Shown here: positions 1 through 64,000 of the stretch, piece by piece | How positions within the stretch are numbered: position 1 is the stretch's first letter | How the letters are laid out: each line of letters begins with the position of its first letter | NCBI RefSeq assembly: GCF_014202825.1 | Contig: NZ_JACHHP010000001.1 | Span: forward strand, 992,001-1,056,000 | Source of the DNA: Chiayiivirga flava | GTDB lineage: Bacteria; Pseudomonadota; Gammaproteobacteria; Xanthomonadales; Xanthomonadaceae | DNA length: 64,000 nt | Reading direction: 5' to 3' | Program-made: the position numbers and the translations under genes | The notes under the pieces: model-generated | Databases searched by the model: none | What the model saw: the letters and a program-made list of their open reading frames with translations, nothing else | Told to the model about the DNA's origin: nothing

Positions 1-1
1 A

Positions 2-49
2 CATGCGATGCTGCGCTGGCAGCGCTGGGAACTGCACGCGCGCGGCTGA
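2..49 (+). CDS. possible 3' end of a truncated gene
   Basis: Reading from base 2, one plus-strand frame gives a plausible basic/aromatic C-terminus (HAMLRWQRWELHARG) and a TGA stop at 47-49. The rest of the gene would lie left of the window, so nothing can be said about function. It could equally be a chance open frame. Confidence 0.25.
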   Translation, partial: HAMLRWQRWELHARG

Positions 50-107
50 TCCGCGGCCGCTGCACGGCGCGACGGGTTCGCTTTGGCTTGGGGAAAGGCA
101 CGGACGA

Positions 108-183
108 TGGTGGCCGAGGACGGAATCGAACCGCCGACACGGGGATTTTCAATCCCCTGCTCTACCAACTGAGCTACTCGGCC
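108..183 (-). tRNA. tRNA-Phe (GAA)
   Basis: Read on the minus strand, this 76-base stretch folds as a standard cloverleaf: a seven-pair acceptor stem starting GGCCGAG, a D arm GCTCAGTTGGTAGAGC, an anticodon stem GGGGA/TCCCC around the loop TTGAAAA (anticodon GAA, phenylalanine), a TTCGATT T-loop, and a CCA end encoded in the DNA, as is usual in gammaproteobacteria. No integrase gene or att-like duplication is visible beside it. Confidence 0.97.
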
Positions 184-446
184 ACGGGACCTGCTGCAAT
201 CCGGCCCGCAGCCCCGCCATGCAGCGGGGAGCCCGTTATTAAATCCGTTTCGCGGCAAGGCGTCAAGGTCGCGCCCGGTGGTCGCTCGCGGCCGGCGTGG
301 ACTCGCCGTCGATCGATGCGCTGAACAGTGCGGCAATGCGGCGCCCGTCCGGCGCGACGCGCGGGGCGCAGGCGGCGTCCTGACCGCATCCGGGCTCGAC
401 GTGCACCCGAGCGCGTCGTACCGTCGTCCCATTCCAGGAGTGCCCC

Positions 447-875
447 ATGGTCACCATGCCGATTCGAGCCATCCTCGTCGCGTCGCTGTTGTCGCTCGCC
501 GCCTGCGCGACATCCGGTCCGGGCGGTGGACCGCGCGAGCGCGAGGCGGCGCAGCTGGAGCGATACCGCGCCTTCGCCGGCGCACCGGTCAAGGACTTCC
601 ACTTCTGGAACCTCGACCGCTGGGAGGTGCTCGGCGAGGCCGACCTGGTGGTGTGGACCAATCCCCGCGACGCCTACCTGCTGCATGTGCAGCGTCCCTG
701 CACCGGTCTCGATTTCGCCAACACTATCGCGCTGACGTCGACACAGCAGCGCGTGCACGCGCGTTTCGATGCGGTGCTGTTCGACAATCAACGTTGCCGC
801 ATCGCCGAGATCCGTCCGGTGGACGGCCAGGCGGTGAAGGCGGCGCGCCGCGCGGAATCCGACGCCCAGCCGTAG
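447..875 (+). CDS. DUF6491-family lipoprotein
   Basis: A 142-residue exported protein of unknown function. The N-terminus is a short hydrophobic signal peptide ending in a lipobox, LAAC, with the acylated Cys near residue 20, so it should be anchored in the envelope. The mature part carries the aromatic FHFWNLDRWEVLGE stretch and two further cysteines (RPCTGL, NQRCRI), which could pair; I recall this arrangement from DUF6491 proteins, common in Lysobacterales. The start is set by AGGAG seven bases before the ATG; a second in-frame ATG follows three codons later. It stands alone and converges on the next gene. Confidence 0.8.
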   Translation: MVTMPIRAILVASLLSLAACATSGPGGGPREREAAQLERYRAFAGAPVKDFHFWNLDRWEVLGEADLVVWTNPRDAYLLHVQRPCTGLDFANTIALTSTQQRVHARFDAVLFDNQRCRIAEIRPVDGQAVKAARRAESDAQP

Positions 876-893
876 ACGCGATGCCGCGCAGGC

Positions 894-1478
894 TCAGGCG
901 GGACGCAGGCGCGCGAGCAGCAGCTCGCCGCCGCCGTCGAGAATCAGGCGTTCGCCCCGGCCGTCGTTGTCGATGTGCAGGCTGTCGCCGAGGTCCAGCG
1001 CCTCGATGTCGGGACGATCCTTCACCCGCGCGCGGCCGGCGAGCACGTGCACCAGCCACTGCACGCCGCGCTCGGGCAGGAACACCATCGGGCCAACGAG
1101 CGGACGGTGCAGGAGTTCGGCCGCGACGCGACCGCGCCGCCAGATGAGGTTGAAGTCGTGCGTCGGGCCGTCGGCGAGCGTGCAGGTGGCCGCGTCCTCG
1201 CCGCGAAAGGCGATGGACCCGTGCGGCGGATTGAGCGCGACCTCGCGCCCGTCCTCGAAGCGCAGCCGCATGCCGTTGCCGCGCACGAGCACCAGCACGC
1301 GGTCGCAGCCCGGAAATGCGGAAAAGTCGCAGTCCGCGTCGATCTCGGCGATGGAAACGCGCCAGTCGTAGTCGTCGCGGTCCGGCACGCGCAGGATCTC
1401 CCGGGTCCAGCCCCGGTCGTTCTTCCAGCGCATGCGCCGGTAGTCGTGCGCCGGCAGCCGGGTGATGCGCACGGTCAC
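894..1478 (-). CDS. HutD/Ves family protein
   Basis: A 194-residue cupin-fold protein. The typical N-terminal motif with MRWKNDRGWTREI, then WRVSIAEI and FSAFPGCDRVLVL, identifies the HutD/Ves family. HutD accompanies histidine-utilisation genes in some bacteria and Ves is cold-induced in Escherichia coli; the biochemical role is uncertain and no hut genes are nearby. The start is GTG in a GTGA overlap with the stop of the upstream SET gene (stop 1475-1477), so the two are translationally coupled. An in-frame continuation upstream exists but is only the shadow of the SET gene. Confidence 0.8.
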   Translation of the reverse strand: MTVRITRLPAHDYRRMRWKNDRGWTREILRVPDRDDYDWRVSIAEIDADCDFSAFPGCDRVLVLVRGNGMRLRFEDGREVALNPPHGSIAFRGEDAATCTLADGPTHDFNLIWRRGRVAAELLHRPLVGPMVFLPERGVQWLVHVLAGRARVKDRPDIEALDLGDSLHIDNDGRGERLILDGGGELLLARLRPA

Positions 1479-1939
1479 AGCCCCTGCAGCGCGGCCAGTG
1501 CACGCGTGGAACGCGCCAGGCTTTCCTGCCAGCTCCAACCGACGATGGGCTCGCCGCTGACGCCGTCGCGGAAACTCTCTTCCTGGCCTTCGGCGAGCAG
1601 GTGCCGGTAGTCGATGGTGAGTTCGTCGCCTGCGGCAAGATCGCGCGCGGCAAACACGAATCCCAGGTGCAGCAGGCCGGTCGGTTCGAACGCGTGGTTG
1701 ATGCAGCACTCGTCGGGCCATTCCGGAAACGAGGTGAAGCGGTCCTCGAACCAGCGCGCGCTGGCGGCGAGGGCCGCGTCCTGGTCGGGCAGCGCGAGCA
1801 GTTCGTCCCAGCGGTACACGCGCGGGATGGCGTCGGGCGCCACGACGATGCGGCCGCGCGCCACCGGCTCGTCGAGAAAGACGCCGCGGCCGGCGCCTGC
1901 GATGGTCGATGCGTCGATGCGATAGCGTGACAGGAACAT
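1475..1939 (-). CDS. SET-domain protein
   Basis: A 154-residue single SET domain with no other module. The family signature is visible: an N-terminal GAGRGVFL segment, the knot-forming CCINHAFEPT (equivalent of NHxCxPN, with the Cys positions changed) and DELTIDY near the C-terminus with the active-site Tyr. SET proteins methylate lysines using S-adenosylmethionine; bacterial targets are mostly unknown. The first gene of a two-gene unit, it overlaps the HutD gene by four bases. A second, different SET protein lies at 7382-7855. The unusual NHA in place of NHS could weaken activity. Confidence 0.8.
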   Translation of the reverse strand: MFLSRYRIDASTIAGAGRGVFLDEPVARGRIVVAPDAIPRVYRWDELLALPDQDAALAASARWFEDRFTSFPEWPDECCINHAFEPTGLLHLGFVFAARDLAAGDELTIDYRHLLAEGQEESFRDGVSGEPIVGWSWQESLARSTRALAALQGL

Positions 1940-2004
1940 GCGTGCGGCGGCCGGTGACGAAGCGCCGCAGTCTAGACGAGGCCGGTACGCGCGCGGCGCA
2001 CAGG

Positions 2005-2033
2005 TTCGCGCCCGGCCTCCCGCCGGGCGCGAA
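2005..2033 (-). terminator. stem-loop downstream of the comEA-like gene
   Basis: A perfect 12-base-pair inverted repeat (TTCGCGCCCGGC, five-base loop, complement) lies just beyond the comEA-like stop and before the SET gene. There is no T-run, so it is either a weak terminator or a message-stabilising hairpin. Confidence 0.4.
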
Positions 2034-2044
2034 GCACGCTGCGG

Positions 2045-2359
2045 TTACTGCGACTTTGCAGCCGCCGGCGCCGCCGCCGGGGCATCGGCGCCGATCGGCG
2101 CGATCCGGTCGCGGTTCTTCTCGAGCGTCTTGAGGCCGATCCCCTTCACTTCGGCAAGCTGGTCGACGCTCTGGAACGGGCCGTTCTCCTCGCGGTAGGC
2201 GACGATGGCCTGGGCCTTCGCGTCGCCCACGCCGTCGAGCACGGCGGCCAGCGTGGCCGCGTCGGCCGTGTTGATGTCCACCGTATCGGCCGCCATCGCC
2301 GGCAGGGCGAGGACCAGCGACAGCAGCAGCGAGCCGAGCATGATGCGCAACGTGTTCAT
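2045..2359 (-). CDS. ComEA-like helix-hairpin-helix protein
   Basis: A 104-residue exported protein. Residues 1-22 are a signal peptide (hydrophobic LLLSLVLALPAMA); the rest is the double helix-hairpin-helix unit of ComEA/competence proteins, recognisable as VDINTADAATLAAVL, GVGDAKAQAIVAYREENG and VKGIGLKTLEKNRDRI. Such modules bind DNA without sequence preference; in transformable bacteria the periplasmic protein pulls incoming DNA through the outer membrane. The long membrane-anchored ComEA of Gram-positives is absent here; this is the short periplasmic form usual in Gram-negatives. AGGAGA seven bases upstream fixes the start. Hairpins flank the gene on both sides. Confidence 0.85.
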   Translation of the reverse strand: MNTLRIMLGSLLLSLVLALPAMAADTVDINTADAATLAAVLDGVGDAKAQAIVAYREENGPFQSVDQLAEVKGIGLKTLEKNRDRIAPIGADAPAAAPAAAKSQ

Positions 2360-2389
2360 CGGTGACTCTCCTTGTGTGTGTGTTTCCTG

Positions 2390-2412
2390 CCGCCCGGCCT
2401 CATGCCGGGCGG
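2390..2412. repeat. GC-rich hairpin in the comEA-like leader
   Basis: A nine-pair inverted repeat (CCGCCCGGC, loop CTCAT, complement) about 30 bases upstream of the comEA-like start. Its core GCCCGGC resembles the hairpin beyond the 3' end of the same gene. Confidence 0.4.
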
Positions 2413-2556
2413 TGAACACAGTCTTCGCGTACGCAGGCCCGATGCGTCAGGGCGCATTTCGCGAAATCGCCCGCGAAAGCGCCGGCGCGCGCCTGCGAAA
2501 ACCGCCCGCCGCGGTGCGAAAGCGGCGCATTCGCTGCCCGGCCGCGGGCAGGGGCG

Positions 2557-2562
2557 TAGAAT
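2557..2562 (+). promoter_or_regulatory. candidate -10 box for the M20 peptidase gene
   Basis: TAGAAT lies 28 bases before the ATG in an otherwise very GC-rich stretch. No convincing -35 element is visible. The same hexamer stands at a similar place before miaB. Confidence 0.3.
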
Positions 2563-2590
2563 CGGCGGTCTGACTTCACGGAGCCCCCGC

Positions 2591-4078
<1,488 letters not shown>

Positions 4079-4124
4079 GGTTATTCGTCGCGTCTCCCGC
4101 GCAGCGCGAGACGATGCCGAGCTT

Positions 4125-4206
4125 TTCCCTTCTCCCGCGCAGCGGGGGAAGAGCCTGCCCCGGACCCGATCCGGGGTGCCGAAGGCGGAAGGGGGGCTCT
4201 TCCGCT
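4125..4206. repeat. REP-type repeat, family A
   Basis: A hairpin CTTCTCCCGCGCAGCGGGGG followed by a second small palindrome and GTGCCGAAGGCGGAAGGG. The same units recur, as inverted pairs, at 54748-54880 and 60796-60953. Here only one copy is present. It lies between the M20 peptidase and the GlsB-like gene and may act as an mRNA 3'-end hairpin. Confidence 0.65.
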
Positions 4207-4246
4207 TGAACAGATCTTCGTCACCACCCGAACACAGGAGCTACGC

Positions 4247-4495
4247 ATGGGCATCATCGGCACCATCCTCATCGGCTTCGTCGTCGGCCTCGTCGCGCGT
4301 TTTCTCAAACCCGGCAAGGACGCGATGGGCTGGATCATGACCATCGTGCTCGGCATCGGCGGCTCGCTGCTCGCCACCTACGCCGGACAGGCGCTGGGCT
4401 GGTACCAGCCGGGCGAGACGGCAGGCTTCATCGGCGCGGTGGTCGGCGCGATCATCCTGCTGGTGCTCTGGGCCCTCGTGTCGAAGAAGAAGTGA
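4247..4495 (+). CDS. GlsB/YeaQ/YmgE-family membrane protein
   Basis: An 82-residue inner-membrane protein with three hydrophobic segments (about 2-19, 28-47 and 58-77) separated by glycine-rich turns, including FLKPGKDAMGWIMTIVLGIG typical of the transglycosylase-associated (GlsB/YeaQ/YmgE) family. These small proteins are often stress-induced; their mechanism is not known. AGGAG stands six bases before the ATG. The stop shares one base with the start of the META-domain gene (TGATG), so the two are probably co-translated. Confidence 0.85.
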   Translation: MGIIGTILIGFVVGLVARFLKPGKDAMGWIMTIVLGIGGSLLATYAGQALGWYQPGETAGFIGAVVGAIILLVLWALVSKKK

Positions 4496-4932
4496 TGCGC
4501 GCGTCCCTCGCTCGCCTTGCGCTGCTCGCCTCGTCGCTTGCCATGACCGCCTGCGCAGCCGCACCCGAGGACGACAACACGCCACTTGCGCTTGCCGACA
4601 GCGCCTGGACGCTGGCGGGCGCGTCCGCCGGCCCGATGATGAAGGGCGGTGCGAGCGGCACGGTGACGCTCGCATTTGCCGCCGATCGGATCAGCGGTTC
4701 GGGCGGCTGCAACCGCTACCAGGCCACATACACCCTCGCCGGCAACACGCTGACGGTGGGTCCGGTCGGCGCGACCAAGATCGGTTGCCAGGACGAACGC
4801 GGCGAGATCGAACGCGGCTGGTTCTCGGTGCTCGGCGGACCGCTCACGGTGACCCGCGCGGGCGATCGGCTGGTGCTGCGCGATGCCGTCGGCGTGACCT
4901 ACTCGCTGCTGCCGGCCAGCGCCGAAAAGTAG
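4495..4932 (+). CDS. META-domain lipoprotein (HslJ-like)
   Basis: A 145-residue protein with an N-terminal signal and a cysteine in MTACAA near residue 19, consistent with a lipoprotein though the lipobox is not perfect. The body is one META domain: the sequence SGSGGCNRYQATYTL followed by LTVGPVGATKIGC, with two Cys that are conserved in the HslJ/META group. In Escherichia coli HslJ is linked to novobiocin resistance and heat shock. The ATG is preferred over the GTG one codon earlier because it forms the TGATG junction with the upstream gene. Confidence 0.8.
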   Translation: MRASLARLALLASSLAMTACAAAPEDDNTPLALADSAWTLAGASAGPMMKGGASGTVTLAFAADRISGSGGCNRYQATYTLAGNTLTVGPVGATKIGCQDERGEIERGWFSVLGGPLTVTRAGDRLVLRDAVGVTYSLLPASAEK

Positions 4933-4993
4933 CGCGGGCAGGCTTCGCGCGCGGTTCGGCCGCGCGTGTCGCGGATGCGCGGCCGCGGGCCCG

Positions 4994-7213
4994 TCAGCCC
5001 ACGGCCGCGCGCCGCGACGTGCCGAAGTAGCGCTCGATCGGCTCGGGCGCGGAAATCGCATACCCCTGGGCGTAGTCCACGCCCAGATCGCCCAGCCGCT
5101 GCCGCACCGATTCGCTCTCCGCGCACTCGGCGATGGTCTGCTTGCGCATCACGCGGCCGATGTCGGCGATCGAGCGCACGATTGCGTACGACAGCGTCGA
5201 GGTTGCGACATCCTTGACGAAGCTGCCGTCGATCTTGAAGAAATCGACATCCAGCGAACGCAGGTACCCGAACGAGCAGAACCCGGTGCCGAAATCGTCG
5301 AGCGCGAAGCGGCAGCCGAGCGCCCGCACCGACTGGATCAGTGCCTGCGCGCGCGCCAGGTCGCGCAGTGCGCTGGTTTCGGTCAGCTCGAAACACAGCC
5401 TGTGCGCCGGCAGCACGCTGCGCTGCAGGCGCGCCTGCAGGAACGGCAGGAAGGCCTCGTCCTCGATCGACGCGGCGGTGAGGTTGATCGCGCACAGGCT
5501 GACGTTGGCGGCGCTGTCCGGATGGCGCTCGAACCAGCGCAGCGTGCGATCGATCACGTGCCGGTCCAGTCGCACTCCGAGGCCGAAGCGCTCCGCCGCC
5601 GGCACGAACTGGCCCGGCAGCAGCAGGTCTCCCGAGTCCGGATCGCGCATGCGCAGCAGGATCTCGAAATGGCGCTGCTCGCCCGGCACCGCGCGCAGCG
5701 GCGCGATGGTCTGGCAGAACAGGCGGAAGTGGTCGTGTTCGAGCGCATTGTCGATGCGCAGCGCCCAGCGCATCGCCTCGGAGCGCTCGTGCACCTCGCC
5801 CTGACGGCCGGGCTCCAGCGCCACCACGCGGTTGCCGCCGCGCTCCTTCGCCGCAAAGCACGCGGTGTCGGCCTGTGCGAGCAGGGTGCTGAACTCCACG
5901 TCGTCGGCGCGGAACGGGACCACGCCGATGCTGACGGTGCTCGTGCTCACGTGCGCATCGGACACGAACCGGTAGGCCGCCACCGCATCGCGCAGATCGT
6001 GGGTGCGCTGCAGCGCGGACGCCACGTCGCAATGGCGCAGCAGCACCGCGAACGCGTCGCCGCCGACGCGCGCGAGTACATCGCCCGGCGCCAGGCGCGA
6101 TTCGAGCACGCCGCTCACCGCGGCGATGAGACTGTCGCCGACGGCGTGCCCGAGGGTATCGTTGACGATGCGGAAGCGGTCCATGTCGATGTACGCCAGC
6201 GCCATCGGCTCGCCGGGACCGGCCTGCACGAGGCCGCGCACGTGCGCCTCGAACGCGGTGCGATTGGCCACGCCGGTGAGCGGGTCGGTGGTGGCACGGC
6301 GGATCAGCCGCGACGACGCGAGGCGGTTCTCGAAGATGGTGACCGACAGCAGCTGCGGGATCAGCGCGATGACGCACATGAACAGCGTGAGCAGTGCCGA
6401 ATCGCCGAGCGTGGCCGGCGGCGTGAAGCCGGCGAGGCCCAGGCCCGCCACCGTCGCCAGCAGCATCGACATCGCGGCGTTGGCCACCGCGGTGAAGACC
6501 GGCTCGAACCGCACCGCCGACAGGATCAGCGCCGCGAGCGGCAGGCTGGTCAGCGCCAGCGCGTAGCCGTTGCCCGAATCGCCGGCCCACAGCACCACCG
6601 CCAGGCCGCCGCCGAGGCTCGCTGCCAGCAGGGTCTTTTCGCCCACGCCGCCGTAGCGGAACGAGGATTCGCCATGCAGGATGCGGGGCGCGGGCAGCGC
6701 CAGCAGCAGCATCGCCGGGGTCACGGCGATGATCCCGAACAGGTCGCCCATCAGCCAGCGCAGCGCCGCCTGCACCGCGAGGTCCGGCGCCACCATGCCC
6801 GCGTGCACCATGCCGGCGCTGCCGATCACGGCGCTGGTCACCGCCATGATCGCGCCGCCGGCCATCAGCACCCAGCCGGTGCCGAGCGACAACCGCCCCA
6901 GCGCATGCGGATGGAATCGCCGGACATATCCGGCCCCGAGCAGCCCGCCGAGCACGTTGCTCGCGATCGAATACGGCACGAACAGCCACGGCGCCGGTGC
7001 CAGCAGCAGATGCGTGAGCAGCACCGCCACCGCGGCGAACGGCCACCAGCGCAGGCCGAACACCAGCAGCGCGCCGTACGCGATGCCGGTGGACGGCCAG
7101 ATCAGCGTGATGTCGTTCGGCGAATCGACGTAGAACAGCGCGACGCCCGCCGCGGCCACATAGGCCGCCACCAGCAGCAGGAAGCGGGCGGCGGCACGAA
7201 TGGGGGGCGTCAT
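4994..7213 (-). CDS. MASE1-GGDEF-EAL protein with degenerate cyclase site
   Basis: A 739-residue membrane signalling protein for cyclic di-GMP. Residues 1-290 hold about eight hydrophobic segments of the MASE1 sensor type (DITLIWPSTGIAYG). A GGDEF domain follows (about 305-460) but its signature reads RVGGDAF, so the catalytic acidic residue is replaced by Ala and cyclase activity is unlikely. The EAL domain (about 470-730) starts FEILLRM in place of EALLR, yet keeps CAINLTAAS, FELTET, LDDFGTG and FKIDGS, which supply the metal and base residues; it may act as a phosphodiesterase. The gene converges on the META-domain gene and stands alone. Confidence 0.88.
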   Translation of the reverse strand: MTPPIRAAARFLLLVAAYVAAAGVALFYVDSPNDITLIWPSTGIAYGALLVFGLRWWPFAAVAVLLTHLLLAPAPWLFVPYSIASNVLGGLLGAGYVRRFHPHALGRLSLGTGWVLMAGGAIMAVTSAVIGSAGMVHAGMVAPDLAVQAALRWLMGDLFGIIAVTPAMLLLALPAPRILHGESSFRYGGVGEKTLLAASLGGGLAVVLWAGDSGNGYALALTSLPLAALILSAVRFEPVFTAVANAAMSMLLATVAGLGLAGFTPPATLGDSALLTLFMCVIALIPQLLSVTIFENRLASSRLIRRATTDPLTGVANRTAFEAHVRGLVQAGPGEPMALAYIDMDRFRIVNDTLGHAVGDSLIAAVSGVLESRLAPGDVLARVGGDAFAVLLRHCDVASALQRTHDLRDAVAAYRFVSDAHVSTSTVSIGVVPFRADDVEFSTLLAQADTACFAAKERGGNRVVALEPGRQGEVHERSEAMRWALRIDNALEHDHFRLFCQTIAPLRAVPGEQRHFEILLRMRDPDSGDLLLPGQFVPAAERFGLGVRLDRHVIDRTLRWFERHPDSAANVSLCAINLTAASIEDEAFLPFLQARLQRSVLPAHRLCFELTETSALRDLARAQALIQSVRALGCRFALDDFGTGFCSFGYLRSLDVDFFKIDGSFVKDVATSTLSYAIVRSIADIGRVMRKQTIAECAESESVRQRLGDLGVDYAQGYAISAPEPIERYFGTSRRAAVG

Positions 7214-7381
7214 AGCCTTCGAGTGTACGCCCCGATCACGCGGCCGGCGTGGCGCACGACGTCAGAATTCGCAAATCCTGGTGACGGATGCGGCGACGCG
7301 TTCGTGCACCCGCCACGCGCCACGACGCGGCCCGGCCCTGCTACAGTTTTGCGTCGCCCGCCAGCCCGCGCCCGGAACCGC

Positions 7382-7855
7382 ATGCCCCGCAAGATCGTTC
7401 GCCGCAACTCCGCCATCCACGGCAATGGCGTGTTTGCCGTCGCCGCCCTCCCCGCCGGCGCACGCGTGGTCGAATACCGCGGCAAGCGCATCACGCACGC
7501 ACAGGCGGACCGCAAGTACGACGGCACGCTCGATTCGGGCCACACCTTCCTCTTCACGCTCAACGACAAATACATCGTCGACGCGAACGAGGGCGGCAAC
7601 ATCGCGCGCTGGCTCAACCACAGCTGCGATCCGAACTGCGAATCCGAAGTGGTGGTCGATCGCAACGGCGACGAGAAGAAGGATCGCGTGTTCATCAAGA
7701 CCCTGCGCGCGATCGCGCCGGGCGAGGAACTTACCTACGATTACGGCATCGTGCTGGAGGTGCCGCACACGCGGCGGCTCAAGCAGCTGTGGGCGTGCCG
7801 CTGCGGCGCCGCCGAGTGCACCGGCACGATGCTCAAGGACAAGCGCCGGGTGTGA
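7382..7855 (+). CDS. SET-domain methyltransferase with post-SET motif
   Basis: A 157-residue protein carrying an almost canonical eukaryote-like SET domain: HGNGVFAV, the knot sequence WLNHSCDPNCES, ELTYDYG, and a post-SET zinc motif (ACRCGAAECTGTM) whose three cysteines normally join the NHSC cysteine to bind zinc. It is predicted to be a lysine methyltransferase using S-adenosylmethionine. In bacteria such proteins occur in both pathogens and free-living species and their substrates are seldom known. There is no export signal. The ATG follows a gap from the divergent signalling gene; its ribosome site is poor. The gene converges on the next one. Confidence 0.87.
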   Translation: MPRKIVRRNSAIHGNGVFAVAALPAGARVVEYRGKRITHAQADRKYDGTLDSGHTFLFTLNDKYIVDANEGGNIARWLNHSCDPNCESEVVVDRNGDEKKDRVFIKTLRAIAPGEELTYDYGIVLEVPHTRRLKQLWACRCGAAECTGTMLKDKRRV

Positions 7856-7876
7856 GCGCGCGCTGCGGCGCGGGCA

Positions 7877-9169
7877 TCACTTGCGTCCGAACGGCCACTT
7901 CAGACGCGACAGGGCCGACGCCGGGGCCTTTTCCGGCTCCGGCGCCGCGCGCGGCGGGCGCGGCGACCATTCCAGGCGGCCGATGCTGTCGTAGGCGTTG
8001 ACCACGTCGAACACGTCCACCATCGAGGCGCCGCTCATGCGCGCGATCTCGTGCAGGCGCGTCGGCACCTTCATCGCGGCCGTGATCGGCCCGTGCCGGT
8101 AGAAGTCCGGATCCAGCAGCAGCGGCTCGCGCACGAGGTAGGTGCCGCCGGGATCCAGGCGCGAGTGCAGCGTGCCGCCCGAACGCAGCAGCGCGGTCAG
8201 CCAGCGCAGCTCGTCGTAACCGCGCGCAGGTTCGGTGAGGCGCACGCGGGCGAGTTCGACACCGGCCACGCCGGCAACGCGATCGGCCGGAATGCCGTGT
8301 TCGACGTACGGCGCCAGTTCGCCCAGCTGGCCCGCGGCGTGGAACTGCCGGCGCAGCGGATCAAGCGTGATCGCCGGCGCCTCGTCCAGACGCAGCTGCA
8401 CGGGGCTGGCCACGGCGTCTTCCTGCAGGAAATCGAGCAGCGGACGCGGCGCATCGTCCTTGAGCCTGCGCGCCGCGGTGCCGCCGACGGCGGCACCGGA
8501 CGGACGCGGGATCGGGTCGGCATCGACGGTCGACACGCCCACCAGGCTCGCGGCCATGCGCTCGCGTGCATCGTCGCGGCGATGGTCGCTGCGCGCCGTG
8601 CGCCCTTCGGTTTCGTCCACCTGCGTATCGTCCCCGACGAGGGGACCCAGTTCCACCGGCTCGGCGAGCGGATCGCCGTACAGCATGTGGTCGAGATCCT
8701 GCACCGGCGCCTCGCGCACCACCGGTGCGCTCGCAGCGGCCGGTTCGGCTGCGTCCCAGACGTCGGCGTCGCTGCGACCGGTGGGGATGGTCTCCTCGAT
8801 CTGCCGCGTGTAGAAATCGTCGCCGAACGATTGCACCGGCGCCGCCGCCGTGCTCGACGCTCCGGCGGCGTTGAACACCGCCACGATCTGGTCGAGCTTC
8901 AACGGCCGCCGCAGGACCATGCCCTGCACCACCAGGGCATCGGGCTCGGCCAGCACGGCGAACGGAATGCCGCCGGCCTGACAGCGCGTCTGGGTGGCAT
9001 CGGCGGCAAGGCTGCCGGGTTCGACCACGATGAAATCCGCCTCGTGCTCGCCACCCCAGGTCCAGTCGTGTTGCAGCCGCGTCCCGCCCATGCGCAGCAG
9101 CAGGCGCAAATGCGCGATGGTTTCTTCGGTCGCACCGACGACGGCGAGGAACTTGGGGGGCTTGGTCAA
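7877..9169 (-). CDS. conserved protein of unknown function
   Basis: About 430 residues; I recognise no family. The first 110 residues look like a small alpha/beta fold (FLAVVGATEETIAHLRLLLR, later DFIVVEPG and PFAVLAEPDALVV), reminiscent of a receiver domain but without its acidic pocket. A low-complexity, Asp/Glu/Ala-rich linker spans about 125-260. The C-terminal part (about 290-410) is ordered, with PLLLDPDFYRHG and MVDVFDVVNAYDSIGRLEW. It is soluble and probably cytoplasmic. The start is uncertain: TTG at 9169 has a weak GGA eight bases upstream, and an in-frame GTG at 9202 is the alternative. It is divergent from dinB. Confidence 0.6.
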   Translation of the reverse strand: MTKPPKFLAVVGATEETIAHLRLLLRMGGTRLQHDWTWGGEHEADFIVVEPGSLAADATQTRCQAGGIPFAVLAEPDALVVQGMVLRRPLKLDQIVAVFNAAGASSTAAAPVQSFGDDFYTRQIEETIPTGRSDADVWDAAEPAAASAPVVREAPVQDLDHMLYGDPLAEPVELGPLVGDDTQVDETEGRTARSDHRRDDARERMAASLVGVSTVDADPIPRPSGAAVGGTAARRLKDDAPRPLLDFLQEDAVASPVQLRLDEAPAITLDPLRRQFHAAGQLGELAPYVEHGIPADRVAGVAGVELARVRLTEPARGYDELRWLTALLRSGGTLHSRLDPGGTYLVREPLLLDPDFYRHGPITAAMKVPTRLHEIARMSGASMVDVFDVVNAYDSIGRLEWSPRPPRAAPEPEKAPASALSRLKWPFGRK

Positions 9170-9311
9170 GGCGTTTTTCCGGGAGCAGACGGCCTGATGC
9201 ACGAATTCGTCATGGACATCCTGCCATTTGCCGATGAAAGTCGCACCCCGAGGTTGCCTCGTGTGGCACCCGGGCGCGCGAGAATAACGGAACGGCGTCG
9301 ATCCAAGGCAC

Positions 9312-10379
9312 ATGCGCAAGATTGTTCACATCGACATGGACGCGTTCTACGCCTCGGTCGAGCAGCGCGACGACCCCGCGCTGCGCGGCCGCCCCGTGGT
9401 GGTGGCGTGGAAAGGCCGGCGTTCGGTGGTGTGCGCGGCCTCGTACGAAGCCCGCACCTTCGGCGTGCGTTCTGCAATGCCGGCGCTGACGGCGGAACGG
9501 CTCTGCCCGGATGCGGTGTTCGTGCCGCCGGATTTCCCGCGGTATCGCGAGGTGACGCGCCAGCTGCACGCGATCTTCCGCCGCCACACCGCGCTGATCG
9601 AGCCGTTGTCGCTGGACGAGGCCTACCTCGACGTCACCCGCGACCTGAGCGGCCTTGCCACGGCCACCGCGTCGGCCAGCGCCATCCGCAGCGCGATCCG
9701 CGAGGAAACACGGCTCACCGCGTCGGCCGGCATCGCGCCGAACAAGTTCCTCGCCAAGATCGCGTCGGACTGGCGCAAGCCCGACGGCCAGTTCGTGATC
9801 CGGCCGCACCAGGTCGACGCGTTTCTCGCACCGCTGCCGGTGGGCCGGCTGCCGGGAGTGGGCAAGGTCACGCAGGCGCGACTCGCCGCGCTCGGCATCG
9901 CCAGCGTCGGCGATCTGCGCGGCGTCGACGCACGCGTGCTGCAGCAGGCGTTCGGCAGCTACGGGCAGCGCCTGCACGAACTGTCGCGCGGCATCGACGA
10001 ACGCCGCGTGGTCTCCGAGCGCCCGACGCAATCGATCTCGTCCGAGGACACCTTCGCGGTCGACCTGCCGCTGGCCGGGCTCGACGAGGCGATCGCGCAG
10101 CTGGCCGCAAAGACCTGGGCCGCGGCGCAGAAGGAAACCGAACGCGTCGGCCGCACCGTGGTGCTCAAGCTCAAGACGCGCGAGTTCCGCATCCTCACCC
10201 GCAGCCTGACGCCGCCGCAGCCGCTGGCGAACCTCGACCAGTTCACCCGTGTGGCGCTGGACCTGCGCGCGCGCGTCGCGCTGCCGGACAGCACGCGTTA
10301 TCGCCTCGTCGGTGTCGGCCTCGGCAACTTCACCGCGCGCGACGGGCTCGCACATGCAGGGGACCTGTTCGGACCCTGA
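9312..10379 (+). CDS. dinB: DNA polymerase IV
   Basis: A 355-residue Y-family translesion polymerase, close to the usual 350 residues. The catalytic carboxylates are in place: HIDMDAF (Asp8) and SLDEAYLDV (Asp102, Glu103). The steric and fingers motifs (YEARTFGVRSAMP), the helix-hairpin-helix (LPGVGKVTQARLAALGI) and the little-finger domain with SSEDTFAVDL complete the enzyme. It copies past DNA lesions at the cost of fidelity. The C-terminus lacks an obvious clamp-binding peptide, though the last residues (LAHAGDLFGP) could serve as a divergent one. No LexA box is evident upstream. Confidence 0.95.
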   Translation: MRKIVHIDMDAFYASVEQRDDPALRGRPVVVAWKGRRSVVCAASYEARTFGVRSAMPALTAERLCPDAVFVPPDFPRYREVTRQLHAIFRRHTALIEPLSLDEAYLDVTRDLSGLATATASASAIRSAIREETRLTASAGIAPNKFLAKIASDWRKPDGQFVIRPHQVDAFLAPLPVGRLPGVGKVTQARLAALGIASVGDLRGVDARVLQQAFGSYGQRLHELSRGIDERRVVSERPTQSISSEDTFAVDLPLAGLDEAIAQLAAKTWAAAQKETERVGRTVVLKLKTREFRILTRSLTPPQPLANLDQFTRVALDLRARVALPDSTRYRLVGVGLGNFTARDGLAHAGDLFGP

Positions 10380-10565
10380 TCCGGCCCCGCCACCGTCGAA
10401 GGTTCCGCCACGCTGCCTGCGTGCGCGAACGCACCCGGCGCCGTGCCTGCCGCCCGCGCCCGCCGTGTCGGCACATCGGAACCGCGCGGCGGATTGCCTC
10501 TGCTTCACACATCGCCGGCCCGCGATTGCGTATGCTGCGCTTCGCCGTCCTGCGAGTGTTCCCGC

Positions 10566-11555
10566 ATGTTGTTTCGTCGTGCCGCGCTGCTGCTGTCGTG
10601 CCTGTTGGTCTCGCTGAACACGGGCGCCGCAGCGGAGGAACCGGTCGTGCTGGACACGGTGCTGGTCAGCGGCACGCAATCCGGACCCGGCCTGTGGCAG
10701 GTCCGCCGCGGCGACCACGTGCTCTGGATTCTCGGCACCCTCTCGCCGCTGCCGCGACGCATGGACTGGTATTCCGAACCGGTCGAGCAGGCCGTGGCGG
10801 CGTCGCAGCAGGTGCTCGCGATGCCGGGCGTGGATTTCGACGCGGGCGTGGGCCCGGTGCGCGGGCTGTTCCTGCTGCCGTCGCTGTTCGCCGCGCGCCG
10901 GATCCCGGACGACGGGACACTCGAGGCCGTGCTGCCGCCCGAGCTGCATGCCCGCTGGGACGCGCTCAAGCGCAAGTACATGCCGCGCCGCAGCAAGGTG
11001 GAACGCTGGCGACCGATCTTCGCCGCCGCTGCGTTGTATGAGGAGGCGATCGAAGATGTCGGGTTGCGCCAGAAGGACGTGGTCTGGCCGGTGGTGCGCA
11101 GGATCGCGAAAAAGAACGGCATCCCGATCGTCGAATCCGACGTGCAGGTGACGATCGCGGCGCCGCGCGAAGCGATCGCCGAATTCACCGCCAACGGCCT
11201 GGACGACACTCAATGTTTCGCGCGCACGCTCGAGCGGCTGGAAACCGACCTCGGCGCGATGAAGGCACGCGCCAATGCCTGGGCCGACGGCAACATCGAA
11301 GCACTGCGCGCACTGCCGTTTCCTGACCAGAACGCCGCCTGCCGCGAGGCCATCCTCGCGGCGAGCGTGGCGGAAAAGAACGGCATGCGCGATCTCCCGC
11401 AACGCGTGCAGGCGGCCTGGCTCGCCAGCGCCGAAGCGGCGCTGCGGTCCCACACCCGCACGTTCGCAGTGCTGCCGATCGCGCGCCTGCTCGCCGAGGA
11501 CGGCTATCTCGCGCCGTTGCGCGAACGCGGCTACGAGATCGTCGCACCGCAATGA
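10566..11555 (+). CDS. TraB/GumN family protein
   Basis: A 329-residue exported protein with a signal peptide (about 1-22, ending TGAAA). The family opening GLWQVRRGDHVLWILGTLSP corresponds to the TraB/PrgY/GumN 'GTxH' motif, but the usual His is a Ser-Pro here (GTLSP), which may remove a predicted metal ligand. The second family motif, a Glu/His pair near the C-terminus, is also not obvious (AVLPIARLL). Related proteins inhibit pheromone signalling (TraB, PrgY) or sit in the xanthan gum operon (GumN); some are proposed metalloproteases. This copy may be non-catalytic. It stands alone, about 190 bases after dinB. Confidence 0.72.
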   Translation: MLFRRAALLLSCLLVSLNTGAAAEEPVVLDTVLVSGTQSGPGLWQVRRGDHVLWILGTLSPLPRRMDWYSEPVEQAVAASQQVLAMPGVDFDAGVGPVRGLFLLPSLFAARRIPDDGTLEAVLPPELHARWDALKRKYMPRRSKVERWRPIFAAAALYEEAIEDVGLRQKDVVWPVVRRIAKKNGIPIVESDVQVTIAAPREAIAEFTANGLDDTQCFARTLERLETDLGAMKARANAWADGNIEALRALPFPDQNAACREAILAASVAEKNGMRDLPQRVQAAWLASAEAALRSHTRTFAVLPIARLLAEDGYLAPLRERGYEIVAPQ

Positions 11556-11565
11556 AGCATGCGCG

Positions 11566-12093
11566 TCAGCGCGCCGCGCTTTCCGCGCTTTCCGCGCTTT
11601 CCGCGCTTTCCGCGCGCTCCACGCGGCAGGCATAACACCCGGGCCTGGCGTTGTGCAGATGCAGGTAGGCGATGCGCCGATCCGCAAACAGCCGCTCGAT
11701 GGCCCGCGCCGCGTCCGCGCCATCGCACACTTCGGCCGCGTGCATGCAGCCATGTGCGTCGTACGCGCGCAGCGACAGCGGACGGCGCCGGATCGCCTCG
11801 GGAATCTCGCCCGGCTGCGGGGTTGCGGCGACCGCACGCTCGCTCACGAAGATCGGGCCGGACGCGCGGTACGGCCCGTCGACGGTGTGGTGGGCGTAGT
11901 GCAACAACAGCACGCGCTCGCCGGGCTCGGCGTCGGCGAGGCTCACGCGGCACGGATAGCCGGGCGAAACCTCGGCCACGCGACGTTGCATGCCGCGTTC
12001 GGCCAGCTGCGCGTCGCTGAGCGCATGCAGTGCGGCGAACTGGTCCGCATCGAGCGGAACAAGGCGGAAAGACGCTGTGGAATCGGCGGGCAT
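11566..12093 (-). CDS. DUF1203 family protein
   Basis: A 175-residue soluble protein of the DUF1203 family, function unknown. Family blocks seen: SPGYPCRVSLADAEPGERVLLLHY, ASGPIFVSE, SLRAYDAHGCM and AYLHLHNARPGCYACRVERA. The last dozen residues are repeated Ala-Glu-Ser, encoded by four copies of a nine-base repeat, so the C-terminus is probably variable between strains. GGAGC before the ATG at 12093 supports the start; an upstream in-frame ATG has no such site. It is divergent from the next gene. Confidence 0.82.
   Translation of the reverse strand: MPADSTASFRLVPLDADQFAALHALSDAQLAERGMQRRVAEVSPGYPCRVSLADAEPGERVLLLHYAHHTVDGPYRASGPIFVSERAVAATPQPGEIPEAIRRRPLSLRAYDAHGCMHAAEVCDGADAARAIERLFADRRIAYLHLHNARPGCYACRVERAESAESAESAESAAR
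11578..11613. repeat. nine-base tandem repeat, four copies
   Basis: GCTTTCCGC is repeated four times without error inside the 3' end of the DUF1203 gene, encoding its Ala-Glu-Ser tail. Because the unit is a multiple of three, gain or loss of copies changes tail length but not frame. Confidence 0.9.
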
Positions 12094-12436
12094 CGGACGC
12101 TCCGGCAATGACGAAGGCGCCAGCATCGCGCGACGCCGCCTTGTGTACTCGCCGGATCCGGCCGTCGCACGCGGTCAGCGGCGGTAGTGCGGCAGGCGTC
12201 CGCCGAACCGTGGCACGTCGCCGTTGTTCCGGAATCGGCAATCGCGCTTGCGATGCGAGGTGACACGAACGGACGAAGGCCGGGCCGACGGCCGTGCGGA
12301 GCGCGCTCGACGGAATCATGGCAACTGCATGGCACAAGCTCGGGCGGCGCGCGGTTGCCGGCGTCGCCGTGCGCACGCTACCGTGCATCCTGGCGCGAGG
12401 AGAGCTCGACATGCGACAGCGCAACGGAGCCAGGCC
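12094..12436. other. divergent intergenic region
   Basis: This 343-base gap separates two divergent genes and must hold both promoters; no clear -35/-10 pair stands out. Near its right end AGGAG precedes an ATG at 12411 that opens a nine-codon frame whose TGA (12438-12440) overlaps the hydrolase start, a possible leader peptide. Confidence 0.4.
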
Positions 12437-13777
12437 ATGATCGTCATCCTGCACGGCTGGAGCGATGCCTCGACCTCGTTCGAACCGCTCGCGCGCACGC
12501 TGGCCGAACTGGGCCTGCGCTCGCAGGTCCGGCGCATCTTCCTCGGCGACTACGTCAGCATGGACGACGACGTCACCTTCGACGACATCGTCGTCGCCAT
12601 GCAGCGCGCTTGGCGCGAAGCCAAGCTGCCCACCGGTGCGCGCTCGGTGGACCTCGTCGTGCACAGCACCGGCGCGCTCGTCGCGCGCTACTGGATGACG
12701 CGGTTCTTCAGGCCCGACACCAATCCGATCCACCGCCTGCTCATGCTGGCGCCGGCGAACTTCGGCTCGCCCCACGCGCACAAGGGCCTGAGCTTCCTCG
12801 GGCGCGTGGTGAAAGGCTACAAGGCCAAACGCCTGTTCCACACCGGCCGCCAGATCCTGCGCGGGCTGGAGATGGCCAGCGCCTTCACCTGGGATCTGGC
12901 GCGCACCGACCGCTTCGATCCGAAGCAGCGCTGGTACGGCCGCGACCGGGTGCTGGCGACCGTGCTCGTCGGCACGAAGGGCTACTCGGGTATCGCGGCC
13001 GCGGCCAACACACCCGGATCGGACGGGACGGTGCTGGTGTCCACGGCCAACCTCGACCCGTCCTACATGCGCTTCGATTTCGCGACCACGCCCGAGGCAC
13101 CGACGCTCGAGATCCTGTCCCCGAACGGCGCGACGGCGTTCTGCCGCATCCCGCGCGAGAATCACAGCACCATCGCGCGCAAGGACGGCAACTTCGCCAA
13201 CCCCGTCACGCCCACACTCATCGCGGCCGCGCTGACCGTGGACGACGCCGGCTTCGATGCCCATCTGGCCGAGTTGTCGCGCATCAACGCCGAGCATCGG
13301 CGCGAGGAGGCGGCGACGCCGTACACGCACGGCTACCAGAACACCGTGTTCCGCGTCGACGACAACCACGGAGCGATGGTCCCGGACTATTTCATCGAAG
13401 CCTTCGCCCGCACCGCGGACGATCGCGACGAAGACGCAGCCGTCACCGCGAAGATCCAGAACGACATCATCGCAAGCGTCCAGATCAACCAGGTGTTTTC
13501 GTCGTTCCGCGCGATCAAGATCAATTGCGACCGCCTGCAGACCCTGCTCATCGACCGCAACCGGCCGCTGAACCTGCGCATTACCGCAAGTCCGGAGTTC
13601 GGCGAAACCGGCTCCGTCGGCTACAACACGCTCGACTACCATGCGACCGGCAGCCTGCGCATCGACGTCGGCGAGCTCGGCCGCATCTTTCGTCCGGATC
13701 GGACGCTGCTGGCGCAGCTCGTCATCCGCCGCCACATTGCCGACAGCCTCGTCTCGTTCCGCGACGCGCCGGACTAA
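12437..13777 (+). CDS. alpha/beta hydrolase with unknown C-terminal domain
   Basis: A 446-residue soluble protein. The first 250 residues are an alpha/beta hydrolase of the esterase/lipase type: VILHGWSD forms the oxyanion region near residue 5, and DLVVHSTGALVARYW carries the nucleophile Ser near residue 76 in an HSTG form like that of lecithin-cholesterol acyltransferase relatives. A nearby LAPANFGSPHA is also typical. The remaining part (about 290-446) is not familiar and contains a beta-rich stretch (NLRITASPEFGETGSVGYNT). No signal peptide is seen. The ATG follows CGGAGCC and overlaps the stop of a tiny upstream frame. Confidence 0.75.
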   Translation: MIVILHGWSDASTSFEPLARTLAELGLRSQVRRIFLGDYVSMDDDVTFDDIVVAMQRAWREAKLPTGARSVDLVVHSTGALVARYWMTRFFRPDTNPIHRLLMLAPANFGSPHAHKGLSFLGRVVKGYKAKRLFHTGRQILRGLEMASAFTWDLARTDRFDPKQRWYGRDRVLATVLVGTKGYSGIAAAANTPGSDGTVLVSTANLDPSYMRFDFATTPEAPTLEILSPNGATAFCRIPRENHSTIARKDGNFANPVTPTLIAAALTVDDAGFDAHLAELSRINAEHRREEAATPYTHGYQNTVFRVDDNHGAMVPDYFIEAFARTADDRDEDAAVTAKIQNDIIASVQINQVFSSFRAIKINCDRLQTLLIDRNRPLNLRITASPEFGETGSVGYNTLDYHATGSLRIDVGELGRIFRPDRTLLAQLVIRRHIADSLVSFRDAPD

Positions 13778-13863
13778 GCAGCGGGTCGCCGTTGCGCGGC
13801 CCACGGGCTGCGCGGCCGACGGGCGTCCCCAGCCTATGCGCGACAAGGCGCGACGGCGCAGCC

Positions 13864-13896
13864 GCATCCGCATCCGCATCCGCATCCGCATCCGCA
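13864..13896. repeat. hexanucleotide tandem repeat
   Basis: GCATCC is repeated five times plus a partial copy in the gap between the hydrolase and lpxH genes. It is non-coding as far as I can see; such repeats vary in number by slippage. Confidence 0.85.
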
Positions 13897-14063
13897 AATT
13901 CTGCGCCGTGTGCTCGATGTCGCTGCGCGAGAGCGTCGCGGTGCCGCGCGCAGCGTCCGCGCGCACGATCGCGTCACGCGCCGGCCTGCCGGGTCAGTGC
14001 GCACACCGCATCCGGGCAGACGAGTCGTTATGCTTGCGGCCTGATCCGCAACGCACCGGCGGC

Positions 14064-14786
14064 ATGACCACGCTCTTCATCTCCGATCTGCACCTGGACG
14101 CCGACCGTCCGGACATCACGGCGCTGTTCGTGGACTTCCTGGCACACGAAGCGGCGCACGTGGACGCGCTGTTCGTGCTGGGCGACCTGTTCGAAGTGTG
14201 GATCGGCGACGACGACGATGCGCCACTGGCGCGCGAGGTCGCACGCAGTCTGCGAACGGTCGCAGCGCACGGCGTGCCGGTGTCGTTCATCCGCGGCAAC
14301 CGGGATTTTCTGCTGGGACGCGACTATGCCGAACAGGCGGGATTCGCGCTGCTGCCCGATCCGTGCGTCGTGTCGCTGTACGGCGAGGCCGTGCTGCTGC
14401 TGCACGGCGACCTGCTGTGCACCGACGACACCGATTATCTGGCCGTCCGCCGCCAAGTGCGCGACCCCGCGTGGCAACACGCGCTGCTTGCGCGGTCGCT
14501 CGCCGAGCGCCGCGCCTTCGCGCTGCAGGCCCGGAGCACGAGCGCGTCCCGGCAGGCATCGATGGCGCTCGAGACCGGCGACGCGACGCAGACCGCCGTC
14601 GACGACGCGTTCCGCCGCTTCGGCGCACGGCGCATGGTGCACGGCCACACGCATCGACCGGCCGTCCACGACACGACCCTCGACGGCATGCCTCGCCAAC
14701 GCATCGTGCTCGGCGACTGGTACGAACAGGGCAGCGTGCTGCGCTGGGAGCGGTCCGGCGAGGTGGCGTTGTCGCGTCTGGGCTGA
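14064..14786 (+). CDS. lpxH: UDP-2,3-diacylglucosamine diphosphatase
   Basis: A 240-residue calcineurin-fold enzyme of lipid A synthesis: it hydrolyses UDP-2,3-diacylglucosamine to lipid X and UMP at the inner face of the cytoplasmic membrane. Metal-binding motifs are complete: FISDLHLD (Asp8, His10), VLGDLFEVWIGDD (Asp41), RGNRDF (Asn79), LHGD (His114) and HGHTHRP near residue 195. Length matches the family. It is not next to ppiB as in Escherichia coli. Presence of LpxH confirms a lipopolysaccharide-bearing envelope. Confidence 0.95.
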   Translation: MTTLFISDLHLDADRPDITALFVDFLAHEAAHVDALFVLGDLFEVWIGDDDDAPLAREVARSLRTVAAHGVPVSFIRGNRDFLLGRDYAEQAGFALLPDPCVVSLYGEAVLLLHGDLLCTDDTDYLAVRRQVRDPAWQHALLARSLAERRAFALQARSTSASRQASMALETGDATQTAVDDAFRRFGARRMVHGHTHRPAVHDTTLDGMPRQRIVLGDWYEQGSVLRWERSGEVALSRLG

Positions 14787-15252
14787 GAGCGAGCGACTTC
14801 ATCGAAGTCGGTTTGGGTCAGACCGAATCTCGCAGATGCACGGTGACGCCCGACGCGGACGCCCATTCTCGTTCGGACCAATTCGTTTGAATGACGGCGG
14901 GGATATGCGTGTGCATCGCTGACGCCGGATTCTTCCGGAATGCCGCGTTCGCGCGTACCGGCCATCGCGCAGACGAGTCCGGCGGTTGCCTCGGCGCAAA
15001 CCACATACTTTCCCTGTTCACACGCAACACGCGCCCGCAGGGGAGCTGCCGACCGTCATGTGCAAGCGGGCGGCCAGCCCGGCACTTGTCGTTGCGGCGG
15101 GAAAATCCCTTGCGGCAGGAACCCGTGGTGCGAGTGGTTCGGCACCGGAAAGCCGCGAATCGATGCGGCACATACGTGCCCCGCCCTGTCGCTCTCCTCA
15201 CTCCGCGCTTGAGGTCGTCATCCGCCAACAAATGGAGAAGAGCCGAGTGAGG
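14787..15252. other. intergenic region without a recognised gene
   Basis: About 470 bases with no frame that looks coding on either strand. Just after lpxH a seven-pair hairpin (CGACTTC-ATC-GAAGTCG, 14794-14810) is followed by GTTTG and could be a weak terminator. The rest is less GC-rich than neighbouring genes, and I see no other structure. Confidence 0.5.
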
Positions 15253-15283
15253 CAAAAAGAAAGGGGCGCCGAAGCGCCCCTTT
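15253..15283 (-). terminator. terminator of the cohesin/dockerin-like operon
   Basis: A ten-pair stem (AAAGGGGCGC, loop of four, GCGCCCCTTT) followed on the minus strand by CTTTTTG: a textbook intrinsic terminator 24 bases beyond the stop of the surface-anchored protein gene. Confidence 0.85.
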
Positions 15284-15306
15284 CAATACATCATGTCACG
15301 CGAAGC

Positions 15307-16569
15307 TTACTTGCGGCGGATGCCCACCACCAGCAGACCCAGCGCGGCCAGCAGGCCGATCAGGGACAGCTGCGACCACATCGAGCTGGCCGGCACCACG
15401 TTCGGCTGCGCGATCGGCGGCGGCGCCGTGGCAGCTACCGACGACAGCGGATAGTCGACTGCGGAGAACGCGGGATCGTTGGTCGTGCAGTCGAGCGAGC
15501 CGACCGCGGCCGGCGCGTCTTCCGCCGGAACCGTGCACTCGACGTTAACAGCCTGGCTCGCACCACCGGCGAGGTTACCCACGCCACCCGACGCCAGCGA
15601 GAATGCCGGATCACCGGAGACCGAGCAGTTGAACGTCAGGGCCAGATCGCCAGCGTTCGTGATCGTGACCGACGTGTTCTGCACCGAACCCGGGGCACCG
15701 TTGCAGGTCAACGCCGAACCCGGAGCCGGGGTCGAGGTGAACTCGGGGGCCGGAACCGGCGTGCCGGCCGGAGCCGACAGGTTGAACACCTTCTGCGTCG
15801 CAGCACTCGCGTCATCCAGATCGCAGGTCAGCGTGGCGCTGAGCGCCGAGTTGGCAAGCGTCACCTGGAGGTCGATCGTGTCTGCCGGCGGAACGACAGC
15901 CGTGCCGTTGAGGATCTGGAACGCACCCGGATTGGCGCCGCCCAGCACGCAGTTGTCGATCGTGCCGGTACCGACCGTGCCCGAACCGACGGTCACGTCG
16001 ATGTCGGCAACGGTATTGGTACCCGACGTACCGCCCGGGAACACGACGTTCGGATCCGGATTGAAGGCCAGGATGATATCCGGCGGCGCGTCGGAAACGG
16101 TGATCTCACCATCATTTTCTGTATGCGGGCCCGGACTCGGGTTAGCGTCTGCGTCGGAATAAAGCGCGTTGTTCAAGTCGAGCGTGAACACGTCGCCATC
16201 GGCAACACCGGCATCGAGCGTGAACGTCAGGTTGCAAGTGACCTTGTCGCCCAACACCGAGCTGTCCGGCGTGCCGTCGATGATCGTGATAGTTCCCGCG
16301 CCATCGTTCACGCCGCAGATACCACCGTCAACATTCTGAGAAACGACATCGAGATTCGCGGTGTCGTAGCTGAGCGTGGCCTGGTAACCCACAGTGACGC
16401 CATCGCCCACATAGGTCACGGCAATCTGGGCCGGTGTGGTACCACCGCCGCCGACGAGGCCAGCACCATCGCCGACCGAGATGGTCGCCGCCGACACCGA
16501 ACCAATCGCGGCAAAGCCGATAGCCAACGCGAGGCTAGTCTTGCCGAACAGCCTGTTTACATTCTTCAT
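15307..16569 (-). CDS. surface protein: cohesin-like module, Ig-like repeats, IPTL-type C-terminal anchor
   Basis: A 420-residue exported protein. A signal peptide (1-28, ending SVSA) is followed by a cohesin/cellulose-binding-like beta-sandwich (about 29-160): QATLSYDTANLDVVS, then VTCNLTFTLDAGVADGDVFTL and the repeat-closing ENDGEITVSD. Two or three Ig-like units of the choice-of-anchor type follow (about 165-380; ANPGAFQILNG, NAGDLALTFNCSV). The tail, PNVVPASSMWSQLSLIGLLA then a hydrophobic helix and RRK, resembles the IPTL-CTERM signal processed by exosortase H, but the motif is degenerate (VPASSMWS for IPTLSEWG). Last gene of a three-gene operon and followed by a strong terminator. Confidence 0.75.
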   Translation of the reverse strand: MKNVNRLFGKTSLALAIGFAAIGSVSAATISVGDGAGLVGGGGTTPAQIAVTYVGDGVTVGYQATLSYDTANLDVVSQNVDGGICGVNDGAGTITIIDGTPDSSVLGDKVTCNLTFTLDAGVADGDVFTLDLNNALYSDADANPSPGPHTENDGEITVSDAPPDIILAFNPDPNVVFPGGTSGTNTVADIDVTVGSGTVGTGTIDNCVLGGANPGAFQILNGTAVVPPADTIDLQVTLANSALSATLTCDLDDASAATQKVFNLSAPAGTPVPAPEFTSTPAPGSALTCNGAPGSVQNTSVTITNAGDLALTFNCSVSGDPAFSLASGGVGNLAGGASQAVNVECTVPAEDAPAAVGSLDCTTNDPAFSAVDYPLSSVAATAPPPIAQPNVVPASSMWSQLSLIGLLAALGLLVVGIRRK

Positions 16570-16594
16570 CTGACGTCACTCCGTAAACAAAAAG

Positions 16595-17077
16595 TTATTT
16601 AACTCGTTCCTGACCAGGCTTCGCCAGGTCGCTTCCGTTCCCAACGACCTTCGTGGTCGCACGGATCGGGTTTGCATTGGCGTCGGACACCAGGAACTGC
16701 GAGATCTCAAGACCTTTCTGCACATTCCCATCGAACGAAATACGACCGACCGAGACCAGACCGGCCGGCAGTTTTTCATTGGAATCGCTGAAAACGAGAC
16801 CGACGATTTCATTCTTGTTGACGCGGCACTGACCAGAATGCGACTTCGGCAATTCGGCAACGCAAGACTTCACATTAACCTGTTCCGGGGAAATTCCTTC
16901 CGGAAGGCGGATATTGAACTGGAAGCCGACGGCTTCACCGTTGGTCGAAAAGTCGAGCGCGTGCGACGAGCGACCCTTCGCGCTGCCCGAGGTAACAAGC
17001 AGTTCGTCCGAGAACGCACTCGTCGAAACCATGGCGAGGACCGCGCCTGCACCGATAGCAAGAATAAGCTTAGACAT
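16595..17077 (-). CDS. secreted single cohesin-like module protein
   Basis: A 160-residue exported protein: signal peptide 1-23 (ending SAFS), then a single beta-sandwich that I read as a cohesin-like fold: ALDFSTNGEAVGFQFNIRLP, VKSCVAELPKSHSGQCRVN, NEIVGLVFSDSNEKLPAG and LVSVGRISF. The two Cys (about 74 and 85) could form a disulfide. The assignment is by pattern (the cohesin-like 'GFQFNIRLPEG ... VGLVFSDS ... LPAGLVSVGRISF' rhythm) and not certain. It has no membrane anchor. It sits 25 bases upstream of the anchored protein gene and 23 bases downstream of the dockerin-like gene. Its DNA is visibly less GC-rich than its surroundings. Confidence 0.68.
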   Translation of the reverse strand: MSKLILAIGAGAVLAMVSTSAFSDELLVTSGSAKGRSSHALDFSTNGEAVGFQFNIRLPEGISPEQVNVKSCVAELPKSHSGQCRVNKNEIVGLVFSDSNEKLPAGLVSVGRISFDGNVQKGLEISQFLVSDANANPIRATTKVVGNGSDLAKPGQERVK

Positions 17078-17100
17078 GACTTTCTCCAGTGCTCAGTCGA

Positions 17101-17928
17101 TTACGGGCAAGCGCCGCCGTCGAGAATCAGGTTGGTGACACAGGTACGATCGAACACGTTGATCGCGCCGTCTTCGGTGCAGTCAGGCTGACCTGCAGCG
17201 AGCGTGCCGTTGACAATCTCGTTTGTCACCGCGGTGCGGTCAAACACGTTGATCGGCTCGGTGCCATTCACATCACCACGGCACAGACGACCAATCGGGG
17301 TATCCGCCGAGCGCGTCGACTCGAACGCATCGACGCGAACGGTGCCGGCGCCGCCAGCGATCACGCCGAGCGAGTGCGATTCGATCGTGCCTGCACCTGC
17401 GGCGCCCGCCGGGATGCTGCCCGTGAACGTCTGGTTGCCGGCGACTTCGGCCGAGAACGAGGTGCCGGCTTCGTACGCGAGCTCGATGGAGTACCACTTG
17501 TTGGCAACGATGCCGGCGACTTCGCCCGCGGCCGCGCCATTCTGTTCGAACACGAACTCGCCCGCCGCCGCGTCGTAATCGACGCCGAGGACGACCGCGC
17601 CGCCGTTATCGTCGGCATCGGTGGCCTGGAAGACGGTCGTGGTGCCGGTCGTGCCGGTGTGCACGTAGAAACGTGCGCGATAGACGCTTTCGCCGTCCGG
17701 CGCGTTGTTGGTGACGAAGTTGGCTGCGCCACCGGCGCCGGCCAGACCGCATTCGCCGCTGTAACGCGCAACGCCATCGCCCGGATCGCCGGCCGTCGGG
17801 GCACCGGTGACCGAGCCACCGCCGTTCTCGACGCTTTCCCAGTTCGCGGTGGTGCAGGCGAACGCGCTGCTCATCGGGATGGCTGCGAGGAGTGCCGCAG
17901 CCAGGAGCTTCCTGGAAGTAACTTTCAT
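17101..17928 (-). CDS. secreted protein with C-terminal dockerin-like domain
   Basis: A 275-residue exported protein. A signal peptide (1-24, ending SSAFA) precedes a beta-rich domain of about 190 residues (TTANWESVENGGG, YRARFYVHTGTTGTTTVFQA, WYSIELAYEAG), like a lectin/laminin-G fold but unassigned. The last 60 residues hold two dockerin-type calcium loops: GDVNGTEPINVFDRTAVTN and PDCTEDGAINVFDRTCVTN. Each follows the D-x-N/T-x-x-x-x-I-N-x-x-D spacing, although the first loop lacks Asp at position five. Four Cys lie in this tail. It is the first gene of the operon, with GAGAGGA before the ATG and a plausible promoter upstream. Confidence 0.78.
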   Translation of the reverse strand: MKVTSRKLLAAALLAAIPMSSAFACTTANWESVENGGGSVTGAPTAGDPGDGVARYSGECGLAGAGGAANFVTNNAPDGESVYRARFYVHTGTTGTTTVFQATDADDNGGAVVLGVDYDAAAGEFVFEQNGAAAGEVAGIVANKWYSIELAYEAGTSFSAEVAGNQTFTGSIPAGAAGAGTIESHSLGVIAGGAGTVRVDAFESTRSADTPIGRLCRGDVNGTEPINVFDRTAVTNEIVNGTLAAGQPDCTEDGAINVFDRTCVTNLILDGGACP

Positions 17929-17998
17929 GATCGTCCTCTCTACTTGCGAGTGTTGATGCCGATTGGGTCCTAGCCAGCAAGCCCCTGCGAACGGGCAG

Positions 17999-18026
17999 AC
18001 AGTAGCACAGTCTGAACGCTTCGCAA
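17999..18026 (-). promoter_or_regulatory. candidate sigma-70 promoter of the dockerin/cohesin-like operon
   Basis: On the minus strand TTGCGA (18026-18021) and TACTGT (18004-17999) are 16 bases apart and would start transcription about 65 bases before the dockerin-like gene. Confidence 0.35.
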
Positions 18027-18087
18027 ACAGCCCCCGGAGAGGCCCGGAATTGCCGGAACTTTCGGGTCGACGCAGCTCGGCCCTGTC

Positions 18088-18093
18088 TACAAT
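18088..18093 (+). promoter_or_regulatory. candidate -10 box for the GT2 gene
   Basis: TACAAT lies about 40 bases before the glycosyltransferase start; no convincing -35 element is seen. Confidence 0.25.
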
Positions 18094-18133
18094 ACGCAGC
18101 CCTCACGAAAAAAAGGTCACGCGCCGCGTGCCG

Positions 18134-18856
18134 ATGTCCGAGGCCCGGTTCCGGGCGCTGGTGGTGATCCCAGCCTACAACGAAGCGCGTGCCATCGCCG
18201 ACATCGTGCAGCGCTGCGAACCGGGGCGCGACGGGCGGGCGGTGCTGGTGGTTTCCGACGCCAGCACGGACGACACCGCGGTGCTGGCGCGCGAGGCCGG
18301 CGCCTGCGTGCTGGAGCTGTCGCAGCAGATCGGCGCCTGGGGCGCCACGCAGACCGGCTTCCGCTATGCGATGCGGCACGGATTCGGGCAGGTGATCAGC
18401 ATGGATGGCGATGGCCAGCACGATCCGGCCTGCATCCCGACGCTGCAGACGCTGCACGCGGACAGCGGCGCGGACGTGGTGATCGGCACGTTTGCCGAGC
18501 GCCTGAGCCCGGCCAAGCGCCTGGCCTGGCGCTGGTTCCGGGCGCTGACCGGGCTGAAGGTGGAGGATCTGACCTCCGGCCTGCGCGTGTACAACCGCCG
18601 CGCGATCCGCCTTTTGGCCTCGGCCGAGGCGACGATGCTCGACTACCAGGATGTCGGCGTGCTGCTGCTTCTGCGAAGATACGGCCTCTCCGTGCATGAG
18701 GTTCCGGTCACGATGCATCCGCGCCGCGACGGCAAATCCCGCGTGTTTTCGTCGTGGCTGACGGTGGCGCGCTACATGGCCCACACCACGGTGCTGTCGC
18801 TGGCGCGCGGCGGCGCCACACCGCGCCGGCGCGGCGCGCAGGACACGCACGCATGA
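18134..18856 (+). CDS. family 2 glycosyltransferase
   Basis: A 240-residue GT2 enzyme of the dolichol-phosphate-mannose-synthase-like type, with no membrane segments of its own. It carries VVIPAYNEA at the N-terminus, VVSDASTDDT and the donor/metal motif SMDGDGQHDP, followed by EDLTSGLRVYNRRA. It is predicted to load a sugar from a nucleotide donor onto a polyprenyl phosphate at the cytoplasmic membrane face. The stop overlaps the ATG of the DUF2304 gene (ATGA), a pairing often seen for such transferases. A GTG at 18128, better spaced from AGGT, is an alternative start two codons upstream. Confidence 0.88.
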   Translation: MSEARFRALVVIPAYNEARAIADIVQRCEPGRDGRAVLVVSDASTDDTAVLAREAGACVLELSQQIGAWGATQTGFRYAMRHGFGQVISMDGDGQHDPACIPTLQTLHADSGADVVIGTFAERLSPAKRLAWRWFRALTGLKVEDLTSGLRVYNRRAIRLLASAEATMLDYQDVGVLLLLRRYGLSVHEVPVTMHPRRDGKSRVFSSWLTVARYMAHTTVLSLARGGATPRRRGAQDTHA

Positions 18857-19290
18857 CGGCCGGCTTTACCTCCGCGGTGCTGGGCGTGGCGATCGCGGTC
18901 GGCATCCTGTGGCTGGTGCGGCGCGACCGCATGCACGGCGGCTACGCGCTGTGGTGGCTGGCCGTGGCGATCGGCGCGCTGTTGATCGGCTTTTTCCCGG
19001 GCGTGATCGATTGGGTGGGTGCGAAGCTCGGCGTGCACTATCCGCCGATGCTGCTGGTGCTGGGCGCGCTCGCGGCCATCGTGCTCAAGCTCGCCGCGGC
19101 CGACATCGACGCGACGCTGCGCGAGCGTCGCCTGCGGCGACTGTTGCAGAAGGTCGCCATCCTCGAACTCGAACTGAAGACGCTGCGGATGGAGCTCGAC
19201 GTGCGCGACGCGGCCGCGCAGGCGGCCCGCGACCCGGTGTCGCCGGCCGTCGACGCGTCCGCCGCTCCGATCCGCCGCGCCGCGGTCTGA
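18853..19290 (+). CDS. DUF2304 membrane protein
   Basis: A 145-residue inner-membrane protein with three hydrophobic helices (about 4-20, 33-52 and 67-86) and a charged, coiled-coil-like cytoplasmic tail (LRERRLRRLLQKVAILELEL). DUF2304 proteins nearly always neighbour a GT2 transferase and are thought to tether it or help move the lipid-linked sugar; no enzyme motif is known. It is translationally coupled to the GT2 gene before it and lies 14 bases from the GT4 gene after it. Confidence 0.85.
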   Translation: MTAGFTSAVLGVAIAVGILWLVRRDRMHGGYALWWLAVAIGALLIGFFPGVIDWVGAKLGVHYPPMLLVLGALAAIVLKLAAADIDATLRERRLRRLLQKVAILELELKTLRMELDVRDAAAQAARDPVSPAVDASAAPIRRAAV

Positions 19291-19304
19291 AGGCACCGGG
19301 CGCG

Positions 19305-20453
19305 TTGCGCATCCTGCATCTGGGCAAGTTCTATCCGCCGCATGCCGGCGGGATCGAGCGTTTCGTCGCCGAGCTCGCGGCGGCGCAGCGGTCCGCCGGC
19401 CACGCCGTGGCGGCGCTGGTGCATGCCAGTCCGGGCGTCGCCACGCCGACACGCCGCGTCGACGCCGACGGTGTCGAGGTGCATGCCGTGCCGTGCCACG
19501 GCCAGCTCCTGTTCGCACCGGTCAGCCCCGGATGGGCGGTACATTTTCGCCGATTGATGGATGAGTTCCGGCCGGACCTGTTGCACGTTCATGTCCCGAA
19601 CGTGTCGGCCTTCTGGCTGCTCGCCTCGCGCCGCGCACGGCGCGTGCCGTGGGTGCTGCACTGGCACGCCGACATCCCGGCAGACAGCGGGCAGATCGCG
19701 CTGCGGCTCGGCTATCCGCTGTACCGGCAGTTCGAGCGCCGGCTGGTCGAACGCGCGGACGTGGCGGTGGCGACATCGCACGCGTACGCGCAGGCGAGCG
19801 TGCCGCTGCGGTCGCACGCGCGACGCGTGGCCGTGGTGCCGCTGGGGATGGGCGACGCGCCCGCGCCCGGCATCGCGCCCGCGTGGCCGGGCGCAGGGCT
19901 GCGCCTGCTCGCGGTCGGACGGCTGAGCTACTACAAGGGCTTCGAGATCCTGCTGCGGGCACTGTCGGACGTACCGGACGCAAGCCTGCTGCTCGTCGGT
20001 GCCGGCGACGGGGCCGCTGGCCTGCAGGCAACGGTGCAGGCGCTCGGATTGCAGGCACGGGTGCGGCTCGCCGGTCACCTCGACGATGCGGCGCTCGAAG
20101 CCGCCTACCGTGCATGCGATGTGTTCTGCCTGCCGTCGCTCGATCGCGCCGAGGCCTTCGGCATGGTGCTGCTGGAGGCGATGCGGGCCGGCAAGCCGAT
20201 CGTTGCCTCCGATATCCCCGGATCGGGCGTCGGCACGGTGGCCGGGCCGGACAACGCGCTGCGCGTTGCGCCTGGCGATGCGGGGGCACTGGCCGACGCG
20301 ATCCGCACGCTGGCCGAGTCGGCCGCGTTGCGGGAGCGTCTGGGCACCAGCGGACGTCTGCGCTGGGAGCGCGAGTACCGCATCGGCGCGGTCAGTGCGG
20401 CGATGGACGCGGTGTATCGCTCGGTGTGTTCCGGTCACGCCACAGCAGGCTGA
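19305..20453 (+). CDS. family 4 glycosyltransferase
   Basis: A 382-residue GT-B enzyme. The start region reads ILHLGKFYPPHAGGIERFV, typical of GT4; the C-terminal half has LLAVGRLSYYKGFEILLRAL and the donor-site EX7E motif in DRAEAFGMVLLEAMRAGKP. It should transfer a sugar from a nucleotide donor to a growing glycan or lipid-linked chain. The start is TTG, chosen because the conserved N-terminal strand begins there and no ATG or GTG fits. It ends within the convergent membrane-protein gene: the two share 62 bases. Confidence 0.85.
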   Translation: MRILHLGKFYPPHAGGIERFVAELAAAQRSAGHAVAALVHASPGVATPTRRVDADGVEVHAVPCHGQLLFAPVSPGWAVHFRRLMDEFRPDLLHVHVPNVSAFWLLASRRARRVPWVLHWHADIPADSGQIALRLGYPLYRQFERRLVERADVAVATSHAYAQASVPLRSHARRVAVVPLGMGDAPAPGIAPAWPGAGLRLLAVGRLSYYKGFEILLRALSDVPDASLLLVGAGDGAAGLQATVQALGLQARVRLAGHLDDAALEAAYRACDVFCLPSLDRAEAFGMVLLEAMRAGKPIVASDIPGSGVGTVAGPDNALRVAPGDAGALADAIRTLAESAALRERLGTSGRLRWEREYRIGAVSAAMDAVYRSVCSGHATAG

Positions 20454-21840
20454 GCCAGAACACCAGGGCCGGCACCATCTGCAGCACGATGCGGTTGAGG
20501 CTGGTGAGGTTCTGCGCCCAGCGCGACGCGTCGGTGAAGAAGAACAGCACGAACAGGAACGCGAATCCGAACGCGAAGAACCAGCCGAGCGCCGCGACCG
20601 AGGGCTGCCGCAACGCGCCGCGACCGAACCACAAGACCAGCGGCGCCGCGTACCAGAGCAGGTTCCAGTTCTCGCGCAGGAACAGCGATTCGAGCACCGG
20701 GCCCGTCACCGCGCGCCAGTGCAGATCGAGCGTGCCCAGACCCGGAACCACGGCCACGCCCCAGCCCAGCGTGACCCAGCCCAGGCCGGGCAGCGGCAAC
20801 GACAGGCCGCCGAACGGCAGGCTGATCGCGAACACCGCCAGCGCCGCGGCCAGCGCGATCCAGCGCCCGCGCCGCGGCAACTGCGCGAGCAGCACGGCCG
20901 CGCCCAAGCAGGCGAACCAGATCGCGCCCTCGTGCTTGAGCGCGGGCAGCAGCGCAGCGGCGAGCAGCGCAAGCGCGGCGTCCTGCCAGCGTCGGGTCCG
21001 CAGCCACTGTTCGGCCTGCGCTGTCGCCACGAGCAGCATCGCGGCCACCCACAGATCGGCGTAGCCGGCGAGCGTCGCGTGCGCGAGCACCAGCGGCAGG
21101 GTCAATACGAAACCCGCGACCGTGACGGCGGGCAGCACGTCCACGCCCGCACGCCGCTGCAGGCCGAACAACGCCAGCCCCAGCGCCAGCCAGGCACCGG
21201 GCCAGAGTAGATGCACCGCCGGTTCGTGCCAGCCGCCGGAGGCACTGGCCATCCACACCGCCAGCCGCGGCAAGGTGTCCGGATAATGCGCCGCCAGCAC
21301 CGCGATGCCGCTGCCGGGCGTGGCCGCAAGCCACGCCCGCGGCGGCAACGGCGGCACCAGGTGCCCGGCGAAATACCAGCCTTTCGCTTTCGCGAACCAC
21401 GCGTTCCACGCGTCCCAGGCGAGTGCGGGCAGCGCCACCGACTGCAGCACGATCAGCACGCCGAAGGCCGCGACCAGCAGCGCCACCGCCCACGCCGTCC
21501 GGCGGCGTCGCGTTGCCGCCGCGTCGAGCGCGTGCGGGGGCTCGCCGGAGTCGGGCACGTCCTGCGAACGACGGCGCTGCATCAGCAACAGCGCAAGGCC
21601 GCCGAGCAGCACGATTCCGGCCAGCCACCCCGCCGTGGCCGCGAACAGATCCTCGGTCGTGCCGCGCTCGGGATACCAGCGCAGGGCCATGCCCCAGGCC
21701 GTGCACCCGACAAGAAATCCCGCACCGACGGCGATGCACGCCCGTCCCGGCGCCGGACGCGCACCGAACAGCAGGCGGCACAGCAGTCCGCCCGCCGCCC
21801 ACGGCAGCAGCAGTGCCAGCAGTGCCGCCGAGACGTTCAC
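20392..21840 (-). CDS. multi-pass membrane protein, putative GT-C glycosyltransferase
   Basis: A 482-residue integral membrane protein with roughly ten to twelve hydrophobic helices. A large loop after the fifth helix contains AWDAWNAWFAKAKGWYF and YPDTLPRLAVWMA, in the style of GT-C (PMT/ArnT-like) glycosyltransferases that take sugars from lipid carriers on the periplasmic side; the assignment is by layout, not by a proven motif. The start is GTG within a GTGA overlap with the gene upstream. Third gene of a coupled set (DUF455 protein, membrane protein, this one). Confidence 0.68.
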   Translation of the reverse strand: MNVSAALLALLLPWAAGGLLCRLLFGARPAPGRACIAVGAGFLVGCTAWGMALRWYPERGTTEDLFAATAGWLAGIVLLGGLALLLMQRRRSQDVPDSGEPPHALDAAATRRRRTAWAVALLVAAFGVLIVLQSVALPALAWDAWNAWFAKAKGWYFAGHLVPPLPPRAWLAATPGSGIAVLAAHYPDTLPRLAVWMASASGGWHEPAVHLLWPGAWLALGLALFGLQRRAGVDVLPAVTVAGFVLTLPLVLAHATLAGYADLWVAAMLLVATAQAEQWLRTRRWQDAALALLAAALLPALKHEGAIWFACLGAAVLLAQLPRRGRWIALAAALAVFAISLPFGGLSLPLPGLGWVTLGWGVAVVPGLGTLDLHWRAVTGPVLESLFLRENWNLLWYAAPLVLWFGRGALRQPSVAALGWFFAFGFAFLFVLFFFTDASRWAQNLTSLNRIVLQMVPALVFWLSLLWRDRNTPSDTPRPSPH

Positions 21841-23003
21841 TTCGCCACCCCGGCCGACCCCAGGCGGTAGGCGGCGAGGCGCTCGCCGCGCCACAGCGGG
21901 ATCGCGGCGCGCGGTCGGTCGTCGAGCTGCACGGTGGCGGCATCCGGGTGAAACTCGCTGCCGTCGCCGCCGGCCACGACAAGCACCGCATCGTTCAGCG
22001 TGGCGCGTGTGGCGAATCCGCGCAGATCGAGCAATTGCGCCACGTCGCGCTCGCGCAGCAGATAGACGGTGTAGTCGCGCTGGAACGGATCGCCGTGCAC
22101 CACGACCCGATCGCGCGCGCCCAGCACCGCGCGCAGCTGCGCCGCTTCGGCCACCAGCGCCGGGTCGGCGCCGAGCGGCGGCACGGCGCGATGCGCGATG
22201 CGCGCCTCCGCGCTGCGCACGGCGCGCGTCCGGTCGAGGAGATCGCGCCCTGTGTCGAGCGCGAGCACGCCGACGCCGATCGCCACCACCGCCGGCCATG
22301 CGCGCCGCAACCGCGCGCGGCCGCCGCTCGCACGTGCCACGAGCAGCATCCAGGCGATCCAGCACGCCACGAACGCCGTCGCCGACGCACCGTGCACGCC
22401 GAATTCTCCGCCGGTGGTATTGATCGACGTGCCCGACCACGGGCGCGGCGCGAGCCAGTCGGTCAGCAGCGCCGACATCGCCGACATCCAGTTGTCGGAG
22501 CGCAGCTCGACGTGGCGCAGCACGAACGCCTGCGTCGGCACCGCCTCGGCCGCGAGATAGTCGACCGGAACGACCGCCAGCGTCAGCGTCGCGATGGTGC
22601 CGCGCCAGCCGTCCGACGCGGCGAGATCGACGGTGCCGCGCCCGGCCACGCGCGGCAGCAGGCGCCGCTGCATGCCGCCGTCGCCGTTCCACAGCAGGAG
22701 CAGGCGCGCGTCGGGCGCGACGGCGTCGGCGCGGTAATGCAGGTAACGCAGTCGGTCGGCCGGCAGCGCGAGATCGTCGCGCGACACCACCACATTGCCG
22801 GGCGGCGCGTCGGTCTCGATGCGGATGCCGTCAGCGACGGGCACGATGCGACCGGACGACGAGGCCCACGCCTGCGGCGCGAAATCCAAGCGCTCGGCAG
22901 CGACGAACGGCGCCTGCAGACGCGGAGCGGCAAACGCGAGCAGCAGCGCCAGCGTGCCGACGACGGCCGCTGCGCCGCCGATCCAGCGCCGGATCGCCGT
23001 CAT
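21837..23003 (-). CDS. membrane protein of unknown function
   Basis: A 388-residue protein with an N-terminal hydrophobic helix (about 9-27), a large mostly beta domain (to about 180), one or two further helices (about 200-235) and a C-terminal soluble domain with RDRVVVHGDPFQRDYTVYLL. I recognise no family. It is coupled on both sides by four-base ATGA/GTGA overlaps, between the DUF455 gene and the putative GT-C gene, which suggests a shared role in envelope glycan work. The start ATG at 23003 is preferred over one three codons earlier because of the overlap. Confidence 0.65.
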   Translation of the reverse strand: MTAIRRWIGGAAAVVGTLALLLAFAAPRLQAPFVAAERLDFAPQAWASSSGRIVPVADGIRIETDAPPGNVVVSRDDLALPADRLRYLHYRADAVAPDARLLLLWNGDGGMQRRLLPRVAGRGTVDLAASDGWRGTIATLTLAVVPVDYLAAEAVPTQAFVLRHVELRSDNWMSAMSALLTDWLAPRPWSGTSINTTGGEFGVHGASATAFVACWIAWMLLVARASGGRARLRRAWPAVVAIGVGVLALDTGRDLLDRTRAVRSAEARIAHRAVPPLGADPALVAEAAQLRAVLGARDRVVVHGDPFQRDYTVYLLRERDVAQLLDLRGFATRATLNDAVLVVAGGDGSEFHPDAATVQLDDRPRAAIPLWRGERLAAYRLGSAGVAK

Positions 23004-23893
23004 GTGTCGCACGCCTCCGCCAGACGATCGAGCGCAGCGAGTTCATCGCTGTCGAAGCCGGCGGCGGCGCGTGCGTCGAGATTGAAGGGTTTGCGCACCG
23101 CGGCGCGGGCATGCCGCACGATCAGCGTATCGAACGTGTGCCCCGGATCGACGCCGTCGCGCGCGCAGCACCAGCGGAACCAGCGCGAACCGGCAGCGAC
23201 GTGTGCCACCTCCTCGCGCAGGATCGTGTCCAGAATCGCGATCGTGCGGGTGTCGCCGACGCCGCGCAGGCGCGCGATCATCGCCGGCGTCACGTCCAGT
23301 CCACGCGCCTCCAGCACGCGCGGCACCAGCGCCATGCGTTCCAGGCACGAGTGCGCGGTCTTGCGCGCCATGTCCCACAGGCCGTCGTGCGCGTCGAAAT
23401 CGCCGTAGGCGAATCCCAGTTCCGCCAGCCGCGCATCGAGCAGCGCGAAATGCCGTGCCTCGTCGTCGGCCACGCGCGCCCAGTCTGCATAGAAGGCGTC
23501 CGGCATGCCGCCGAAGCGCCACACCGCATCCCAGGCAAGATTGATCGCGTTGAATTCGATGTGCGCGATGGCGTGCACGAACGCGGCCCGGCCTTCGTCC
23601 GTTCCGAGCCCGCGCCGCGGCAGCGCACGCGGCGGCACGAGGGCGGGCCGGTCGGGGCGCCCGACGTTCGTGTCCGCGTCGACCGGCACGACGATGTCGG
23701 CACCGGTCTGCAGCATGCCGTCGGACAGCGCCTGCGCCGCGGCGCGCGTCGCCGCCAGCTTGCGGGCCGGGTCGGCCTCGAGCAGGCAACGGCGCGCCAC
23801 GTCGCGAACGTTCGCGCCCGCGACGAACGGGGCGCAGGACAGCATCGGATTGTCGTCGCGCCCCCCGCGACTCGTCGCACCCGTCAATGGCAT
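23000..23893 (-). CDS. DUF455 ferritin-like protein
   Basis: A 297-residue protein of the DUF455 family, a helical ferritin-like fold. Di-iron-type ligands are visible as HIEFNAINLAWDA (Glu and His on one helix), DEARHFALL and REEVAHVAAGSRWF. The family's activity is not established. It heads a three-gene unit whose members overlap by four bases. The start at 23893 is uncertain; a second ATG at 23845 would remove 16 residues of low conservation. Confidence 0.8.
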   Translation of the reverse strand: MPLTGATSRGGRDDNPMLSCAPFVAGANVRDVARRCLLEADPARKLAATRAAAQALSDGMLQTGADIVVPVDADTNVGRPDRPALVPPRALPRRGLGTDEGRAAFVHAIAHIEFNAINLAWDAVWRFGGMPDAFYADWARVADDEARHFALLDARLAELGFAYGDFDAHDGLWDMARKTAHSCLERMALVPRVLEARGLDVTPAMIARLRGVGDTRTIAILDTILREEVAHVAAGSRWFRWCCARDGVDPGHTFDTLIVRHARAAVRKPFNLDARAAAGFDSDELAALDRLAEACDT

Positions 23894-23978
23894 GCGCGGC
23901 AGTGTAGCGGCCCGGGCCTGCGCTGCATGCACGTCGTGCGCGAAAGGCGACAAACGGCACCCGGCGCGCGCGCCACGT

Positions 23979-25451
23979 TCACCCTGCGGCGCGGCGCTGG
24001 CGCTTGGATTCGTCCGAGCGTGTCTGCTGCAGGCCTTCCAGATATCCATCCGCGACGCCGGTCACGTAGCTGCCGTCGAAGCACGAGGAGTCGAAGCGCG
24101 TCAGCGCGTCGTTGCCCTCGGCAACCGCCCACTCGAGATCGGCGAGGTCCTGGTAGATCAGCCAGTCGCAGCCGAGCACGGCCTGCACTTCTTCGTCGCT
24201 GCGTCCGTGTGCGACCAGTTCCGATGCGGCCGGCATGTCGATGCCGTACACGTTCGGATATCGCACCGGTGGCGCGGCGGAGGCGAGGTAGACCTTCTTG
24301 GCGCCGGCATCGCGCGCCATCTGCACGATCTGCTGCGACGTGGTGCCGCGCACGATGGAATCGTCCACCAGCAGCACCACGCGATTGCGGAATTCGAGCG
24401 GGATCGCGTTCAGCTTGCGCCGTACGGATTTCACGCGCTCGCTCTGCCCCGGCATGATGAAGGTGCGGCCGACGTAGCGGTTCTTGATGAAGCCCTCGCG
24501 ATACTTCACGCCGAGCACGTTGGCCACCTCCAGCGCGGCGTCGCGCGAGGAATCGGGGATCGGGATCACCGTGTCGATGTCGTGGTCGGGCGCCAGTCGC
24601 AGGATCTTCTCGCCGAGTTTCACGCCCATGCGCATGCGCGCCTTGTGCACGGACACGTTCTCGATCATCGAATCGGGCCGCGCGAAATAGACGTATTCGA
24701 AGATGCACGGCGCGTGCACCGCGGGCTCGGCGCACTGCTTGGCGTGCATCTCGCCGCGCGTGGTGACGACGATGGCCTCGCCCGGCGCCACGTCGCGCAG
24801 GCGGGTGAAGCCGAGCAGATCGAGCGCGACGCTTTCCGACACCACCGCGTACTCGGGGCCGGCCTCGGTGTCGCGCCGGCCGAGCACCAGCGGGCGGATG
24901 CCGTGCGGATCGCGAAACGCGACCAGCCCCAGGCCCAGCACCACGCTGACGATGGCGTAGCCGCCGCGACAACGCCGATGCACGCCTTCGATCGCGCGGA
25001 ACATCGCGTCCGGCGTCAGCGCGCCCTGCCCGCCCAGTTCGTGCGCCATCACGTTGAGCAGCACTTCGGAATCGGATTGGGTGTTGACGTTGCGGCGGTC
25101 CTGCTCGAACACCTCGCGCCGCAGCGTATCGGTATTCACGAGGTTGCCGTTGTGCGCGAGCGCGATGCCGTACGGCGAATTCACATAGAACGGCTGCGCT
25201 TCGTCGGAGCCTTCCGAGCCCGCGGTCGGGTAGCGGCAGTGGCCGATGCCGACGCGCCCGGCGAGCAACTGCATCTTCGGCTCGTCGAACACGTCCTTCA
25301 CCAGTCCGTTGCCCTTGTGCACGCGCAGCTTCGCGCCGTCGACGGTGGCGATGCCGGCGGCGTCCTGTCCGCGGTGCTGGAGCACGGTGAGGCCGTCGTA
25401 GAGCGCGGCCGCCACTTCGCTGGTGCCGACGATGCCGATGATTCCGCACAT
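23979..25451 (-). CDS. purF: amidophosphoribosyltransferase
   Basis: A 490-residue enzyme that makes 5-phosphoribosylamine from PRPP and glutamine, the first committed step of purine synthesis. The N-terminal Ntn glutaminase domain begins MCGIIGIVG, so Cys2 is exposed as the nucleophile with no propeptide; [11 protein letters not shown] and NGNLVN follow. The phosphoribosyltransferase half has [15 protein letters not shown] and the PRPP loop [13 protein letters not shown] near residue 360. The start is fixed by the need for Cys2. It lies downstream of cvpA as in Escherichia coli. Confidence 0.97.
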
Positions 25452-25542
25452 GGAGTGAGCCTTGTCGAACGTGGGGGCGCGGCGGCTGCCGGGCGCGACG
25501 AGCAGATGGAGGCGATGCGACCCCAGCGAAAGTGGGGCCGCA

Positions 25543-26145
25543 TCAATCCCGGCTATTTTCGCCCGGATCGGGAGGCGGCGGCGAATCGTCGTTCTCGACC
25601 TCGGGCGCGCCCGGCTGCAGCGCGGGCAGGAGCGATTGCGCGGCCACGGCAGGATCGAAGCGCACGCGTTCGGCCACTGCGGCCGGCAGCCAGCCGCGCA
25701 GCCACTCCGCCCCGCTCTGGAAGCCCGGCAGCACGCGCGATTCGCGCCACCAGGCATCCTGCGGCATCGGCGTGAACCCGAACAGCAACACCAGCACGCA
25801 GCATAACGCCGCACCGCGCAGCAGGCCGAAGCCCAGGCCCAGGAGACGGTCGGTGCCCGAAAGACCGGTCGACTGGACCAGCTTGCCCATCAGCCACGTC
25901 GCCAGTCCGCCGACGATCAGCGCACCGATGAACAGCACCGCGTACCCGAGAAACAGGCGCGCCGACGGCGATTGCACCGCCTGTTCGAACAGCGCGGCGA
26001 CGTCGTCGCCGAACGCGAACGCGAGCCAGAACGCCGCCGCCCACACCGCCAGCGACATCACTTCCACGACAAAGCCGCGCCACAGCCCGACCAGGGCCGA
26101 CAGGCCGAGGATCGCGAGCAGGACGATGTCGACCCAGGTCAGCAC
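25543..26145 (-). CDS. cvpA: CvpA family membrane protein
   Basis: A 200-residue inner-membrane protein with four helices: about 5-22, 28-48, 66-88 and 106-122. The family opening [24 protein letters not shown] is clear. In Escherichia coli it is needed for colicin V production and affects bile tolerance; its biochemical role is unknown. The C-terminal 40 residues are Pro/Asp-rich. The start is GTG at 26145 with no good ribosome site, consistent with translation coupled to dedD 18 bases upstream. Confidence 0.93.
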
Positions 26146-26163
26146 GGAGGCGGCGCAGCGGAA

Positions 26164-27090
26164 CTACGGGTGCGTGACGACGTTGCCTTCGATCTGCAGC
26201 CTGGCCTTCACTTCCGCCTTGCGCGCCTCGGCATTGGCGCGCTGCAGCTCCGGCCCGATGCGCACGCGCCACAGCGCGCCGGCATCGGTCTCGACACGTT
26301 CGACGTACGAGGCAAAACCGGCCCCGCGCGCGCGATCGCGCAGCGCGTTGGCGTCGGCCTCGGACTTGAGCGCGCCGATCTGCACCGCGAAGCCCGACGC
26401 CGGCGCCGGTCGTGCCGGCGCGGCGGCGGCGGAGTTCGCGTCCCCGTCGAGCGCGACCACGCCCGACGGCAGGTCCTTGCGCACCGCCAGCGCCGAAAGT
26501 CGCGCGGACTCGGCTTCGCTGCGCTGCGCGTACGGCCCCAGACGAACCCGCAGCGCCGGCTTGCCGCCCGATTGCACGTCGTCGGCGTAGGCCGGCAGAC
26601 CGGCGGCCTTCATCGAGGCGACGAGCGCGCGGGCATTGTCGAGGTTGGCGTAGCTGCCGAGGTTCACCGCATAGCGCCCGTCCGCGCCGGACGCAGGCGC
26701 GGTTGCAGCAGGAGCGGGTGCGGTGGAGGCAGCCGGCGCCGTGGAGGCAGCGGGTGCGGCGGCCGGCGGCGGCGTGGCCGGCGGCGAGCCGGCGGGCGCC
26801 GTCTCGGTCGCGGAAGGTGCGGTCTCGGGCGCCGCGTCCTGCACCGGCGTATGCGGCACGTCCACGGTCGCGACGCGGTTCGGATCGTCCGCCGGCGATG
26901 GCGCGGCCGGCGGCGTCAGCGGCAACTCGCGGGTTTCGAAATTGCGCTCCGGCGGCGTGGGAATATCGAGCGGAACGGTGGCCGTGCCGCCCTGCGGCTC
27001 GGGACCGTCGACCAGCATCGGCAGGAAGATGACGGCCAGGGCGATCAGGACGGCGGCGCCGATGAGGCGTGGTTTCATTGCAGCATCCAT
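26164..27090 (-). CDS. dedD: SPOR-domain cell-division protein (DedD-like)
   Basis: A 308-residue bitopic membrane protein: one N-terminal helix (IGAAVLIALAVIFLPMLV, about 9-26), a long Pro/Ala/Thr-rich periplasmic linker (about 60-135) and then two SPOR-type repeats (about 138-205, YAVNLGSYANLDNARAL; and about 230-305, FAVQIGALKSEADANAL). SPOR domains bind denuded peptidoglycan at the septum. Escherichia coli DedD has one such domain, so the doubling is a difference. The ATG at 27090 is favoured by GGAACC upstream and by the MDxAxK start common in homologues. It lies between folC and cvpA. Confidence 0.9.
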   Translation of the reverse strand: MDAAMKPRLIGAAVLIALAVIFLPMLVDGPEPQGGTATVPLDIPTPPERNFETRELPLTPPAAPSPADDPNRVATVDVPHTPVQDAAPETAPSATETAPAGSPPATPPPAAAPAASTAPAASTAPAPAATAPASGADGRYAVNLGSYANLDNARALVASMKAAGLPAYADDVQSGGKPALRVRLGPYAQRSEAESARLSALAVRKDLPSGVVALDGDANSAAAAPARPAPASGFAVQIGALKSEADANALRDRARGAGFASYVERVETDAGALWRVRIGPELQRANAEARKAEVKARLQIEGNVVTHP

Positions 27091-27145
27091 GGAGGTTCCG
27101 GCAAGACCGCCGCAAGTATAGCCGCGCCGCGCGGCGACACCGGGT

Positions 27146-28417
27146 TCAGGCAGGCATCGCGTTCAGCGCGTGCAGGGCCTGCGCCACGGTGTGGAACGAG
27201 CCGAACACGATGATGCGGTCGCCTGCATGCGCGTGCCTGCGCGCGGCATCCAGCGCCTCGGCCACGGTCGCGTGGCGACTGCTGGGCGTGCGCGAGAGCA
27301 GGCCGGAGACCTTTCGCGACAGCGTGTCGACATCCTGCGCACGGCCCCCCGCATCGGGCAGGCCGGCCAGGCGCCACACGTCGACCTGCCCCATCAGCGC
27401 GCCGACGAGATTCGGAATGTCCTTGTCCGAGAGCGCGGCGAACACGGCCTGCGTGGCGCCGGCGGCGCGGTGCGTCATCAGCCAGCGTGCGAGCTGCTGC
27501 GCGGCCTGCGGGTTGTGCGCCACGTCCAGCACGATGTCGATGGGGCCGCCGATGCGCTGCATGCGGCCGGGCACGGTGGCCGCGGCGACGCCGCTGGCGA
27601 TGTGATCTTCGGTGAGTGGCAGTGCGGGCACGACGGCACGCAGCGCCGCGATCGCGGCGGCGGCGTTGGCGGTCTGCGCCGGTGCGATGAGGCCGGGTTT
27701 CTTGAGTTCGAGCTTGAGCGTGTCGTCCTGCCAGAACCACTTGCCGCCGAGGCGGTCGCCGAAGCGGTACTGCTTGCCGGCACGGATGGCGAAGGCGCCG
27801 ACGCGGTCGATCTGGCGCAGCAGGTTGTCCGGCGGGTCGAGTTCGCCGACGACGGCGGGTTTGCCCGCACGCACGATGCCGGCCTTCTCCAGCGCGATGG
27901 TTTCGCGGTCGGCGCCGAGCAGCTCAGCATGGTCGATGGCCACGGTGGTGATGACGGCGACATCGGCGTCGACGATGTTCACCGCGTCCAGCCGTCCGCC
28001 GAGGCCCACTTCCAGCACCGCGAGGTCGAGTCCGGCCTCGGAAAACAGCAGCAGCGCCGCCAGCGTGCCGTACTCGAAATACGTCAACGGCGTGTCACCG
28101 CGCGCGGCCTCGATGCGCTCGAAGGCGGCGATCAGCTGTGCATCCGTCGCATCGATGCCATCGATGCGCACCCGCTCGTTGTAACGCAGCAGGTGCGGCG
28201 ACGTGTATGCACCGACCTTCGCCCCGGACGCCCGCGCGATGGCCTCGATGAACGCCACCGTCGAGCCCTTGCCGTTGGTGCCGGCCACGGTGATCACCCG
28301 CGCCGCCGGCTTGCGCAGCCCCAGCGCCTTCGCCACGGCCGCGACACGCTCCAGCCCCATCGCGATCTCGCGCGGGTGCTGGCGCTGCTGGTGTTCGAGC
28401 CACTCGGCGAGATTCAT
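27146..28417 (-). CDS. folC: dihydrofolate synthase / folylpolyglutamate synthase
   Basis: A 423-residue Mur-ligase-type enzyme that adds glutamate to dihydropteroate and lengthens the glutamyl tail of folates. The ATP loop VITVAGTNGKGST is at about 41-53, followed by SPHLLRYNERVRI, the catalytic-site VLEVGLGGRLDAVNIV and DVAHNPQAA in the C-terminal domain. The order folC-dedD-cvpA-purF is the same as in Escherichia coli. It is the first gene of the block; accD, which usually precedes it, is not here. A short gap separates it from the S46 peptidase gene upstream on the same strand. Confidence 0.96.
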   Translation of the reverse strand: MNLAEWLEHQQRQHPREIAMGLERVAAVAKALGLRKPAARVITVAGTNGKGSTVAFIEAIARASGAKVGAYTSPHLLRYNERVRIDGIDATDAQLIAAFERIEAARGDTPLTYFEYGTLAALLLFSEAGLDLAVLEVGLGGRLDAVNIVDADVAVITTVAIDHAELLGADRETIALEKAGIVRAGKPAVVGELDPPDNLLRQIDRVGAFAIRAGKQYRFGDRLGGKWFWQDDTLKLELKKPGLIAPAQTANAAAAIAALRAVVPALPLTEDHIASGVAAATVPGRMQRIGGPIDIVLDVAHNPQAAQQLARWLMTHRAAGATQAVFAALSDKDIPNLVGALMGQVDVWRLAGLPDAGGRAQDVDTLSRKVSGLLSRTPSSRHATVAEALDAARRHAHAGDRIIVFGSFHTVAQALHALNAMPA

Positions 28418-28482
28418 GCGCTGCGCTTCCGGAACATGTCAGTGGAGGTGCGGGCGCTAACGCACCCGCGCCCTCCCGCGTG

Positions 28483-30654
28483 TCAGCGCGCCTGCGGGCC
28501 GGACACGCCCAGTTCACGCAGCAGGCGCGGCGAAGGATAGACCTCCTGCATCACCCAGCGCACGTAGCGGCCGTCGACCGCGATCATGCGCGTCATCGAT
28601 TCGTCGAACACCCAGTTCGAGCTCACCGATTCCCAGTTGCCGTCGAAAGCGAGACCGATCAGCTTGCCGTGCGCGTCGAGCACCGGCGAACCGGAGTTGC
28701 CGCCGGTGATGTCGAGGTCGGAGAGGTAGTTCACCGGCACCGAACCGATGCGCGGGTCGTCGAGGCCGCCGTAGCGCTTTTCCTTCACCGCATCGAGCAG
28801 CGCCTGCGGCGCGTCGAACGGGTCCTTGCCGGTGGCTTTCACCGCGAGGCCTTCGAGCGTGGTGAACGGGGTGTATTCGACGCCGTCGCGCGGCACGTAA
28901 CCCTTGACGTTGCCGAAGGTGATGCGCAGCGAGAGATTGGCGTCCGGATACACGAACTCGCCCTGGCTCTTCTTGTAGTCGGACATCGCCTGCAGGTAGA
29001 CCGGACGCGCCAGCAGCGCTTCGCCGGCGAGTGTCTTGCGTTCCTCCTCGAACTTGAGCAGCGTCGGCATGAGCGCGACCGCGTACTGGATCGCCGGATC
29101 GTCGCTGGTTTCGAAGGCCTTGCGGTCGGCGGCGAACCATTTGAGGCGCTCGTCGGTGCTGCCGAGTTTCGTCGTCGACAGACGCTCCAGCGCGCGATCG
29201 ATCGCGGCGCGGTCGCTGCCGCCCAGCCATTCGTCGAGCGCCGCGACGCGCTGGTTCGCCGGCAGCTTTACGTACTGCGTCAGCGCGTAATCCTGCAGCT
29301 GGCGGTCCATCGCGGCCAGATACCGGCGCTCCATCTGCTTCTGCGCGCCTTCGATGGTGGGGTAGTCGCGCTGCTGGTAACCCGGTTCGCGTTCGGCATC
29401 CGGCTTCTCGCGTTCGATCGCGGTGCGGTACAGCGTGATCGCCGCGCCGATGACGCCGGTGTTGTTGACGAAGCCCAACACCATGTCGCGCTCGCGCGTG
29501 GCGCGGCTGCGATCGCCCAGCTCGATCAGTTTTGCGTGCGCGGCGAGTTCCTGCTGCGCATCGCCGCCCTTGGCGCGCAGCCAGTCGAGCACGGCCGCTT
29601 CGTCGCGTTGCTTCTGGCCGGCGGCGTCGATGCGTGCAAAGCCTTCGAGCTGGCCGTCGTAATTCTTGCTGGCGTTTTCCCAGCCGGCGACCTGGCTTGC
29701 GTACTTCACCGTGATGTCGGGATTCGACGCGCCGGCCCTCGCCACGAGGTCGATCAGGTTCTTGTAGTGCTTGCCGAGCGTGGGGTAGTACCAGTTCGCG
29801 GTGTTTTCGAACTCGCTCGCGAGCGCGTAGCGGTTGGTGCTGCCGGGGTAGCCCGCGACCATCACGAAATCGCCGGCACCGAGCGGCTGGTCGGCGAACT
29901 TGAGGAAGTGTTTTGGCTTGAACGGCACGTTGTCCTTCGAATATGCCGCCGGCTTGCCGTCGCGGCCGACATAGGCGCGGTAGATCGAGAAATCGCCGGT
30001 GTGGCGCGGCCACATCCAGTTGTCGATCTCGCCGCCGTAGTTGCCGATGCCGCCCGGAGGCGCGTACGCAAGGCGCACGTCGCGGATCTCGAGGTTGCGG
30101 AACAGGCGATAGGTGTTGCCGCCGAAAAAGCTGTACAGGCGGCAGCGGTAACCGCCGCCGGCCTCGCACTCGGCTACCTGCGCCTTGTCGAAGGTTTCCA
30201 ACGCCATGGTGCGTGCGAGGGCGTCGTCGCCGGCCGATTCGATCGCGGCTTTGGCGGCGTCGGTGACATCACGGATGGAATCGAGCACGTAGATGCGCGC
30301 ATTCGGACCGGCGCTGAGTTCGTCGCTGCGCTGCGCCGGATTGAAGCCGTCGACCATCAGGTTGTTGTCGGGCGTCGAATTGAGCTGGATCGCGCCGTAG
30401 GCGCAGTGGTGGTTGGTGATGACCAGGCCATCGGGAGAGACGAAGCTCGCGGTGCAGCCGCCGAGCGCGACCACGGCGCCCATCGGGTCGCCGGTGAGGT
30501 CGGCCAGCTGCTCGGGCGAGAGTTTGAGGCCGGCGGCCTTGAGCGGACCGGCGATCTCCGGCAACTGCTGCGGGACCCACATGCCCTCGCCCGCCTGGGC
30601 GTGGGCCGCGACGAGCGTCGCTGCGAAAAACACGTGGCGGAACATCGGGCGCAT
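28483..30654 (-). CDS. S46 dipeptidyl-peptidase (DPP7-type)
   Basis: A 723-residue exported serine peptidase that removes dipeptides from peptides in the periplasm. A signal peptide (1-21) precedes GEGMWVPQQLP, the conserved mature start. The chymotrypsin-like triad is visible as ITNHHCAYGAI (His83) and GGNSGSPV (Ser654); a large helical domain is inserted between the two barrels. By spacing from the Ser, the residue that distinguishes DPP7 (Gly) from acidic-specific DPP11 (Arg) is Gly672 in FDGNWE, so a hydrophobic preference is expected. AGGGA precedes the ATG. It is divergent from tdh. Confidence 0.92.
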   Translation of the reverse strand: MRPMFRHVFFAATLVAAHAQAGEGMWVPQQLPEIAGPLKAAGLKLSPEQLADLTGDPMGAVVALGGCTASFVSPDGLVITNHHCAYGAIQLNSTPDNNLMVDGFNPAQRSDELSAGPNARIYVLDSIRDVTDAAKAAIESAGDDALARTMALETFDKAQVAECEAGGGYRCRLYSFFGGNTYRLFRNLEIRDVRLAYAPPGGIGNYGGEIDNWMWPRHTGDFSIYRAYVGRDGKPAAYSKDNVPFKPKHFLKFADQPLGAGDFVMVAGYPGSTNRYALASEFENTANWYYPTLGKHYKNLIDLVARAGASNPDITVKYASQVAGWENASKNYDGQLEGFARIDAAGQKQRDEAAVLDWLRAKGGDAQQELAAHAKLIELGDRSRATRERDMVLGFVNNTGVIGAAITLYRTAIEREKPDAEREPGYQQRDYPTIEGAQKQMERRYLAAMDRQLQDYALTQYVKLPANQRVAALDEWLGGSDRAAIDRALERLSTTKLGSTDERLKWFAADRKAFETSDDPAIQYAVALMPTLLKFEEERKTLAGEALLARPVYLQAMSDYKKSQGEFVYPDANLSLRITFGNVKGYVPRDGVEYTPFTTLEGLAVKATGKDPFDAPQALLDAVKEKRYGGLDDPRIGSVPVNYLSDLDITGGNSGSPVLDAHGKLIGLAFDGNWESVSSNWVFDESMTRMIAVDGRYVRWVMQEVYPSPRLLRELGVSGPQAR

Positions 30655-30799
30655 GGCGATCCCTGCGACAACATGAATGGAACCGTCGAGTCTAACGCGC
30701 CGTGCCGCGCCTGGCATCCGGCTGAAGGCACGCCGAACGGCGGCATCGCCGATCCCGGCCACCGCGCCCCGCCCGCCGCGGCGGCGACGGTGCACGGCG

Positions 30800-30805
30800 T
30801 ATAAT
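30800..30805 (+). promoter_or_regulatory. candidate -10 box for tdh
   Basis: A perfect TATAAT stands 34 bases before the tdh ATG in a GC-rich divergent region. No TTGACA-like hexamer is at the proper distance, so the promoter may be activator-dependent. Confidence 0.45.
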
Positions 30806-30839
30806 TCCGCTTCTTTTCGCTCAGGGTCGGACGCACGCC

Positions 30840-31880
30840 ATGGCGCAGCAGCAGACGATGAAGGCACTGGTCAAACGCGAGGCCGGCCCCGGCATCTGGA
30901 TGGAACAGGTTCCGATGCCCGAAGTCGGCCCCAACGATGTGCTGATCCGGCTGGAAAAGACCGCGATCTGCGGCACCGACCTGCACATCTACAAGTGGGA
31001 CGAGTGGAGCCAGCGCACGATCCAGCCGGGCCTCGTCATCGGGCACGAATTCGTCGGTCGCATCGTCGAGATGGGCCCGGGCGTCACCGGCTACAAAATC
31101 GGCGACCGCGTCTCGGCCGAAGGCCACATCGTCTGCGGCCACTGCCGCAACTGCCGCGCCGGGCGTCAGCACCTGTGCCCGAACACCGTCGGCATCGGCG
31201 TGAACCGCCACGGCGCCTTCGCCGAATACATCTCGATGCCGGCGAGCAACCTGTGGCCGATCCCGGACCAGATCCCGAGCGAACTGGCCGCGTTCTTCGA
31301 CCCGTACGGCAACGCCGCGCACTGCGCATTGGAGTTCGACGTGATCGGCGAGGACGTGCTGATCACCGGCGCCGGCCCGATCGGCATCATCGCCGCGGGC
31401 ATCTGCAAGCACATCGGCGCGCGCAATGTCGTCGTCACCGACGTCAACGACTACCGCCTCAAACTCGCCGCCGACATGGGCGCCACACGCGTGGTGAACG
31501 TGGCCAAGCAGTCGCTCAAGGACGTGGTGAAGGACCTGCACATCGAAGGCTTCGACGTGGGCCTCGAGATGAGCGGCAACCCGCGCGCCTTCGGCGACAT
31601 GCTCGACTGCATGTACCACGGCGGTCGCATCGCGATGCTCGGCATCATGCCCAAGGGCGCCGGCATCGACTGGGACAAGGTGATCTTCAAGGGCCTGGTG
31701 CTGCACGGCATCTATGGCCGGCGCATGTACGAGACCTGGTACAAGATGACGCAGATGGTGCTCACCGGATTCCCGCTGCAGAAGGTACTCACGCACCAGA
31801 TCCACATCGACGATTTCCAGAAGGGATTCGAGCTGATGGATGCGGGGATCTGCGGGAAGGTCGTCTGCAGCTGGAACTGA
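30840..31880 (+). CDS. tdh: L-threonine 3-dehydrogenase
   Basis: A 346-residue zinc- and NAD-dependent alcohol-dehydrogenase-family enzyme; it oxidises threonine to 2-amino-3-ketobutyrate, which Kbl then cleaves. Catalytic zinc ligands Cys44 (ICGTDLH), His69 and Glu70 (GHEF), four structural cysteines (99, 102, 105, 113 in VCGHCRNC and HLC) and the Rossmann loop GAGPIGI are in place; length is close to that of the Escherichia coli enzyme. Its partner kbl lies 1.9 kb downstream instead of next to it, with one unknown gene and REP hairpins in between. Confidence 0.96.
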
Positions 31881-31950
31881 TGTTGCTGCGGTTCTTCATT
31901 CCGAACGTGCGGAACGTTAGATCGCTACGTGCCATCCGTTCTCCGTCACC

Positions 31951-32056
31951 GTCATTCCCGCGAACGCGGGAATCCAGTGACCTTGCTTTGCTTTTGTGCC
32001 CGTTGCAACGTCAAGACCAAGAAGGGTCACTGGATTCCCGCGTTCGCGGGAATGAC
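31951..32056. repeat. REP-type inverted pair, family B
   Basis: Two near-perfect inverted copies of a hairpin unit (GTCATTCCCGCGAACGCGGG and its complement, each extended by AATCCAGTGA) are separated by about 45 bases. They lie just beyond tdh. A related pair is at 33587-33688. Confidence 0.9.
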
Positions 32057-32143
32057 GAGCATGGGGTTCTGTCGCCTGGGCGGCGCGGCGCGGCATCGTG
32101 CGGCAGGGCGCAGCCGTGCCGCGTCCCGCCCGCGGCACTGCTG

Positions 32144-33541
32144 ATGACTGCAACGCTTCTCGCCCAGTTGTGCGTGACAGCTACGCAGGCAGCACCCGAC
32201 ACCGCGGCATCCGCCGCCCCCACAGCCACCTTCGAACCCGAACCCGAACTCGACGCCGCCGAACTCGTGCAACCGTCGCTGCTGAGCGGCCCCGGCTACA
32301 CCGTCGCACCGAAGGCGCAGGTGCTCGGCTACCAGGCGCGCTTTGTCGTTCGCACGGGCTACGGCGAGATCCCCGCCGAAAGCGTCGAGATGCTCGCGGT
32401 GCGCGTCGCGGAGATGCCGGCGGTCGAGGCCATCCACGATGCCTCGGTGTCGCGTGTGCTGGCGCAGTCCGCCGTCGACACCGCGAAGGACGGCGGCAGC
32501 GCGCTGTGGCAGGTCGTGCGGCATCCGGTCGCGACGGCAAAAGGCCTGCCGCAGGGCGTGGCGCGCTATTTCGGTCGCAAGTGGCGTCAGCTCGCCGAAC
32601 GCGCGAGCAAGCTCGGCGACAAGGCCTGGCAGCGCATCGGCCAGGAAGGCAACCCCTACCGCAACGCCGACGGCCCGATGACCGCGACGCGGGTGGGCGA
32701 TGCACCGCGGAAATCGTGGTACGACAAGCCGCGCAAGGAGCTCGGCAGCCTTGCGAGGGGTGAACTGAGCTTCGGCCGCGCCCGTCGCGCGTGGGCACGG
32801 ACGCTCGGCATCGATCCGGGCACGAGCAATCCGCTGATCGCGCCGCGACTCGATGCGCTGGCGTGGAGTGCGGTCGGCGGCGGGCAGATCGGTGGGCTCG
32901 CGCTGGGACAGCTCGGCGGCACGGTCACGGGGGCGCTGGGCGATGCGGGCCGCGTGAACGACGCGGTGTGGCAGCTCGATCCGGTCGACCTGCGCGCGCG
33001 CAACCGTGGCCGCATCTCGATGTGGTGTACGGACGAGACCCTGCTGCGGCGCTTCCTGCGCCACGGCCCGTTCGGTGGCGCGCGGCAGACCGCGCTGGTC
33101 GAACAGATGCGCGATCTGCAGCCGGCCAGCGGCTGCAATGCGCTGCTCGAAACCGCGCTGATGGCGGGCACGGAGCAGGAGGCGCGCTTCGTCGTCAACG
33201 CGATCGCACTGCTCAACCAGCACCTCGGCGATGCCGCCCACGGTGGAGACCTCGTTCCGATCGGCGCCACGCTCGCCTTCCGCGCGCCGGACGGCGAATT
33301 GCTGCTGCCGCTGCCGGTCGATCATCTCGCGTGGACGAAGGAGATACAGGACTTCTTCGACGCCGACGGCGTGCGCGGCGCCAAACGTACCGCCCTCGTC
33401 ACCGGGGCGATCAGCCTGCGTGCACAACACGAACTGACCGAACGCGGCTTCAGTCTCGTGCCGCATCTGCCGTATCCGGGCGCGCCGGGCTACGCGCCCT
33501 CGCCTGCGGATCCGGCACGCGTGGCGCAAGCGACGCCCTGA
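32144..33541 (+). CDS. exported protein of unknown function between tdh and kbl
   Basis: A 465-residue protein that I cannot assign. The first 17 residues (MTATLLAQLCVTATQAAP) resemble a signal peptide without the usual positive charge. After a Thr/Pro/Glu-rich stretch come GPGYTVAPKAQVLGYQARFV, a helical segment rich in Arg/Lys (about 140-185, RYFGRKWRQLAERASKLGD) and a glycine-rich hydrophobic patch (GGGQIGGLALGQLGGTVTG, about 245-265) that could insert in a membrane. The C-terminal half is mostly helical with LLPLPVDHLAWTKEIQDFFD. It interrupts the usual tdh-kbl pair and is bordered by REP hairpin pairs on both sides. Confidence 0.6.
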   Translation: MTATLLAQLCVTATQAAPDTAASAAPTATFEPEPELDAAELVQPSLLSGPGYTVAPKAQVLGYQARFVVRTGYGEIPAESVEMLAVRVAEMPAVEAIHDASVSRVLAQSAVDTAKDGGSALWQVVRHPVATAKGLPQGVARYFGRKWRQLAERASKLGDKAWQRIGQEGNPYRNADGPMTATRVGDAPRKSWYDKPRKELGSLARGELSFGRARRAWARTLGIDPGTSNPLIAPRLDALAWSAVGGGQIGGLALGQLGGTVTGALGDAGRVNDAVWQLDPVDLRARNRGRISMWCTDETLLRRFLRHGPFGGARQTALVEQMRDLQPASGCNALLETALMAGTEQEARFVVNAIALLNQHLGDAAHGGDLVPIGATLAFRAPDGELLLPLPVDHLAWTKEIQDFFDADGVRGAKRTALVTGAISLRAQHELTERGFSLVPHLPYPGAPGYAPSPADPARVAQATP

Positions 33542-33586
33542 CGCACGACCGACGCGTCGACTCGATCCGGCGAAAACCTCCGACCC

Positions 33587-33688
33587 GTCGTCCCGGCAAA
33601 AGCCGGTACCCAGTGGCGTTGTTCGATTGATCGGCCTTGCCAAAGAACCAACAAACGTCACTGGGTCCCGGCGTTCGCCGGGACGACG
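33587..33688. repeat. REP-type inverted pair, family B variant
   Basis: GTCGTCCCGGCAAAAGCCGG followed by TACCCAGTGG, and about 40 bases later the inverted copy GTCACTGGGTCCCGGCGTTC with GCCGGGACGAC. The layout mirrors the pair at 31951-32056 on the other side of the unknown gene. Confidence 0.85.
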
Positions 33689-33789
33689 TTGAGGAAATGC
33701 CGGAGTTCCCCGCATGCCAATGTCGCTTGCCGGGATGGCGGCTGGAACGTGGTCGACGATCAGAGAGGCTTCGCGATCCCGGCTGCCGC

Positions 33790-33795
33790 TAAAAT
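33790..33795 (+). promoter_or_regulatory. candidate -10 box for kbl
   Basis: TAAAAT lies 28 bases before the kbl start in GC-rich DNA, suggesting that kbl has its own promoter now that it is separated from tdh. No clear -35 element. Confidence 0.3.
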
Positions 33796-33823
33796 GCGCG
33801 TCTTCCCGCCGCCCGGAACCGTC

Positions 33824-35023
33824 ATGTCCACCACGACCCTCGCCCGCTACGCCGACGAACTCGACGCCATCCGCGCCCAGGGCCTGTTCAAGTCCGAACG
33901 CATCATCACCAGCCCGCAGTCGGCCGAAATCACACTCGCCGACGGCCGCACCGTGCTGAATTTCTGCGCCAACAACTACCTCGGCCTTGCCGACCACCCC
34001 CGCGTCATCCAGGCCGCGAAGGACGCGCTCGATTCGCACGGCTTCGGCATGGCCTCGGTGCGTTTCATCTGCGGCACGCAGGACCTGCACAAACAACTCG
34101 AAGCGAAAATCGCGGACTTCTTCGGCACCGAAGACACCATCCTCTACGCCGCCTGCTTCGACGCCAACGGCGGCCTGTTCGAACCCTTGCTCGGCGAGCA
34201 GGACGCGGTGATCTCCGACGCGCTCAACCACGCCTCGATCATCGACGGCGTGCGCCTGTGCAAGGCCAGGCGCTACCGCTACGCCAACTGCGACATGGCC
34301 GATCTGGAAACCCAGCTCAAGCAGGCCCGCGCCGACGGCGCACGCACCATCCTCATCACCACCGACGGTGCGTTCTCGATGGATGGCTTCATCGCGCCGC
34401 TCGACCGGATCACGCGCCTCGCCAAACAGTACGACGCGCTGGTGCACATCGACGAATGCCACGCCACCGGCTTCCTCGGCGCCACCGGCCGCGGCTCGGC
34501 CGAAGCGCGCGGCGTGCTGGCGGACATCGACATCTTCACCGGCACGCTGGGCAAGGCGCTGGGCGGCGCGCTCGGCGGCTTCACCACGGCGAAGCGCGAA
34601 GTGATCGAACTGCTGCGCCAGCGTTCGCGCCCCTACCTGTTCTCCAACTCGCTGCCGCCGCACGTGGTGGCCGCTGGCATCGAAGTGTTCGACATGCTCG
34701 CCGGCGCCGATGACCTGCGCGCGCAACTGGTCGAGAACACGAAATACTTCCGTGAGCAGATGACCGCGGCCGGTTTCGACATCAAACCCGGCGAGCATCC
34801 GATCAGCCCCGTGATGCTCTACGACGCCGAACTCGCACAGAAGTTCGCCGCCGCGCTGCTCGACGAAGGCATCTACGCGATCGGCTTCTTCTTCCCGGTG
34901 GTGCCGAAAGGCCAGGCCCGCATCCGCACGCAGATGTCCGCGGCGCACACGCGCGAACACCTGGACCGCGCGATCGCGGCCTTCGTCAAGGTCGGCCGCG
35001 CGCTGGGCGTGCTGAAGGGCTGA
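33824..35023 (+). CDS. kbl: glycine C-acetyltransferase
   Basis: A 399-residue PLP enzyme of the alpha-oxoamine synthase family; it cleaves 2-amino-3-ketobutyrate with CoA to glycine and acetyl-CoA, completing threonine breakdown begun by Tdh. The PLP lysine is Lys244 in [10 protein letters not shown], as in Escherichia coli; [20 protein letters not shown] and HIDECHATG are typical. Length matches. The last 38 bases overlap the 3' end of the convergent pseudouridine synthase gene. Confidence 0.96.
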
Positions 35024-35768
35024 CCGACAACGGCGCGAGCGCGGTCGCTTCGTCGGCCGTCAGCTCGCGCCACGCGCCTTTCGCAAGCTCGCCGAGCACC
35101 AGCGGACCGATCGCGACGCGGATCAGCCGCAACACGCCGATGTCTACCGCCGCCAGCAGCCGGCGGATCTGGCGGTTGCGGCCCTCGTCCAGCACCACGG
35201 CAAGCCACGCATTCTTCTCGCCGGCGCGCAGCAAGGTGACGGATTTCGCGCGCAGCGGCGCACCGCCGTCCGGATCGGGCACGCCGGTTTCGAGCCGGCG
35301 CAGCAGCGTGGCATCCGGAATGCGGTCGATCTGCACGTGATAGGTCTTGTCCGGCCCGGTGTCCGGCGACGCGATCGCCGCTGCCCACGCAGGATCGTTG
35401 CTGAACAGCAGCAACCCTTCGCTCGCGCGGTCGAGTCGCCCGACCGGCGCGAGCCAGCCGAACTGAGTACCGTCCAGGCAGCGATAGACCGTGTCGCGGC
35501 CCTGCTCGTCACGCGCGGTGGTGACCAGGCCACGCGGCTTGTTCAGCGCAAGGTAGACGCGGGACGCCGCAGCGACGGCGACGCCGTCGATGCGGATGCT
35601 GGCGTGGGCGGCATCGGTGGGATGCTCCGGGTCGCATACCATGCGCCCGTCCACCCGGACTCGGCCGGCGACGATCCACAACGCGGCCTCGCGCCGCGAG
35701 CACAGCCCGCGCTTGGACAGCACGCGGGCGAGGCCGTGGCGGACGGGTCGGGGCGGGAGGGCCGGCAT
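34986..35768 (-). CDS. RsuA-family pseudouridine synthase
   Basis: A 260-residue RNA-modifying enzyme. An N-terminal S4-type RNA-binding domain ([20 protein letters not shown], about 13-60) precedes the catalytic domain with [12 protein letters not shown], the Asp-bearing motif [20 protein letters not shown] (catalytic Asp in GRLD) and [13 protein letters not shown]. This layout fits the RluB/RluE/RluF/RsuA group; which uridine it modifies cannot be told by eye. The ATG at 35768 begins the first convincing residues. The stop lies 38 bases inside the convergent kbl gene. Confidence 0.85.
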
Positions 35769-35848
35769 CGGCACAGCATGCCGAAGCGGTCCGCGAAAGG
35801 CCACGTGTGTCGAGTTCGTCTGAATCCATTCCTCTCCCGCCGTGCGTA

Positions 35849-36811
35849 ATGACAGCCATGACCACGCACCATGCCCCCCGCACCGACTCCGCCGCGCGCC
35901 GTGCGGCGCTGGCCCTGTTGCGCTGGTTCGATACCGCGGACGCGGCGCACGTGCCCGCGGACGGCGCACCCGACCGGGTAGACTGGCTGCGCGTGCTGCC
36001 CTTCGTCGCGATGCATGTGGCATGCCTGGGCGTGTTCGTGGTCGGGGTATCCTGGGTTGCGCTCGCGGTGGCGTTCGGCCTGTACGTGATCCGCATGTTC
36101 GCGATCACCGGCTTCTATCACCGCTATTTCTCGCACAAGGCGTTCAAGACCTCGCGTGCGATGCAGCTGCTGTTCGCGCTGCTCGGCGCGATGAGCGTGC
36201 AGCGCGGGCCGCTGTGGTGGGCCGCGCACCACCGCCACCACCATCGCCACGCCGACACCGAGCAGGACATGCATTCGCCGGTCACGCGCGGTTTCTTCTG
36301 GAGCCACATGGGCTGGTTCCTCACCGCACGCGGCTACCGCACGGATCTTGAGCGCGTGCGCGATCTGGCCCGCTATCCCGAGCTGCGCTGGCTCGACCGG
36401 TTCGATATTTTCGTGCCGATCGCGCTTGCCGCCGGGCTGTTCCTGCTCGGGGGCTGGCTCGAACGCGAGCATCCGCAGCTCGGCACCAGCGGGCCGCAGC
36501 TGCTGGTGTGGGGCTTCTTCGTCTCCACCGTCGTGCTGTTCCACGCCACGGTGACGATCAATTCGCTGGCGCACCGCTGGGGATCGCGCCGGTATCCGAC
36601 CGCGGACAACAGCCGCAACAACTGGATGCTGGCGCTGATCACGCTCGGCGAAGGCTGGCACAACAACCACCATCATTTTCCCGGGTCGGCGAGGCAGGGT
36701 TTCCGCTGGTGGGAGGTCGATGCGACCTACTACCTGCTGCGCGCGATGGCGTGGCTGGGACTGGTGTGGGACCTCAGGCCGGTGCCGGCCAACCTGCGTC
36801 GGCCCGGCTGA
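35849..36811 (+). CDS. acyl-lipid/acyl-CoA delta-9 desaturase
   Basis: A 320-residue integral-membrane di-iron desaturase that introduces a double bond into a fatty acyl chain. The three His boxes are complete: GFYHRYFSH, HHRHHHRHAD and EGWHNNHHHFPGSARQG; four hydrophobic helices lie between (about 60-105 and 195-240). Start is uncertain: ATG at 35849 or 35858, or GTG at 35807. Nine bases separate it from the FAD oxidoreductase gene, so it appears to head the lipid-modification operon. Its double bond could supply the substrate for the downstream methyltransferases. Confidence 0.9.
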   Translation: MTAMTTHHAPRTDSAARRAALALLRWFDTADAAHVPADGAPDRVDWLRVLPFVAMHVACLGVFVVGVSWVALAVAFGLYVIRMFAITGFYHRYFSHKAFKTSRAMQLLFALLGAMSVQRGPLWWAAHHRHHHRHADTEQDMHSPVTRGFFWSHMGWFLTARGYRTDLERVRDLARYPELRWLDRFDIFVPIALAAGLFLLGGWLEREHPQLGTSGPQLLVWGFFVSTVVLFHATVTINSLAHRWGSRRYPTADNSRNNWMLALITLGEGWHNNHHHFPGSARQGFRWWEVDATYYLLRAMAWLGLVWDLRPVPANLRRPG

Positions 36812-36820
36812 GGCACGCGG

Positions 36821-38065
36821 ATGCGCATCGCCGTGGTCGGATCGGGCATCGCGGGACTGGGCGCCGCGTGGCTGCTCTCGCGCCAGCATGAGGTGGTGCT
36901 GTTCGAGTCGCAGTCGCGACTCGGCGGCCACACCCATACCCATCGCGTGGAGCGCGAGAGCGGAACCTATGCCGTCGATTCGGGCTTCATCGTGTTCAAC
37001 CCGCAGAACTATCCGCTGCTGACGCGTCTGTTCGCGCAACTGGGCGTGCGGTCGCAACCGACGACGATGAGCTTTTCGGTGCACAACGCGCGCAGCGGGC
37101 TGGAGTACAACGCCGGCACGCTCGGCGGGCTGTTCTGCCAGAAGCGCAACCTCGTGTCGCCCGCGTTCTGGCGGATGCTTCGCGACCTCACGCGCTTCTA
37201 TCGCGAGGCGCCGACGCTGCTGGAGGCCGACGACGACGGCCCGACGCTCGGCGACTATCTGGAAGCCGGCCACTACTCGCCGATGTTCGTGCACGATCAC
37301 CTGGTGCCGATGGCATCGGCGCTGTGGTCGTCGCCGTCCGCGGCAATCCTGCAGTTCCCGGCGCGTTATCTGGTGCAGTTCATGGCCAACCACCACATGC
37401 TGCAGACCGGGGGTCGGCCGCAGTGGCGCGTGGTGTGCGGCGGATCGAGCAGCTACGTGCGCGCGCTCGCGGCGACTTGGAGGGTGCAGGTGCGCCTGGA
37501 CGACGCCGTGCACGCGGTGCGGCGCGTCGACCGCGGCGTGGCGCTGCGGTCCGGCGGCGGCATCGAAACCTTCGACCACGTCGTGCTCGCGTGCCACAGC
37601 GACCAGGCACTCGCGCTGCTCGACGACGCGAGCGACGCCGAACGCGACGTGCTCGGCGCGATGACCTACCAGTCCAACGCCACCGTGCTGCACACCGACG
37701 CCCGCCTGCTGCCGCGCAACCGCCGCGCATGGGCGGCCTGGAACGCACACGTGCCGGCGCGCGCGGAGGACCGGTGCACGGTGAGCTACTGCATGAACCT
37801 GCTGCAATCCATCGATGCGCCGGACGCGTTCGTGGTGACGCTCAACCGCAGCGCCGACATCGATCCGGACCGCGTCATCGCACGCATGGACTACACGCAC
37901 CCGGTCTACACGCAGCGCAGCGTCCGCGCGCAACGCCGGCGCGACGAGATCGACGGGGTCAACGGGGTGTCGTACTGCGGTGCCTACTGGGGCTGGGGCT
38001 TCCACGAGGACGGCCTGCGCAGCGCGGTGCACAGCGCCGCCAGACTTGGCGTCACGTGGCAATGA
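36821..38065 (+). CDS. FAD-dependent amine-oxidase-like oxidoreductase
   Basis: A 414-residue flavoprotein. The N-terminus is a dinucleotide fold ([20 protein letters not shown], then [16 protein letters not shown]), and the C-terminus ends with [18 protein letters not shown], the FAD-closing motif of the amine oxidase/phytoene desaturase superfamily. Members next to DUF1365 and CFA-synthase genes are thought to act on phospholipid acyl chains. The stop overlaps the DUF1365 start (ATGA). The exact reaction here is unknown; desaturation or oxidation of a methylated chain is a reasonable inference from the operon. Confidence 0.87.
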
Positions 38066-38880
38066 CCGCGCAGCGCGCCGCCGACACGACGCAGCCGCCA
38101 GCGCGCGGCACGCCGCGCAGCGCAATCTACGCCGGCCGCGTCCGGCACCGGCGCCACGCGCCGCGCGCGCACGCGTTCGAGTACCAGCTGTTCATGCTCT
38201 GCATCGATCTGGCCGAACTCGACACGCTCTTCCGCGGCCGCTGGTTCTGGTCGGTCGGTCGGCGCAACCTGGCCCAGTTCCGGCGCAGCGACTATCTCGG
38301 CGACCCCGACGTGCCGCTCGACACCGCCGTGCGCGCGCGCGTCGCGCAGGCCACCGGCCGCAGCCCCGACGGCCCCATCCACCTGCTGACCCACCTGCGC
38401 TACTTCGGCCACTGCTTCAATCCGGTGAGCTTCTACTACTGCTACGCCGCCGACGGCGTCACGCTCGACAGCATCGTGGCCGAAATCACCAACACCCCGT
38501 GGAAGGAACGCCACAGTTACGTGCTGCCGCTGCGCGACGCGGTGCCGCACGCGAGCGCCTTCGAGTGGGGGTTCGCCAAGCGTTTCCATGTCTCGCCGTT
38601 CATGGCGATGCAGCGCGACTATCGCTGGCGCCTGCAGCCGCCGGGCCGCGACCTGCGCGTGCACATGGAGGTGCTGGCGGCCGGCGTGCCCGAGTTCGAC
38701 GCCACGCTCGTGCTCGAACGCCGGCCGCTGACCGGCGCCCAGCTCGCGCGCTGCCTGCTGCGGTATCCGCTGATGACCCTGCAGGTGGTCGCCGCGATCC
38801 ACTGGCAGGCGCTGCGACTGTGGCTCAAGCGCGTGCCGGTGCACAACCATCCCACCCTTGCGGACACACCCCGTCCATGA
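38062..38880 (+). CDS. DUF1365 protein
   Basis: A 272-residue protein of the DUF1365 family, function unproven. Family blocks: [20 protein letters not shown] at the start, [36 protein letters not shown] and KRFHVSPFM. It usually sits between an FAD oxidoreductase and a CFA synthase, as it does here. It is coupled on both sides by ATGA overlaps. A hydrophobic stretch near the C-terminus ([19 protein letters not shown]) might associate with the membrane. Confidence 0.9.
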
Positions 38881-40184
38881 ACGACCTTGCACGCTCCCGC
38901 TCGCCGCTCGACCGCGACCGGTTCCCGCTGGACGCCACCGCGCCGTCGCAACCGGGCGCCATCGATCGCTGGCTGCGCGCGCGCCTGATCGCGCAGCTGG
39001 GCGCGCTGCGCGACTGCGACGTGACCCTGATCGATGCCCTCGGCGACGTGCGGCTCGGGACGCCGGCCGCGCACCCGCACGACACGCTGCACGCCACCCT
39101 GCGCATCCGCGATCCCGGCTTCTACCGCGCGGTGGCACGCAACGGCAGCGTCGGCGCGGGCGAGGCCTACATGGACGGACTGTGGGACTGCGACGACCTG
39201 GTGGCGCTGGTGCGTATCCTCGTGCGCAACCGCGATCTGCTCGACGCGATGGAAAGCGGATTCGCGCGCCTGGGCGGCGTCGCGATGCGCGCCCTGCACG
39301 CGCTCGGACGCAACACGCGCCGCGGCAGCCGCCGCAACATCTCCGCGCACTACGACCTGGGCAACGCGCTGTTCGAGCTGTTCCTCGACGACAACATGAT
39401 GTATTCGTCCGCGATCTTCGCGCGCAGCGACGACACGCTGGAATCGGCCTCGCGCCGCAAGCTCGACCGCATCTGCGACAAGCTCGCGCTCGGGCCGGAC
39501 GACCACGTGATCGAGATCGGGAGCGGCTGGGGCGGCTTTGCGCTGCACGCCGCACAGCGTGGCTGCCGCGTCACCACCACGACCATTTCGGAGGAGCAGT
39601 TCCTGCGCGCGCGCGAACGCGTCGCCGCCGCCGGACTGGCCGAGCGCGTCACGGTGCTGTTGCAGGACTACCGCGATCTGCAGGGCCAGTACGACAAGCT
39701 CGTCTCGATCGAGATGATCGAGGCCATCGGCCACCAATACCTCGACACGTATTTCCGCACCTGCCAGCACCTGCTCAAACCCGACGGCATGGCGCTGATC
39801 CAGGCCATCACCATCGAAGACCACCGCTACGTGCAGGCGCGCGATTCGGTCGACTTCATCAAGCGCCACATCTTCCCCGGCAGCTTCATCCCGTCGGTGA
39901 GCGCGATGCAGGGCGCGCTGGCGAAGACCGACCTGCGCCTGTTTCACCTGGAGGACATCGGCCCGAGCTATGCCCTCACGCTGCAGCACTGGCGCACGCG
40001 TTTCCTCGCACAGCGCGATGCGGTGCTGGCGCTCGGCTATCCCGAGCGGTTCGTGCGGATGTGGGAGTTCTACCTGTGCTACTGCGAGGGCGGCTTCCGC
40101 GAACGCTCCATCGGCAACGTGCAGATGCTGCTCACGCGCCCGCGCTGCCGCCGGCCCTCGTACCTTCCGGATCTCGCCGGATGA
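38877..40184 (+). CDS. cfa: cyclopropane-fatty-acid synthase
   Basis: A 435-residue S-adenosylmethionine-dependent enzyme that acts on double bonds of membrane phospholipid acyl chains. The N-terminal domain (to about 140) is followed by the methyltransferase part: [18 protein letters not shown], the SAM loop [30 protein letters not shown], the lipid-binding [15 protein letters not shown] and [13 protein letters not shown], the active-site region of Escherichia coli Cfa. It is ATGA-coupled to its neighbours. Whether it makes a cyclopropane ring or only a methyl branch cannot be decided from sequence. Confidence 0.93.
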
Positions 40185-40714
40185 GGCACTGGCTGCCCAA
40201 TGCGCTCTCGTACCAGCTGGTCTGGATCGCGGCCGTGGGCGGCGCCGCGCGCGGCTGGTGGTGGGCGGGGCCGGTCGCGTTCGTGCTGTTCGCGGCCTGG
40301 CAGCTTCCGTTGAGCCGGCATCGACGTGCTGACGTGCTGCTGTGCGTGGGGGCGATGGCGGTGGGCTTCGTCGTCGATTCGATCTGGGCCGGCACCGGGC
40401 TGATGCGGTTCGCGTCGCCGGTTCCGTCGACGCAGTTCGCGCCGCTGTGGATCGTCGCGCTCTGGGCCGGGTTCGCGCTCACGCTCAATCATTCGCTCGC
40501 CGCGCTCAAGCCGCGACTGCTGCTGGGCACCCTCCTCGGCGCCTGCGGCGGGCCGCTCGCCTACGCCATCGCGGAGCGTGCGTGGGACGCGGTCGACCTG
40601 GGCGCGCGCCCCGGACCGGCCCTGCTCGCGCTGGCCGTCGCCTGGAGCCTGGTCACCCCGCTGCTGCTGGTCGCCGCGCGACGGCTGGCACCTCTTCCCG
40701 GGACACCTCGATGA
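40181..40714 (+). CDS. DUF2878 membrane protein
   Basis: A 177-residue integral membrane protein with five to six hydrophobic helices (LSYQLVWIAAVGGA, PVAFVLFAAWQL, LLCVGAMAVGFVVDSIWAGT, APLWIVALWAGFALTLNHSL and two more). It fits DUF2878, which is found almost only in operons with DUF1365, CFA synthase and DUF1295 genes. The gene overlaps both neighbours by four bases. Role unknown; a helper for moving or presenting lipid substrate is speculation. Confidence 0.85.
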   Translation: MRHWLPNALSYQLVWIAAVGGAARGWWWAGPVAFVLFAAWQLPLSRHRRADVLLCVGAMAVGFVVDSIWAGTGLMRFASPVPSTQFAPLWIVALWAGFALTLNHSLAALKPRLLLGTLLGACGGPLAYAIAERAWDAVDLGARPGPALLALAVAWSLVTPLLLVAARRLAPLPGTPR

Positions 40715-41514
40715 CCATCCTGCATGCCGCCACGATCCTGTTCGCCGTCGCCGTCGCGGTGATGACCATCGCCTGGTGGCGCCAGACGAAGACGCGCAAC
40801 GCCGGCTTCGTCGACGTGGTGTGGGCCTCGCTCGTCGGCGGCGCCGCGGTGTTCTATGCCGTGGTCGGGCACGGCGCAACCGCGCCGCGCATCGCGCTCG
40901 CGGCACTGGCCGGCCTGTGGGCCCTGCGCCTGGCCTCGCACCTGTATCGGCGCGTATCGCACGAGCCCGAGGACGGCCGCTACGCGTATCTGCGCGAGCA
41001 TTGGAACGACGATCAGCGCAAGTTCTTCGGCATGTTCATGGCGCAGGCGCTGCTGGTGATGTTTTTCTCGGTGCCGTTCGCGGTGGTGGCGTCGAATCCT
41101 CAGACGCATGCGTTCAACATCGGGCTGGCCGTCGCGATCTGGCTCGTGAGCCTGGGCGGCGAGAGCATCGCCGACCGCCAGCTCGCGGCCTGGCGTACGG
41201 ACCCCGCCAACCGAGGCAGAACCTGTCGCTCCGGCCTGTGGCGCTATTCGCGCCATCCGAACTACTTTTTCGAGTGGACGCACTGGTTCGCGTACGTGGC
41301 GCTCGCGATCGGCGCGCCGAACTGGTGGCTGTCGCTGTTCGGTCCTGCCGCGATGCTGTTCTCGCTCGTCTGGCTCACCGGCATTCCGTTCGTCGAGGCC
41401 CAGTCGCTGCGTTCGCGCGGGGACGACTACCGCCGCTACCAACGCGAGACGTCGGTGTTCATCCCGTGGTTCCCCAAGAAGGGCGCGCCCGATCCCATCC
41501 ACCCGCTGACCTGA
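40711..41514 (+). CDS. DUF1295 membrane protein (steroid-reductase-like fold)
   Basis: A 267-residue membrane protein with about seven helices. The C-terminal block RSGLWRYSRHPNYFFEWTHW then LWLTGIPF-type segments and YRRYQRETSVFIPWFPKK match DUF1295, related to 3-oxo-5-alpha-steroid 4-dehydrogenases and isoprenylcysteine methyltransferases. The His/Asn of SRHPNYFFE are the likely cofactor-site residues. In this context it may reduce a double bond in a modified acyl chain; this is inferred from gene company. It follows DUF2878 with an ATGA overlap and precedes the second methyltransferase by 15 bases. Confidence 0.88.
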   Translation: MTILHAATILFAVAVAVMTIAWWRQTKTRNAGFVDVVWASLVGGAAVFYAVVGHGATAPRIALAALAGLWALRLASHLYRRVSHEPEDGRYAYLREHWNDDQRKFFGMFMAQALLVMFFSVPFAVVASNPQTHAFNIGLAVAIWLVSLGGESIADRQLAAWRTDPANRGRTCRSGLWRYSRHPNYFFEWTHWFAYVALAIGAPNWWLSLFGPAAMLFSLVWLTGIPFVEAQSLRSRGDDYRRYQRETSVFIPWFPKKGAPDPIHPLT

Positions 41515-41529
41515 GCGAACCCCGGACCC

Positions 41530-42573
41530 ATGTCACTGATCGACCTGAGCGAACGCGGCCTGATCCCCGACTCCCTGCTGCGCCTGGGCATCCGCAGGCT
41601 CTGCGCGCAGCGCCTGCGCGAGGAGCACGCGGCCGACGCGGTGGCGGCCTGGGAGCGCTTCCGCACGCTGCTCGACACCTTGCGGCGCAGTCCGCTCGCG
41701 ATCGAGACGGCGGCGGCGAACCGCCAGCACTACGAGGTGCCGGCGCGCTTCTTCGAGCTATGCCTGGGCAGGCGCTTGAAGTACTCGAGCGCGTACTACC
41801 CGCGCGGCGACGAGACGCTGGACCAGGCCGAGGACGCGATGCTGGCACTGTACGAAACGCGCGCCGGGCTCGCCGACGGCCAGCGCATCCTCGAGCTCGG
41901 CTGCGGCTGGGGCTCGCTCACGCTGTGGATGGCCGAGCGCTTTCCCAATGCGCGCATCACCGGGGTATCGAATTCACACAGCCAGCGCCAGCACATCCTG
42001 CAGCAGGCACAGGCGCGCGGGCTGGGCAACGTCGAGATCGTCACCTGCGACGTCAATGCGCTGCAGCTCGACGGCACGTTCGACCGCTGCGTGTCGATCG
42101 AGATGTTCGAACACATGCGCAACTACCGCGGCCTGCTGCGCAACATCGCCGGCTGGCTGGCCGACGACGGGCGCCTTTTCGTGCACATCTTCTGCCATCG
42201 CGAGCTGATGTATCCGTTCGAAACGCAGGGCGAGGACAACTGGATGGGCCGGCACTTCTTCACCGGCGGATTGATGCCGTCGGCCGATACGCTGCTGCAT
42301 TTCCAGGACGATCTGGTCCTGCAGGAGCAGTGGCGCCTGGCGGGCACGCATTACGAAAAGACATCCAACCACTGGCTCGCGAACCAGGACCGCAATGCGG
42401 ACGAGGTGCGCACCGTGCTGGCGCAGGCCTACGGCGAGGCCGACGCGGCGCGCTGGGCGCAGCGCTGGCGGATGTTCTGGATGGCGTGTGCGGAGCTGTT
42501 CGGCTATCGCGACGGCAACGAGTGGCTCGTCGGACACTACCTGTTCGCGAAGCGCCGACGCTCCACGAACTGA
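41530..42573 (+). CDS. second CFA-synthase-type SAM methyltransferase
   Basis: A 347-residue methyltransferase distinct from the first. It has a shorter N-terminal helical part, then QHYEVPARFFELCLGRRLKYSS, the SAM loop ILELGCGWGSLTLWMA, SIEMFEHMRNYRGLL and HYEKTSNHWLANQD. It resembles the CFA-synthase-like/coclaurine-methyltransferase branch and lacks the phospholipid-binding segment of the classical enzyme. Two such enzymes in one operon suggest two successive or alternative methylations. Start ATG at 41530; 15 bases from DUF1295. It is the last gene of the operon and converges on a secreted-protein gene. Confidence 0.9.
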   Translation: MSLIDLSERGLIPDSLLRLGIRRLCAQRLREEHAADAVAAWERFRTLLDTLRRSPLAIETAAANRQHYEVPARFFELCLGRRLKYSSAYYPRGDETLDQAEDAMLALYETRAGLADGQRILELGCGWGSLTLWMAERFPNARITGVSNSHSQRQHILQQAQARGLGNVEIVTCDVNALQLDGTFDRCVSIEMFEHMRNYRGLLRNIAGWLADDGRLFVHIFCHRELMYPFETQGEDNWMGRHFFTGGLMPSADTLLHFQDDLVLQEQWRLAGTHYEKTSNHWLANQDRNADEVRTVLAQAYGEADAARWAQRWRMFWMACAELFGYRDGNEWLVGHYLFAKRRRSTN

Positions 42574-42580
42574 CGGCGCG

Positions 42581-43066
42581 TTACTCGGCGACGACGCCCG
42601 TCGCACCCGCAGCTGCGGCAGCGGGCACCGCGGCCGCGGCGGGGACCACCGTCGGCGCCGGGGTCGGCGCCTTACCCGTCGCCACGCGCACGCCACGGCT
42701 CTTCATCCACGCGTCGAATTCGGCGGCGGTGAATTTCTTGCCCTTGTCCATGTTGAAGCGGTACGGGGTGTTGTCGAACTGCGTCTTCGGCTTGTAGCCG
42801 GCGAATTCGTCCTTCACGCACGATTCCAGACGCAGGCGCATCAGCACCAGATCGAGCGCAAGCGATTCGTCGCGGCTGTCGGCGAGCAAGGTGTGCGGCA
42901 CGGCGAGCCCGACCGGACGACCGGCAAGCCCGGAATACAGCGGCGGCACCGGCGAGTTGCGCACAGGCAGCGGTGCGCTTGCGCCCGCACTGCACGTGAC
43001 CGCGCTGGCCGCGCCGGGCGCCACGAGCGCCGCCAGAAGAAGTCCCCCAACCATCGATGCGCGCAT
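42581..43066 (-). CDS. small secreted protein of unknown function
   Basis: A 161-residue protein with a signal peptide (1-23, ending GAASA). The mature part has VTCSAGASAPLPVR, a segment ESCVKDEFAGYKPKTQFDNT with the second Cys, and KFTAAEFDAWMKSRGV. The last 30 residues are Ala/Pro/Val-rich. No family recognised. GGGAACGGCA precedes the ATG; an upstream in-frame extension has no export signal. It converges on the lipid operon, seven bases from its end. Confidence 0.7.
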   Translation of the reverse strand: MRASMVGGLLLAALVAPGAASAVTCSAGASAPLPVRNSPVPPLYSGLAGRPVGLAVPHTLLADSRDESLALDLVLMRLRLESCVKDEFAGYKPKTQFDNTPYRFNMDKGKKFTAAEFDAWMKSRGVRVATGKAPTPAPTVVPAAAAVPAAAAAGATGVVAE

Positions 43067-43321
43067 TGCCGTTCCCGAGCGTGATTCCGGCGACAGTGTA
43101 GGCCTTGACGTTGGCGGCAACAACCCGATTTCGATCAATTGCTTCCACGCGGTTGTTGACGTGCAACTTGCACGTGCGCGACCGCGGCGCCGCGCCGACG
43201 CGGCGAGGGCGTCGCGGCACCGCCGGGCCGACACCCGGCCGACCTTGCCGGCCGCGTGGATGCCTCCGGCACTGCACCGGGGCGGCGCGATCTGCCGGCA
43301 CGGCATGAACCGGGGGGCCAC

Positions 43322-43352
43322 AAAGAGAAAGCCCGGCGCGAGGCCGGGCTTT
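43322..43352 (-). terminator. terminator downstream of the OmpA-family gene
   Basis: An eleven-pair stem (AAAGCCCGGCC with its complement around a short GCGA-like loop) followed on the minus strand by TTTCTCTTTG, 33 bases past the stop of the OmpA-type gene. The surrounding 43067-43385 gap holds no gene. Confidence 0.82.
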
Positions 43353-43385
43353 CGGTGCAGCGTGTCGCCGATGCAACGTCGTGGA

Positions 43386-44477
43386 TCAGTTCTCGACGTT
43401 GAGCTCGGTGCGACGGTTGGTTTCGCTCTTGCACGCCGGGAACGCGTCGCCAAGGGCTTCGAGCGGACGGCTTTCGCCGTAGCCGTTCGGGCCTGCGAGA
43501 CGGCTGGCGTCCACGCCCTGGCCGGTCAGGTAGTCGTACACCACGCGGGCGCGACGATCCGACAGGTCCTGGTTGTAGCCATCGGCGCCGCATTCGTCGG
43601 TGTGGCCAGCCACTTCGACGCGCAGATCCGGGTACTGGCGCAGCACGGCGACCGCTTCGTCGAGCGTGGCGATCGAGTCCGGACGCAGCGTGTCCTTGTC
43701 GAAGTCGAAGTTCACGCCGCGCAGGTCGATCGTCACCGGGACCGGGCAACCGTCCGGACCGATGGTCTGGCCGGAGGTGCTGTTCGGGCAGCGGTCGTCG
43801 CAGTTGTTGACGCCGTCGCCGTCGTCGTCCATGTCGGCGCAGGTGGTCTGCGGCACCGGTTCCGGCTCCGGCGTCGGCTCGACCGCGGGGGTCGGCTCCG
43901 GCCCGAGCTTCACCAGCACGCCGACGGAGGCGACGAAGTCGCTGAAGCCGTCTTCGTCGATGATCGACGACTGATCGTCGAGGTCGTAACGCACACCGAG
44001 CTGGCCGCGCATCGCGGTGCGGCCGTAGTCGGCCTGCAGGCCCACGCCGCCGTGCACTTCGAGGTTAGTGTCTTCACGCTGCAGCGGCGCGCCGAAGTTC
44101 GGGTTGATGGTTTCCTCTTCCGCACGCAGGGCGCCCGCGCCGAAGTACAGGAACGGATGCCAGCTGCGGTCTTCGCGGGTGAAGTGGTAACGGCCCGTGA
44201 GACCTGCGCCGTACATGCTCCAGTTCAGGTGCTCGTTGCTGTTCTTGTTCGGGTTCGTGGAGTGCAGGTTCACTTCCCACGACCAGTTCGGCGAGAACAT
44301 CTTGCCGAAGCCGATGCTGTAGAGAGCGTCGTCGTGCACGTCGCGATCGCCGTCGAACATGATCACGCCGAGGTCGCCGGACACGTACCAGCGGTCGTCG
44401 AATTCCTGCGCCATCGCCACCTGCGCAAAGCCCAGCACGCCCAGCACGGCGCCACAAAGGAGTTTCTTCTTCATCAT
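43386..44477 (-). CDS. OmpA-family outer-membrane protein
   Basis: A 363-residue outer-membrane protein that tethers the envelope to peptidoglycan. A signal peptide (1-24, ending AMA) precedes an eight-stranded beta-barrel (about 28-200; RWYVSGDLGVIMFDGD, WSWEVNLHSTN). A Pro/Glu linker and a thrombospondin type-3-like calcium segment (ADMDDDGDGVNNCDDRCPNS, about 235-255) lead to the OmpA C-terminal domain, with VNFDFDKDTLRPDS, VEVAGHTDECGADGYNQDLS and RRARVVYDYL; the Asp and Arg that bind diaminopimelate are present. AGGAGC six bases before the first of two ATGs sets the start. Confidence 0.92.
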   Translation of the reverse strand: MMKKKLLCGAVLGVLGFAQVAMAQEFDDRWYVSGDLGVIMFDGDRDVHDDALYSIGFGKMFSPNWSWEVNLHSTNPNKNSNEHLNWSMYGAGLTGRYHFTREDRSWHPFLYFGAGALRAEEETINPNFGAPLQREDTNLEVHGGVGLQADYGRTAMRGQLGVRYDLDDQSSIIDEDGFSDFVASVGVLVKLGPEPTPAVEPTPEPEPVPQTTCADMDDDGDGVNNCDDRCPNSTSGQTIGPDGCPVPVTIDLRGVNFDFDKDTLRPDSIATLDEAVAVLRQYPDLRVEVAGHTDECGADGYNQDLSDRRARVVYDYLTGQGVDASRLAGPNGYGESRPLEALGDAFPACKSETNRRTELNVEN

Positions 44478-46926
<2,449 letters not shown>

Positions 46927-47346
46927 CGGGCCGCACGCCGGCGGCCCGCACTAAATCCTTGAACCGATTCAGGTTCCGCGCCGTGCAAAAGGCCGGATGA
47001 CGGCTCGAAGTCAAGCAATCGGCACGGCGCGTGTTCACCGGGGGTTAGGGATACCGCCCGTACTTTGCGCGTCCAATGCACCCAGACGGCCCTTCCCGAC
47101 CTTGTCGGTTCGGGGCCGTCGCAAGCCGCGGGCCGGGCGATCGAACCGATTGTCCGGCCCGCTGTGCGGCTGGCGCCGCGATGCCCATACGGCTAGCGCC
47201 AGGCGTACCCGACAACGCCATGTTGGCGTGATTCCCCATTCTGCGTGGTGTCGACCCTTCCGGGGACGGCGCGGCGGAGCGGGAGCGGGAGGAGGTCCTC
47301 TCTCGCGCTCAGGAGTCGCCGCGACGCAACGGAGAAGGAGTTCGCG
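46927..47346. other. intergenic region without a recognised gene
   Basis: 420 bases between the reductase and the hydrolase gene. A small inverted repeat, GAACC/GGTTC around 46961-46975, is the only structure I noticed near the reductase stop. No frame looks coding; the promoter of the hydrolase gene should lie at the right end. Confidence 0.45.
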
Positions 47347-47793
47347 ATGAAACTGGCCTGGATCCTCTGGCTGGCCAATTTGCTGCCGCAGCCGGCAGCC
47401 GACCAGCTTTGCCTGGTCACCACCGTCTATCTCGAAGCACGCAATCAATCCGATCTGGGCCAGCGTGCCGTGGCCGAAGTCGCCCTCCGCCGCCTCGACA
47501 GCGGCCGCTGGGGCGACACCATGTGCGAAGTGGTCACCGCGCCCAAGCAGTTCGCGCCCACGCTGATCTCGCCCAACTTCAGCCTCAGCAACGTGCAGGC
47601 CTGGACCCGCGCCGCGCGCATCGCACTGGAGCTGCAGAGCGAATGGAAGCAGCCGAACTGGGAGCGCAACCTCGTGGTGCCGGGCGCGGACCATTTCGTG
47701 GTGCACGAGATCGCGAGCCCGGACTGGGCGCAGGGCACGCCGGTGGCGACGATCGGCGACCACACTTTCTATAAGGTTCGCGCCCGCTACTGA
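47347..47793 (+). CDS. SleB-type cell wall hydrolase
   Basis: A 148-residue small enzyme of the Hydrolase_2 (SleB/CwlJ) family, which cleaves peptidoglycan and in spore formers opens the cortex. The family core is clear: LCLVTTVYLEARNQSDLGQR with the catalytic Glu in YLEAR, VAEVALRRLDSGRWGDTMCE and KQFAP, then a conserved HFVVH near the end. Residues 1-19 form a hydrophobic leader, so it is probably exported. GGAGAAGGAG stands just before the ATG. The organism is not a spore former as far as can be told; a role in wall remodelling is inferred. Confidence 0.85.
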   Translation: MKLAWILWLANLLPQPAADQLCLVTTVYLEARNQSDLGQRAVAEVALRRLDSGRWGDTMCEVVTAPKQFAPTLISPNFSLSNVQAWTRAARIALELQSEWKQPNWERNLVVPGADHFVVHEIASPDWAQGTPVATIGDHTFYKVRARY

Positions 47794-47830
47794 GTCGGGA
47801 ATCGGGAATCGGGGGAATCCGGAGTCGGGG
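47794..47830. repeat. short GGGAATC direct repeats
   Basis: GTCGGGAATCGGGAATCGGG followed by a degenerate GGAATCC/GGAGTCGGGG. Similar GGGAATC runs are common between genes in Xanthomonas-like genomes. Confidence 0.6.
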
Positions 47831-47871
47831 CAGGCTACGCTTGGGGCCCGTGCCCGCCGCCTCCGCCGCCC

Positions 47872-48714
47872 ATGCGCTTTGCCGTCAGCGTCGTCACCCC
47901 GTTCAACTACCCGCACAGCGCCGCCTTCGACGAGGTGGCGCAGACGCTGCAGCACGGCCTGCAGGCCTTGGGCCACGACGCGGTGGTCTCCAGCCGCCTC
48001 GACAACCGCCGCCGCAGGCACATCGTCTTGGGCGCCAACCTGCTGCAGAAGTATCCGGCGCCGGTGCCGGACGATGCGGTGTTCTACAACCTCGAGCAGA
48101 TCAGTCCGGAGTCGGTCTGGTTCAGGGCCGGGCTGCTCGACGTGCTGCGCACACGGCCGTGCTGGGATTATTCCCACGGCAACGCGGCGGCGCTGGCCGC
48201 AGCCGGCGCACACGTCGCGGCGGTCCTGCCGCTCGGCTACGCGCCGGCGTTGACCCGCATCGCACCGGCGGACGAGGACATCGACGTGCTGTTCTACGGC
48301 TCGCTCAACGAGCGCCGCGCGGTGGTGCTGCGCGAACTAACGCGCCGCGGCCTGCGGGTCAAGCACCTGTTCGGCGCCTACGGCGCGGAACGCGACGCGT
48401 GGATCGCACGCGCGCGCATCGTGCTCAACATGCATTACTTCGACGCCAAGGTATTCGAGGCGGTGCGCGTGACCTACCTGCTCGCCAACCGCCGCTTCGT
48501 GGTGAGCGAGCGCGGCAGCGACGCGGCCGAAGAAGCGGCCTACGAACATGCGCTGGCGTTTTCCGCCTACGAGACCCTGGCCGACACCTGCGAGCGCTGC
48601 CTGGCCGACCCGGCGCTGCGCCGGCGCACGGCCGACGCCGGCTTCGAGTTCATGCGGCAACGTCCGATCCAGACCCTGCTCGCGCCCGCACTCGCCACGC
48701 TCGACGGGGCCTGA
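47872..48714 (+). CDS. putative glycosyltransferase-like protein
   Basis: A 280-residue soluble protein with a Rossmann-type N-terminus (VSVVTPFNYPHSAAFDEVAQ) and a C-terminal half of GT-B or CgeB-like character: DIDVLFYGSLNERRAVVLRE, IVLNMHYFDAKVFEAVRVTY and the glycosyltransferase-like acidic tail (YETLADTCERCLADPALR). It probably binds a nucleotide sugar, but lacks a clear EX7E motif. It is alone between unrelated genes. A confident family is not claimed. Confidence 0.65.
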   Translation: MRFAVSVVTPFNYPHSAAFDEVAQTLQHGLQALGHDAVVSSRLDNRRRRHIVLGANLLQKYPAPVPDDAVFYNLEQISPESVWFRAGLLDVLRTRPCWDYSHGNAAALAAAGAHVAAVLPLGYAPALTRIAPADEDIDVLFYGSLNERRAVVLRELTRRGLRVKHLFGAYGAERDAWIARARIVLNMHYFDAKVFEAVRVTYLLANRRFVVSERGSDAAEEAAYEHALAFSAYETLADTCERCLADPALRRRTADAGFEFMRQRPIQTLLAPALATLDGA

Positions 48715-48797
48715 GCGGCGGGACGGTCCGCCCGGCCCCGTCCGCCCGCGCGGCCCCGCTCGGCTAAGCTAGGCGCATCGCACCGTCCGGATCCGCC

Positions 48798-49196
48798 ATG
48801 GGTCGCACCGTTCTCGCCGTCGTTCTGGGCATCGTCGCCGCCGGGCTGGTGGTGGCCGGCATCGAGGCGATCGGGCATGCGCTGAACCCGCCGCCGCCGG
48901 GCATCGATCCGTCCGACCCGGCGGCGATGCAGTCGCTGATCGCGAACCTGCCGCAGTCCGCGCTCGTCACCGTCGTGCTGGCGTGGGCGCTCGGCAGCAT
49001 CGCGGGCGGCTTCGTCGCAGCGAAGATCTCGCGTCGGCACACGCTCGGCGCGCCGCTCGCCGTCGGCATCGCGATGGTGCTGCTGATCGGGGTGAATTTC
49101 GTCGCGATCCCGCATCCGGCCTGGATGATGGTGTGCGGCGTGCTGCTGCCGGTGCCGCTCGCGGCCTGGGTGGGACGCAGGATCGCGGCGATCTGA
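48798..49196 (+). CDS. small membrane protein of unknown function
   Basis: A 132-residue protein with four hydrophobic helices (about 4-25, 57-76, 85-104 and 107-125) and a periplasmic or cytoplasmic loop rich in Pro/Asp (LNPPPPGIDPSDPAAM). No family recognised with confidence. It converges on ilvH, whose stop lies eight bases away. Confidence 0.65.
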   Translation: MGRTVLAVVLGIVAAGLVVAGIEAIGHALNPPPPGIDPSDPAAMQSLIANLPQSALVTVVLAWALGSIAGGFVAAKISRRHTLGAPLAVGIAMVLLIGVNFVAIPHPAWMMVCGVLLPVPLAAWVGRRIAAI

Positions 49197-49204
49197 CGCC
49201 GCCG

Positions 49205-49750
49205 TCAGGTGGCCTCGCCGCCGCGGCTGATCGCCACCACGCCGGTCCGGCTCAGCTCCACCAGCCCGAGCGGCACCATCAGGTCGACGAACGCATCGAT
49301 CTTCACCGGCGTGCCGGTCAGCTCGAAGGTGAAGCTTGCGTGGGTGATGTCGATCACGCGCGCGCGGAACACATCGCCCAGACGCAGCGCTTCGGCTCGC
49401 AGATCGCCGGTGCCCGCCACCTTCACCAGTGCCATCTCGCGCTCGACGCCGGCCTTGTCGCGCGAGAAGTCCACCACGCGATGCACCGGAACCAGCCGCC
49501 CGAGCTGCGCCTTGATCTGCTCGATCACCTCCGGCGTGCCGGACGTGACGATGGTGATGCGCGAGGTGTGCTTCTGGTGGTCGGTCTCGCCGACGGTCAG
49601 CGATTCGATGTTGTAGCCGCGCCCGGCGAACAACCCGACCACGCGTGCGAGCGCGCCCGCCTCGTTGTCGACCAGCACCGACAGCGTGGCGCGCATCGGG
49701 CGCGGCCTGTCGTCGACGAGGAAATAGGCGGAGGCGGGTTGGGTGGTCAT
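49205..49750 (-). CDS. ilvH: acetolactate synthase small subunit
   Basis: A 181-residue regulatory subunit: it activates the large subunit and carries feedback inhibition by valine. The ACT domain is at about 20-95 (TLSVLVDNEAGALARVVGLF, GRGYNIESLTVGETDHQKHT), followed by the second domain (LALVKVAGTG-like ALVKVAGTGDLRAEAL, VIDITHASFTFELTGTP, KIDAFVDLMVPLGLVEL). In wording it is much closer to alphaproteobacterial IlvH as I remember it than to Escherichia coli IlvH. The start is ATG at 49750 with GAGA upstream. It lies 78 bases after ilvI; a REP-type hairpin is between them. Confidence 0.95.
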   Translation of the reverse strand: MTTQPASAYFLVDDRPRPMRATLSVLVDNEAGALARVVGLFAGRGYNIESLTVGETDHQKHTSRITIVTSGTPEVIEQIKAQLGRLVPVHRVVDFSRDKAGVEREMALVKVAGTGDLRAEALRLGDVFRARVIDITHASFTFELTGTPVKIDAFVDLMVPLGLVELSRTGVVAISRGGEAT

Positions 49751-49790
49751 CGGCAATCTCGGGCGGTGCGGTGTTGGAGAATGAAAACAA

Positions 49791-49823
49791 CGTCGCTGGG
49801 CCCCGGCATTCGCCGGGGCGACG
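49791..49823. repeat. REP-type hairpin between ilvI and ilvH
   Basis: CGTCGCTGGGCCCCGGCATTC continues into GCCGGGGCGACG, a single unit of the family-B type seen in the tdh-kbl region. It lies inside the ilv operon, so ilvI and ilvH messages may be processed differently. Confidence 0.75.
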
Positions 49824-49828
49824 AAGCG

Positions 49829-51586
49829 TCAGACCATCATGCGGCCGGCTTCGGTCACCGCCGGGGCGTCGGCCAGATCCGGCAGGATCATTTCGTCGTG
49901 CGCGGCGCCGGACGGGATCATCGGCAGGCAGTTCTCCAGCTTGTCGACGACGCAGTCGAAGATGACCGGCCCCGGGTGGTCGAGCATCGCGAGGATCGCG
50001 GCGTCGAGTTCGGCCGGTGTGGACGCCCGGATGCCGCGCGCGCCGTAGGCCTCGGCAAGTCTGACGAAATCGGGCAGCGCCTCGGAGTACGAGTGTGCGT
50101 AGCGACCGCCGTGCAGCAGCTGCTGCCACTGCCGCACCATGCCCATGTATTCGTTGTTGAGGATGAAGATCTTGATCGGCAGGCGGTACTGCACCGCCGT
50201 GGACAATTCCTGCATCGTCATCTGCACGCTGGCCTCGCCGGCGATGTCGATGACCAGCGCATCCGGATGCGCCACCTGCACGCCGACCGCGGCCGGGATG
50301 CCGTAGCCCATCGTGCCGAGGCCGCCGGACGTCATCCAGCGGTTCGGTTCCTCGAAGCGGTAGTGCTGCGCCGCCCACATCTGGTGCTGGCCGACCTCGG
50401 TGGTGATGTAGGTGTCGCGTCCGCGGGTGAGCTCGAACAGGCGCTCGACCGCGTACTGCGGCTTGATGCTCGTCTCGGACTTCGCGTACGCCAGCGACTT
50501 GCGCGCCCGCCAGGCATCGATCTGCGACCACCATGCGAATCCGCTGCCGTCGTCGTCCCTGCGCGGCCGCGCGCGCCAGCCTTCGAGCAGCGCTTCGATC
50601 ACGTTCGCGCAGTCGCCGACGATCGGCACCTCCACGCGCACGTTCTTGTTGATCGACGAGGGATCGATGTCGACGTGGATCTTGCGCGAATGCGGCGAGA
50701 AGGCATCGAGCCGGCCGGTGACGCGGTCGTCGAAACGTGCGCCGAGGTTGATCATCACGTCGCAGCGGTTCATCGCGAGATTGGCTTCGTACGTGCCGTG
50801 CATGCCGAGCATGCCGAGCCATTGCCGGTCGCTCGCCGGATACGCGCCCAGGCCCATCAGCGTGGACGTGATCGGAAAACCGGTCTCGCGCACCAGTTCG
50901 CGCAGCAGCGCGGACGCGCGCGCGCCGGCGTTGATGACACCGCCGCCGGTGTAGAACACCGGGCGTTTGGCGTTCGCCATCAGCTCCAGCGCCTGCGCGA
51001 TGCGGCGCGGATCGCCCACGGTCTGCGGCCGGTAGGTGCGGTGCACGATGTTGCTCGGCCCCACGTACTCGCCCTTGCGGAACTGCACGTCCTTCGGGAT
51101 ATCGACCACCACCGGGCCGGGGCGGCCGGTGGTCGCGATGTAGAACGCATCGTGCAGTACGCGCGCGAGCTCGTTGACGTCCTTCACGAGGAAATTGTGC
51201 TTGGTACAGGCACGCGTGATGCCCACCGTGTCGCACTCCTGGAACGCGTCGGAGCCGATGAGATGCGTCGGCACCTGGCCGGTGATGCACACCAGCGGAA
51301 TCGAATCCATCATCGCGTCGGCAAGCCCGGTGACCGCGTTCGTCGCGCCCGGGCCGGAGGTGACGAGCAGCACGCCGCACGTGCCGGTGGAACGCGCGTA
51401 GCCCTCCGCCGCATGCGAGGCGCCCTGCTCGTGGCGCACGAGGATGTGCTCGATCGCGTCCTGCTGGAACAGCGCGTCGTAGATCGGCAGGATCGCGCCG
51501 CCGGGGTAGCCGAAGATGTGCCGCACGCCCTGGTCACGCAGGGCCTGCACGACGATCTGGGCGCCGGTGAGCTGGGAATCGGACAT
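49829..51586 (-). CDS. ilvI: acetolactate synthase large subunit
   Basis: A 585-residue thiamine-diphosphate enzyme: it joins two pyruvates (or pyruvate and 2-ketobutyrate) in valine, leucine and isoleucine synthesis. The TPP-activating Glu lies in ILVRHEQGASHAAEGYA; FAD-binding and central domains follow. The usual GDG of the TPP motif is replaced by IDIAGEASVQMTMQEL, with NNEYMGMVRQWQQLLHGG downstream. I recall this wording from alphaproteobacterial enzymes, not from enteric IlvI. Length is normal. It precedes ilvH on the minus strand. No attenuator peptide rich in branched-chain residues was found upstream. Confidence 0.96.
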   Translation of the reverse strand: MSDSQLTGAQIVVQALRDQGVRHIFGYPGGAILPIYDALFQQDAIEHILVRHEQGASHAAEGYARSTGTCGVLLVTSGPGATNAVTGLADAMMDSIPLVCITGQVPTHLIGSDAFQECDTVGITRACTKHNFLVKDVNELARVLHDAFYIATTGRPGPVVVDIPKDVQFRKGEYVGPSNIVHRTYRPQTVGDPRRIAQALELMANAKRPVFYTGGGVINAGARASALLRELVRETGFPITSTLMGLGAYPASDRQWLGMLGMHGTYEANLAMNRCDVMINLGARFDDRVTGRLDAFSPHSRKIHVDIDPSSINKNVRVEVPIVGDCANVIEALLEGWRARPRRDDDGSGFAWWSQIDAWRARKSLAYAKSETSIKPQYAVERLFELTRGRDTYITTEVGQHQMWAAQHYRFEEPNRWMTSGGLGTMGYGIPAAVGVQVAHPDALVIDIAGEASVQMTMQELSTAVQYRLPIKIFILNNEYMGMVRQWQQLLHGGRYAHSYSEALPDFVRLAEAYGARGIRASTPAELDAAILAMLDHPGPVIFDCVVDKLENCLPMIPSGAAHDEMILPDLADAPAVTEAGRMMV

Positions 51587-51756
51587 CGGAGGGCTCGTGG
51601 TTCGCGGTCTGATGAGGTGAGCATGCCGGATTCGATGCTGCAGCGCATCAAGCGCGACACCGACAGGCGCTGAATGCCGCCGGAATGCCAGTGAAGCGGA
51701 CCGCAGCTGAGCTTTTCATCGAAAAACCGCGCGCTCAGGCGTGTGTGCCCGCACCG

Positions 51757-52224
51757 TCAGCCGCGCCCGGGCGGCTCCGGTCTTCGCCACAGCCAGACAC
51801 CGACGATCAGCATGACCGCGCTGCCGGCGGCAGCCATCCACAGGCCCGGTGCCGTGGCGAACAGGAGTGCGGCACACAGCGCCATGGTCGCCGTCGCCGC
51901 GCGCTTGGCGCGCCGATGCACCGCTCCGCCCGCCTGCCAGTCGCGGATCATCGCGCCGAACACGCGATGCGCGCGCAGCCAGTCATGCAGACGCGACGAA
52001 CCGCGCGCCGCGGCCCACGCGGCAAGAAGCACGAACGGGGTTGTCGGCAACCCGGGCACGACGATTCCGATCATGCCCAGCGCCAGAGCAAGCCACGCCA
52101 GCAGCAGGTAGGGCAGTCGTCGCACATGCCGCGATCGCTGCGGCACGGTGGCGGGAGCCGCGGGGTTGCCGCCACGCGCCGCGCGCGCACCGGACGCGGC
52201 GCGTGTCGGGCCGTCCGTTCGCAT
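51757..52224 (-). CDS. DUF454 (YbaN-like) membrane protein
   Basis: A protein of up to 155 residues. The DUF454 block starts at about residue 35 (LPYLLLAWLALALGMIGIVVPGLPTTPFVLLAAWAAARGS) with two helices, then WLRAHRVFGAMIRDWQAGGAV and two more helices near the C-terminus. YbaN-type proteins are small inner-membrane proteins of unknown function. The long Arg/Ala-rich N-terminus before the domain makes the start doubtful; GTG at 52125 would give a protein of normal family length. Confidence 0.78.
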   Translation of the reverse strand: MRTDGPTRAASGARAARGGNPAAPATVPQRSRHVRRLPYLLLAWLALALGMIGIVVPGLPTTPFVLLAAWAAARGSSRLHDWLRAHRVFGAMIRDWQAGGAVHRRAKRAATATMALCAALLFATAPGLWMAAAGSAVMLIVGVWLWRRPEPPGRG

Positions 52225-52270
52225 GGCGCGCTCGCGATCCGCGCCCGCCGCGCCCGGATCGGGCACGCGA

Positions 52271-52810
52271 TCAGTCCCCGACCCGCACCGAACCGCGCCC
52301 GTCCACCTGCTCGAACACGAAGCGGTACACCAGGCTCACGGCCTGCGGCACCTCGTGCGTGCCGTCGGTGCCGCAGGCCTCGTTCGGCGCGGGCGTGCGA
52401 TCGAACACGCAGCGGAACGCGGGCTCGAAGCGCCAGCGCTGCGTCGCGGCGGCGGCGGACGCGAAAAACGGCTGCGCCGGGGGCTGCAGCGCCGGGCAAT
52501 CGGGGCTGGTCGGCGCGGGCGTGACGCCCATCACCGATCCATCCTCGGCCACGCCCACCTGCACGCACACCGCCTGCGGCGGAAGGTTCTGCGCCAGCAG
52601 GGCCGACGGATACGCCGGCAGCGCGTTGTCCGGCGCCGGCAACGGCGGCGCGAAGGTTTCGTTGGCGGCCAGGACCATGCGCGCCTCGCCGGAGATGCCG
52701 GCGGTGACCTCGCGCACGCCGACCTGGCCGCTGCGCGCGTCGGGCGTGTCGGGCGTCGCGGCACAGCCGGCGAGCGCGAGCGGCAGCAGAAAGGGGAGAA
52801 CGCGCCGCAT
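52271..52810 (-). CDS. TonB-C-like lipoprotein
   Basis: A 179-residue protein with a lipobox (LALAGCAA, Cys near 16). The mature part has a TonB C-terminal-like module: ALPAYPSALLAQNLPPQAVCVQVGVAEDGSV then QRWRFEPAFRCVFD, with four cysteines and a ending strand SLVYRFVFEQVDG. There is no transmembrane energy-transducer part and no Pro-rich spacer, so it is unlikely to be a working TonB. It is a paralogue of the next gene, four bases upstream. Confidence 0.75.
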   Translation of the reverse strand: MRRVLPFLLPLALAGCAATPDTPDARSGQVGVREVTAGISGEARMVLAANETFAPPLPAPDNALPAYPSALLAQNLPPQAVCVQVGVAEDGSVMGVTPAPTSPDCPALQPPAQPFFASAAAATQRWRFEPAFRCVFDRTPAPNEACGTDGTHEVPQAVSLVYRFVFEQVDGRGSVRVGD

Positions 52811-52814
52811 CGGC

Positions 52815-53339
52815 TCAGTCGCCCAGCCGCACGGCGCCCAGGCCGTTGGCCACCTCGAACGTGAAGCGGTACACCACGCTCACCGCCTGCGGTTCCTCGT
52901 GCGTGTCCTCGCCACCGCACACCTCCCTGGGCTTGGGCTTGTAGTCGAACACGCAGCGGAACGCCGGTTCGAATGTCCATTGCGAGGTCGCGCGAGCCGC
53001 GGCTTCGAAAAACGCCGTCTCGGCGTTGCCGGGGGCCGGGCAGTCGGGCCCCTGGCTGACCGGATGCGCGCCGGTGGCCTTGCCGTCCACGTCCACGCTG
53101 ACCTGCACGCACACCGTCTGCGGCGGCAACGCGCGGTCGATCAGCGCGGCCGGGTATTCCGGCATCGGATTGCCGGCCAGCGGCAGCGGTGGCTGGAAGC
53201 GTTCGTTCTCGCCGAGCACGATGCGGTCGGGCGCGGCCGCCGCTACCTCGTCGACCGCCACGTTCGCGCCGGCCTCGTCCTGCGCCTGCGCCAGCGATGC
53301 AACCGCCAGCAGCAGCGGCAGCAGATGGATGTTGTGCAT
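52815..53339 (-). CDS. secreted TonB-C-like protein, paralogue of its neighbour
   Basis: A 174-residue protein with a signal peptide (1-19, ending AQA) and no lipobox. The TonB-C-like module runs MPEYPAALIDRALPPQTVCVQVSV, SQWTFEPAFRCVFDYKPK and SVVYRFTFEVANGLGAVRLGD, matching the neighbour residue for residue at many places. The two arose by tandem duplication, after which one gained or lost lipidation. Only four bases separate them. Function unknown; a periplasmic partner or decoy for a TonB-type contact is speculative. Confidence 0.75.
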   Translation of the reverse strand: MHNIHLLPLLLAVASLAQAQDEAGANVAVDEVAAAAPDRIVLGENERFQPPLPLAGNPMPEYPAALIDRALPPQTVCVQVSVDVDGKATGAHPVSQGPDCPAPGNAETAFFEAAARATSQWTFEPAFRCVFDYKPKPREVCGGEDTHEEPQAVSVVYRFTFEVANGLGAVRLGD

Positions 53340-53360
53340 GATCCCCTCCGTTGAAAGCGC

Positions 53361-54662
53361 TCAGGCCCGCTCGCGGACGGCGGGGTTGGTGTCGTCGCCG
53401 GGCGCGGGCAATCCCACGTTCGTCGACGCCGCATCGTACACGGCCGCGTCGAGCAGGCCGCGCTCTTTCGCCACCAGCACCGGCACCAGCATCTGCCCGG
53501 TGACGTTGGTCATGGTGCGCATCATGTCGAGGACGCGATCGATGGCCACGAGGTAGCCCAGCCCTTCGAGCGGCAGCCCCGCGGCGGCGAGCACCACGGT
53601 GGCCATGACGATGGCGGTGCCGGGCACGCCGGCGGTTCCGAAACTGCCGAGCACCGAGGCCAGCAGGATCGCGAAATACTGCGCAGCGCCCAGTTCGATG
53701 CCGTAGTACTGCGCGATGAACACCGACGCGATCGCCGGATAGATCGCGCCGCAACCGTCCATCTTGATGCTGGCGCCGAGCGGCACGGCGAACGCGGCGT
53801 AGTCGCGATTCACGCCGAGGTTGTGCGTGACGCAGCGGATGGCGATCGGCATCGACGCAAAGCTCGACGAACTCACGAACGCCACCTGCATGCCGGGCGC
53901 CGCGCCGCGGAAGAACTTGCGCGGGTCCAGGCCGTGCGCGAGCAGCAGGCCGCCGTAGACCACCACGATGTGCAGCGCGCAGGCAAGGTACAGCGCAAGC
54001 ACGAAACTGCCGAGCGGCACCAGTTTCTCGAACCCGTACGTGCCGACCAGCGCGGCGATGAGACCGAAGGTGCCGATCGGCGTGAATTCCAGCACGAAGC
54101 GCGTGATCTGGATCATCGTTTCGCTGGCCTCGTCGGCGAGCGCGCGCAGCTTCGCGGTCCGCTCGCCGAGCCTGACGAGCGCGATGCCGACCAGCGCCGC
54201 GAAGAAGATCACCTGCAGGATCTTTCCGTCCGCCAGCGCCGCGAACGGGTTCGCCGGCACCACGTCGAGCAGCACCTGCACCGGTGTCGGGACCACCTTC
54301 GGCGTGTAGGTGTCCGATGCGACCAGATCGCCCACCCCCGCGCCCGGGTCGACGAGCAGCGCGACACCGAGCCCGACGCACACCGCCAGCACCGCCGTGC
54401 CCGCGAACCACGCGAACGTGCGCCCGCCGAGCGCGGCAATGCTCTGCTGCCCGTGCAACCGCGCCACGGCACTGATCACCGCGAAGAACACCAGCGGCGT
54501 CGCGATCATCTTGATCAGCGTGATGTACAGCGTGCCGAGCGGCTGGAACCACGGCCCCGCACGTTCGCCGAGCAGCCAGCCGACCAGCGCACCAAGCACG
54601 AACGCGCCCAGCACGCGCTGCCAGAACGGAATGCGGAACCACGCGGCGGCGATGGATTTCAC
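53361..54662 (-). CDS. dicarboxylate/amino acid:cation symporter (DAACS)
   Basis: A 433-residue inner-membrane transporter of the sodium- or proton-coupled glutamate/C4-dicarboxylate family. Eight helices plus two hairpin loops are expected; the signature [12 protein letters not shown] (hairpin 1), the helix-7 sequence [17 protein letters not shown] and hairpin 2 [10 protein letters not shown] then [20 protein letters not shown] are present. NMDGT is altered to KMDGC, so ion coupling or substrate may differ. The start is GTG at 54662; a second GTG lies three codons upstream. Confidence 0.9.
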
Positions 54663-54747
54663 GGCGATCACGGACCGGGAACGGATATCGCGCCACGATA
54701 CCGCACGACCGGATCGCGCGGTGGTCGCACGCGCGCGGAATGCCGCA

Positions 54748-54880
54748 TTTCCTTCTCCCTGCGGGAGAAGGTGCCGAAGGCGGATGAGGGCGCGACCGTC
54801 CGGCTTGCGTCGAGGATGGAAAGAAGGTGGCGCCCTCATCCGCCCTGCCGGCCACCTTCTCCCGCGGGGAGAAGGAAAAG
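54748..54880. repeat. REP-type inverted pair, family A
   Basis: Two inverted copies of the family-A unit (CCTTCTCCCTGCGGGAGAAG then GTGCCGAAGGCGGATGAGGG, and its reverse CCCTCATCCGCC...CTTCTCCCGCGGGGAGAAGG) are separated by about 37 bases, in the divergent gap between the symporter and the porin. The 54663-55036 gap holds nothing else recognisable. Confidence 0.88.
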
Positions 54881-55036
54881 CGGCGCCATGTCAGTCGACG
54901 CGTTCGCGCGAGTGCCTTGTCCGGGATGGCACAGCACATCCGCAGCATAAGCACCCGCCAACAACTCATTTCAGCGACAGGCCCGCGCCGGCGGACGATG
55001 CGCTCCCCGGTCGCCACGACCTCGCCGAGCCCATCC

Positions 55037-56497
55037 ATGCGCCATCTGCTTCGCGCCTCGCCCGATCGGCTTCGAACCGTGCTTGCCATCGCGGCTTGCT
55101 GCGCGGCGACGCCCGCCTGGTCGGCCGACGACACCCTGACCCTCGAAGCGCTCACCGCGCGCCTGCGTCAGCTCGAAGCCCGCCTCGGCCAGGGCGAACC
55201 TGCCGCCGCCAGCGATGCGGCCGGCGAACTCGCCGCACTCGACCAGCGACTGCGCATCCTCGAACGAACGCTCGAGATCCAGCGCGAGGACAGCGTCGCG
55301 CTTGCGGCGAAGACGCCGGTGGTTGCCGTCAACGACAAGGGCCTGTCGGCCAGATCGCCCGACAGCCAGTACGACATCAAGCTGCGCGGCACCGCGCAGG
55401 CCGACGCGCGCTTCTTCCTCGACGACGATGCAGCCCCGCAGAACGACACCTTTCTCTGGCGACGCATCCGCCCCTCGCTCGAAGGCTCGCTCGGGCCGCT
55501 CGTCGCGTTCCGGCTCACGCCCGAGTTTGCCGGCGACGGCACCACCATCGTCGACGCCTATGTCGACGTGAAGTTCGATCCCGCGGCGACCTTGCGCGTG
55601 GGCAAGGTGAAAGGCCCGATCGGACTCGAACGCCTGCAGTCGGCGAGCGGCATCGCCTTCGTCGAGCGCGGCTTCCCGACCGAACTTGCGCCCAATCGCG
55701 ACATCGGCGCCCAGTTGCAGGGCGACCTCGCGAAAGCCTCGGTCAACTACACCGTCGGCGTCTACAACGGCGCGCCGGACGGCCGCGACAGCAGCACGAC
55801 CAATCCCGACGACGATTTCGAACTCGCCGCACGCGTGTTCTTCGAACCGTTCAAGAACGCGGCCAACGCCTGGTCCGGCCTCGGCTTCGGCATGGCCGCG
55901 AGCAGCGGCGACAAGCGCGGCAGCGGCAACAATGTCCTGCCGCGGTACCGCACGCCCGGCCAGCTGCAATTTTTCAACTACCGCGGCGCCGTGCTCGCCG
56001 ACGGCAAGCACACGCGCTGGTCGCCGCAGGCCTACTACTACCGCAACGCCTTCGGCCTGCTCGCCGAATACATCGAATCGGAACAGGAACTGCTGCTGCC
56101 CGGCGACGGCGACGGCGGCGGCACCCGCGCCGAACTGGCCAACAGCGCCTGGCAACTGGCCGGCAGCTGGGTGCTCACCGGCGAGGACGCGAGTTTCCGC
56201 GGCGTGGTGAAACCGGACAATCCGTTCGGTTTCGGCGACGGCGGCTGGGGTGCGTTCGAGGTGGCCGCGCGTTACGGCGAACTCGACATCGACACCGCCG
56301 CCTTCCCTGTGTTTGCCGATCCGGCCACCGCCGCGGCACGCGCCGCGTCGTGGGGCCTGGGTCTGAACTGGTACCCGAGCAGCAATCTCAAGCTCGTGCT
56401 CAACCACACCCGCACCCGCTTCGACGGTGGTGCGGCCGACGGCGCCGATCGCGACGACGAAAAAACGGTGTTCACACGCGTGCAGGTCGCGTTCTGA
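55037..56497 (+). CDS. OprO/OprP-type anion porin
   Basis: A 486-residue outer-membrane porin. After a signal peptide (1-30, ending PAWSA) comes a coiled-coil segment (about 31-85; [20 protein letters not shown]) and then a 16-stranded barrel with [40 protein letters not shown] and GLERLQS, typical of phosphate-selective porins. Aromatic ends of strands recur through to the C-terminal VFTRVQVAF, a typical outer-membrane signal. It is directly before the sulfate-binding gene, so it may supply sulfate. The ATG at 55037 begins the signal peptide; an earlier ATG at 54998 is less likely. Confidence 0.87.
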
Positions 56498-56565
56498 CAG
56501 CCATCGCCACAGCGCACCCGACCATTCCCGCCCCGATCCGCTCGCTTCGCGCAGGAGTCCATCGC

Positions 56566-57576
56566 ATGCATTTTCTCCAACGCTTCCGTCTTCCGCATCT
56601 CGCCGCAGCCGCGCTGTTCGTCGCCGGCGCAGCGCACGGCAAGGACATCGAACTGCTCAATGTCTCGTACGATCCGACACGCGAGTTCTACCGCGATGTC
56701 AACAGCGCGTTCGCCGCCCAATGGAAGGAAAGGAGCGGCGACACGGTGACGATCCAGACCTCGCACGGCGGCTCGGGCAAACAGGCGCGTGCCGTCATCG
56801 ACGGCCTGTCTGCCGATGTGGTGACGCTCGCGCTCGCCTTCGACATCGATTCGATCGCCGACAAGGCGAGGCTGTTGCCCGCCGACTGGCAGCAGCGCCT
56901 GCCCGACAACAGCGCGCCGTACACCTCCACCATCGTCTTCCTCGTGCGCCGCGGAAATCCGAAGAACATCGCGGACTGGGACGATCTCGTCGCGCCCGGG
57001 ATCAGCGTGATCACGCCGAACCCGAAAACCTCCGGCGGCGCGCGCTGGAACCACCTCGCCGCGTACGCCTACGCGCTGCGCGCGAACGGCAACGACGCGG
57101 AACAGGCCAAGGCGTTCCTCGGGCAGCTGTACGCGAACGTGCCGGTGCTCGATACAGGCGCGCGGGGCGCCACGACGACGTTCGTGCAGCGCGGCATCGG
57201 CGATGTCCTGCTGGCGTGGGAAAACGAGGCCTTTCTCTCGATCGAGGAACTGGGCCCGGACAAGTTCGATATCGTCGTGCCGTCGCTGTCGATCCTCGCC
57301 GAACCGCCGGTGGCGCTGGTGGATCGCAACGTCGACAAGCACGGCACGCGCGAAACCGCCGAGGCGTATCTCGAATTCCTCTACAGCGCGGACGGGCAGC
57401 GTCTGGCGGCGAAGCACTACTACCGGCCGCGCAAACCGGAGCTGGCCGATGCCGCCGACATCGCGCGCTTCCCGGACGTGGAACTGGTCACGATTGCCGA
57501 CTTCGGCGGCTGGGCGAAAGCGCAGAGCGAGCATTTCGGCGACGGCGGCATCTTCGATCAGATCTATGCGCCGTAG
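56566..57576 (+). CDS. sulfate ABC transporter substrate-binding protein
   Basis: A 336-residue periplasmic binding protein (Sbp/CysP family). Signal peptide 1-25 (ending AHG), then [20 protein letters not shown], the sulfate-site stretch [40 protein letters not shown] and the late motif YYRPR. It delivers sulfate (or thiosulfate) to the CysTWA permease encoded next. GGAG nine bases before ATG fixes the start. A REP-rich gap of about 290 bases separates it from cysT. Confidence 0.93.
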
Positions 57577-57650
57577 TCCTCCATCCGGCCTCCTGATGCC
57601 TTCCCGCACTCCTCACCCGATCTTCCGGCGTTTCCCCGCCCCGGGCTTGA

Positions 57651-57855
57651 GCCCTTCCCCCTTGACGGGGGAAGGGTTGGGATGGGGGTGGCTCCTGACA
57701 TTGCAGCGCGTTGAACGTTCACTGCGGCAAAGCAATACACGAACAAGATCAAAAGCCGCCCCCATCCCGGCCTTCCCCCATCAAGGGGGAAGGAGACCAG
57801 CGGCAGATCAAGAGCAGACCCAACCCTTCCCCCTTCCAGGCGAAAGGGCTTTCGC
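57651..57855. repeat. REP-type repeats within the sulfate transport operon
   Basis: Three related units: CCCTTCCCCCTTGACGGGGG followed by AAGGGTTGGGATGGGGGTGG, an inverted copy at 57754-57793, and a third at 57819-57855 (CCCAACCCTTCCCCC, then a CGAAAGGGCTTTCG hairpin). This fills the gap between the binding-protein gene and cysT, and probably stabilises the abundant upstream message. Confidence 0.85.
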
Positions 57856-57867
57856 GTGGTCGCCCGG

Positions 57868-58734
57868 ATGAGCGCCGTCGCTGCCGACATTCCTTCGTCG
57901 CCACGCCGCACCCGCCGCGTGCTTCCCGGCTTCGGCCTCACGCTCGGCTACAGCGTCACGTACCTGAGCCTCGTCGTGCTGATCCCTCTCGCCGGGATCT
58001 TCCTCAAAACTGCCGATCTCGGCTGGGACGGGCTCTGGCACGTCTGGAGCGACAGCCGCGTCATCGGTGCGCTGCAGTTGAGCTTCGGTACGGCACTGGC
58101 GGCCGGCGCATTCAACGCCGTGATGGGCACGCTGGTGGCATGGGTGCTGGTGCGCTACCGCTTCCCCGGCCGCGCACTGCTCGACGCGATGATCGACCTG
58201 CCGTTCGCGCTGCCAACGGCCGTCGCCGGCATCGCGCTGACGGCACTGTATTCGGGCAACGGCTGGATCGGACGCTGGCTCGAACCGCTCGGCATCAAGG
58301 TGGCCTACACCACGCTCGGCATCACGGTGGCGCTGGTGTTCATCGGCCTGCCGTTCGTGGTGCGCACGGTGCAACCGGTGCTGGCTGACGTGGAAAAGGA
58401 CTTCGAGGAAGCCGCCGCCTCGCTCGGCGCCAGCCGCTGGCACAGCATCACGCGCGTGGTGCTGCCGACGGTGCTGCCGTCGATCCTCACCGGCTTCGCG
58501 CTCGCGTTCGCACGCGCGGTGGGCGAATACGGCTCGGTGATCTTCATCGCCGGCAACATCCCGCGAATGACCGAGATCGCGCCGCTGCTGATCGTCATCA
58601 AGCTGGAGGAATTCGACTATGCCGGCGCCACCGCGGTGGCGAGCGCGATGCTGCTGATCGCGTTCGCGCTGCTGTTCGCGATCAACGCACTGCAGGCGTG
58701 GGCCGGACGTTACCGCGCCCCGCTGCGCGGATGA
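57868..58734 (+). CDS. cysT: sulfate ABC transporter permease CysT
   Basis: A 288-residue inner-membrane permease with six helices. The EAA loop reads EAAASLGASRWHSITRVVLP, and the N-terminal GFGLTLGYSVTYLSLVVLIP is characteristic of CysT/CysU. It pairs with CysW and the ATPase CysA for sulfate import. The start could also be GTG at 57856; the ATG at 57868 is preferred. Nine bases separate it from cysW. Confidence 0.94.
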   Translation: MSAVAADIPSSPRRTRRVLPGFGLTLGYSVTYLSLVVLIPLAGIFLKTADLGWDGLWHVWSDSRVIGALQLSFGTALAAGAFNAVMGTLVAWVLVRYRFPGRALLDAMIDLPFALPTAVAGIALTALYSGNGWIGRWLEPLGIKVAYTTLGITVALVFIGLPFVVRTVQPVLADVEKDFEEAAASLGASRWHSITRVVLPTVLPSILTGFALAFARAVGEYGSVIFIAGNIPRMTEIAPLLIVIKLEEFDYAGATAVASAMLLIAFALLFAINALQAWAGRYRAPLRG

Positions 58735-58743
58735 CGAGGCACG

Positions 58744-59643
58744 ATGGAACTTGCCGAACGCATCGCGGAACAGTCGTTGACGCGCACCCACACGCGCCGC
58801 CCGTCGCCGCGCGCTCCGACGACCGAGCCACCGTGGGTGCGCATGCTGCTGATCGCCGGCGCGATCGGCTTCCTCGCGTTCTTTCTGTTGCTGCCGCTCG
58901 TCGCGGTCTTCGCCGAGGCGTTGCGGCAGGGCGTCGGCGCGTATCTGGCCGCGTTCACCGAAGCCGATGCGCTCGCGGCGATCCGCCTCACGTTGCTCGT
59001 CGCCGCGATCGCGGTGCCGCTGAACCTCGTGTTCGGCGTTGCTGCGGCGTGGCTCATCGCCAAGCACCGGTTCCGCGGCAAGCAGGTGCTCATCACGCTG
59101 ATCGACCTGCCGTTCTCGGTGTCGCCGGTGGTGTCGGGCCTGGTCTACGTGCTGCTGTTCGGTGCCCACGGCTGGTTGGGGCCGTGGCTGGCCGAGCACG
59201 ATGTGCGCATCATCTTCGCCGTGCCGGGCATCGTGCTGGCGACGATCTTCGTCACGTTCCCGTTCGTCGCGCGCGAATTGATCCCGCTGATGGTCGAACA
59301 GGGCACCGACGACGAACAGGCCGCGCTCAGCCTCGGCGCGTCCGGCTGGCAGACGTTCCGGCACGTCACGCTGCCGAACATCCGCTGGGGCCTGCTGTAC
59401 GGCGTGCTGCTGTGCAATGCGCGCGCGATGGGCGAATTCGGTGCGGTGAGCGTGGTCTCGGGCCACATCCGCGGGCTTACCAACACCATGCCGCTGCACG
59501 TGGAAATCCTCTACAACGAATATAACTTCGTCGCCGCGTTCGCGGTGGCGTCGCTGCTCGCCGGCCTCGCGCTGCTCACGCTCGGACTCAAGACGCTGCT
59601 CGAATGGCGTCTGGGGCGGCGCGGCGGCGTCCGGTCGCACTGA
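58744..59643 (+). CDS. cysW: sulfate ABC transporter permease CysW
   Basis: A 299-residue permease with six helices and the coupling loop [20 protein letters not shown]. The N-terminal 30 residues are an Arg/Pro-rich cytoplasmic extension. [20 protein letters not shown] and [15 protein letters not shown] are typical of CysW. It is in an operon with cysT, nine bases upstream, and cysA, 22 bases downstream. Confidence 0.94.
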
Positions 59644-59665
59644 TTTGCGTCAACGGAGCCCGTTC

Positions 59666-60709
59666 ATGGACATCGACATCCGCGCCCTGCACAAACGTTA
59701 TGCCGACACGGTGGCCCTGCACGATGTCGACCTGCAGATCCGCTCCGGCGAACTGATCGCGTTGCTCGGGCCCTCCGGCTCGGGCAAGACCACGCTGCTG
59801 CGCGCGATCGCCGGCCTCGAGTTCGCCGAACGCGGGCAGATCCTCTTCAGCGGCCGCGACGCCTCGCAGCTCTCGGTGCAGGCGCGGCGCGTCGGCTTCG
59901 TGTTCCAGCACTACGCGCTGTTCCGCCACATGACCGTGCGCGATAACGTCGCGTTCGGCCTGCGCTGCAAGCCGCGCGCCGAACGGCCGACGAAGGCCGA
60001 GATCGAACGCCGCGCACAGGCGCTGCTCGACACGGTGCAGCTCGGAGACCTCGGCGCGCGCTACCCGCACCAGCTGTCCGGCGGGCAACGCCAGCGCGTG
60101 GCGCTGGCGCGCGCGATGGCGATCGACCCGACCGTGCTGCTGCTCGACGAGCCGTTCGGCGCGCTCGATGCAAAAGTCCGCGCCGAACTGCGCACCTGGC
60201 TGCGCCGGATCCACGACGACACGGGCTACACCACGGTGTTCGTCACGCACGACCAGGAAGAGGCGATGGAGCTGGCGGACCGCATCGTGGTGCTGAACGC
60301 TGGCCGCATCGAGCAGACCGGCACGCCGGAGGCGGTGTACGCCGATCCGCAGACGCCGTTCGTGTTCGATTTTCTCGGACGCGGCAACGTGATCGAAGGC
60401 CGCTTCGAGCGCGACGGCTTCGTGCCGGCCGGCCAACGCCACCGGCGCTTCGCGACCGCATCGCCGGCACACGGCGACGGACGCATCCTCGTGCGCCCGC
60501 ACGATCTCGCGCTCGGCACGCCGAACGAGGGCCTGCCCGCGCGCGTGCGCAAGGTGCGCACGCTGGGCGGGCGCGTGACGCTGGATCTGGATGTCCCGGG
60601 TCAGAAGCGGCCGCTGGAAATCGATCTGGCCGCGTCACCGGGCCTGCGGGCACCGCGCGAGGGCGACAGCGTGGGCGTGACACCGCTGCGGTTTCATGTG
60701 CTGGGGTGA
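59666..60709 (+). CDS. cysA: sulfate ABC transporter ATPase CysA
   Basis: A 347-residue ATPase. Walker [10 protein letters not shown] is at about 35-43, the Q-loop in FQHYALF, the signature [14 protein letters not shown] near 137, Walker [13 protein letters not shown] and the switch His in [18 protein letters not shown]-terminal regulatory domain (about 240-347, [10 protein letters not shown]) follows. It powers uptake of sulfate through CysTW. CGGAG precedes the ATG. The operon ends here, followed by an inverted REP pair. Confidence 0.95.
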
Positions 60710-60795
60710 GTGAGGGGCGGCGTGGTCGGTGCTTCGATTGCCGGCGATTGTGGTTTGCCGGGAATCGTTGAACTGAAGTGGCCGGACAGGGCCCA

Positions 60796-60953
60796 CCCCC
60801 TTCCGCCTGCCGGCACCTTCCCCCGCTGCGCGGGAGAAGGATTGCTTCGTTTCTTGCCCGGACGATCCGAAACGCTCCACCTGTACGCGGCCTACAGCGA
60901 AGTGTCACTTCTCCCGCGCAGCGGGGGAAGGTGCCGGCAGGCGGAAGGGGGGG
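60796..60953. repeat. REP-type inverted pair, family A
   Basis: CCCCCTTCCGCCTGCCGGCA leads into CCTTCCCCCGCTGCGCGGGA; from 60908 the whole unit returns inverted, about 70 bases later. It lies between the convergent ends of cysA and the transglycosylase gene and probably ends both messages. Confidence 0.9.
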
Positions 60954-60988
60954 GCCGGCGCATCAATCGAACGGCGCCAACCGGCCGT

Positions 60989-61918
60989 CTAGTTGACCGT
61001 CCCGTAATGCTTCAGCGACGCCGTCGCAGACGCCTTCGCCATCTCGCTCGCATAACGTTGGTGCAGGATGTTCACCCGCTCCACGTAGCGCTGCGTCTCG
61101 TCGTACGGCGGCACGCCACCGTACCGATCCACCGCGCCCTCGCCCGCGTTGTAGCCGGCCGCCACCTTGGTCAGGTCGCCGTCGAAACGCTTGGTCAGCC
61201 ACGCGAGGTAACTCACGCCGCCGTCGATGTTCTGCGCGGGCGTGAACGGATCGCTCACCCCGAACCGCGCCGCGGTCGCCGGAATCAGCTGCATCAGCCC
61301 CTGCGCACCGGCGCGCGATACCGCGTTGGGGTTGTAGGCGGATTCGGCATGCATGATGGCGCGGATCAGCGCCGCATCCACGCCGTGCAGCGCGGCCGCG
61401 GCCAGCACTTCGTCCGCGTACGCGGTGAGATTGAGCCCGACAGAATTGAAATCGACGCCCGGTTTCACCCCGCAGGCAAAACACGTCTCGATGTACGAGA
61501 ACAGCACCTGCGCCTTCTGCCCCGCCGGACGCCGGTTGGTGTAGTGCGTGATGCCGTTCTTCTCGTACTTGTAGACCGCGCCACGTGTGATCGTGGGCTT
61601 GGCACCGGCCGGCACGGTTGCGGCCAGCGGTTCCCCGTCGCCGACGGCCGTGCGGAATTCGACCCCGCCGACCGCGGGCGTGCCGGCCGGCGCAGCGGAT
61701 GCCGCGGCAGGCTTGGCGGCCGGGTAATTTCCGAGCAGGCTGCACTTTGTGTAGCCGTCGCGCGTGCTGGTGTATGCCGTGGCGCCGTGCTTATCGGTGC
61801 AGCGGTACAGCGTGCCGGCGGAGGCAACCGACGACGCCAGCAGGCACGCCAACAGGCCGAACGCAGCGAGAAACTGCGCGCGCGCGAATGCCTGAAGGTG
61901 CGGTCCCCTGCCGTCCAT
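60989..61918 (-). CDS. lytic transglycosylase with DUF4124 modules
   Basis: A 309-residue exported wall enzyme. A signal peptide (about 1-34, ending VASA) precedes two DUF4124-like beta-hairpins (TLYRCTDKHGATAYTS, about 36-51, and AVYKYEKNGITHYTNRRP, about 114-131). The C-terminal half is an SLT lysozyme-like domain with AIMHAESAYNPNAVSRAGAQ (catalytic Glu192), GLMQLIPATA and AAGYNAGEGAVDRYGG. It cleaves the glycan strand with formation of an anhydro end. A start at 61918 gives the signal peptide. Confidence 0.93.
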   Translation of the reverse strand: MDGRGPHLQAFARAQFLAAFGLLACLLASSVASAGTLYRCTDKHGATAYTSTRDGYTKCSLLGNYPAAKPAAASAAPAGTPAVGGVEFRTAVGDGEPLAATVPAGAKPTITRGAVYKYEKNGITHYTNRRPAGQKAQVLFSYIETCFACGVKPGVDFNSVGLNLTAYADEVLAAAALHGVDAALIRAIMHAESAYNPNAVSRAGAQGLMQLIPATAARFGVSDPFTPAQNIDGGVSYLAWLTKRFDGDLTKVAAGYNAGEGAVDRYGGVPPYDETQRYVERVNILHQRYASEMAKASATASLKHYGTVN

Positions 61919-61998
61919 GCGGCCCAGTGTCCGCGAAGAAACCGAAAAAGCCAAGCGCGGGCCTGAGGTTACGAGTGGTCCGTGGGCAGACCGGCAAG

Positions 61999-62004
61999 TA
62001 GAAT
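61999..62004 (+). promoter_or_regulatory. candidate -10 box for miaB
   Basis: TAGAAT lies 37 bases before the miaB start, between the divergent transglycosylase and miaB genes. No -35 element is certain. Confidence 0.25.
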
Positions 62005-62041
62005 GGAAAGTTCGCCCGCCCCACCCGACCCGAGAACCGCC

Positions 62042-63385
62042 ATGTCCGGCAAGTTGTTCATCAAGACGCACGGCTGCCAGATGAACGAGTACGACTCGGC
62101 CAAGATGGTCGACGTACTGGCTGCCGAACACGGCCTGGAACTGACGCAGATCGAGGCCGAAGCCGACGTGATCCTGGTCAATACCTGCTCGATCCGCGAA
62201 AAAGCGCAGGAGAAAGTCTTCAGCCAGCTCGGCCGCTGGCGCGAGCTGAAACAGCACAAGGAGGGCGTGATCATCGGTGTCGGCGGCTGCGTGGCGTCGC
62301 AGGAGGGCGAGGCCATCATCAAGCGCGCGCCGTTCGTGGACCTGGTCTTCGGCCCGCAGACGCTGCACCGCCTGCCGGACATGATCGACGCCCGCCGCAG
62401 CACCGGCAAGCCGCAGGTCGACATCAGCTTCCCCGAGATCGAGAAGTTCGACCGCCTGCCCGAGCCGCGCGCGGAAGGACCGACCGCGTTCGTGTCGATC
62501 ATGGAAGGCTGCTCGAAGTACTGCAGCTATTGCGTGGTGCCCTACACGCGCGGCGAGGAGATCAGCCGGCCGTTCGACCACGTGATCGTGGAAGTGGCGC
62601 AGCTCGCCGCGCAGGGCGTGCGCGAGGTGAACCTGCTCGGGCAGAACGTCAACGCGTACCGCGGCGCGATGCACGACGGCAGCATCGCCGACTTCGGTTT
62701 CCTGATCCGCGCCATCGCGCAGATCGACGGCATCGGCCGCATCCGCTTCACCACGTCGCACCCGATGGAATTCTCCGACTCGCTGATCGAGGCCTATGCC
62801 GATGTCCCGCAGCTGGCGAACTATCTGCACCTGCCGGTGCAGGCCGGCTCGGACCGCATCCTCTCGGCCATGAAACGCGGCTACACCGCGCTCGAATACA
62901 AGCAGCGCATCCGCAAGCTGCGCGCGGTGCGGCCGGACATCGCGATCTCCACCGACATCATCGTCGGCTTCCCCGGAGAGACCGATGCCGATTTCGAGAA
63001 GACGATGACACTGGTGGAGGACATCGGCTTCGACCAGAGCTTCACCTTCATCTACTCCTCGCGCCCCGGCACGCCGGCCGCGAACCTGCCGGACGACACC
63101 CCGATGCAGGTCAAGAAGGACCGACTCGCGCGCCTGCAGGCGGCGATCGATGCCAACGCGAAGCGCTACTCGGCCGCGATGGTGGGCAGCGTGCAGCGCG
63201 TTCTCGTCGAAGGACCGAGCCGCAAGGATCCGGCCGAACTCACCGGCCGCACCGAAAACATGCGCTACGTGAACTTCCCGGCGCACGCGCGCCTGATCGG
63301 CCGGTTCGTCGACGTGACGATCACCGAGGCGATGAGCAATTCGCTGCGCGGGCGCGTGGCGATGACCGACGACATCGCCGCGTAG
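62042..63385 (+). CDS. miaB: tRNA-2-methylthio-N6-dimethylallyladenosine synthase
   Basis: A 447-residue radical-SAM methylthiotransferase that adds the 2-methylthio group to i6A37 of tRNAs reading U-starting codons. The N-terminal domain has three cluster cysteines (Cys12, Cys49, Cys83); the radical-SAM cluster is CSKYCSYC (Cys157, 161, 164). The body matches MiaB ([39 protein letters not shown]), and a TRAM domain ends the protein. There is no ybeZ/ybeY cluster in the window; the next gene is convergent. Confidence 0.97.
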
Positions 63386-63424
63386 CGCGCGTTCCCCGCG
63401 GCGCGGTGCGCCGGACCGGCGGCG

Positions 63425-64000
63425 CTACCGCTTCGCCGTGGCGTCCTGCGCACGCGCCAGCCACGCGCGCGCGTCGACGATGCGGCTGTCGCCGTCGAAC
63501 TGCGCGTCCCAGCGCGGCATCCATGTGGCGCAGAACGCGATCAGCGCCGCGTCCTCGCGGCGCGAGGCGAGCGTCTCGGCCACGTCCCAGGCGTACATGG
63601 GCACGCTCGGGTGTTCTTCGCCGAGCGCGACGATGGACTGCTGCAGCAGATCGCGGCGCAGGGCCAGCGCGGCAGCCGTGTCGCCGGTCTGTTCGAGGAA
63701 CATGCCGTAGGTCTGCACGTAGGGCAGCGAGGCCCCGGCGCCGACGCCATGCACGCGCTCGGCCGCGGCACGCGTGTCCTCGAACAGGCGTCGCGCCTGG
63801 TCGAGCTTGCCGTTGGCCTGCAGCGCACGCGCGTACCAGATCCCGGACAGCCAGGTGTGTTCCTTGTCCGGGCCGAATTCCTTCACGCGGTATTCGTGCA
63901 CCTGCCGCATCAGCGGTTCGGCTTCGGCCGGACGCCCCATGTCCAGCAGCAGCGCCGCCAGCTGCTGGCGCGTGCTGTGCACGTTGGCGTGGTCGTCGCC
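63425..64000 (-). CDS. TPR-containing protein, cut by the window edge
   Basis: The C-terminal part (at least 191 residues) of a larger protein; the frame runs off the right end. TPR-like pairs of helices are visible: LAALLLDMGRPAEAEPLMRQ, WYARALQANGKLDQARRLFE and LEQTGDTAAALALRRDLLQQ, with conserved-looking HEYRVKEFGPDKEHT and LGEEHPSVP. In Lysobacterales such tails often belong to Ser/Thr kinases with TPR repeats, but the kinase part would be outside the window. No membrane segment is seen. Confidence 0.75.
   Translation of the reverse strand, partial: GDDHANVHSTRQQLAALLLDMGRPAEAEPLMRQVHEYRVKEFGPDKEHTWLSGIWYARALQANGKLDQARRLFEDTRAAAERVHGVGAGASLPYVQTYGMFLEQTGDTAAALALRRDLLQQSIVALGEEHPSVPMYAWDVAETLASRREDAALIAFCATWMPRWDAQFDGDSRIVDARAWLARAQDATAKR

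Follow-up and report, generated by a model that had tools for sequence, protein, structure and literature searches.

A conserved three-gene operon of Lysobacterales that probably forms a minimal non-cellulosomal cohesin-dockerin display system

The locus and its three gene products

Three consecutive genes are found on the minus strand of a 64,000-nt stretch of the Chiayiivirga flava genome, referred to here as the window. Gene 1 (17101..17928) encodes 275 aa, with a signal peptide, a ConA/LamG-like jelly roll (about residues 26-210) and a C-terminal type I dockerin (about residues 216-270). Gene 2 (16595..17077, 160 aa) has a signal peptide followed by one free cohesin module, without an anchor, and gene 3 (15307..16569, 420 aa) consists of a signal peptide, an N-terminal cohesin, Ig-like repeats and a C-terminal IPTL-CTERM-like sorting tail. 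The open reading frames were confirmed, they are 23 and 25 bp apart, and all three proteins have signal-peptide-like N-termini as read from the sequence. A preliminary description of this DNA had placed a candidate promoter before the trio and a strong terminator after it. Only the terminator was recovered: an intrinsic terminator at 15259..15284 of the minus strand has an 11-bp stem, GAAAGGGGCGCTTCGGCGCCCCTTTC, then TTTTT, with the tail extending to about 15254. No sigma-70-type site passed the consensus scan, which leaves the promoter unconfirmed.

The trio is flanked on one side by a divergent gene for an lpxH-like phosphoesterase (14061-14786) and on the other by divergent genes for a glycosyltransferase family 2 protein, a DUF2304 protein and a glycosyltransferase family 4 protein (17963-20453); these flanking genes are syntenic in several relatives. 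The third-position G+C of the trio is 0.64-0.79, compared with mostly 0.82-0.92 in the neighbours, which suggests a different selection regime or origin.

The dockerin region of gene 1 lies at approximately 17119..17284 (minus strand). Both of the calcium loops that had been proposed for it, GDVNGTEPINVFD and DCTEDGAINVFD, are present, at D219..D230 and D249..D260, each with a helix after it (residues 228-240 and 258-269). Thus the layout of a type I dockerin is met, i.e., two tandem calcium loops with Asp at positions 1 and 12 and a helix following each, and residues D230, D249 and D260 are invariant in the family. A profile of the gene 1 family matches the solved dockerin of Clostridium thermocellum CelS with E=8e-7, over the C-terminal 55 residues only, and the Pfam model Dockerin_1 is matched by 20 of the 33 gene 1 relatives (best 8.4e-11). 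The window copy of gene 1 taken alone does not reach the Pfam cut-off for dockerins (17.8 vs 22.9 bits); the genome-level score is 27.8 bits with neighbours in frame. In the AlphaFold model (pLDDT 90) a beta jelly roll is followed by two loop-helix units at the positions of the calcium loops, and the assignment of a dockerin to the end of gene 1 is therefore upheld by both profile and model. When genes 1 and 3 were each compared with solved structures as single sequences, no useful match was obtained.

The jelly roll has the generic ConA/LamG-like fold, with LamG proteins of phages among its matches. No family match was found for this domain, and it matched no enzyme family. A likeness to the binding domains of clostridial neurotoxins, returned by Foldseek, was discarded as functionally meaningless, since it reflects only the generic fold (TM about 0.4, 10% identity). 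Within the gene 1 family, a Cys before loop 1 covaries with a C-terminal Cys (both in 19 sequences, neither in 12, 2 exceptions; P 2.6e-7), and a Cys in loop 2 covaries with one in helix 2 (both in 16, neither in 11, 6 exceptions; P 9e-5). This covariation suggests that the pairs form disulphides, one of which would be a clasp joining the ends of the dockerin.

The cohesin of gene 3 is readily recognised. It shows the sequence relationship expected of the nine-strand cohesin jelly roll: its family profile matches the solved ScaB cohesin 4ums (E=3.6e-9), in agreement with the cohesin-like module of the preliminary description, and the Pfam Cohesin model is matched by 11 of 37 gene 3 relatives (best 1.3e-14) and by the window copy at 8.6e-5. 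The N-terminal, cohesin-bearing part that was aligned between species corresponds to 16018..16515 (minus strand). For gene 2 the evidence is less direct. There is no Pfam match, and comparison of the gene 2 family profile with solved structures gave noise only, in which a few NagJ modules of cohesin-like type appeared with E about 0.3, and no direct match to a cohesin. That gene 2 is a free cohesin, as had been suggested, is instead supported by its AlphaFold model (pLDDT 86), whose best Foldseek matches are almost all cohesins, including each of the top 25, with E 5e-6 and TM about 0.5, and by its similarity to gene 3. A profile-profile comparison of the two families with hhalign gives a 97% probability, and a gene 3 profile built without gene 2 finds all 27 gene 2 sequences, the window copy with E 2.5e-9 (1000 sequences). 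A value of E=3e-24 for gene 2 against an iterated gene 3 profile was set aside because gene 2 had already been absorbed during the iteration.

Conservation of the trio and its association with exosortase H

A pairwise search of 149 related genomes detected gene 1 in 38, gene 2 in 23 and gene 3 in 15; the count for gene 1 excludes one genome, G119, that has short dockerin-like matches only. The named relatives are Lysobacterales, i.e., Lysobacteraceae, Wenzhouxiangellaceae and Chiayiivirga. According to a profile search of the neighbourhoods, most loci have the three genes in the order 1, 2, 3. In several genera the locus adjoins the same genes, namely the amidophosphoribosyltransferase region, the glycosyltransferase, DUF2304 and the lpxH-like phosphoesterase. 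The conservation of the gene set across the order indicates that the trio is more than a chance arrangement. Neither of the outcomes that would have refuted the preliminary description, folds other than those it named or absence of the trio from related genomes, was encountered.

Gene 2 is missing, with gene 1 directly before gene 3, in seven loci (L083, L099, L100, L102, L105, L106 and L107). When these are counted, almost every intact locus has gene 3 after gene 1; the exceptions are contig ends and L084, from a fragmentary assembly. Since several genomes have genes 1 and 3 only, these two form the core and the free cohesin gene is optional. Additional cohesin proteins resembling gene 3 are encoded in some relatives: L078:9121-10953 is a second copy with a tail, and the protein at L096:180-1556 has no sorting tail and ends in DALFDDGFEV. 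One dockerin, and no cohesin other than those of genes 2 and 3, was recognised in the window genome. In three other genomes (G118, G119 and G103) dockerin-like ends are found elsewhere, on very long open frames of 565 to over 3000 codons, possibly further cargo of the same cohesins.

The C-terminal tail of gene 3, NVVPASSMWSQLSLIGLLAALGLLVVGIRRK, is located at 15310..15400 (minus strand). An IPTL-like motif, a hydrophobic stretch and basic residues make up the tail in every copy of the gene 3 family in the set, with the exception of the extra protein in L096. The resemblance to IPTL-CTERM that was pointed out in the preliminary description holds for the family, as tails of orthologues match TIGR04174 and at least 10 of the orthologues score above the curated cut-off. 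It does not extend to a formal match in the window copy, whose tail, a VPASSMW variant that is hydrophobic with RR and has the IPTL-CTERM layout, scores below the TIGR04174 threshold. We regard it as an IPTL-CTERM variant whose presence goes with that of exosortase H (XrtH), the presumed sorter of such tails.

XrtH is encoded in the window genome at G000:C1:951376-951843 (E 2.3e-54), about 55 kb from the operon. With the model TIGR04177, XrtH is detected in 61 of the 149 related genomes; Pfam PF09721 undercounts it (44 vs 61 genomes). Thirty-six of the 38 genomes that have gene 1 also have XrtH, compared with 25 of the 111 others (Fisher 8e-16), and the two gene-1 genomes without it are represented by assemblies only 77% and 80% complete. 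The association also holds within the family to which the window belongs, where XrtH is rare: it is present in 7/7 genomes with gene 1 and in 2/82 others (5e-9). In the other families the figures are 29/31 with gene 1 and 23/29 without (P=0.11); taken alone this does not reach significance, in part because nearly all genomes there have XrtH. As XrtH nearly always accompanies gene 1 and yet is found in 25 genomes without it, the trio appears to depend on XrtH, and XrtH does not require the trio. This is the pattern expected of a substrate operon. In some relatives (L113 and L118) XrtH lies beside a shikimate-kinase-like gene whose protein starts with MNPASN..LIGPMGAGK.

Symmetry of the dockerin repeats and coevolution with the cohesin faces

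The recognition residues of type I dockerins are at positions 10, 11, 17 and 18 (and 22) of each repeat (PMC6780208, PMC4582956), and symmetry of the two repeats at these positions is the mark of a dual binding mode (PMC5429695). The gene 1 dockerins show the symmetric recognition residues expected of this mode. In the window copy both halves have V-F at positions 10-11 and a V-T region at 16-17. Within a protein, the two repeats agree in 85-94% of cases at positions 10, 11, 13, 14 and 17 and in 73% at position 18, whereas agreement between repeat 1 of one species and repeat 2 of another is only 9-29% at these six positions; none of 5000 permutations reached the observed values. After thinning to 19 diverse proteins, positions 10, 11, 17 and 18 combined show 88% agreement within and 17% between proteins, compared with 46% and 24% at the control positions 8, 9, 15 and 16. 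Gene conversion as the source of this symmetry was rejected, as the codons differ at 51% of the residues common to both repeats, against 55% expected from other occurrences of that amino acid in the gene. The codons are thus scrambled as in old repeats, and the likeness of the repeats is maintained by selection rather than by recent copying. The recognition residues themselves differ greatly from one species to another, with 31 different codes at positions 10, 11, 17 and 18 among 33 species.

Two cohesins that serve one and the same dockerin are expected to have similar binding faces within a genome. In known cohesins the platform for the dockerin is the sheet of strands 8-3-6-5 (PMC5429695). 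On these strands the identity between the gene 2 and gene 3 cohesins of the same genome is 0.216, as opposed to 0.165 in permuted pairings (z 4.8, 0/4000), and the strand set 8-3-6-5 ranks first among all 70 four-strand sets. The likeness within genomes is confined to this sheet, since the opposite sheet has z -0.6 and the loops 0.8. In addition, similarity of the dockerin code correlates with similarity of the face of gene 2 (partial Mantel 0.32, 0/2000) and of gene 3 (0.24, 0/2000), after correction in both cases for the remainder of the proteins. The corresponding values for the opposite sheets are 0.06 (436/2000) for gene 2 and 0.17 (15/2000) for gene 3, the latter being weaker than that of the face but not nil. 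It should be borne in mind that the face test was performed after the ranked column list had been inspected, that the code positions for the Mantel test were picked after the repeat-symmetry result, and that identity is low in the cohesin alignment, the strands of which were numbered by their order in one AlphaFold model.

The plug, i.e., the dockerin, and its two sockets have changed together across species, and very probably they fit each other, although no binding data support this beyond the sequences. This coevolution is the strongest evidence for the dockerin-cohesin pairing that the preliminary description had proposed; physical binding itself remains an inference.

A proposed display system and its alternatives

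The reading that we favour, and consider probable, is that the operon encodes a minimal non-cellulosomal cohesin-dockerin display system, in which a gene 3 cohesin sorted by XrtH holds the dual-mode dockerin of gene 1, with gene 2 as a free cohesin of the same specificity. It draws on the domain folds, the conservation of the operon and its synteny, the XrtH association, the repeat symmetry and the coevolution of both cohesins with the dockerin, all of which are supported by computation. Gene 3 would be exported and its IPTL-CTERM-like tail recognised and processed by XrtH, a cleavage that is inferred, and its cohesin would thereby be fixed to the envelope or the outer surface, likewise an inferred location. 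Gene 1, as a secreted lectin-like jelly-roll protein, would plug its dockerin into this cohesin, in a manner presumed to depend on calcium, and could dock in either of two orientations because both repeats carry the same recognition residues. The soluble cohesin of gene 2 may bind the same dockerin first or alternatively; its role can only be inferred and is most likely that of a periplasmic chaperone or carrier that prevents premature anchoring of the dockerin protein, of an adaptor or of a soluble competitor. The ligand of the jelly roll is likewise a matter of inference, but a lectin-like cargo makes adhesion or matrix building the most likely output.

A functional pairing that is not surface display should also be considered. 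The trio could work inside the periplasm; for instance, the tail could retain gene 3 in the inner membrane, and the dockerin protein could take part in the XrtH sorting or matrix-export route as a component that is periplasmic or in transit. In favour of this are the tail, which is a transmembrane-type helix with RR, the XrtH association, which would suit a role in sorting itself, and the synteny with glycosyltransferases, DUF2304 and lpxH. We nevertheless consider it unlikely: with XrtH present in about 25 genomes that have no gene 1, sorting does not need the trio, and the related C-terminal signals of PEP-CTERM/exosortase systems are generally interpreted as surface-sorting signals.

Two further readings concern the modules themselves. 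For many cohesins and dockerins outside cellulosomes no partner is known, and in the window genome the Pfam model scores fall under the cut-off, such that the domains might be relatives that no longer pair, the dockerin-like tail being a stand-alone calcium-stabilised module. This is very unlikely, as the matched repeats at the recognition positions, the concerted cohesin faces and the correlation between them require a shared interface. Assembly of a cellulosome-like enzyme complex on the surface is barely credible, even though the modules are identical in kind to those of cellulosomes: the single recognised dockerin of the genome belongs to a protein that matched no enzyme family, and neither a multi-cohesin scaffoldin nor tandem cohesins were found in the window genome. 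The earlier statement that the set is not a cellulosome is thus borne out.

The proposed display system resembles the cellulosomal anchoring scaffoldins of Clostridium/Acetivibrio that work with dual-mode type I dockerins, in that an envelope-fixed cohesin captures a symmetric dockerin, with the same recognition positions (10, 11, 17 and 18) and the same sheet, 8-3-6-5. It differs in having one dockerin per genome, a non-enzyme cargo and a Gram-negative host, as well as an exosortase-type tail in place of SLH or sortase anchoring, and a free cohesin in the operon. The anchoring scaffoldins of Ruminococcus use sortase anchoring. The amylosome and mucinolysome (PMC9112005, PMC12997984) are likewise cohesin-dockerin systems with non-cellulase cargo, but they are multi-enzyme complexes of Gram-positive gut anaerobes. 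The operon belongs with the non-cellulosomal modules of bacteria and archaea, e.g., those of ANME archaea, which are surface proteins with no link to cellulose and whose function is described as unknown (PMC5244752); the operon described here differs from them in that it is conserved, its pair is matched by coevolution and its sorting enzyme can be named. The tail type of the gene 3 orthologues and their co-occurrence with XrtH are those of the IPTL-CTERM/exosortase H system (TIGR04174 / TIGR04177). No link of this system to cohesin-dockerin pairs was found in the literature searched, where exosortase and dockerin appear together only in one paper on methane-oxidising archaea (PMC5244752), and are not connected there as a pair. 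No description of the trio operon was found either; most subscription papers were outside the search and priority is not excluded.

Because almost every species has its own code (31/33), the dockerin code may also be a species-private address label, restricting a lectin-like or matrix protein, once secreted, to the surface cohesin of the species that made it. This is doubtful and is offered only tentatively; if true, private codes would reserve a shared secreted product for kin within mixed biofilms or flocs. In any case, a single bacterial order here contributes a natural library of dockerin codes, more than 30 in number and apparently orthogonal, which could provide new orthogonal protein-pairing modules for biotechnology.

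Although cohesins and dockerins were recognised outside cellulosomes years ago, to our knowledge they have lacked both a purpose and a named partner. The operon described here is compact and conserved, and supplies both partners together with the likely sorting enzyme; it makes the purpose of such pairs directly testable in a genetically simple setting. The operon also suggests that exosortase-sorted proteins of Gram-negative bacteria may have a partner system of their own.
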